In this document: piece after piece, positions 1 to 29,498 of the stretch
Layout: every line of letters begins with the position of its first letter
Numbering within the stretch: the stretch's first letter is position 1
Virus record (IMG/VR): IMGVR_UViG_3300028197_000104
Location: 1-29,498 of that record
Source of the DNA: a virus
DNA length: 29,498 nt
Direction: 5' to 3' (one strand)
Notes under the pieces: generated by a model
The model's input: only the letters and a program-made list of their open reading frames with translations
Told to the model about the DNA's origin: nothing
Database searches by the model: none
Translations under genes and position numbers: made by a program

Positions 1-182
1 TCAAAATTAATATCTAAATGTCTGTATGATCTAGGATGTGATTTCTTAGCATCCTTATGAGATTTCAACACGTTAAGTCTATTTGTAAACACATTCTCAT
101 ACGGTGGTTCACTTGTTGATTTTGCAATATCTTTTTCTTTTGCAATCTTAAATTCTTCAAATACTTGTTCTTTAGTCATCAT
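1..182 (-). CDS. hypothetical protein, 3' end cut by the window edge
   Basis: An open frame begins with two successive ATG codons at 182 and 179 and runs off the left edge without a stop, giving about 60 visible residues. It is hydrophilic and rich in Lys, Glu and Ser (starts MMTKEQVFEEFKIAKEKD), with no membrane segment and no motif I recognise. A good ribosome site (AAGGA) lies about 8 bases before the first ATG, and a near-consensus sigma-70 promoter lies just upstream, so it is probably a real first gene of a transcript. The function is unknown. Confidence 0.7.
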   Translation of the reverse strand, partial: MMTKEQVFEEFKIAKEKDIAKSTSEPPYENVFTNRLNVLKSHKDAKKSHPRSYRHLDINF

Positions 183-212
183 AATGTAGTCCTTTTGTTA
201 GTTTATTTGTTA

Positions 213-241
213 ATTCTATCATACAATTGTCTATTTGTCAA
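213..241 (-). promoter_or_regulatory. sigma-70-type promoter
   Basis: On the minus strand TTGACA (241-236) is followed after exactly 17 bases by TAGAAT (218-213). The -35 is perfect and the -10 matches four of six. It would start RNA near 206, giving a leader of about 25 bases with an AAGGA site before the gene starting at 182. The -35 abuts the tail of a hairpin terminator, and this junction is repeated near 2164. Confidence 0.75.
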
Positions 242-246
242 GCGTT

Positions 247-273
247 AAAAACCCTTATAAATCATAGGGTTTT
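247..273 (-). terminator. rho-independent terminator at the end of the small-gene operon
   Basis: On the minus strand AAAACCCTAT and ATAAGGGTTTT can pair (one bulged A) around a GATTT loop, followed by a run of five T. The stop codon of the gene at 255-443 lies inside the hairpin. The A/T flanks make it potentially active in both directions. Confidence 0.6.
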
Positions 274-443
274 GTGTCGCTACTGACAATTTTACACATG
301 GATTGTATATCTTCCACAAGATGATTGCACTCAGCGTCACGCTCAGGCGTCTTTGGATGTCTGTATTTTAAAGTGTACAGTTTATCTGCCTGAGCTTTGA
401 TACTATCAATCTTCTTACAAAAATCACTAATCTTGTGTAGCAT
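255..443 (-). CDS. small hypothetical protein (62 aa)
   Basis: This encodes a 62-residue soluble, charged and probably helical protein with three Cys residues spread along it (near 9, 39 and 50), not arranged as a clear zinc site. ATG at 443 is preceded by AGGAAG at good distance. Its start overlaps the end of the upstream signal-peptide gene by 17 bases, so it belongs to the same polycistronic unit, of which it is the last gene before a hairpin terminator. I do not recognise the family. The operon position, ribosome site and terminator fit a real gene. Confidence 0.6.
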   Translation of the reverse strand: MLHKISDFCKKIDSIKAQADKLYTLKYRHPKTPERDAECNHLVEDIQSMCKIVSSDTKPYDL

Positions 444-654
444 TTTTCTTCCTAAACATGTTTAATATTGATTCTTTTGTATTTGTTAATTGGGTTTTAC
501 TATCTGCCCAACTCTTTGTTTGATACTCAACAATTTTGTTTTTCTCATTTGTCAACCAGTTACTTACTGGATTTGCACTTGCCATATTCATTGATACTAG
601 TATTACTGCAACTAATAACGTAGCAAATAGCAATGATTTTTTCATATTCCACAT
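427..654 (-). CDS. small exported or membrane-anchored protein (75 aa)
   Basis: The N-terminus is MWNMKK followed by a hydrophobic stretch (about residues 8-22) and SMNMASANP, which resembles a Sec signal peptide with an AxA-type cleavage site near residue 27. The rest is a short hydrophilic, probably helical tail ending in basic residues. The start at 654 overlaps the upstream stop (TAATG) and has AGGAAGGA 8 bases before it; a second ATG at 645 is possible but too far from that site. Periplasmic or inner-membrane location is inferred from the signal alone. The function is unknown. Confidence 0.65.
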   Translation of the reverse strand: MWNMKKSLLFATLLVAVILVSMNMASANPVSNWLTNEKNKIVEYQTKSWADSKTQLTNTKESILNMFRKKNATQD

Positions 655-1028
655 TATATTTTCCTTCCTGCTGTTTTGATATCCTCTTTTGCAATGACCT
701 GATAAGGTCCTTTGTTGTAAGCTGGGGCAATAGTAAATCTTTTACTCACCTCAATCTTCCAAGAGTTATCTGGTTTAGTACCGCCACTACCCATTTTGTT
801 AGACAAAGGAATAGATACTCTTTTAGGGGTTTCGTAGGGTACAAACGTATTGATTTTATATCTACCTTTCTTATCTAATTTTATTCTGCCTTTTGCGTCA
901 ACTTTAAAACCTAGTTTACGTAAATATTGTACGTGTTTAGCAAGAGCAACTAAATATTCTTTAGTTGGTTTCTTTCTTCGTAATCTACGAATAGCACCAC
1001 TTGTATTTTTTGTATATAATAACGCCAT
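654..1028 (-). CDS. hypothetical basic protein (124 aa)
   Basis: A 124-residue, Lys/Arg-rich soluble protein with no membrane segment and no motif I can name. The N-terminal half is strongly basic (RRLRRKKPTKEY near residues 14-25), which would suit nucleic-acid or ribosome contact, but that is a guess from charge only. ATG at 1028 has AGGAAG at a good distance. The stop overlaps the next start (TAATG), and only one base separates its start from the stop of the 2H-phosphoesterase-like gene upstream, so the two are co-transcribed. Confidence 0.6.
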   Translation of the reverse strand: MALLYTKNTSGAIRRLRRKKPTKEYLVALAKHVQYLRKLGFKVDAKGRIKLDKKGRYKINTFVPYETPKRVSIPLSNKMGSGGTKPDNSWKIEVSKRFTIAPAYNKGPYQVIAKEDIKTAGRKI

Positions 1029-1029
1029 A

Positions 1030-1425
1030 TTATCTTCCTATATATTTGATTTTACCTTCTACGTAACCATACTTCTTAATGTTTGTATCTGGTTTTGTAA
1101 ACATAGAATTTGCGTCACCTTGTTTGTAACCTTGTTTATGTGACAAGGTAATATGAGCAGCACCTTTATCATTTCTTTTAATTTTGTTGCCATCTTTATC
1201 AAACATATTATCAACCCATAATGCGTCAATGTGGTCGTTTGATCTGTAGCCTTTAATAAACACACCTACTTTTTTATCTATAAGTTTGATGTATCTTTTG
1301 TAAATATTATTATCTGGATTGTAAGCAAGTGTAACGTGATCTGAAACAAGTACAGGCATTGTAGCAAGTTTCTTAACTACATTACAACTTTGTTTATCTA
1401 ACTGTACAGCAAAATATCCGTTCAT
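1030..1425 (-). CDS. 2H phosphoesterase-like protein (131 aa)
   Basis: The protein carries two H-x-T motifs in hydrophobic strands, HVTL (His30, Thr32) and HITL (His91, Thr93), about 60 residues apart. This is the active-site signature of the 2H phosphoesterase superfamily, whose members open cyclic phosphodiesters such as RNA 2',3'-cyclic phosphate; the T4 anti-CBASS protein Acb1, which destroys cyclic nucleotide signals, belongs to it. The length suits a minimal single-domain member. Which substrate this one uses cannot be told. I chose ATG at 1425, which overlaps the preceding stop as TAATG; a GTG at 1437 would add four residues. Confidence 0.6.
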   Translation of the reverse strand: MNGYFAVQLDKQSCNVVKKLATMPVLVSDHVTLAYNPDNNIYKRYIKLIDKKVGVFIKGYRSNDHIDALWVDNMFDKDGNKIKRNDKGAAHITLSHKQGYKQGDANSMFTKPDTNIKKYGYVEGKIKYIGR

Positions 1426-1694
1426 TACTTCCACCACTCAATCTCTTGTTCGTCTGCAATTTCAACATCTGAACCTTCTTTTGTTGATACAGATTTTATC
1501 TGAGCAAAATAGCACCAGTTAGAGCCAAAGGTAACTGCACCTGTATATCCTAGATCAGTATCATACTCTTTAGCATTTAATGAGTTATCATCTTCAGCAG
1601 CAATATCTTCTTTTCTTACTGCGATACCGATATTGATTATCTCACCAGTTCTACCTTTTTCATCTGTTATCATATCTCCTAATTTAATTTGCAT
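1425..1694 (-). CDS. small hypothetical protein, possible beta-barrel (89 aa)
   Basis: An acidic 89-residue protein. The first 25 residues (GDMITDEKGRTGEI region) resemble the strand-turn-strand pattern of small SH3-like barrels, and the C-terminus ends in EIEWWK. There is no catalytic motif. ATG at 1694 has a strong AAAGGAG site. The stop overlaps the 2H-phosphoesterase-like start as TAATG, so translation of that gene is probably coupled to this one. No family name is offered. Confidence 0.6.
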   Translation of the reverse strand: MQIKLGDMITDEKGRTGEIINIGIAVRKEDIAAEDDNSLNAKEYDTDLGYTGAVTFGSNWCYFAQIKSVSTKEGSDVEIADEQEIEWWK

Positions 1695-1704
1695 AGTGTC
1701 TCCT

Positions 1705-2127
1705 TTAGTTTAAGTTGTAAATATAATTTGGGTTAAGTTTTTTTGTTTTGTAATTCTTTGTGAAATCAGGATCAAAATCTTTTCTGAAGCCTTGTCTGCC
1801 ATTGAATAACTGACCGAAGTCATTGAATAGATTGTCGTCACCTGCAGCTGTTTCTGGACCGAATACATCTGCATATGTTTGATAGTACTCGTCTGGATAT
1901 ACTATCTCAATGCCAGTAGCACCTGTGAAATTAGTAGCGTCTTCTCTATACTTACTGTTAGCATAGGCTTTGAATTTAAGTAATTGTTTTCTATAGTATT
2001 TGATTTTCTCTATAGGTACGTTTCTGTAGATAGTAGCTGAAGACCAGAACGTATCATATTCTGTTTCAGGATCAACGTATTCTCTTTTGTAGATAATATT
2101 AAAACTTTTAAAGTATTCTTTTGTCAT
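1705..2127 (-). CDS. hypothetical protein from a leaderless-type start (140 aa)
   Basis: A 140-residue soluble protein rich in Tyr, Asn, Asp and Phe, with a basic N-terminal half and an aromatic, Asp-rich C-terminal half. I do not recognise a family. The usable start is ATG at 2127: a GTG six bases upstream lies inside the promoter, before the expected transcription start. There is no ribosome site before the ATG; a consensus -10 (TATATT) ends only 8 bases before it, so the mRNA should begin at or next to the start codon. It is the first gene of the small-gene operon running to 255. Confidence 0.65.
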   Translation of the reverse strand: MTKEYFKSFNIIYKREYVDPETEYDTFWSSATIYRNVPIEKIKYYRKQLLKFKAYANSKYREDATNFTGATGIEIVYPDEYYQTYADVFGPETAAGDDNLFNDFGQLFNGRQGFRKDFDPDFTKNYKTKKLNPNYIYNLN

Positions 2128-2135
2128 ATACACAT

Positions 2136-2164
2136 AATATATCAGAAAAATACGTAATTGTCAA
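2136..2164 (-). promoter_or_regulatory. near-consensus sigma-70 promoter, leaderless start
   Basis: TTGACA (2164-2159), 17 bases, then TATATT (2141-2136) on the minus strand. Eight bases later comes the ATG at 2127, so the expected start of transcription (6-8 bases past the -10) falls at or beside the A of the ATG. Confidence 0.8.
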
Positions 2165-2175
2165 GCGTTAAAAAC
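2159..2175 (-). repeat. 17-bp exact repeat containing the -35 box (other copy 236-252)
   Basis: GTTTTTAACGCTTGACA on the minus strand occurs here and at 252-236. It joins a T-run, which in the copy at 252 is the tail of a terminator hairpin, to a perfect -35 box. The promoter at 7412 shares only the GCTTGACA part. Confidence 0.7.
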
Positions 2176-2226
2176 GTTGATTTTATTGACTTTTTAGGAA
2201 TAATTATGAGAACAAAACAAGAACAT

Positions 2227-2772
2227 CTATGATTCGTACCCATATTTTGCAATATAATATGAATCTACTATATCGGTAACTGGATTATTAAGTTTAGATT
2301 GGTCAAATTCTTTGACTAGATCAGTACTAGTATCTTTTACAAACTGCTCATACATCTTTAGCTTATCTGCATTACCCTTACCAGTAGCATTCTTCTTTAT
2401 CTGACCTGGTACTATAGATTTAAATCGTTTATTGAGTTTATACAGTTTATGTTTAAGAGCACCCATATTCTCTGCTAGGTTGAATACAAGACCCTTACTG
2501 CCATATGAGTATCCTTCTATAAAAATATTACCAATAGCAGTATCAATAATAGAAATCGCCCAATCGGATATCTGATCGTGTCGTTGTTGCTCGGAGGTAT
2601 AGGGTAGATGTAGTCTGCCATTTATTTTACCATTATAAAAATTACCTTCATATTTTTTCACATTTGTAAGATAGTATATCCTACAGTTATCTAATTTAAA
2701 CTCACCTCTACATACACATATAGCAGGACTGCTTAAACTATAATCAATTCCAATCGTCTTGGTCTTCTTCAT
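2227..2772 (-). CDS. RuvC-like Holliday junction resolvase / RNase H-fold nuclease
   Basis: The 181-residue protein has the RuvC-type arrangement of acidic residues: Asp10 in the first strand (TIGIDYSLSSPA), Glu86 at the end of a second strand (IFIEGYSYGS), and Asp167 and Asp170 in the C-terminal helix (TDIVDSYYIA). A KKNATGKGNADK segment near 126-137 is also typical of this group. Such enzymes use two metal ions to cut branched DNA, which a T4-like phage needs before packaging. I chose ATG at 2772, just before the first strand; it overlaps the zinc-ribbon gene by 29 bases and lacks an obvious ribosome site. A GTG at 2817 would add 15 residues that do not fit the fold. Confidence 0.75.
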   Translation of the reverse strand: MKKTKTIGIDYSLSSPAICVCRGEFKLDNCRIYYLTNVKKYEGNFYNGKINGRLHLPYTSEQQRHDQISDWAISIIDTAIGNIFIEGYSYGSKGLVFNLAENMGALKHKLYKLNKRFKSIVPGQIKKNATGKGNADKLKMYEQFVKDTSTDLVKEFDQSKLNNPVTDIVDSYYIAKYGYES

Positions 2773-2935
2773 TATCAAATATTGCGTCTTCTTCGTGTAT
2801 AGATGTATCAGCGCCACAAAAAGGACAAGTTGAAGGTTCGTGGTCTTCGTCTTCCCACTTTATCCAATATGATACATCACAGTTTGTACAACTAATTCGT
2901 ACTTTATTTTTATCTTCTACTATTTCTTTAGCCAT
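2744..2935 (-). CDS. small zinc-ribbon protein (63 aa)
   Basis: Two knuckles, CTNC (Cys16, Cys19) and CPFCG (Cys37, Cys40), form a four-cysteine zinc ribbon; the C-terminal third is highly acidic. The gene starts on the stop of nrdB (TAATG) and overlaps the RuvC-like gene, so it lies inside the ribonucleotide reductase/recombination operon. Zinc ribbons this small usually bind nucleic acid or a protein partner; the partner is not visible here. Confidence 0.75.
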   Translation of the reverse strand: MAKEIVEDKNKVRISCTNCDVSYWIKWEDEDHEPSTCPFCGADTSIHEEDAIFDNEEDQDDWN

Positions 2936-4041
2936 TATAGTTTAAATTTTTTAAATTGATCTTTAGTAACATCTTGTTTTACACCACCAATAACATAAGA
3001 TTCAATCTCTGTTTCTTGTGGTGCATTTTGGAGTGATCTGCTATTGAACCAATGTATAGTCCATGGTAATGGATTCTGTGATGATGAGTGTTCATATTTT
3101 TGTTCTAAGCCTATCATTCTCATTCTTCTATTTGCTATATATTCAACATATTGATGTAACAGTTTTTCTGATAGTCCTATCATAGAACCTTTTTGAAATA
3201 GATAAGTCGCCCAATCTTTCTCTTGTCGTACTGCGTCATCATATATTTGATAGCATTCTTTTTGTGTATCTTTTATTACCTTATTCATAACCTTATCATT
3301 CTCTTTTGTAAGATATGCTTTGATTATTTGTTGTGACATTGCAAGGTGTTGTGATTCATCTCTAGCAATCAATGATAATATTTTAGCAGAGCCTTCCATA
3401 AGTTTTAACTCACCAAATGCAAACGAACAAGCAAACGATACGTAAAATCTTAAACCTTCTAATACGTTTACTGTTACTAACGCAAGCCATAATGCCTTCT
3501 TTAGTTCGTACATATCAACTGATTTAGGATCATTATGCCATTTGTAACCTAATGCGATTAGTTTATCGTATGCTTCTGTAACTGCTTTTGATCTTTCTTC
3601 AATCTTCTTATCTTCAATGATAGTATCAAATACATCACTTGGTTGTGAGTATAGGTTTTTAATTATGTATGTATAACTTCTACTATGAATTGTTTCCATA
3701 AAGTCCCATGCTACTATGGCACCTTCTAATTCAGGATTAGTTACAAAAGGTAAAAATGCAAGGCATGGACCTCTGCCTTGTACACTATCTAACATTGTTT
3801 GATACTTTAGATTAGATGTAAATATAAACTTTTGTGATTCAGACAGTTGAGCATAGTCGTTTCTATCTTTCTGTAAAGAAACTTCTTCAGGTCTCCAGAA
3901 GAAACCTAATTGTTGTTGAGTCAATTTATCAAATATAGGATACTTAAATGTATCATATCTTTGTACAGCAAGGTCTTCGCCAAAAAACAATGGTTGTTTT
4001 GTAGCGTCTAAATTTTGTTTCTTATTAAAAACTGTCTTCAT
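2935..4041 (-). CDS. nrdB: ribonucleoside-diphosphate reductase, beta (radical) subunit
   Basis: The 368-residue protein has every ligand of the class I di-iron site: Asp85, Glu116 and His119 (in METIHSRSY), Glu195 (VNVLEGLRF), and Glu229 and His232 (ARDESQH). Tyr123, four residues after His119, matches the radical tyrosine Y122 of E. coli NrdB, so this is a tyrosyl-radical enzyme. It generates the radical used by NrdA to reduce ribonucleotides to deoxyribonucleotides for phage DNA synthesis. The length is normal for the family. Its ATG directly follows the nrdA stop codon with no separate ribosome site, so translation is probably coupled and the subunits made in step. Confidence 0.95.
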   Translation of the reverse strand: MKTVFNKKQNLDATKQPLFFGEDLAVQRYDTFKYPIFDKLTQQQLGFFWRPEEVSLQKDRNDYAQLSESQKFIFTSNLKYQTMLDSVQGRGPCLAFLPFVTNPELEGAIVAWDFMETIHSRSYTYIIKNLYSQPSDVFDTIIEDKKIEERSKAVTEAYDKLIALGYKWHNDPKSVDMYELKKALWLALVTVNVLEGLRFYVSFACSFAFGELKLMEGSAKILSLIARDESQHLAMSQQIIKAYLTKENDKVMNKVIKDTQKECYQIYDDAVRQEKDWATYLFQKGSMIGLSEKLLHQYVEYIANRRMRMIGLEQKYEHSSSQNPLPWTIHWFNSRSLQNAPQETEIESYVIGGVKQDVTKDQFKKFKL

Positions 4042-6354
4042 TTATATTGTACACGAGTCACAATTCTCGTCCTCTTCTTTTTGTTTATCTTCAGGCACAT
4101 TATCGTGGAACCCAATCGGATGAGTAGGTTCGTCTTCATCTTTCTTACTATCATATGTGTTTTGATAATAAGAAGTCTTCCAACCCAATTTATATGTTGT
4201 CAATAAATCTTGTGCCATTACTGATACAGGCACCTGACCATCTGTATAGTTTTCAGGATTATAAGACCAGTTGCCTGATATAGCCTGGTCAAAATACTTT
4301 TGCATTACTGCAACGATATTTATATATCCTTCATTCCCTTTCATGTCCCAAAGTAAAGTATAGAAGTTCTTTAGTTTAGAATATTCAGGTACTATTTGTT
4401 TTAATGGGCCTTTTTTAGACTTCTTAACAGACAAATAATCTCTAGGTGGTTCAATACCATTTGTCGCATTTGAAACTACACTAGAAGATTCACTAGGCAT
4501 TTGTGCTGACAATGTACTATGTCTTAAACCATGTTCTTTTATTTCTTTTCTTAAATGTTCCCAATCGTAAGTAAATTCTCTTTTAACTAACTCGTCAACA
4601 TCTTTCTTATATGTATCAATAGGTAGTATACCGTCTGCATATTTTGTTTGTTTAAATGATGAACAAGGACCTTTTTCTTTTGCAAGATCAACACTAGCAC
4701 TTAATAGATAGAATTGAAATGCTTCTGTTAACTTATCAACTTGTCGCCATGCAAGTTTCTGATCGTACTTGTAACCTTTCTTTGCAAGATAGTGAGCAAG
4801 GCCAATATAACCAATACCTAAACTTCTTCTTGCCTTTGTAGATTTTTCAGCAGCGTCAATAGGATACTTTTGATGATCTATTATTTCATCTAAAGCTCTT
4901 ACTGCTAAATCACACAATGGCTGTAGTTCATCACGTTTGTTTATCTTACCCACATTGATGGCAGATAAGATACATAAAGCAATCTCACCTTCACCATCAA
5001 TATGTTGTATTGGAGTGGTTGGTAAAGTTATTTCCTGACATAGATTTGACATGTAAATTCTATCTTTGAAAGATGAGTGGGTATTACAATGGTCAATATT
5101 CATAATATAGATACGGCCTGTTTCAGCACGTTCTTTCAATATATCAAAAAATAATTCTTGTGCGTTTACTTTCTTTTTACTTACTGATAATTTTCTTTCT
5201 GCTTTTTCATAAAGCTCATCAAACTCTGGTGTTCCCCATGCGTCATATAACTCTGGTACTTCATGTGGTGAAAACAAAGTTATATCTTCGCTGTTGATAA
5301 ACCTTTCATAAAATAGTTTAGATAGTTGTATTGAGTAGTCTAGTTTTCTAACTCTATTATCTTCACTACCTTTATTGTTTTTAAGAACAATAATGTCACC
5401 TATTTCTTGGTGCCAAATTGGGAAGTGTACTGTTGCTGATCCGCCTCGTACTCCGTTTTGAGTACAGCACTTAACAGTTGCCTCAAATTTTTTAAGAAAA
5501 GGTATAACACCCGTATGTTGAACCTCACCGCCTCTAATACGTGAGTTGATACCTCGGATCCTTCCTGCGTTAATTCCGATCCCAGCCCTTTGGGCAACAT
5601 AACGCCCAACAGCCATGTCGCTACTAAAGATACTAGGTAAAGTATCATCAATGTCAACAAGGACACAAGAAGCATACTGCTTAAGAGGGGTACGGACACC
5701 AGCCATAACAGGCGTTGGGATATTAATCTTAAACGTTGATATAGCGTCATAATATTTTTTAACATAACTCATTCTCCTTTCTTTTGGATATTTAGCAAAT
5801 AGTGTAGCTGCAATCATCATGTACATAAACTGTGGTGTTTCATATACCACGTTTGTACTTCTATCTTGTACAAGATATTTGTCAATGACTTGTCTTAATC
5901 CTGCATAGGTAAAGTCATAATCTCTATTGTGATTTAACCAGTTCTCCATTCTATCAAAATCTTTTCTTTGATAACTTGTAAATATTTCTTTGTCGTATGA
6001 TTCTAACTCTACAACTTTTTTTACATGATCGTAAAAGTGTGGGTGATCCCATAACTTACCAATAACTTGTTTTCTCAAACTGTATAATAGTAATCTGGAT
6101 GCTACGTATGTGTAATTAGGGTAATTTAAATCTATTAGATCAGCAGCTGACTTAACTAGTATCTGTTGAATATCATCTGTAGTTATACCATCATAAAATT
6201 GTAAACCACTTTTCATTTCTACTTGTGATGATGAAACATTTGTTATATCTTCACAAGCATACTCAACCATTTCATGTATCTTTTCAATGTTAAGAGGTTC
6301 ACTACCTCTACCGTTTCTTTTTTTGACGCTTATCGACTCGTTTCCCGTAACCAT
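4042..6354 (-). CDS. nrdA: ribonucleoside-diphosphate reductase, alpha (catalytic) subunit
   Basis: The 770-residue protein has an N-terminal ATP-cone (VKKRNGRGSEPLNIEKI), suggesting dATP/ATP activity control; the first active-site Cys in QYASCVLVD; the NLCQEITLP segment with the radical Cys and Glu; a second redox Cys near CILSAINVG; the paired tyrosines of the radical path (TSYYQNTYD); and a C-terminal CDSC pair that relays electrons from glutaredoxin or thioredoxin. It therefore appears fully functional. I prefer ATG at 6354, preceded by AGGGGAAA; a TTG at 6369 overlaps the primase end. It forms one operon with the primase upstream and nrdB downstream, as expected for supplying dNTPs during replication. 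Confidence 0.95.
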   Translation of the reverse strand: MVTGNESISVKKRNGRGSEPLNIEKIHEMVEYACEDITNVSSSQVEMKSGLQFYDGITTDDIQQILVKSAADLIDLNYPNYTYVASRLLLYSLRKQVIGKLWDHPHFYDHVKKVVELESYDKEIFTSYQRKDFDRMENWLNHNRDYDFTYAGLRQVIDKYLVQDRSTNVVYETPQFMYMMIAATLFAKYPKERRMSYVKKYYDAISTFKINIPTPVMAGVRTPLKQYASCVLVDIDDTLPSIFSSDMAVGRYVAQRAGIGINAGRIRGINSRIRGGEVQHTGVIPFLKKFEATVKCCTQNGVRGGSATVHFPIWHQEIGDIIVLKNNKGSEDNRVRKLDYSIQLSKLFYERFINSEDITLFSPHEVPELYDAWGTPEFDELYEKAERKLSVSKKKVNAQELFFDILKERAETGRIYIMNIDHCNTHSSFKDRIYMSNLCQEITLPTTPIQHIDGEGEIALCILSAINVGKINKRDELQPLCDLAVRALDEIIDHQKYPIDAAEKSTKARRSLGIGYIGLAHYLAKKGYKYDQKLAWRQVDKLTEAFQFYLLSASVDLAKEKGPCSSFKQTKYADGILPIDTYKKDVDELVKREFTYDWEHLRKEIKEHGLRHSTLSAQMPSESSSVVSNATNGIEPPRDYLSVKKSKKGPLKQIVPEYSKLKNFYTLLWDMKGNEGYINIVAVMQKYFDQAISGNWSYNPENYTDGQVPVSVMAQDLLTTYKLGWKTSYYQNTYDSKKDEDEPTHPIGFHDNVPEDKQKEEDENCDSCTI

Positions 6355-6362
6355 ATTTTCCC

Positions 6363-7376
6363 CTAACAACGTTTGTATGAATTTAATTGAGTTATTGCTG
6401 ATAAACCTGAATAGGTATTATCTGATATAATTTTTTGTACTTGTTCTTTTGTATTGCCGTTTACGATCATCTCGTTAATATCTTTTTCTTTCTGACCTTC
6501 TGGCCATATTACTATCATGTAGTCCTTATCTATCATCTTATACATTCTATCCACTATTTCTTTATTACGAGGTTCATTATCAAAGATAAAAACAACATCT
6601 TTTTTTTCAACAGGTAGTTGTAAATCAGCACCACCAGCTGCAATACAATTCTCAAGGAACAAACTGTCTAGTGGACCCTCTACTATGTATAATCTTCTAT
6701 GTAGATTAATTCGTTCAAGGCCAAATATTTTTTGTTTGTTCTCTTGTAATTTTATTGTAAGATATTTAGGTTGTTCTTTACCAAATGCACGTCCTTGTAA
6801 AGCAAAGACTTCATTATTGACATCATAGAAAGGTATTATCAATCTAGGATGTTCGTACTTTTTATTTAGACTATCAAACGTCCCTGGACGTACCTTATTT
6901 ACATACTCTTGGAACTTGTCGCAATAGTATAGTCTATCAAAATATTCAACAGGCAGTTGTCTGTTTAACAAGTACTGCTTTGCTGGGTGTTCGTCTTTTA
7001 TTGTACTAAAGGCTGTAAGTCCTTGTAGGGGTGTAGATTTTAATTTTGTTTTAGTATCTGTTTTAAACTTATCAAACAGGCTTTGTTCACTTGTAGGTTT
7101 ACTACCTTTATATCTTTCTAAAATGTATTGGTCATACAATGGCCGATCAACTAGTTTTATAAGATTAGCCAAATTGTGTGAAGCACTACAATTATGACAT
7201 TTGAAAAACATATCATTCTTTACTCTATAAAGATATGCTCTTGCTTTCGTTTTAGACTTTTTAGAATCACCACAGACAGGACAACGAAAATTGAATAGAT
7301 AATCTCTTTTCTTTTTAAATTGTTGTAGTCTGGGCTGTATCTTGCTGATGTAATTTAGATCAATGTAACCACTCAT
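6363..7376 (-). CDS. DNA primase, T4 gp61 type
   Basis: The 337-residue protein (T4 gp61 is about 340) has an N-terminal zinc finger, CPVC (Cys32, Cys35) and CHNC (Cys60, Cys63), followed by a TOPRIM-type catalytic part with Glu233 in IVEGPLDS and an acidic IFDNE motif at 264-268. It makes RNA primers for lagging-strand synthesis together with a gp41-type helicase, which lies outside this window. The start at 7376 has no ribosome site; a consensus promoter ends its -10 only seven bases before the ATG, so the message is probably leaderless. The gene leads the nrdA-nrdB operon. Confidence 0.9.
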   Translation of the reverse strand: MSGYIDLNYISKIQPRLQQFKKKRDYLFNFRCPVCGDSKKSKTKARAYLYRVKNDMFFKCHNCSASHNLANLIKLVDRPLYDQYILERYKGSKPTSEQSLFDKFKTDTKTKLKSTPLQGLTAFSTIKDEHPAKQYLLNRQLPVEYFDRLYYCDKFQEYVNKVRPGTFDSLNKKYEHPRLIIPFYDVNNEVFALQGRAFGKEQPKYLTIKLQENKQKIFGLERINLHRRLYIVEGPLDSLFLENCIAAGGADLQLPVEKKDVVFIFDNEPRNKEIVDRMYKMIDKDYMIVIWPEGQKEKDINEMIVNGNTKEQVQKIISDNTYSGLSAITQLNSYKRC

Positions 7377-7383
7377 ATAAAAC

Positions 7384-7412
7384 AGTATATACTATATATA
7401 CGTATTTGTCAA
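7384..7412 (-). promoter_or_regulatory. consensus sigma-70 promoter for primase-nrdAB, leaderless start
   Basis: TTGACA (7412-7407), 17 bases, TATACT (7389-7384) on the minus strand, then seven bases to the primase ATG at 7376. The predicted transcription start coincides with the start codon. The promoter marks the border between the replication operon and the curli-like operon, whose last stop codon (7417-7419) lies five bases from the -35. Confidence 0.85.
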
Positions 7413-7416
7413 GCCA

Positions 7417-7875
7417 CTATATGATCTTTATAACACTTAATATCTGAGGCATAGACAGCCCTAATACGATTGCTGCCCCTATGATGATCCATCTGTATTT
7501 CTCAAATACGCCGATCCTACCGTCTAAATTTGACGCTAAAGACTTAATTTCACACATTAAACGCTTTTCTGATAGTTCAACTTCTTCTTTTAAATTGACT
7601 ACTGATTTGTTCAATCTACTATGTAAATCTTCAAATTTATTCTCACTTTCAACTCTACGATTCTCTAGTAAGTTGAATATTGCCTTGTCTATTTCTTCTT
7701 GTTTTGATAGTTTTTCTTCGTGTACAGCTAACATAGATTTTATGCTACCTGATATATCTGTTAACTTGTCTATAGCGTTATCTAGTTTTGTATTAACGCT
7801 AGCAACTTGTTGTACTTCGTTTTTTAATACTTGTATTTGTGTAAATAACTTTTGAGTATCGCCTTGATCTGCCAT
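7417..7875 (-). CDS. coiled-coil protein with C-terminal membrane anchor (152 aa)
   Basis: Residues 1-125 are a long charged, heptad-like helix (coiled coil); residues about 127-150 form one hydrophobic segment (YRWIIIGAAIVLGLSMPQ) that ends the protein. It is thus tail-anchored with its coiled coil probably in the cytoplasm. Proteins of this shape are common in T4-like marine phages; their role is unknown. It starts on the stop of the 30-residue membrane peptide gene (TAATG) and is the last gene of the csgF-csgG-curlin-FecR unit, so it may be a late membrane protein. Confidence 0.8.
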   Translation of the reverse strand: MADQGDTQKLFTQIQVLKNEVQQVASVNTKLDNAIDKLTDISGSIKSMLAVHEEKLSKQEEIDKAIFNLLENRRVESENKFEDLHSRLNKSVVNLKEEVELSEKRLMCEIKSLASNLDGRIGVFEKYRWIIIGAAIVLGLSMPQILSVIKII

Positions 7876-7967
7876 TAGAAAGTTCTATCTACCCATCGGT
7901 ATAGTGATATCCATCCGTAAACTACAAATGCAACTGTTAAAATTAAAAAAATAGTTCCGTAATCCAT
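7875..7967 (-). CDS. 30-residue single-pass membrane peptide
   Basis: A tiny frame: MDYG, then a hydrophobic helix (IFLILTVAFVVYGWISLY), then a charged end RWVDRTF. It begins two bases after the stop of the FecR-domain gene, has a GGAT ribosome-site-like sequence before the ATG, and its stop overlaps the start of the next gene as TAATG. Such tight linkage supports real translation. A small toxin-like, holin-like or regulatory membrane peptide are all possible; there is no evidence to choose. Confidence 0.55.
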   Translation of the reverse strand: MDYGTIFLILTVAFVVYGWISLYRWVDRTF

Positions 7968-7969
7968 AT

Positions 7970-10129
7970 TTAATCCGTCTGTATGATTGTTATATTATTT
8001 TGGTCGGCACTATTACCAACGTCAATGTGTTGAGCTTCATTGTCTTGTAAAATCTGTATATCTGCTTCGCTACCAGTTTCAGTTTTTATGTAAGACCTAT
8101 GACTGTCGTTATATCTATTTATAATTGTGTAATCTCCTGAGGTTGAAGCAGTTGCGTCAAATTCATTATTTAATGTAGAGTATCTACCAGTTCTTGTTTC
8201 TGAAGATGAGCCTGTAATTTCGTTTGATGATGTAATAGTTTGTGTAATATCACCAGTAGAGTAATTTAATTCTTCACCACTAGCAGTTACCAATGTTTCT
8301 GCTTCAGTATTATCAACCCATTCAGTACCACATGATGAGTTTGCTTTATCCCAATAGTAACCATACCAATCACAATCCCATTCATTATCTATATCTTTTA
8401 AAAATTGTTCTAGTTCGGGATCTATATCGTAATCATCTTCGTAAGTATATTCATCTTCCCAGTTGTCTTCAGCTTGTTCGTCTTCCCAACCTGCATAATA
8501 CCAATCGTTTACTTTCTGCCAGTATATATCCCAATCGTCCCATGACCAATCTGTAATGTATTTGTCTTTTAAATCTTTTATCTTCCATGGTTTAGGTTGA
8601 TCGGGACACATCTCCCAATTAGGATAAGTACCACACCAACCATATAACTTACCAAATATTTTTTTACTGACATCTGTCCAAGATGTTTCTGTAACCTTTA
8701 ATGTCCAGTCATCTTTATAAAATTCGTTTAGATAATCAAGGTACTCTTGGTTACACCAAGAGGGATCATAACCATTGTAATCACAATAGTTTGATTGTGT
8801 TAATGTAGGAGGACCATTGTTGTTAATGTATTCTGCATTTGAATAGTAAGCGTCATCCATATAAAAATCTTCCCAAGTATAACCCTCTGATCCTGCCTCT
8901 GTTTCGTCTTTTGTTGTTTCAACCACATCAACTTCTTCAACTGTTGCATTGTAGGAAGTTAAACCATACTTCTCTAGTGTATCATTGTATGCCTCATCAT
9001 AAGCATCCCAATCTACATTGTCCCAATCAATAGAATCCCAATCAATCGTATCGTATGAGCAACCTGACTCACAACCTATTGCTTCAAAGTATGCCTCGTC
9101 CATTTCAGCATACATTTTCTTAGCGTCATCCCAATCTATTTTCTTTTCACCATCTGCATCCCATACCGAAATCTCATTGTTCTCGTCTATAATATCCCAT
9201 TCTTTTAAATCATCTTCCCATTGATCGTAATAAGAAGTATCAACCTCTGATTCTACAGCAGCCGTGTCTAATTCTTTTTCTTCTTGTGATTTTGTTTCTA
9301 CAATTGAGTCTGTTTCACTAACTGACATATCAGTTTGTACAATTGCGTTACTGTCTTCTTGTACAGATACATCTTCATTAATTAACGCCTCTTCCATATC
9401 TTGTGCTTTAGATTCTTCTTTAGACATATCAGATTTTTTATCTACGTCACCAAAAGATTTAGATGTATCTTCTTTTATATCATCTTCTAACTGATTTAGT
9501 TCTATAATATCAGTTTTATTAGTTTCAATTTTAGGAGGTGTTGGTGTTAAATCATTTGATGTAACTCTTACGGAGTTATATACATTTGTTATAGTTTGAG
9601 AGCCAGCGTCTGTTGATACTGTTACTTGTCCTACTGCACCATTGCTATCTGGTAATAATGTTATTGTCGCTTGACCTGAAGTTTCAACTGTTGCTGAGAA
9701 GGCAGTACCTTGTACTGTAACTGTAGCAAACCCAGCAGTTATGTTAACTTCACCACCTAGATTGGATACACTTCCTGATTCATAGGTAAAAGAACCTACA
9801 TTTACAGATACATTCATCGCTAACTCTATCGGCACAACCGAAGTATCAAAAGCAAATTCATCAATAATTAATTCTGTATTTGGTCCCATTGTAAATTTAG
9901 TATCGTCAAGGTAATGTATAATCATACCACCATCTTCACCTGTTTGAAGAAAGTCTTTCATCTGCAACTCATAACCCATGCCAGTTTTTTCAGTTGCACC
10001 ATCTCTCTCGTTGAAAGTTGACCCCATAGAGCCTACAACTTCTCCTACTTTGGGACTTGTTATTTGAGCTGATGTGATACTAGTACAGAAAAGTACCAGT
10101 ATTGATACTAGTAAAAAAATTCTTTGCAT
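7970..10129 (-). CDS. secreted FecR-domain protein with W/D-rich repeats (719 aa)
   Basis: Residues 1-21 are a clear signal peptide (cleavage near SAQ). Residues about 25-190 look like a FecR domain: a beta-rich core with the phrase YLDDTKFTMGPNTELIIDEF and VQGTAFSATVE. Residues 200-300 are acidic and disordered; 300-600 are extremely rich in Trp, Asp and Tyr, including an IDWD tandem repeat (361-378), and contain several Cys. The last 100 residues are Ser/Thr/Asn-rich and end in strand-like pieces (IQILQDN, ITIIQTD) resembling those of the curlin-like protein encoded next to it. FecR domains sense or bind ligands on the outer side of the membrane. It follows the curlin-like stop by one base, so it belongs to the csgF-csgG operon and may be a secretion substrate or fibre-associated protein. 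The sequence of the Trp/Asp region is unlike anything I know. Confidence 0.8.
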   Translation of the reverse strand: MQRIFLLVSILVLFCTSITSAQITSPKVGEVVGSMGSTFNERDGATEKTGMGYELQMKDFLQTGEDGGMIIHYLDDTKFTMGPNTELIIDEFAFDTSVVPIELAMNVSVNVGSFTYESGSVSNLGGEVNITAGFATVTVQGTAFSATVETSGQATITLLPDSNGAVGQVTVSTDAGSQTITNVYNSVRVTSNDLTPTPPKIETNKTDIIELNQLEDDIKEDTSKSFGDVDKKSDMSKEESKAQDMEEALINEDVSVQEDSNAIVQTDMSVSETDSIVETKSQEEKELDTAAVESEVDTSYYDQWEDDLKEWDIIDENNEISVWDADGEKKIDWDDAKKMYAEMDEAYFEAIGCESGCSYDTIDWDSIDWDNVDWDAYDEAYNDTLEKYGLTSYNATVEEVDVVETTKDETEAGSEGYTWEDFYMDDAYYSNAEYINNNGPPTLTQSNYCDYNGYDPSWCNQEYLDYLNEFYKDDWTLKVTETSWTDVSKKIFGKLYGWCGTYPNWEMCPDQPKPWKIKDLKDKYITDWSWDDWDIYWQKVNDWYYAGWEDEQAEDNWEDEYTYEDDYDIDPELEQFLKDIDNEWDCDWYGYYWDKANSSCGTEWVDNTEAETLVTASGEELNYSTGDITQTITSSNEITGSSSETRTGRYSTLNNEFDATASTSGDYTIINRYNDSHRSYIKTETGSEADIQILQDNEAQHIDVGNSADQNNITIIQTD
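9003..9047 (-). repeat. 15-bp tandem repeat inside the FecR-domain gene
   Basis: TCCCAATC recurs at 9006, 9021 and 9036 on the plus strand, an exact 15-base period. It encodes successive xIDWD or xVDWD pentapeptides (residues 361-375). A similar DWD motif is also coded near 9130. The repeat may vary in copy number between relatives. Confidence 0.75.
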
Positions 10130-10130
10130 T

Positions 10131-11222
10131 TTAACAACCCGAATTTGTTAACTGAATGGTTGTGTCTGCCGTTTGATTACTTCTATTGTATGTGTAATTA
10201 CAAGTGTCTGAGCCATCTTGGTCAACTAGTAAAGTGTAATCATAAATTGAATCACCATTTACTGTTAAGTTTGCTGTGTTGCCACCGTTTAATTGTATTA
10301 ACTCTACAACTGCACCACTTGTGTACAGATAAACTTGGGCATTATTATTTCCACCATTTCCATAATATCTTAATGTGTTATTATTACCACTTGTTACAGT
10401 TTTCATATAATTGTTATCACCGTACTGTACCATTCTAACGTGAGAACCTACAGCGTCTGGATGAACATCTAAAACATTTGAGTCACCTATGACATCATGT
10501 ACTTGATAATTGTCAGCACCGTGGCTAGACATATGTACTTGATTAGATGAACCAATAATATAAACATCTATTGTAGCACCCTCGTCACCAGTTGTGTCAG
10601 CAAATTGTCCGTGTGATTCTACATTAGGACCAATCATTATATTTGCTTTACTAGCGCCTACCATACCAGATGAGTTAGTGTTACCAAAAAACTCTACATC
10701 ATTTGAGTTACCTGACATAAGAACATATAGAAAGTGTGAGTCACCTCTTAATTCTGCCCAAAAATCATTTGAGTCTCCTCTTATATCTAAATCTATGTGG
10801 GTATCTTGTACATCATCACTTGCACGACCTGAAATATCTACAATGTTTGATGAACCTATAACATCTATATCATAGTAATGACCATCTGCGTCTGTATCAG
10901 CTAAATCTATTCTTAATTTATTAGAATTACCAGTTGCAATGTAATCAAAGGTCATATTAGAACCTTTGTATTTCATATCATCGCTATCGTCTGTTGTGTT
11001 TGTGTTACCTAATTGTTTAATAATAAGTGTAAGATTAGCACCATCAATTACAAATGGAGCTGAGGTAGATATACCAAATGCGTTGCCTGTACCATCTTGT
11101 TTGATGAAAACAGAGCCGTCTTTGTTTTGATTATCCTGTTGAATATATACGCTATTGCCAGCCCAACAACTAGTTGTGATGGCTACCAGAGTCACCAGAA
11201 TCATCATTATTAGTCTTATCAT
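10131..11222 (-). CDS. curlin-like secreted solenoid protein (363 aa)
   Basis: A signal peptide (residues 1-21, ending CWA) precedes a mature protein built of G-x-(S/N)-N turns followed by alternating hydrophobic residues: GNSN98, GSSN123, GDSN149, GDSH160, GNSN171, GSSN224, GDSN246, GDNN268 and GNNN279. Several spacings are 11 or 22 residues, the strand and repeat lengths of curlin (CsgA/CsgB), and the first mature residues (VYIQQDN, VFIKQDG) look like curlin strands. The Gln/Asn ladder of classical curlins is diluted, so it is a divergent amyloid-type subunit or a beta-solenoid. Cys340 and Cys363 could pair. The gene starts inside the end of csgG (53-base overlap) with an AGAGGAG site, matching a role as CsgG cargo. 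Confidence 0.7.
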   Translation of the reverse strand: MIRLIMMILVTLVAITTSCWAGNSVYIQQDNQNKDGSVFIKQDGTGNAFGISTSAPFVIDGANLTLIIKQLGNTNTTDDSDDMKYKGSNMTFDYIATGNSNKLRIDLADTDADGHYYDIDVIGSSNIVDISGRASDDVQDTHIDLDIRGDSNDFWAELRGDSHFLYVLMSGNSNDVEFFGNTNSSGMVGASKANIMIGPNVESHGQFADTTGDEGATIDVYIIGSSNQVHMSSHGADNYQVHDVIGDSNVLDVHPDAVGSHVRMVQYGDNNYMKTVTSGNNNTLRYYGNGGNNNAQVYLYTSGAVVELIQLNGGNTANLTVNGDSIYDYTLLVDQDGSDTCNYTYNRSNQTADTTIQLTNSGC

Positions 11223-12186
11223 CTTGCTCCTCTACTTGTTTCCACGCCTCTTCTTCAGCGGCGTCTTTTAATTTTTCGTCTGCTACTTCGTTACTTTTTT
11301 TAGCTTTCTTTTCTTCAAGGTACATTTCATAAGTCTTTTCAACTTTTTCTTCACCTATATTAACTCTAATATCGTCAACGTAGTCTTTGATTGCAGGTAC
11401 TTTTACCTTTGCTACGTCAAACTCCCATAAATCTTTTTCTGCACCATCATTAATTAAACTTACTACACCTGCTTCTATTGCTTTTCTAACTGCATATGTA
11501 ACTGGTTCATTTCTTGCAACACCAGCTTCAATTTCTACGAGTAATGTATCAGCGTCAAAATATTTAAATACATCACCACCTGTTTCAGCTGATAATATAG
11601 TTTTTTCTATCGTTGTTGATATTACAACTTCGCCAGTTTGTACATTAACTAGTCTTAATATGATTGTAATAACATCTTGTCGCCATTGTTTGTGAGTTTG
11701 TATTCCCAATACTCTTGCACCTATACCACCTGTTTTAGTATTGCTATCATAACCTACAATACCACCTGTTATATAAGCGCCTGCAAACAATAAAGGTGGT
11801 AAAGGTTCTGCACCTTCACCATTCACTTGTTGTCTTGTAGACCTTATTAATTTTCTTTCTTGTAATAGACTTGGCAGACTTGTTCGTTCTACTACTCTAA
11901 ACCATTTACCATTACCAGCGTCTTGTAAGGCCTTAATCAATAGTTGATAAGAACCTTGTGTAACTGCTGTTGACATTGAAGCAACATTATCACTTGGTTT
12001 CTTTTGACCTGTCATATCTGCAAAATCATATACTGCAATTATAACTGGTTCACCTTTTGGTGAATTAATTTCTGTTAAATCTTTATACTGAACAGCTTGA
12101 TTTCTTACATCAAAATCTAAATCAGGTTTTGTGGCACAATTAGTTAAAAAAAGTGTTAGTAATAATAGACCGATTATCTTAAACAT
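11170..12186 (-). CDS. csgG: CsgG-like curli secretion channel lipoprotein
   Basis: The 338-residue protein begins with a lipoprotein signal peptide (LFLTNC, lipid-bearing Cys17) and then follows CsgG closely: YDFADMTGQKKPSDN, the stretch around WFRVVERTSLPSLLQERK, the GAYITGGIVGYDSNTKTGGIGARVLG barrel region and the RLVNVQTGEVV strand. E. coli CsgG (about 277 residues) forms a nonameric outer-membrane pore that exports curli subunits. The extra length here is a Lys/Glu-rich, Asp/Ser-ending C-terminal tail after about residue 280. It follows csgF by one base and overlaps the curlin-like gene. No CsgE is visible, so gating may differ. A complete pore-forming core suggests the phage can add an export channel to the host outer membrane. 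Confidence 0.9.
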   Translation of the reverse strand: MFKIIGLLLLTLFLTNCATKPDLDFDVRNQAVQYKDLTEINSPKGEPVIIAVYDFADMTGQKKPSDNVASMSTAVTQGSYQLLIKALQDAGNGKWFRVVERTSLPSLLQERKLIRSTRQQVNGEGAEPLPPLLFAGAYITGGIVGYDSNTKTGGIGARVLGIQTHKQWRQDVITIILRLVNVQTGEVVISTTIEKTILSAETGGDVFKYFDADTLLVEIEAGVARNEPVTYAVRKAIEAGVVSLINDGAEKDLWEFDVAKVKVPAIKDYVDDIRVNIGEEKVEKTYEMYLEEKKAKKSNEVADEKLKDAAEEEAWKQVEEQDDKTNNDDSGDSGSHHN

Positions 12187-12187
12187 A

Positions 12188-12646
12188 TTATGAGTTATCC
12201 TCTTTAGGCATTGTAAATGTTGTTACTGTACCATCTGATTCTGTAACTGTAACTACTACGTTACCTGTACCTGCTGGAGTTGTCCATGCAACAACTTCGC
12301 CACCAATTGGTGATGTAAATGTACCAGAGTCTTGTTGTAGACCATCTGTACCAAATACGTTGTCTGTAATTTGTTTTGCAAGTGCTGTGTAAAATCTTGC
12401 TTCTATATTTGCCTTAAATTTATTAATAGGCAATGCGTCTGTTTCAGCTTTTAAAGCTTTTGCGTCTGCTTTCTTTTGAGCCTCAATTGCATCCCTTCTA
12501 GTCTTTTCTATATTCTCAATCGTAAGGTAGTGTGATGACTTACCTACGCCTGAAAATGATGGACTTCCAAACTTAAAGTTTAATTCACTTGCGAATAGAC
12601 TAGTATGGAGGAATAATGTGGCTATAATTGTGATTATTACTTTCAT
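12188..12646 (-). CDS. csgF: CsgF-like curli assembly protein
   Basis: A signal peptide (about residues 1-19) is followed by ELNFKFGSPSFSG, which resembles the mature N-terminus of CsgF: the part that plugs into the CsgG pore in the known complex. A helical section (KTRRDAIEAQKKADAKALKAE) links to a C-terminal domain with TFTSPIGGEVVAW and beta strands, as in the family. In curli systems CsgF couples the pore to the nucleator at the cell surface. The length (152) is close to the usual 138. It is the first gene of the operon, with GAGGGAG before ATG 12646 and a TATAAATA box upstream. Confidence 0.85.
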   Translation of the reverse strand: MKVIITIIATLFLHTSLFASELNFKFGSPSFSGVGKSSHYLTIENIEKTRRDAIEAQKKADAKALKAETDALPINKFKANIEARFYTALAKQITDNVFGTDGLQQDSGTFTSPIGGEVVAWTTPAGTGNVVVTVTESDGTVTTFTMPKEDNS

Positions 12647-12670
12647 GGTCTCCCTCTTTTACTATACTAT

Positions 12671-12678
12671 TATTTATA
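12671..12678 (-). promoter_or_regulatory. T4-like late promoter for the csgF operon
   Basis: Exact TATAAATA on the minus strand, 24 bases before the csgF ATG, leaving room for a short leader with GAGGGAG. T4-type late transcription uses this -10 box without a -35. I infer late expression of the curli-like genes. Confidence 0.6.
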
Positions 12679-12685
12679 ATAAATA
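12678..12685 (+). promoter_or_regulatory. late-type box for the divergent cyclase gene
   Basis: AATAAATA on the plus strand matches TATAAATA at seven of eight positions and shares one base with the minus-strand box, so the two promoters would be back to back. The cyclase ATG lies 16 bases downstream, after an AAGGA site. Confidence 0.4.
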
Positions 12686-12701
12686 GTCATTAAGGATTGA
12701 A

Positions 12702-14399
12702 ATGATTAAAAAAAATAGTAAAATATGGTCTGTACTTGTAGTCTTTGGTTTATTATTGACTATTTACGTAACAAATCCCTCGTTGTTACAGTCAACTAAA
12801 CTAAATGTATTTGACTCATATCAAAAATTCGGTACAAATTATCAGTCAAAAAGTTTAATCTTACTGGACATATCTGACGCAGCTCTAAAAAAACAAGGAC
12901 AATGGCCTTGGAAAAGAGATGTACTCGGTCGTACTATTATCAATGCGTATAAGAATGGTGCAGCTTTGGTCGTTCTTCAAGTAGTATTTCCACACAAAGA
13001 TAGACTAGGAGGTGATGATATGTTTTTAAAAATGATATCAAAATATCCTGTAATATTAACTGAAACAAATAAAGTAAAAAACCTAACAAGTATAGAAAGA
13101 AAAGCACTAGCAATAGGTAACGTATCTGTACCTATAGACATTGATGGTACTATTAGAAAATTACCATTAGATGGTTCTATACCAGAAGTTATATTAAAAG
13201 TAATAAAATTTAATAGTAAAAAAGATGGTGATATATGGGTAGATTTTAGACATAATATTCCTAGAATAGATTATGCTGATAAAGATTGGTCTGCTATGAA
13301 AGGTAAAATAGTTTTTATTGGTACAACTTTCAAAGGTTCTACTTATGTTCTTACTCCCAATGGTTTAAAAAATACACATGAAATAATGGCAATCAGTACA
13401 GAAAACTTATTGTCTAAAAAATTTATTGATAGGCCAGAATGGATATCATATGCTGAATTAGCACATATACTTTTAGGTGTTTTATTTTTTCTTATCTTAA
13501 TACCAAGAGTTGGTGTTAAATGGTCTCTTATTTGGTATGCAATTTTTCTAACAGATTTATTTGCTTCTGCTGGATTTATGTTTTGGCAATATTCATATCT
13601 ATATGATTGGTTTAGTCCTTTAGTAATATGTTCTATTGTGTGGGCCCACTTAACCTATTTAAATTATGCTAGAGAGAACAAATTAAGGTTGCAAATCAAA
13701 AAACAATTTGAACATTATCTCTCTCCAGATATGGTCAAACAATTACAAAATAATCCTTCATTGTTAAAATTAGGTGGTGAAACAAGAACATTAACATTTT
13801 TGTTTTCTGATATTAGAGGTTTTACTCCTATCTCTGAAAAATATAAAACTAATCCTCAAGGTCTTACATTAGTTATAAACAAGTTCTTAACACCAATGAC
13901 TAACATTATAATGAAAAATGGTGGTACTATTGATAAGTATATGGGAGATTGTATTATGGCATTTTGGAATGCACCAATTGACGCACCAAATCACAAAGAA
14001 ATGGCAATAAATTCTGCGTTAGAGATGATAGAAAAACTAAAAGAATTGAATAGTAATGACGGCTTTGGTGACGGCAATAAACTAAATATTGGAATAGGTA
14101 TTAACTCAGGAGAAGCCGTGGTTGGAAATATGGGTAGTGAACAAAGATTTGATTATTCTGTTTTAGGTGACGCTGTAAATCTAGCAAGTAGATTAGAAGG
14201 CATATCTAAAAATTATGACGCAACCCTTGTAGTCGGCGAAGATACTTATCAAAGTATATCTCACAAATACAACTTTCAAAAATTAGATGATGTTCAAGTG
14301 AAAGGTAAATCAAATAAAGTAGCAATCTATACAGTTAGGGGAAGCAATGACTCAATTACAAAAAAAGAAACTACGAAAAAATTTGAAAAGATCAATTAG
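12702..14399 (+). CDS. CHASE2-transmembrane class III adenylate cyclase
   Basis: The 565-residue protein has an N-terminal membrane helix (about 9-24), an outer sensor matching CHASE2 (about 35-240, with LDISDAALKKQGQWPWKR), three membrane helices (about 250-268, 275-295, 303-320) and a cytoplasmic class III cyclase domain (360-545). Catalytic residues are all present: metal ligands Asp370 (FSDIRGFT) and Asp416 (MGDC), adenine-specifying Lys412 and Asp490 (LGDAVN), and transition-state Asn493 and Arg497 (NLASR). It should therefore make cAMP in response to an extracytoplasmic cue. It is divergent from csgF, and in bacteria CHASE2 cyclases are often found beside FecR-domain genes, one of which sits in the neighbouring operon. 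ATG 12702 has AAGGA. Confidence 0.9.
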   Translation: MIKKNSKIWSVLVVFGLLLTIYVTNPSLLQSTKLNVFDSYQKFGTNYQSKSLILLDISDAALKKQGQWPWKRDVLGRTIINAYKNGAALVVLQVVFPHKDRLGGDDMFLKMISKYPVILTETNKVKNLTSIERKALAIGNVSVPIDIDGTIRKLPLDGSIPEVILKVIKFNSKKDGDIWVDFRHNIPRIDYADKDWSAMKGKIVFIGTTFKGSTYVLTPNGLKNTHEIMAISTENLLSKKFIDRPEWISYAELAHILLGVLFFLILIPRVGVKWSLIWYAIFLTDLFASAGFMFWQYSYLYDWFSPLVICSIVWAHLTYLNYARENKLRLQIKKQFEHYLSPDMVKQLQNNPSLLKLGGETRTLTFLFSDIRGFTPISEKYKTNPQGLTLVINKFLTPMTNIIMKNGGTIDKYMGDCIMAFWNAPIDAPNHKEMAINSALEMIEKLKELNSNDGFGDGNKLNIGIGINSGEAVVGNMGSEQRFDYSVLGDAVNLASRLEGISKNYDATLVVGEDTYQSISHKYNFQKLDDVQVKGKSNKVAIYTVRGSNDSITKKETTKKFEKIN

Positions 14400-14547
14400 A
14401 TATGATAAAACACTTAAACTATATTTACTGAATTTACAATGGTATCAAATAAGACTTCAAAAAGCAAGACGAAGAAGGCGAACACTTAAAAAATTGTTTA
14501 TAATGAAACGATTAAGGGAATTAAATCTGTCGTTTAGAGCAGCTTAA
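14347..14547 (+). CDS. very basic small protein (66 aa)
   Basis: The frame overlaps the cyclase end by 53 bases and has a strong AGGGGA site before its ATG, so it is likely translated as the second gene of the plus-strand unit. About a third of its residues are Lys or Arg (including an ARRRRRTLKK run near 40-49) with scattered Leu and aromatic residues, suggesting a basic helix that binds nucleic acid or acidic partners. I recognise no family. It ends one base before the convergent stop of the next gene, leaving no intergenic space. Confidence 0.6.
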   Translation: MTQLQKKKLRKNLKRSIRYDKTLKLYLLNLQWYQIRLQKARRRRRTLKKLFIMKRLRELNLSFRAA

Positions 14548-14712
14548 CTACTTTTTGTCGTTTAATTTATTGATGAGTTGAAATGCAACTTTAACTTTTT
14601 CCTCTAACACTTGTATAGTGGCGTGCATTTTTGCAAGCACTATCACTAACGTTATGAAACCTATAAAGACAGGCCATAATCTCATTAATTGTGCTGCGAA
14701 ATCTAAATCCAT
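14548..14712 (-). CDS. small single-pass membrane protein (54 aa)
   Basis: MDLDFAAQLMRL is followed by a hydrophobic helix (WPVFIGFITLVIVLAKM) and a charged, coiled-coil-like tail ending NDKK. ATG 14712 has AAGGAAG before it, and a TATAAATA box lies 25 bases upstream. Its stop touches the stop of the plus-strand basic gene, so the two units converge with no spacer. The shape (one helix plus coiled coil) recurs in the larger genes at 15835-16293 and 16593-17060. A lysis or envelope role is possible but unproven. Confidence 0.65.
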   Translation of the reverse strand: MDLDFAAQLMRLWPVFIGFITLVIVLAKMHATIQVLEEKVKVAFQLINKLNDKK

Positions 14713-14733
14713 AATTATCTTCCTTTTAATATA

Positions 14734-15594
14734 CTAATATTTATAATTAGGATATTTTATGTTTTCTACAATAAAATTTGCAATTTCTCTGTGTCCATCT
14801 TCATTAGGATGATCGTCTTGCCATGAGATTATTAAACCTTTTTTCATCATCTCGGTAAAATTAGCCCCTAAAATATTATCGTGCATAGTATATCCATCAA
14901 CATTTAATAAAGGCCAATCATATTGTTCAACACCTCTTACATATGTACGAAGGGTATTGGTAACTCCTGGCCATCCCATAAAATTTTTTATATGTGGAGT
15001 GTATTGTGTAAGTAAGTCTAATATCTTTCTCAAATCGGGAGATTTACTGCCTCTATACTTCTCTCTACTATCTCTAGGTTTACCTCTCGCAATTTCTCCT
15101 TCAGTAGGTTTCAACCCATGTAACATATTTTCAAATATATCGCCCATTTGAAAATGAAAGTAAGGTATATTATTATTCTCGCATAGATTTTGAAATGCTA
15201 TATATGTTCTTAAAGACTTTCTTACAAAGTGTATTAGATCACCATCTTTGTCAACTCTCGTTGAACGCCAAGGTGACATGGTAAAAGTTGGTTCTTTAAA
15301 TCCAGGACGCCAATGTTCTAAACGACCTTCTTCCCAATCTTTTCTATGTGATTGTGTCCAACCTGCAATTACTAAACCTATTTCGTCATTAGGTATTTGC
15401 ATTATTGCGTCTTGTAAAGATGAATATATAAATGAATTACCAGAACCACCTCTTGCAAGGTTTATAACTTCCATGTTTAATTGTTTGCCTACGTGTTCAG
15501 GCCATTTAGGATAATCAAAATCTTTGTCTGGGTGAGCTGGTGAGTCAAACTCTTTTTCAGTACAACTATCGCCACTTACAATAAGTTTCTTCAT
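14734..15594 (-). CDS. SGNH/GDSL-type hydrolase (286 aa)
   Basis: The N-terminus has the block I nucleophile motif SGDSCT (Ser10), a block II-like glycine segment (NLARGGSGNS), and near the C-terminus a DDHPNEDGH stretch (260-268) that supplies the Asp/His pair of block V. SGNH enzymes are esterases or deacetylases acting on sugars, lipids or peptidoglycan. There is no signal peptide, so it probably works in the cytoplasm or in the virion. Upstream is only AT-rich sequence with an imperfect late box (TATAAATT, 15607-15600) and no ribosome site. It sits between the curli/cyclase island and the membrane-protein block. The substrate is unknown. Confidence 0.7.
   Translation of the reverse strand: MKKLIVSGDSCTEKEFDSPAHPDKDFDYPKWPEHVGKQLNMEVINLARGGSGNSFIYSSLQDAIMQIPNDEIGLVIAGWTQSHRKDWEEGRLEHWRPGFKEPTFTMSPWRSTRVDKDGDLIHFVRKSLRTYIAFQNLCENNNIPYFHFQMGDIFENMLHGLKPTEGEIARGKPRDSREKYRGSKSPDLRKILDLLTQYTPHIKNFMGWPGVTNTLRTYVRGVEQYDWPLLNVDGYTMHDNILGANFTEMMKKGLIISWQDDHPNEDGHREIANFIVENIKYPNYKY
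14738..14745 (-). promoter_or_regulatory. T4-like late promoter for the 54-residue membrane gene
   Basis: Exact TATAAATA on the minus strand, within the last codons of the SGNH hydrolase gene and 25 bases before the ATG at 14712. Confidence 0.5.
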
Positions 15595-15613
15595 AATATA
15601 ATTTATATAAAAT

Positions 15614-15829
15614 TTAATTCAATATTAATTTTGTAATATGTTTATTACCTAGTGAGTCTATTTCTACTTCAGCTGTAGATTTTAAGCATTGATACTTCAC
15701 GGAGCTACCAATGTTCCTTTCAGCTATTCTTTTTCCTTTTAAACATATTGACATAGACTCTTGTATTCTATGTTCCTTAATTTCGTTATTTACAAACATG
15801 AGCAAAGCTACTACTGTTTCTACTATCAT
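15614..15829 (-). CDS. small conserved-type membrane-associated protein (71 aa)
   Basis: A short hydrophobic N-terminus (ETVVALLMFVNNEI) precedes a basic region with Cys29 and Cys48 and a C-terminal strand-rich piece. This pattern (hydrophobic start, IKEHRIQESMS, CLKGKR) is one I associate with a small family widespread in T4-like marine phages, function unknown. Five bases separate it from the upstream coiled-coil gene; only a weak AAAAGA ribosome site is seen. Confidence 0.65.
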   Translation of the reverse strand: MIVETVVALLMFVNNEIKEHRIQESMSICLKGKRIAERNIGSSVKYQCLKSTAEVEIDSLGNKHITKLILN

Positions 15830-15834
15830 TCTTT

Positions 15835-16293
15835 TTAATGTGTACCGTTTCCGTTTTTATACACAATCTCCCTATTAGCATCCTTTAATTCTTCAATATC
15901 TATTAACATCTTTTCTACTTGTTTTTGTAAAAATTCAATGTTAACTTTGTTAGTCATATTCTGCTCAAGGTTGTTTTCTATTTTCTCCACAGACTTATAT
16001 AAGTCCTCTATCAACATGTATTGCTCCGAGTCGGCAGGTAAAGTACCCATCTCTCCTCTTGGCCATTTGATTCTAAATTCTGTATTCTTTTCTAAATCAG
16101 CACCTATTCTTTCTACATGTTGATTTAAATCTTTTTCAGAAAGTGTAGATTTAGTTTCAAGCATTGTGATACGTTCTAACACTCCGAAGTAAGCCCATGC
16201 CCCTACAGCCACAGCAATAACTATGGAAATTAGGTTTTTCATTGGCATTGATATAGCAGTTGATTCTGATATATCTAATCTATTTCTGCTCAT
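15835..16293 (-). CDS. membrane-anchored coiled-coil protein (152 aa)
   Basis: After an 18-residue hydrophilic start there is one membrane helix (about 20-41, ISIVIAVAVGAWAYFGV), then long charged helices and a conserved-looking FRIKWPRGEMGTLPADSEQ segment (about 73-91). It has the architecture of a protein anchored in the inner membrane with a periplasmic coiled coil. The tryptophan/proline segment is typical of a cyanophage/pelagiphage family without a known function. It overlaps the upstream lipoprotein gene by 14 bases, so it belongs to the same late unit. Confidence 0.7.
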   Translation of the reverse strand: MSRNRLDISESTAISMPMKNLISIVIAVAVGAWAYFGVLERITMLETKSTLSEKDLNQHVERIGADLEKNTEFRIKWPRGEMGTLPADSEQYMLIEDLYKSVEKIENNLEQNMTNKVNIEFLQKQVEKMLIDIEELKDANREIVYKNGNGTH

Positions 16294-16663
16294 CTGTATC
16301 TTCTCCTTCGTAATACTCTTTATATTTATCTAGTAAGTCATTTGTGATCTTTAATTGATTACGGATTTGTGCAAAGTTTTTTGCTAGCAGTTCAAAATCT
16401 TTATCTGTAAGACCCCATAGTACAGGATCAATGCCTTGTTCTTCTAGTTTTTTAAACACTTCTTCAGCATTCTTACTAGTAATAATAATCCATCTTAAAT
16501 TCTCTAACTCTAATGGTGTGGGTGTGTTCAGATTGAGTTTTTCTCTCGGAACTTCTTTCTTAAATATCTCTAAAGTTTTTACACCCGAACAACTAGTAAG
16601 GGACGTAAGAAGGATTAGCGATACTAGGACACTCACTATTAATTTCAGACTTCTTTGTAGCAT
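16280..16663 (-). CDS. small lipoprotein, candidate outer-membrane spanin (127 aa)
   Basis: A signal peptide ends in a lipobox LTSC (Cys25), so the mature protein is a lipoprotein of about 100 residues with charged helices and an acidic C-terminus. Its gene starts inside the 3' end of the preceding gene, which encodes an N-terminally anchored coiled-coil protein, a 71-base overlap. That arrangement is what Rz/Rz1-type spanin pairs show; Rz1-like lipoproteins link to the inner-membrane spanin and fuse the membranes at lysis. It is longer and less proline-rich than classic Rz1, so I call it a candidate only. Confidence 0.55.
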   Translation of the reverse strand: MLQRSLKLIVSVLVSLILLTSLTSCSGVKTLEIFKKEVPREKLNLNTPTPLELENLRWIIITSKNAEEVFKKLEEQGIDPVLWGLTDKDFELLAKNFAQIRNQLKITNDLLDKYKEYYEGEDTDEQK

Positions 16664-17060
16664 TCTTTTCTTTTTCTGTTAATGGCGATCCACTTGCGAT
16701 TTCTATACATCTCGTAGCAAGTGCTGACGCACCGTTTGTAATTCTTTCAATAGATTTTGTTTTAGCAATTGCAAGTTTGCCTACATCTCTATTCTTTTTG
16801 TTAAATCTTTTATCTAAATCTTCTAGGTCTTTCTTTAGTAAACCTACTAACTCGTTCATCTTCTTGTTAGCGTTTAGTATTTCTTCAAAATCTTTTTTCT
16901 GACTAGTGATTAGTTCTTGTTGATCAGCGACTGCTGACTCTAATTTGATTTGATTTGCTTTTAATATAGCATTATCTGATCTTAACTTCATCACGTAAAT
17001 GCCAGCGCCGATAACGGCGCTAGCAAGGATTCCAATTAAAAATAATCTAATTCCTAACAT
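16593..17060 (-). CDS. candidate inner-membrane spanin (Rz-like, 155 aa)
   Basis: The protein has one N-terminal membrane helix (about 4-24), then a long coiled coil (about 30-110) rich in Lys, Glu and Gln, and a C-terminal tail with two Cys. This is the i-spanin plan: anchored in the inner membrane and reaching across the periplasm. I chose ATG at 17060, three bases past the upstream stop; earlier in-frame starts (17123, 17090) would put hydrophilic residues before the helix and overlap the upstream gene. The lipoprotein gene nested in its end supports a spanin pair. Confidence 0.6.
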   Translation of the reverse strand: MLGIRLFLIGILASAVIGAGIYVMKLRSDNAILKANQIKLESAVADQQELITSQKKDFEEILNANKKMNELVGLLKKDLEDLDKRFNKKNRDVGKLAIAKTKSIERITNGASALATRCIEIASGSPLTEKEKNATKKSEINSECPSIANPSYVPY

Positions 17061-17062
17061 GA

Positions 17063-17236
17063 TTAAATAGTGTCTACCTCTTTGTGCCATATTGACCATG
17101 CACCCCAAGCGATAGCTGCCCATGCAGCTAACTTAACAAAAGGTCCACCTAGTATTATTAATACACCGAGTGCGATTAAACTTGCACCTGACCATGATGA
17201 CATTTCTTTAACTCTATTTTTTAACCAATTAAACAT
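17063..17236 (-). CDS. small holin-like membrane protein (57 aa)
   Basis: MFNWLKNRVKEMSSW is followed by two hydrophobic segments (about 18-31 and 36-47) separated by a Gly-Gly-Pro turn, then a short charged end. The ATG at 17236 has a perfect AAGGAG site. The size, two short helices and position directly before the candidate spanin pair suit a holin or holin-like protein that permeabilises the inner membrane, but no endolysin is seen in this window and the call rests on architecture only. The stop is followed two bases later by the next ATG, so the genes are coupled. Confidence 0.6.
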   Translation of the reverse strand: MFNWLKNRVKEMSSWSGASLIALGVLIILGGPFVKLAAWAAIAWGAWSIWHKEVDTI

Positions 17237-17249
17237 AAGATTCTCCTTA

Positions 17250-17831
17250 TTATTTGATTTTTGCGTTTCTTTTTCTATGACCATTCCAGGCAACAAAGCC
17301 ACCTAGTCTTAACGACCAGTATGCTAAATAGTTCATAAAATAGAAACCGTTAACTTCAATATTAATATCTCTAAAGATTTGATCTGCTTTCTTTTGATCT
17401 ACTAATAGAAGTTGGCCTTTCTTGTCTGCTGGTTTACAAGCAGAGTATTTGTACATATAATCATGTACAAGACCACCAATTAGTAACACGCCAACTGGTG
17501 AGAAAAAGGTTCTTAAAAATTTAGGTATACTTGCACCATCAAATGTAAATCCTTTTGGGATTACGTATTCAGTACCATTCAATGTATATTTAAAGTCTTT
17601 AATTATAACCCAATTTCTAGTGCCTAACAACCACATGATGATACCTTTCCAAAAACCTTTTGTTTTTGTAAGAATAGGTATAGGTTGTAGGTGTGGTAAT
17701 TCTATATAAGAAAATTTGAGATTACTAGTTTTTCTTTTATCTAGCATGTTTATAGCAAATCCTATTATAACAAATAAGATTAGTAGTGACCATTGCCAAA
17801 ACTTCATTGCTAATGCGATTAATAGTTCCAT
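17250..17831 (-). CDS. membrane-anchored DUF1353-family phage protein (193 aa)
   Basis: An N-terminal membrane helix (about 8-30) precedes a domain (about 75-185) containing the hallmark phrase IPKGFTFDGASIPKFLRTFFSP and GLVHDYMYKY, typical of DUF1353 proteins found in many tailed phages. The biochemical role of that family is unknown to me; the conserved Asp and His-Asp-Tyr residues suggest an active or metal site. It starts on the stop of the preceding gene (TAATG) and lies just before the holin-like gene, so it may act at the envelope. Confidence 0.75.
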   Translation of the reverse strand: MELLIALAMKFWQWSLLILFVIIGFAINMLDKRKTSNLKFSYIELPHLQPIPILTKTKGFWKGIIMWLLGTRNWVIIKDFKYTLNGTEYVIPKGFTFDGASIPKFLRTFFSPVGVLLIGGLVHDYMYKYSACKPADKKGQLLLVDQKKADQIFRDINIEVNGFYFMNYLAYWSLRLGGFVAWNGHRKRNAKIK

Positions 17832-18046
17832 TATTTCTTCTCTTTCTTTTTACTTGCTGTGACCATAGGTTTAATTGTTCCTAATCCTGGTCCTTTCGCT
17901 GTTGCTGTTAATTGAGGCATTGTTGCAGTATATCTTCTATCTGGAGAAAATTGAGCACCACCTAATGATGACATAGGTTTTAATGTGTCAACAGGTCCTA
18001 TAGCGAACCCTCTCATATACTCTCTTAATTCTTTATAAGTTTTCAT
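17831..18046 (-). CDS. small protein with capsid-targeting-like N-terminus (71 aa)
   Basis: It begins MKTYKELREYMRG, close to the T4 internal-protein leader MKTYQEFIAEA, although the residue after the expected cut (LRE|Y) is not the usual Ala or Gly. The rest is Gly/Ser/Pro-rich and ends in a Lys-rich tail (ASKKKEKK), like a small DNA-bound or core protein. It overlaps its neighbours by one and four bases within a chain of similar genes. A packaged internal protein is the likeliest reading; function unknown. Confidence 0.6.
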   Translation of the reverse strand: MKTYKELREYMRGFAIGPVDTLKPMSSLGGAQFSPDRRYTATMPQLTATAKGPGLGTIKPMVTASKKKEKK

Positions 18047-18846
18047 ACGTATTTTGATAGCAATTCTGAAGCAACTGTATTTCTAAACTCTTCCGATACT
18101 GTAGAATTAATCTGACCATCTACTACATATCTAAATGCTGTCATGCCAAATTCTTCAGAATACGTGCCTTTTTGTTTTTTTGATTTGATATTGTTTACTA
18201 TAGGTTTAATTTGATTGTTTTCTATATCTTGGTTAGATTCAATCTTATTAATTAAATTTTCTAGTTCAACTTTATCGTAGTCTTCACGTCTTAATAGACT
18301 TGTTAAATCTTTCTTTTTTTTCTTTACATGTACACCAGGTTCTGCGTCTGGTGGCATTGCAAGATTTGATCCATCTCCTACAGCATTTGTAGGTGCGTCT
18401 TCTTCTATTGCTTTATCTATTGCTTTATCTACAGAAGCTGCAATATTTGTTTTACTCTTATAGTTTTGATATTCTTTATCTAACTTGTCTTTTCTTTTGA
18501 CAAGCATATCTCTACCCACTACAGCATATCTTTTTGGGTCAGTTTGAATATCTTGTAATTCTTTTTTCTTTGCTTTATAATCGTCATCTGAGGTAACGCT
18601 TTCTCTAACAGGCATGCCTTTTTTAACCATACGTGATAACGCAAGACCTGATATAAAAGGTATCTTCTTTTTTCTTAAAGCGTCTAGCGCTCTATCAGGT
18701 ATTCTGTCAAATATTTTTCTTAATTTATTTGCCTGATCTATTGAGATTGTTTTATCTTTTAGTCCTGCATATTGTCTTGCCAACATGTCTATTTGACTAT
18801 CAGAAAATTCTCTTATAATTGATCTTACTTCTTTAAAAGTTTTCAT
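18043..18846 (-). CDS. conserved virion-type protein, capsid-targeting-like start (267 aa)
   Basis: It starts MKTFKEVRSIIRE, again like the T4 capsid-targeting sequence. The body is mostly helical and Lys-rich: a helix-turn region with RIPDRALDALRKKKIPFISGLALSRMV (in part, residues about 49-75), a charged linker with a Lys5 run near 176-180, and a C-terminal globular piece. I associate this family with T4-like marine phage structural blocks. Probably a head-internal or core-associated protein. It starts on the stop of the previous gene (TAATG). Confidence 0.6.
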   Translation of the reverse strand: MKTFKEVRSIIREFSDSQIDMLARQYAGLKDKTISIDQANKLRKIFDRIPDRALDALRKKKIPFISGLALSRMVKKGMPVRESVTSDDDYKAKKKELQDIQTDPKRYAVVGRDMLVKRKDKLDKEYQNYKSKTNIAASVDKAIDKAIEEDAPTNAVGDGSNLAMPPDAEPGVHVKKKKKDLTSLLRREDYDKVELENLINKIESNQDIENNQIKPIVNNIKSKKQKGTYSEEFGMTAFRYVVDGQINSTVSEEFRNTVASELLSKYV

Positions 18847-19436
18847 TAAAATTTTATTCTCTCTATATTGTCCTCTGATACTATAATTTGTTTTTTAGTA
18901 TCTTCATTTATAACATGATACAGATTTACACCAAATAGATTATCAAAAGGTTTCTGATTTTCAGTTGTATATACTACATCACCTACATCAGCAGTTTGAG
19001 CACCTTCTAAATCTTCTAATTTATCTATCATTAAAAATCTACCACCTGGTAGAAAGTCAAAACCTACAGACTCTTTTAAATCGTCATCAAAAGCAATCAA
19101 GTCGTTTTCAATAAGATGTTTGTATAAACCTCGTTCTAGTTCTACAGCGTTTACATCTTTGTTTTCTTTTATTAATAGAGCCAAAGCAGTTGCGTATGAA
19201 GCAAACTTTGTTTTACCACCTGGTAATAACCCTAATAATCTTTTTAAATTAAAGACAAATCTATGTAGTATTGTATAAGAATCTTTTTCTTTTGCTGATT
19301 TCAAAGTTTTAGCTTTTCTTAATACTTTACCGTTATCGTCTATAATACCTAACTTATAAGCGTCATGTTGTTTCCATGGTGTAACTAACATTTTAATCAC
19401 TCTATAAGTTATTAATAAATCTATTGCTCTTCCCAT
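18846..19436 (-). CDS. conserved T4-like marine phage protein (196 aa)
   Basis: A soluble mixed helix/strand protein with no signal peptide. Recognisable stretches are TPWKQHDAYKLGIIDDNGKV (near the start), SYTILHRFVFNLKRLL, and KFASYATALALL; this combination is one I have in mind from cyanophage and pelagiphage genomes without an assigned role. One-base overlaps (TAATG) on both sides place it in the structural operon, so a tail, head-core or assembly function is likely but unproven. Confidence 0.6.
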   Translation of the reverse strand: MGRAIDLLITYRVIKMLVTPWKQHDAYKLGIIDDNGKVLRKAKTLKSAKEKDSYTILHRFVFNLKRLLGLLPGGKTKFASYATALALLIKENKDVNAVELERGLYKHLIENDLIAFDDDLKESVGFDFLPGGRFLMIDKLEDLEGAQTADVGDVVYTTENQKPFDNLFGVNLYHVINEDTKKQIIVSEDNIERIKF

Positions 19437-19798
19437 TATAATCCCTCTAAACTTGCTAACAAAGTTTTGTTTATTTTGATATTAGGCAGTTCATCTGGCG
19501 TTGTTATATTTAAATACTGTAAGAAAGTTTTTAGTACTGACCAATACTCTCTTTCAATCTTAAATAATAATAATGTAGCCGCTGCCTCATTACCAAAAAC
19601 ATTTGTTAATACTATAATATGATTTAATACTAATCTTGTTTTCAGTTCGCCTGTGGTTTTATATTTACGAAATAGACGTTTAAGATATTTAAATCTTTTC
19701 ACGTCTTCATAAAACTCCTGTTCCGTATCTAAATTAGGAACATTGTAGTTTTTTATAGCGTAAAATAACCAATTTTTCTTTGTTATCTTATCAAACAT
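19436..19798 (-). CDS. conserved small phage protein (120 aa), possibly DUF7207-like
   Basis: A helical, aromatic-rich protein with YDVKRFKYLKRLFRKY-like and LNHIIVLTNVFGNEAAATLLLFKIE segments (roughly residues 30-85). It resembles a short protein conserved next to structural genes in T4-like marine phages that I recall as DUF7207; I am not certain of that number. It is soluble, with no catalytic motif. It starts on the stop of the upstream gene (TAATG), so it is part of the same late operon. Confidence 0.6.
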   Translation of the reverse strand: MFDKITKKNWLFYAIKNYNVPNLDTEQEFYEDVKRFKYLKRLFRKYKTTGELKTRLVLNHIIVLTNVFGNEAAATLLLFKIEREYWSVLKTFLQYLNITTPDELPNIKINKTLLASLEGL

Positions 19799-20229
19799 TA
19801 GCCAAGCTCTGCATAAACTTTAACAGCGCCGTTTTGTAATGTTTCGTAACTACCTTTTAGTTTTAACTCTTTGCCAACTTTATGACTAATTCCATCATCA
19901 TTTATGTCAGAGCCGTCAGTATCTTTACCGAAACGACCACCATTAAATACTAAAGCACTTTCAAAAGTTCCCTTTTTATCATTAATTGTTATTGAGTCTT
20001 TTAACTGAACACCAATTGTTCTTAATCTAGTTTCTAATTGAGATAGAGCAGCCTCAGGCTGTATATACTCTTTATCAGCAATAGATCCAACAAAAGCATT
20101 CACTCTTTGTAAGATTGCAGGTTCATGTATATTGTGAGCACCCATTGATCCATCTTCTACTGAAGATTGATGAGGTGTTCCAACGCCCATAGTTCCGCCT
20201 TCTATTATGTGTTGTTTAAATGTTTTCAT
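19798..20229 (-). CDS. virion-type protein with capsid-targeting leader (143 aa)
   Basis: The N-terminus MKTFKQHIIE|GG fits the T4 prohead-protease rule ([L/I]-x-Glu followed by Ala/Gly) at the same position (10/11) as T4 internal proteins. After the predicted cut comes a GTMGVGTPHQ region and a helical then beta-rich domain ending KVYAELG. Proteins with this GGTMGVG start are, in my memory, conserved in cyanomyophage structural regions. I infer a packaged or head-associated protein trimmed during maturation. It overlaps the previous gene by four bases. Confidence 0.65.
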   Translation of the reverse strand: MKTFKQHIIEGGTMGVGTPHQSSVEDGSMGAHNIHEPAILQRVNAFVGSIADKEYIQPEAALSQLETRLRTIGVQLKDSITINDKKGTFESALVFNGGRFGKDTDGSDINDDGISHKVGKELKLKGSYETLQNGAVKVYAELG

Positions 20230-20411
20230 TTTTTTCCTCGTTTAACTTCGTCTTTTAATTTTTTAAAAGATTTACCTCCGTAGAGGTCTTCTTCTACATC
20301 TTTTACTTCATTCTCTTTTAGTTTTAAACTATTTGTTAGTTTATCAAACTGACTTTCATTTGGTGTATTGTCTGCCAGTTGTTCTAAAAAACCATCCCTA
20401 TCTTGTTTCAT
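20226..20411 (-). CDS. small charged protein (61 aa)
   Basis: A hydrophilic, helical 61-residue protein with alternating acidic and basic runs and a Lys-rich end (KRGKK). Four-base overlaps (ATGA type) connect it to the genes before and after, which strongly supports translation. No family recognised. It could be a small core or chaperone protein of virion assembly. Confidence 0.55.
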   Translation of the reverse strand: MKQDRDGFLEQLADNTPNESQFDKLTNSLKLKENEVKDVEEDLYGGKSFKKLKDEVKRGKK

Positions 20412-20689
20412 TTGTTTTTCTCATTTAACAATTGAGCCTCCTCTTTAGGTTTAATATCTAATCCGCCTTTATCTACAGGTTCTTTAGCATGTGTGCCATC
20501 GTCTTTCCCATATTCAGCGTCAAACTTAATTAACTTTTCAACCTGTTGAAGAGCACCATGTACAGCATTCAAATTATTTTTCATCTGTGCAACTTCTTGT
20601 TCAATTGTTGTTATCTTGCTATTCATATCATTAAAAGATTTTTGTAATACAAATCTCTCTTTCATTAACGTTTGTGTAGTAATACCCAT
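20408..20689 (-). CDS. coiled-coil protein (93 aa)
   Basis: Residues about 8-60 form a continuous heptad-type helix (LQKSFNDMNSKITTIEQEVAQ, in part), followed by a charged, Lys/Glu-rich tail. It has GAGGAT before ATG 20689 and is the first gene in a run of overlapping genes down to 17063. The function is unknown; short coiled coils of this type are common scaffolding or tail-assembly accessories. Confidence 0.6.
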   Translation of the reverse strand: MGITTQTLMKERFVLQKSFNDMNSKITTIEQEVAQMKNNLNAVHGALQQVEKLIKFDAEYGKDDGTHAKEPVDKGGLDIKPKEEAQLLNEKNK

Positions 20690-20708
20690 AATAATCCTCT
20701 ATAATATA

Positions 20709-21167
20709 TTAAGCAACAACGTATCCGTTACCAGCGATAACGTTCCATTTTGCATTTTTAAATAATAATGTAATTGTTTCACCTTCAGCATTTAAAGTAA
20801 TTGTTGCGCCACCACGTAAGTTAGTAGGTGTAACTACAATGTTATTAGTTCCTGATGTTGAAATATTGATAATTGTTTTAACTTGACCGTCAGCACCATC
20901 TGCTAATGAAATAGCACCAGTTGCTGCTGTTGCGTTTACTTCAGTCACAGCAGTTGTTACATTTGCAACCTGCGATGAAGCGTCAGCAGTTATTGTTTGT
21001 GAAGTTTGTGCTAAACCTAACCAAGAAGGTATATTGTTAAACACATTCTCTGCTGATATTTTTTTATTGATTGGTGTACCTGACGGATCGTCAACTACAT
21101 GGAACAAGTCAGCCGTAGCCAACGAGTCACCTAAATCGGTCAATGCCGTTATCTTTTTGTCTGCCAT
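20709..21167 (-). CDS. virion structural protein, marine-phage type (152 aa)
   Basis: The start MADKKITALTDLGDSLATADLFHVVDDPSG is a recurring N-terminus of structural proteins in T4-like marine phages (first 18 residues are most typical), and KKISAENVFNN follows. The C-terminal two thirds are Thr/Asn/Gly-rich beta strands without Cys, as in fibre, neck or decoration proteins. It is preceded by a 111-base leader with several hairpins and a good AGGAG site. A surface or tail-fibre-associated role is inferred; the exact part of the particle is not clear. Confidence 0.65.
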   Translation of the reverse strand: MADKKITALTDLGDSLATADLFHVVDDPSGTPINKKISAENVFNNIPSWLGLAQTSQTITADASSQVANVTTAVTEVNATAATGAISLADGADGQVKTIINISTSGTNNIVVTPTNLRGGATITLNAEGETITLLFKNAKWNVIAGNGYVVA

Positions 21168-21278
21168 TTTTTTCTCCTGTTAACCCTTTCGGGAATGCTA
21201 CTCTAGGTATTTGCCTAGATCAATTTGTTCATATAGTATATATAAGGGCACTTTGAGCACCCTTATATGATTTTGTTA
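21168..21278 (-). promoter_or_regulatory. 111-base leader with three hairpins
   Basis: Reading the minus strand after the stop at 21279 there is a perfect 9-bp stem (ATATAAGGG/CCCTTATAT, 21268-21240, 11-base loop), then CTAGG/CCTAG (21218-21203), then CCC-GAAA-GGG (21193-21184), then AGGAG and the ATG at 21167. The first hairpin may end the upstream message although it lacks a T-run; the others would sit in the 5' part of the downstream message. No exact TATAAATA is seen; AT-rich sequence at about 21230-21245 might serve. Confidence 0.5.
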
Positions 21279-21857
21279 TTATGCTTTAACTGTAATAGTT
21301 CCAGCCGCTGTACCAATACTAGCTGCACTTGTGATAGTAGAGTTAGTAGTTGTACCTTTATCCTTAACAGTACCACCGTCAAGGTTCATAGCATTAGCAC
21401 CAATGCTTAAAACATCATTTGCTGCTGTTGCTGCTGAAGCTGCGCTTACTACTGAAGTAAAGACTAGTTCGTTTGATCCTGTACCACTAGCATATTGCAA
21501 GTTGTATGGTCCACGACCTGAGCCTGAACCTGCGTTGTTGTTTTGTACAGCCACATAAGGTGTACTAGTAACATCAACCGCTTCGTTAAATCTTACTCTA
21601 ACAGACAAGTTGTATCCTGCTGATACGTCTGCTTGTGCTGAAGTTGTAATCCATTCAATTTCTGTAATATTTGCTGAACCCATATTTGTAGCTAATCCAC
21701 CGATTGCTACTAATACTTCGGGTGTTGCACTTGCATTGTCATTGCCTGACAATACTGAGCCTGCTTCTCTTACCCAACCTGAAGCGTTTGCAAAAACTTC
21801 TTTTTTTTCAGCTGTTGTAAGATTTTTAGGCTTTATATCGTTTCCCCATAAAGACAT
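21279..21857 (-). CDS. virion protein with Ig-like beta-sandwich (192 aa)
   Basis: It starts MSLWGNDIKPKNLTTAEK, a start (M-x-LWG-N-D) typical of virion proteins in T4-like marine phages. Residues about 65-190 are Ala/Ser/Thr/Asn-rich strands with the phrases VRVRFNEAVDVTSTPYVAVQ and NELVFTSVV, resembling an Ig/cadherin-like repeat. Such domains decorate heads, necks and fibres and bind weakly to cell surfaces. It has a strong AAGGAG site and an exact TATAAATA late box 39 bases upstream, so it should be strongly expressed late. I infer a structural role. Confidence 0.7.
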   Translation of the reverse strand: MSLWGNDIKPKNLTTAEKKEVFANASGWVREAGSVLSGNDNASATPEVLVAIGGLATNMGSANITEIEWITTSAQADVSAGYNLSVRVRFNEAVDVTSTPYVAVQNNNAGSGSGRGPYNLQYASGTGSNELVFTSVVSAASAATAANDVLSIGANAMNLDGGTVKDKGTTTNSTITSAASIGTAAGTITVKA

Positions 21858-21896
21858 ATATCTCTCCTTAAATTAATTATTGTTATATAACTATAC

Positions 21897-21904
21897 TATT
21901 TATA
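21897..21904 (-). promoter_or_regulatory. T4-like late promoter for the Ig-like virion gene
   Basis: Exact TATAAATA on the minus strand in the 50-base gap between the HAD phosphatase stop (21908) and the ATG at 21857. Position and spacing match the other late boxes in the window. Confidence 0.65.
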
Positions 21905-21907
21905 AGA

Positions 21908-22402
21908 TTAAAAGCCTAGTCTTTTGAGTTGGGCGATAGTTTTTGATGTGTTTGTGTGATGTATGCCAGTACCCCCAGCATTAATAAATTCTCTTATGTT
22001 CTTCTCGTAATCGTCAATAAGAATAGACGGATTACCTTTTTTAGCAAAGAGTTTCTTTTCTTTTCTTCTTACAAGATTTATCTTTGATTTGTTAGATATA
22101 CCTGCATTTTTTCTTAACCATTGTGTCTTACCAGATATACAGTTAGGGTCATAAGACTCTTCTACGTATGCTGATAGTATATGAGGATCAAATTTTGATA
22201 TGTAAGACCATAGTTGTCTGCCACCAGACATCCAAGGTAGTGTTGACCAAAAGTCTTTTTTCTTTTTGATATGCGACCACTTCTCTCTACTTGATGGTAT
22301 GTTCATCCATTTTTGTATTGACATACCTGTAGTTTTCTGAGCACCTGTTTTAAAGTCTGCTAGAACGCCATCCATGTCGCAATATATGATAGGTTTACTC
22401 AT
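21908..22402 (-). CDS. HAD-family 5'(3')-deoxyribonucleotidase-like phosphatase
   Basis: The first strand carries DMDGVLAD (Asp9, Asp11), the nucleophile and acid/base pair of HAD phosphatases, and near the C-terminus ILIDDYEKNI gives the metal-binding Asp pair; RRKEKKLF provides the conserved Lys. The length (164) and the short cap fit the NT5C-like deoxyribonucleotidases found in phages, which dephosphorylate dNMPs and adjust nucleotide pools. There is no signal peptide. It has its own sigma-70-like promoter and an AAGGA site, unlike its late-promoter neighbours, so it may be made early. Confidence 0.8.
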   Translation of the reverse strand: MSKPIIYCDMDGVLADFKTGAQKTTGMSIQKWMNIPSSREKWSHIKKKKDFWSTLPWMSGGRQLWSYISKFDPHILSAYVEESYDPNCISGKTQWLRKNAGISNKSKINLVRRKEKKLFAKKGNPSILIDDYEKNIREFINAGGTGIHHTNTSKTIAQLKRLGF

Positions 22403-22421
22403 AGTGTTTCCTTATACTATT

Positions 22422-22450
22422 ATACTATCATATAATAGTGCCTTTGTCAA
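22422..22450 (-). promoter_or_regulatory. sigma-70-type promoter for the deoxyribonucleotidase gene
   Basis: TTGACA (22450-22445), 17 bases, TAGTAT (22427-22422) on the minus strand; a perfect TATAAT lies three bases further on (spacing 20). The -35 is part of a palindrome TTGTCAATTGACAA (22457-22444), a possible operator. The ATG at 22402 follows after about 12 bases of leader. Confidence 0.65.
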
Positions 22451-22467
22451 TTGACAAAATGTCGCAT

Positions 22468-23085
22468 TTAGATAGGCCTTGATGATGGTTCTACGTCAAT
22501 CATAGCAACGTCTTTACCTGTTGCAGTTTTTCCTTTATCACCAGCCTTAACTAACTTTTGTTCTTTTCTTAACTGGTCAAACGATTTCTTTTGATCTGTC
22601 TTCTTCATAGCAGCGTCTTTTTTATCTTGGTTTATTTTCTCACCATGATCGTCCTGAGTTATTGCTTCATTTTTTGGTACACAGTTAGGGACTTGTTTGC
22701 CACCTTTCATTTTAGTACCAACTTGTTTATGAGAATCCCAACATGCTTCATCTACATTGTCTTCTTTCATTGCTTTAGAGATTGCTTTTCTTCTCTTATG
22801 TAAAAACTTATCAGATGAATCAGTATCGCCATCGTTGTCAATGTCTTTATCTTTTCTATCGTCAAACTTTTTCTTAACAGCGTCTTTGTTAACTGGATCC
22901 ATTCCTTCACTTACAATTCTGACAGCTGCGTCTGCAAGTGAACCTGGTTTAGTTTCAAGGTATTTTCTATCTACTGTTAATTTAGTATCTGTTATTGGTT
23001 TTGTTATTGAAGACTGTTCAGAAGCAATTTTATTAATTTTTTCCTCTAAGCTGTCTTTTCTTGTATCAAAATATTTTTTATTCAT
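22468..23085 (-). CDS. marine-phage virion-type protein with repeated and Cys motifs (205 aa)
   Basis: Two related segments, YFDTRKDSLEEKINKIASE (residues 5-23) and YLETKPGSLADAAVRIVSE (42-60), form an internal duplication of a type seen in T4-like marine phages. An Asp-rich loop (DIDNDGDTDSSDKFLHKRR) resembles a dockerin/EF-hand calcium loop, and CWDSHKQVGTK with VPNCVP is a two-Cys motif conserved in these phages. The rest is Lys-rich and disordered. It lies in the cargo block, its start on the previous stop (TAATG) with AAGGAG. Function unknown; a head-internal or calcium-binding accessory is a guess. Confidence 0.65.
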   Translation of the reverse strand: MNKKYFDTRKDSLEEKINKIASEQSSITKPITDTKLTVDRKYLETKPGSLADAAVRIVSEGMDPVNKDAVKKKFDDRKDKDIDNDGDTDSSDKFLHKRRKAISKAMKEDNVDEACWDSHKQVGTKMKGGKQVPNCVPKNEAITQDDHGEKINQDKKDAAMKKTDQKKSFDQLRKEQKLVKAGDKGKTATGKDVAMIDVEPSSRPI

Positions 23086-23963
23086 TACTTTTTGCTCCTT
23101 ACTTTTGCTGCTAAATCTTTATCTGCTTTACCCCAAGTACCAGATGATTTAGTTACGAAACTGTTTACTCTTGCCATAGCCCATTGTTGAGGTGTAGTAC
23201 CTGGTCTATGACCACCCTTCCATGCAGCCATGCCTCTATCATATACTTTTTTTAGTATTGAATATGACATACCTGTTTTTTCTGCTTTGTTTTTTACAGC
23301 AGTGATTGCCTCAATCAAAGCTTTTGCAGGATGTAATTGTTCGTTTCTAGTTTTCTTTTTTATTTGATCCATTTTCATTTGTATGTTCTCTATGTCATTT
23401 TTAGTTATAGCCATAGGTGTCTTATCTTTAGGTTCACCTGGATCTAAATCTTTTAACTTTGTTTGTAAAGCCATTTGACGTGTTCTTAATTTTGCAGTAT
23501 TCTCAGCGTCTTTAGAAGCATCCTCAATTAGTTTTCCAAGATGAGGTACGTTAGCATGTTTGATTGCCAATTGAGTTGGTATATCTAAATCCTTTATCAT
23601 CTTTCTAATTGCAGGTGTAATATCAGAAGCCTTTTTACCTTGCCATACTTTTTTAATATTTGCAATTTGTGTAGGGTTCATTTTACTTCTTAAATAATCA
23701 CCCACATCTTCTTTCTGCATTCCTTTTATATCAGGACTGTTATCAGATTTAAACTTGATGTTACCTCTTAATGTATCTTGTGTGACAGATACTTCGGTGT
23801 TACCTTGTGATCTTAAATCTTTTGCTCTTTGTTCAGCAGAGTCTTTTGTTTTAAAAGGTGACGCATATCTTTTGCCATCTTTACCTCTCCACCTTGCAAC
23901 GTGAACAACAGTAAACTCGTTTAGGGATTCATAATCCCAAGTACTTCTATATCTTGTTACCAT
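23085..23963 (-). CDS. conserved phage protein with DUF5824-like C-terminal domain (292 aa)
   Basis: The C-terminal 65 residues contain TGMSYSILKKVYDRGMAAWK and HRPGTTPQQWAMARVNSF, a strongly conserved unit in many marine viruses that I recall as DUF5824. Near the N-terminus, WRGKDGKRYASPFKTKDSAE looks like a small strand-rich fold, followed by helical Lys-rich sequence. No catalytic site is evident. The start overlaps the end of the 1135-residue gene by seven bases. A structural or packaged role is inferred from context. Confidence 0.65.
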   Translation of the reverse strand: MVTRYRSTWDYESLNEFTVVHVARWRGKDGKRYASPFKTKDSAEQRAKDLRSQGNTEVSVTQDTLRGNIKFKSDNSPDIKGMQKEDVGDYLRSKMNPTQIANIKKVWQGKKASDITPAIRKMIKDLDIPTQLAIKHANVPHLGKLIEDASKDAENTAKLRTRQMALQTKLKDLDPGEPKDKTPMAITKNDIENIQMKMDQIKKKTRNEQLHPAKALIEAITAVKNKAEKTGMSYSILKKVYDRGMAAWKGGHRPGTTPQQWAMARVNSFVTKSSGTWGKADKDLAAKVRSKK

Positions 23964-26900
23964 TTTTTACAACTCCAATATCTTGCTTTCCATTTAGGTC
24001 CTGGATTATCGCAATTATGTCTTGCTCTAAAGCTTCTTCTTCTTGCAGGATTGTCTGCTTTAATTTCCATATTAGGATCACCAAATGATACTTTGACTAT
24101 GTTGTCATTAGGGCCCTTTGTATAAACGTAAAACTTTTTAGAACCACCTCTAACAGGTTTGTTCAAAGTAACTTGTTTACCTTGATGTTCCGCTTCTGTA
24201 ATTTGTGATGGGAAGATTCCCCACTCGTCTGCTTCTTCTTTCATAAAGTCTTTAAACGTTAACTTAAAGCCTTCAGTAGCGCCTAAATCTTTTCTCATTT
24301 CTGCTTTAGATTTATTGTGCTTTCTTTGAAATTCCTCTGGATCTAAACCGCCTTCTTCCTTAGATTTAAGGTCTATTGCGATCTCTTTCATTCTTCCTTC
24401 TTGCATATTACTATTGGTGTCAATCACTTTATTGAACATTTTATTATATGTTTCTTCAACTTTAGATTGCCACTCTTCCCCATATCTTTCCTTATATTTA
24501 TTAATAGTTTCTTCTTTACTTGCCCATTCTTCTATATCTTTTAACTCAACCTTCTTATTCATTGGTTTCATGTCCTTATCTGCGTTTACATTGATTAAAT
24601 TATCACTATGTTTACTTGGACTATAAGAACCACCTTGATACTTAGGATTGTAGTGTTTTTCACCTGGTGTTATTGAAGATGTATATTTTGCCCAATCATG
24701 CCCTATTTCATAGGCTTCTGGTATACCATCAGTATTAAATTCTGTGCCTCTTTTTTCAGGCTCTTTTTCACTTCTTGTCTTCAATTCTCCATACATCTGT
24801 TTAAAACGTTTTGTATGTTTACTAGGTTTAGTTTTTGCTACTTTGTCAGCAGGCGATTGTTTGTAAGCAGACTTATCACTATCTGATTTATTACCTTGTT
24901 TTTCTAGGTGTTTGTCATGTGATTTCTTTTCTTTGTCTGATAGACCTGCGACATATTTTTTAGGTTGATCTGTTTCTTTATCATACGCTAATTTTCTTTT
25001 TTCTTTTAAGTTCATTGATCGTTCTTCTAATTTGACTGGATAGACAGGTGTTTCCATAATGTTATAAAGCCATGCTTTATGCAATTTCATATCCTCGTCT
25101 TCCAAGGTAACATAGTTAGTACCTCGTCTTATTATGACACCAGTTACATTAGTTTCCATATCATCAACAATATCACCTACGTCATATAAATGTTCCGATA
25201 TGTATTTGTCCCTTAATGTCATCTTATCTAACTCCTCTTTTGTTGAGGCAGTTATAAATGGTTTAAATCTAAATGCACCTGAAGATGTATAGTCCATACT
25301 TGCGGCTAACATCATTCCTTTTCTTACATTTCTAAATAAGTCTTGTGCATTTTTTGAGTTAGCAAAACTAGATGGCAAACCTTTTTTAAAAGTTGCAAAG
25401 TCTTTTGACTTAGCAGCCGATCTCATTTTACTGGCACTCATTCCCGTAGCACCTTCAGCGTCTGGATCTCTTTCTCCTGCTGAGGCTACATTTATACTAT
25501 CAAAGTCATATAGACCATGGCGGCTTTTAACGCCGTTGTATTTATTTAAGATAGTATCAAATTCTCTTACTCTATCACTACCTGCAACCATTGTTACGTT
25601 TGAATAACCTTTTTTGTATAGGTCTGTTGCAATATCTAAAATCATATTAGAAGGATTAACCATTATACTTCTAGCATGTCTAGGAAACATTTGTTTCATT
25701 GTTGTAAGTTTAGTTCTAAACGGTAGTGGATTTTTAGATGTATCTTCAGATTTACTTAAATAGATTCTGTAGTCATCTGTTCTTTGTTGTGCCACTTTAT
25801 TAATAAGTTTTTCGTGTCCTATTGTAGGTGGATTAAAACGGCCAAAGGTAAATGCTATTGATCTACCTTTGGCCTCTTTTATATTAGATAACGATTTTAG
25901 TTCAGCTGGTGTAATCTTACCATCTTCCATGATCTCGTTCAACTTTTTGAAAAATTTGAGATAATGATACTTTTCTAACATTTTATAAATCACATTTTTC
26001 GGAAGTCGGTTTTTCACACCAAACTTTCTAATCTCGTCTGGCGACATATCTTTACTAAAAGCGTCCTTTCGGTCGTTAATAGTCTTGTCACCAATATCAA
26101 TTAGAGTGTTAATAGAATCTTTAATTTCATCTAGCTTTTTAGAAACTAAACTTGACAAGTTATCAATATCGGAGCTTGTCAGGTCTTTTAGTTCTTCATA
26201 ATCAATCATGTCCCTTACGAGTTCACCTTTAACAACATCTATTTCAGAAACACGCTTCTGAAAATCCGTAACGTATTTTTCGGGTTCAAAGGTGCCTGGT
26301 TCTGGTTTTCTGATCCACTTGTTAGTGTCTATATCAAAAGTACCATCAGCCATGTCCCTTGCCTTATTAAATGTTACAGGATTAATTATGGAAAAGTAGT
26401 TGATAGGATGCTCTGTGCCTGGTATATTTTTACCATTTATCTGTCCTTGATATTCTCTAATCTCATCATGTACCTTTTCTTGTTCTGCTTCTGAACCAGG
26501 TATATCAAATAAGATATTAATATCTAGGTCGGCATCGGCCCTATATTGTTTTGTAAGTATTGAACCTATTAAGGTATACTTAACTACTTTACCAAATTTT
26601 TCAAATGTCTTTATACCATCAAGCACCATTTTCTTAACTGATGGTTTTAATTCTGGATTAGGTGTATCTGCTTTTGTAAATACGCCTGGTGCATATGTCT
26701 TTCTAGGTATGTCTATAATACTCTCACTAAAAGACTTTCTGTTTAAATTAATTTTAGGATAGATTTCTTGTGCCATCTTAACACCTGCCTTGTGATCTGA
26801 AGGATAATGCCAACCTGCATATACTCTTCCCATACCACATTCATCAGCAGCGTCAATCAAGCCTTCTCTATGTTCAGGATACTTTTCTGCATAGTATTCA

Positions 26901-27364
26901 CCAATCAATCTACTTTGTAAACTGTGACCACTAGGGTATGCTGGCGTCTTCATACTATCACTAACAAGTGGCATACTATTAAAATCTAATTTCATTGAGT
27001 CTGCAAGGTGATATGGTCTTGCTCTTTCAAACTTATTCTTAAATTTTCTAGCAATAGCTGCACCTGTTTCAGCAATCTTATCTGTATCAGTATTATCTAT
27101 ATCTAAATTGTTTTCTTTTAGATATTTTTCTATTGCATATTCTGATTTAGGATCATGGTTTTTTACTGATTGTTCAATCGCTTCATTTCTTTGTTTGAAC
27201 ATACCTTGCATTGCTGTCATCTCAGCCTTTGTTGCTGTAGATGTATTAGTGCTAGGTTTAGAACAAGACAATTCGTCTATGTTACCTGTGTAATTCTTAA
27301 TAGGTTTTTCTTCTACCTTTGCGTGTCTTAAATTTTCTATGTCTGTAAAATCTTTAAACTTCAT
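23957..27364 (-). CDS. 1135-residue multidomain protein: PAP2 phosphatase, nucleotidyltransferase, cytidylyltransferase, C-terminal virion domain
   Basis: Domains in order: a capsid-targeting-like start (MKFKDFTDIE); a PAP2-type acid phosphatase with KX6RP (109-117), PSGH (144-147) and RX5HX3D (180-190); a nucleotidyltransferase with GS (267-268) and DLD (279-281); a helical linker; a nicotinamide-nucleotide adenylyltransferase-like cytidylyltransferase with GRFNPPTIGH (508-517) and ATGMSASKMR (639-648); a Lys-rich region with AGLSDKEKKSHDKHL; and a C-terminal domain (about 1060-1135) with NPARRRSFRARHNC and YWSCKKW, common in marine phages. A second leader-like FKDFMKEEADE sits internally (1037-1047). 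All three enzyme sites look intact. It forms an ATGA overlap with the zeta-like kinase gene. Substrates are unknown; nucleotide or NAD metabolism is a reasonable guess. It may be a fusion of several virion proteins. Confidence 0.85.
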   Translation of the reverse strand: MKFKDFTDIENLRHAKVEEKPIKNYTGNIDELSCSKPSTNTSTATKAEMTAMQGMFKQRNEAIEQSVKNHDPKSEYAIEKYLKENNLDIDNTDTDKIAETGAAIARKFKNKFERARPYHLADSMKLDFNSMPLVSDSMKTPAYPSGHSLQSRLIGEYYAEKYPEHREGLIDAADECGMGRVYAGWHYPSDHKAGVKMAQEIYPKINLNRKSFSESIIDIPRKTYAPGVFTKADTPNPELKPSVKKMVLDGIKTFEKFGKVVKYTLIGSILTKQYRADADLDINILFDIPGSEAEQEKVHDEIREYQGQINGKNIPGTEHPINYFSIINPVTFNKARDMADGTFDIDTNKWIRKPEPGTFEPEKYVTDFQKRVSEIDVVKGELVRDMIDYEELKDLTSSDIDNLSSLVSKKLDEIKDSINTLIDIGDKTINDRKDAFSKDMSPDEIRKFGVKNRLPKNVIYKMLEKYHYLKFFKKLNEIMEDGKITPAELKSLSNIKEAKGRSIAFTFGRFNPPTIGHEKLINKVAQQRTDDYRIYLSKSEDTSKNPLPFRTKLTTMKQMFPRHARSIMVNPSNMILDIATDLYKKGYSNVTMVAGSDRVREFDTILNKYNGVKSRHGLYDFDSINVASAGERDPDAEGATGMSASKMRSAAKSKDFATFKKGLPSSFANSKNAQDLFRNVRKGMMLAASMDYTSSGAFRFKPFITASTKEELDKMTLRDKYISEHLYDVGDIVDDMETNVTGVIIRRGTNYVTLEDEDMKLHKAWLYNIMETPVYPVKLEERSMNLKEKRKLAYDKETDQPKKYVAGLSDKEKKSHDKHLEKQGNKSDSDKSAYKQSPADKVAKTKPSKHTKRFKQMYGELKTRSEKEPEKRGTEFNTDGIPEAYEIGHDWAKYTSSITPGEKHYNPKYQGGSYSPSKHSDNLINVNADKDMKPMNKKVELKDIEEWASKEETINKYKERYGEEWQSKVEETYNKMFNKVIDTNSNMQEGRMKEIAIDLKSKEEGGLDPEEFQRKHNKSKAEMRKDLGATEGFKLTFKDFMKEEADEWGIFPSQITEAEHQGKQVTLNKPVRGGSKKFYVYTKGPNDNIVKVSFGDPNMEIKADNPARRRSFRARHNCDNPGPKWKARYWSCKKW

Positions 27365-28047
27365 CTTTTACGAGCCTCTAATTCTTTTTTCATCCATTGT
27401 TTGGCCTTATAATTTTGTACTGGTGATGTAATATATCTTCGTACTAGTTTGCCAATTCTGTTCATTGTAAGAGTGACTAACTCTAAATCAGATTTATTGT
27501 TATCTACAACAATAAAATTACTCATACCAAACAGTCTTTGAAACTTACCAATGTTATTCTGTACACTTTCCCAACTAGACTTTGTAATATATTGTGGAAT
27601 AGTTCTCTCACGTCTAGCGTTTCGTGCCACTGCTACATCTAAAGTTGTGTTCACAAATACCATATAACAATCATAACCCATTTGTTTCAACATGTTATGG
27701 TTTCTAGCAATGACATCATAATCTCTACCTGTACTGTCAATTACTAAACCAAGTCTGCCTTGTACATATTTATCTAATTGGGACACAGCAGTTAATTTAG
27801 CTCTTTGTCTAATTATATTTCTAAAATATTGTTCTTCATCTGGCATAGATAAAGATAAATTTGCTGTCTTTAAATTTCTTTCAAAAGTTACATCTGAATT
27901 AACTACTTTTAATCCTGTACCTGAAAAGGCACTAGCAGTTACAAACGTTTTACCTGAACCAGGACCCCCAGCTAAAAAGAAAGCTTTGAATATACCTGGG
28001 TCGTAAACGCCTTCAGATAAATGTTGTATAAAACTATTGACTGCCAT
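27361..28047 (-). CDS. zeta-toxin-like P-loop kinase with capsid-targeting-like start (228 aa)
   Basis: A Walker A loop GGPGSGKT (27-34) is followed by NSD and an FERN segment, then LVIDSTGRDYDV and NARRERT, the pattern of zeta-toxin/AAA_33 kinases. Zeta toxins phosphorylate UDP-amino sugars and block cell-wall synthesis, but others in this fold act on different small molecules or RNA. No antitoxin gene is adjacent. The N-terminus MAVNSFIQHLSE|GVYD contains a prohead-protease-type site (L-x-E|G) just before the kinase core, so the enzyme may be packaged and trimmed. It overlaps adenylate kinase by 14 bases. Confidence 0.75.
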   Translation of the reverse strand: MAVNSFIQHLSEGVYDPGIFKAFFLAGGPGSGKTFVTASAFSGTGLKVVNSDVTFERNLKTANLSLSMPDEEQYFRNIIRQRAKLTAVSQLDKYVQGRLGLVIDSTGRDYDVIARNHNMLKQMGYDCYMVFVNTTLDVAVARNARRERTIPQYITKSSWESVQNNIGKFQRLFGMSNFIVVDNNKSDLELVTLTMNRIGKLVRRYITSPVQNYKAKQWMKKELEARKR

Positions 28048-28621
28048 CTTCTATCTTTCTTATAATTTCTTTTGCTGTATCTTCAGGTGAGCCACCCTCA
28101 GCACTTATGCTAATAAAGTTATCTTTTTTTCTAAAGTATTCTACAACAGGACCTGTTTCTTTTTTGTATAATTCTATTCTGTTACCTATAATTTCTTCCG
28201 TATCATCTGCTCTTCCTCTTGCAAGTAATCTACGTAATACTTCTTCTCTACTGACATCTAAAAATACTGCGTAATCGTAACCTACTTCGTTTTTTTCCAT
28301 GTCTTCAACTTGTTTCATGTATCTAGGCCAACCATCTAATACGTAACCTTTTGGCGATTCATCTACTTTATTTATTATTAACTCTAATACTATATCGTTA
28401 GGAACAAACTCGCCTCTATCAATAATACTTTTTGCAATCTTGCCTATTTCTGATCCTTTTTCTACTTCTTTTCTCAACATACCACCTGGGTAAATGTGAG
28501 TAATATCGTATTCTTTAACAAGATATTCTGTATAGGTTGACTTACCTGAACCTGGTCCACCTAACATAATAATTCTTTTACGGCCCATTGCCTCAAATAT
28601 AAAATCTCTAAAACTTTTCAT
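28034..28621 (-). CDS. adenylate kinase with capsid-targeting-like N-terminus (195 aa)
   Basis: The protein has Walker A GGPGSGKS (21-28), GGMLRKE in the AMP-binding part, the signature DGWPR (96-100; DGFPR in most relatives) and an RGRADDTEEIIGNR segment of the lid, short-lid type. It interconverts ATP, AMP and ADP. Before the core lies MKSFRDFIFE|AMG, a close match in sequence, length and cut site to the T4 leader MKTYQEFIAEA. A core metabolic kinase with such a leader is odd and suggests it travels inside the virion. ATG 28621 overlaps the preceding stop (ATGA). Confidence 0.85.
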   Translation of the reverse strand: MKSFRDFIFEAMGRKRIIMLGGPGSGKSTYTEYLVKEYDITHIYPGGMLRKEVEKGSEIGKIAKSIIDRGEFVPNDIVLELIINKVDESPKGYVLDGWPRYMKQVEDMEKNEVGYDYAVFLDVSREEVLRRLLARGRADDTEEIIGNRIELYKKETGPVVEYFRKKDNFISISAEGGSPEDTAKEIIRKIEDGSQ

Positions 28622-29498
28622 CCTTTTATCCAGTTCTTAGCAAGTGTAAAGTTAGCAGTACTAAACTCTAATCTATCTACTAGTTTTACTGCATTGCCCA
28701 TTCTATCTACAGCAACATAGCCTTCAGGATTAGTTACTACGAACCCATTACCTTTTTGTAAAAACGTTCCCATTGATTTAATTTGATTCATTTTACTAAC
28801 TAGAAAGTTTTTTACTTTTTGTAAAGTTATGTAACTAGCAATTGCAAAGTAAATATCATTATCATTGTTATCAATAAATCTTAAGCCTTCATTTTTTATT
28901 TGTTGATATTTCTTTTTAGCATTTTCAGTTTTTCTTTTTGAAACCTCATCATCTAATACTTTAGCGTAATATGTTTTAAATTCTGATTGTAATTTTTTAA
29001 CATTCTGTATATTTTGTCCTGCTCTTATTTGTGTATTGAAAAATATTTTTAATCTAGCACCTACAGATAACAAATTGGTTTGTCTTTTTAATAAGTCTAG
29101 TACTCTTTTACCTTTTGTTATTGATCCCATTGCCATTCTTAACATACTATCATATTGAGCGCTTTCTGTTGTTGTAAATGTAGCAACACCAGATGAATCT
29201 TTATAACTTGCGTCATCAAAAAATACTGCTGGCGTCTTTGCAAAACGATTTACATTGACGCCAAAGCTTGCTTTCAGATTAGCCATCTTTTTTCCTGTGT
29301 AACTAGTGTGAAAGATGATACCTAATTTAGCTCTTTTAATTTTTTTAGCAAGATCAGTATTTTCTGGTACGGCATAAGTTATAGTATTAGGTGTAAACGC
29401 AATAGCATCCTCACCTCGTATAGATACCGACTTCAAGTCTGCTGGTGTAAATAACAAGTCACCTTGTACGACACCACGTATACCAAGTTTTGGTAATT
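28618..29498 (-). CDS. conserved phage protein, DUF6267-like, 5' end cut by the window edge
   Basis: The frame is open through the right edge: the codons before a possible TTG start at 29457 read KLGIRGVVQGD and continue without a stop, so the true start lies outside. The visible part has LLFTPADLK, AFTPNTITYAV, a helical middle and a Val/Asn-rich end with GFVVTNPEGYVAV. I recall this pattern as a family widespread in T4-like phages (DUF6267), role uncertain. It leads directly into adenylate kinase (ATGA overlap), so it is part of the cargo block. Confidence 0.7.
   Translation of the reverse strand, partial: LPKLGIRGVVQGDLLFTPADLKSVSIRGEDAIAFTPNTITYAVPENTDLAKKIKRAKLGIIFHTSYTGKKMANLKASFGVNVNRFAKTPAVFFDDASYKDSSGVATFTTTESAQYDSMLRMAMGSITKGKRVLDLLKRQTNLLSVGARLKIFFNTQIRAGQNIQNVKKLQSEFKTYYAKVLDDEVSKRKTENAKKKYQQIKNEGLRFIDNNDNDIYFAIASYITLQKVKNFLVSKMNQIKSMGTFLQKGNGFVVTNPEGYVAVDRMGNAVKLVDRLEFSTANFTLAKNWIKG

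Follow-up and report, generated by a model that had tools for sequence, protein, structure and literature searches.

Several genes of a marine T4-like phage start with a short leader that resembles the capsid targeting sequence (CTS) of the T4 internal proteins, which raises the question of whether the phage packs enzymes into its head along with the DNA. The window, i.e., the whole stretch of DNA analyzed here, covers 29,498 bases of the record of a T4-like marine phage and is a fragment. The nearest matches of its genes are in uncultured relatives and, among isolates, in the Kyanoviridae members HTVC008M (a Pelagibacter phage) and Melnitz (a Methylophilales phage), which have homologs of DUF6267, the zeta-like kinase, the 20229 protein, and the NMNAT protein. 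In syn9, Melnitz, and HTVC008M, the cluster of leader genes has the helicase gene gp41 on one side and the primase gene gp61 on the other. Elsewhere in the window, the minus strand at 7970-12186 encodes a set resembling curli/CsgG-type export, consisting of two proteins that look secreted and repeat-like and one of 338 aa whose N-terminus is like that of a lipoprotein. A plus-strand gene (12702-14399) seems to encode a membrane-bound adenylate/guanylate cyclase whose sensor domain is extracellular, which is unusual in a phage.

Leader-bearing genes of the window

The genes and leaders considered are listed below (↓ marks a known or predicted cleavage position).

17831..18046, minus strand: 71-aa protein, partial leader MKTYKELREY without Glu10, not among the best window starts by the profile described below
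18043..18846, minus strand: 267-aa protein, partial leader MKTFKEVRSIIRE, internal IEE↓DAPTNAVGDGS; TATAAATG lies 66 bases upstream
19798..20229, minus strand: 143-aa protein (the 20229 gene), fold unassigned, leader MKTFKQHIIE↓GGTMG; homologs in HTVC008M and Melnitz
20200..20229, minus strand: leader of the 20229 gene; 25.1 bits, top of 489 window starts
23957..27364, minus strand: 1,135-aa multidomain protein with a partial leader, PAP2, nucleotidyltransferase, NMNAT/cytidylyltransferase, and a C-terminal KFYVY domain
27361..28047, minus strand: zeta/AAA_33 P-loop kinase (Pfam AAA_33 and Zeta_toxin), shifted-register leader MAV-NSFIQHLSE↓GVYDPG
28012..28047, minus strand: leader of the zeta-like kinase, residues 1-12, predicted cut E12↓G13; F6, H9, L10, and E12 fall on CTS positions 4, 7, 8, and 10
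28034..28621, minus strand: adenylate kinase (Adk), 195 aa with a 10-residue leader; Pfam ADK E = 1e-38, profile from residue 19
28592..28621, minus strand: Adk leader MKSFRDFIFE, predicted gp21 cut E10↓A11; conservation in 22 homologs, indels right after E10
28618..29498, minus strand: DUF6267 gene, truncated by the window end; leader MYSFKQYLSE↓SKNTHLEH in a same-species contig (L002)

The original prediction had likened the starts of Adk (MKSFRDFIFE↓AMGRKR) and the 20229 gene to the T4 leader, and the translations agree with it in both cases; T4 IPII and IPIII do both begin MKTYQEFIAE↓A. The HLSE↓G reported for the zeta-like kinase is also present (MAVNSFIQHLSE↓GVYD), with the S-F-x-x-H-L-x-E motif two residues later. 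The ATG of Adk, of the multidomain protein, and of the 20229 gene overlaps or abuts the stop of the preceding gene in each case, so these start codons are sound. The Adk and 20229 leaders begin at residue 1; the aromatic-or-equivalent positions are occupied by F4/F7 in Adk, F4/H7 in the 20229 gene, and F6/H9 in the zeta-like kinase, and the processing positions by I8/E10 in the first two. Three further genes had been put forward as weaker versions, at 18046, 18846, and 27364. These do not carry complete leaders: they keep the front half only and lack the processing positions and a proper cleavage end. The 18046 gene is without E10, the 18846 gene has only IRE at residues 11-13, and the 27364 gene (the PAP2 form of the multidomain protein) starts MKFKDFTDIE, with both F kept and [LI]xE lost.

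The leader is a separate module, as indicated by variation after E10 in Adk, by the domain starts, by low model confidence over the leader, and by leaderless forms of DUF6267. Pfam, NCBIfam, a homolog alignment, an AlphaFold model, and fold comparison all identify Adk as an ADK fold with P-loop and conserved core, and its best fold matches are PDB adenylate kinases. The NCBIfam adk models start at residue 14-17, and the pLDDT of the leader is 58 vs ~90 over most of the core. Across 22 homologs down to 51% identity, M1, K2, F4, and E10 never vary, and F7 is kept in at least 90%; the residues immediately past E10 differ in kind and number. The leader of DUF6267, like that of Adk, lies outside the domain (PF19782 spans residues 13-402 of a complete homolog), and the leaderless forms in S-SZBM1 (MAKNTHLEHLEDD, MAKNTHLEH...) and S-CRM01 (MAKDGKNVHLEH...) both start at the predicted cut or close to it. 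The zeta-like kinase leaders comprise 19 distinct 10-mers, every one ending in E ahead of G[LV]YDP. For the 20229 gene there are 16 distinct leader variants, and Pfam and PHROG searches with its protein gave no match. The P1' residue in the window is A in Adk and G in the 20229 gene; many Adk orthologs have Q, K, or T instead, so that cutting may be incomplete in these, any cleavage ahead of Lys or Gln being putative.

The DUF6267 protein (L002 1547-2767) has an invariant KWDG (K58-D60-G61) in a context like motif I of ligases and capping enzymes. It is possibly a nucleotidyltransferase, which stays a hint because the AlphaFold model is poor (pLDDT 58) and a profile search gave no convincing PDB relative.

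The leader compared with chance and with T4

A strict pattern, M[KRN]x[FYIL]xx[FHYIL][ILMV]xE[AGS], was found in the window and five relatives at 5 of 1,299 N-terminal Met and at none of 3,094 internal Met, and a looser pattern at 16 and 4 of these, respectively, with both patterns chosen post hoc, after the sequences had been inspected. The enrichment expected for a bare [L/I]xE at residues 8-13 proved weak (37/1299 N-terminal vs 31/3094 internal Met), because that rule leaves out the aromatics at positions 4 and 7.

We also built a 10-residue profile from the four leader families of the window's clade only; for S-CREM2 and T4, the training set was without any leader of either phage. Among the 489 window starts, the 20229 gene was followed by Adk (20.9 bits), and all other 487 scored at most 5.5 bits. 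With their own family held out of training, these two genes stayed first and second (the 20229 gene at 20.8 bits), and held-out families in general still ranked at or near the top. When the clade profile was applied to 3,030 start codons of T4, ranks 1 to 4 were gp61.1, IPIII, IPII, and IPI. The leader is far above chance for Adk (28034-28621) and for the 19798-20229 gene. Two other profiles were rejected: a sliding one that ignored the N-terminal register was noisy (AUC 0.75, many false tops), and one from IPII and IPIII alone was too narrow.

Mutagenesis of the T4 CTS has shown that targeting depends on residues 4 and 7 and processing on residues 8 and 10; gp21 cuts after L/I-x-E, and the IPIII leader alone suffices to package a foreign protein (PMC9026906). 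The positions conserved in the marine leaders are those of the T4 mutational determinants. A gp21 gene (Peptidase_S77, PF03420) was found in 6 of 12 related records, the window being a fragment without that region, and the gp23 cleavage site, FLTE↓A in T4, reads FLSE↓A or FLTE↓A in the relatives. The original prediction of a T4-type CTS cut by gp21 is thus supported by the profile match to the T4 internal proteins, by the mutational positions, by the gp21 and gp23 site of the relatives, and by virion mass spectrometry of five phages (see below).

The top T4 hit, gp61.1 (NC_000866 18966-19130, L287), joins a CTS to a copy of the N-terminal arm of mature gp23. The copy and the arm align over 37 residues (z = 12.8), with gp61.1 Glu10 falling on gp23 cleavage Glu65. 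The virion-detected ORF160 of S-CREM2 (L283 28343-29236) likewise carries a gp23-arm mimic (z = 13.0), and ORF97 of S-SCSM1 (93121-93306) is similar to these mimics by eye. Such a copy of the gp23 arm could possibly act as a docking device on the capsid wall. In the window, the internal IEE↓DAPTNAVGDGS of the 18043..18846 protein resembles the gp23 cleavage site FLSE↓AAPTNATGSS. Across its family, E↓[DE]AP[AT]NAVGDGS (window ~18400-18402) occurs in unrelated contexts and matches the same-clade gp23 site E↓AAPTNATGSS. The score of this protein against whole gp23 was not significant (z = 0.1), the short match sitting at the cleavage site.

A multidomain protein with predicted cleavage joints

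The 1,135-aa protein has Pfam PAP2, Polbeta, and CTP_transf_like domains and PHROG matches to cytidyltransferase and phrog_7595. Three candidate cleavage joints lie between or ahead of its domains.

26723..26725, minus strand: P1 Glu214, joint KSFSE↓SIIDIPR at the PAP2/nucleotidyltransferase boundary
25874..25876, minus strand: P1 Glu497, joint NIKE↓AKGRSIAFTFGRFNPP ahead of the NMNAT domain
24194..24196, minus strand: P1 Glu1057, joint SQITE↓AEHQGK ahead of the C-terminal domain

In phages without PAP2, the same gene starts MRFKDF[LI]KE↓SIIDIPR, and where PAP2 is inserted the joint reads KSFSE↓SIIDIPR or KSLKE↓SIIDIPR; Glu followed by S or A was found in 43/43 distinct sequences listed. The NMNAT joint varies as IKE↓A, LNE↓A, or ITE↓G, and a few distant sequences deviate from this (KTE↓G, KVE↓A, QTE↓E). 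A stand-alone NMNAT homolog in Melnitz starts MKKFSEIIE↓ARGDTAVFTFGRFNPP, and its leader end, IIE↓ARGDTAVFTFGRF, corresponds to this joint. All 21 distinct sequences of the C-terminal joint have ITE, INE, IAE, LQE, LEE, IYE, or MME and then A or S. The motif preserved across the domain joints can be written [LIF]xE↓[SA], and it persists where PAP2 has been inserted. The number of [LIMFV]xE↓[ASG] sites in the protein is not above chance (5 vs 3.9 in shuffles), and therefore only the placement and conservation of the joints serve as an argument. On these grounds, the protein looks like a capsid polyprotein that gp21 would cut at the joints.

Virion proteomes, rival explanations, and known systems

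Leader-bearing enzymes homologous or analogous to those of the window are found in the virions of five sister phages. In S-CREM2, a SAM hydrolase, a kinase, and a cytidylyltransferase were detected (PMC10665884), and these start MKDFDSFLEE, MKRFDAFLTE, and MKNFSSFLTE, respectively. A cytidylyltransferase was detected in S-SM1 (PMC3037559; leader MKKFSAFLNE) and another in S-SZBM1 (PMC9146016; MRFRQFIIE), and an NMNAT in S-SCSM1 (PMC9602691; MKSFLQFLKE). For S-CRM01, PMC10665884 reports a virion kinase, whose leader is MISFDQFLSE. In S-CREM2, all four genes with a profile score of at least 7 were virion-detected vs 52/219 overall (p = 0.003), and for non-structural genes the counts were 3 of 14 detected vs 0 of 147 (p = 5e-4). 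The NMNAT of S-SCSM1 had the top profile score among 4,450 starts, and in this phage 7 of the 17 genes in the gp41-gp61 interval encode virion proteins vs 1/193 elsewhere outside the structural blocks (p = 5e-8). ORF30 of S-SCSM1 scored 19.6 yet is without a virion-protein label. Several virion-detected cluster proteins have no leader, and therefore other packaging routes exist. The leader of the HTVC008M NMNAT is degenerate (MKTLKELLRK).

Other virion proteins carry leader-like stretches away from the N-terminus. ORF12 of S-CREM2 (L284 7704-10313), annotated as Cas9, has the leader core ~16 residues in (LRFASFMAE↓AA), and the core is kept in its homolog g128 of S-CRM01 (L293 5922-6473; LSLDSFIKE↓AA). 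The Cas9 label was rejected, as it had no Pfam support. The virion-detected ORF93 of S-SCSM1 (91626-91835; 69 aa) ends in a leader-like RTFKEFLEYIE, which raises the possibility of tags at the C-terminus as well.

The signal itself has been described in T4. The virion papers examined for the sister phages do not mention the leader and report no Adk, zeta-like kinase, or PAP2-nucleotidyltransferase-NMNAT polyprotein. We found no published virion proteome for the window's clade, and no Adk reported in a virion in the proteomics literature examined. The literature searched contained no report of a CTS on a modular set of metabolic enzymes or on a polyprotein in ocean phages; the one open-access paper that pairs "capsid targeting" with "cyanophage" is a T4 review.

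The virion detections could reflect co-purified contaminants, the enzymes being ordinary late cytosolic proteins and the leader a neutral inherited N-terminus, and the authors of the S-CREM2 (PMC10665884) and S-SCSM1 (PMC9602691) studies themselves raised co-purification as a possibility. This is quite improbable given that abundant replication enzymes are missing from the virion lists of the same phages whereas leader-bearing enzymes are listed, that the T4 CTS positions are kept across unrelated folds, and that the leader is present or absent exactly at the cut point. It is also unlikely that the leader serves an assembly task only, such as scaffold filling or core stabilization, with most of the protein destroyed or released and nothing functional injected. 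The T4 core proteins gp22, gp67, and gp68 are indeed degraded by gp21 (PMC9958956), and head assembly would account for the late timing suggested by TATAAATA, which lies upstream of gp21, gp22, and DUF6267 and occurs 27 times on the coding strand vs 2 times on the other strand in one genome (G001). However, the cargo proteins have catalytic folds in which the P-loop (GGPGSGK) and FGRFNPPT motifs are intact, and their homologs persist in mature CsCl-purified virions.

That the F-x-x-F-[LI]-x-E leader is instead a general interaction motif for another phage machine, such as the replisome or a membrane complex, would fit the position of the cluster, which in syn9, HTVC008M, and Melnitz has gp41 and gp61 as neighbors. 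We consider this very remote, as the profile scans show no outstanding replication gene, the gp41-gp61 interval is enriched in virion proteins and not in replisome proteins, and the match to T4 IPI-III is specific.

We thus favor, with a probability of roughly 0.8, the reading that the Adk/20229-type leader is a T4-type capsid targeting sequence that places enzymes in the prohead and is cut by gp21, the enzymes then probably being ejected. Packaging and gp21 trimming are well-supported readings of the leader; for the window phage's own Adk, both are predicted from its sequence. The leader genes would be expressed late, judging by the strand bias of TATAAATA, and late in infection their products would bind the prohead scaffolding core through aromatic residues 4 and 7. 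A prohead protease of the gp21 family would then cut after Glu10 (L/I/F-x-E↓), and the mature enzymes would remain in the head with the DNA. The putative cargo comprises adenylate kinase, the zeta-like kinase, the 20229 protein, the DUF6267 protein, and the polyprotein (PAP2, nucleotidyltransferase, NMNAT), which would be cut at its joints. To judge from the internal proteins of T4 and from CTS fusions, the tagged enzymes would probably enter the host cell together with the DNA. An early metabolic or anti-defense kit (NMNAT, Adk, kinases, SAM hydrolase) is plausible, and its role in the cell would most likely be nucleotide/NAD supply or defense evasion before phage gene expression.

A T4-type tag on the window enzymes, together with tagged relatives in sister virions, suggests that this phage probably carries an enzyme kit with its DNA. 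We lean slightly towards a broader reading, in which marine T4-like phages use the CTS as a swappable tag for a modular kit (adenylate kinase, zeta-like kinase, NMNAT, PAP2 phosphatase, nucleotidyltransferase, SAM hydrolase, and protein kinase), part of it a polyprotein cut into injected enzymes, and gp61.1 is an unrecognized tagged protein of T4. For more than a decade, cyanophage virion proteomics has found metabolic enzymes and left undecided whether they are cargo or contamination; a cuttable tag offers a mechanism. The leader also gives a one-peptide test and a sequence-based prediction of cargo lists in many ocean phages, and it implies that some auxiliary metabolic genes act ahead of any phage transcription.

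Among known systems, T4 IPI, IPII, and IPIII are like the marine proteins in having 10 N-terminal residues with aromatics at 4 and 7, an aliphatic residue at 8, Glu10, and a gp21-type site, attached to otherwise unrelated proteins. The T4 CTS cargo consists of small internal proteins, of which IPI is an anti-restriction factor, whereas the marine cargo comprises metabolic enzymes and a multidomain polyprotein, encoded in the gp41-gp61 interval of Kyanoviridae-like phages. T4 Alt, an ADP-ribosyltransferase, is an enzyme in the head that is trimmed by gp21 and ejected, as is predicted for the marine enzymes. Alt is unrelated to adenylate kinase or NMNAT and is cut at ITE-6 and LTE-619 (PMC5694885), in contrast to the predicted cut at a CTS-like Glu10 here. 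In phiKZ and SPN3US, a prohead protease of the same superfamily cuts the propeptides of ejection proteins and the virion RNA polymerase after x-x-E. The propeptides of these jumbo phages are mostly >100 residues with A/S/G-x-E sites, whereas the leaders here are 10-12 residues with I/L/F-x-E, and a propeptide of the phiKZ/SPN3US type was rejected on that basis. Also close to the window's proteins are the virion NMNAT, kinase, and SAM hydrolase of S-CREM2, S-SCSM1, S-SZBM1, S-SM1, and S-CRM01, which share the enzyme families or role and the same leader.
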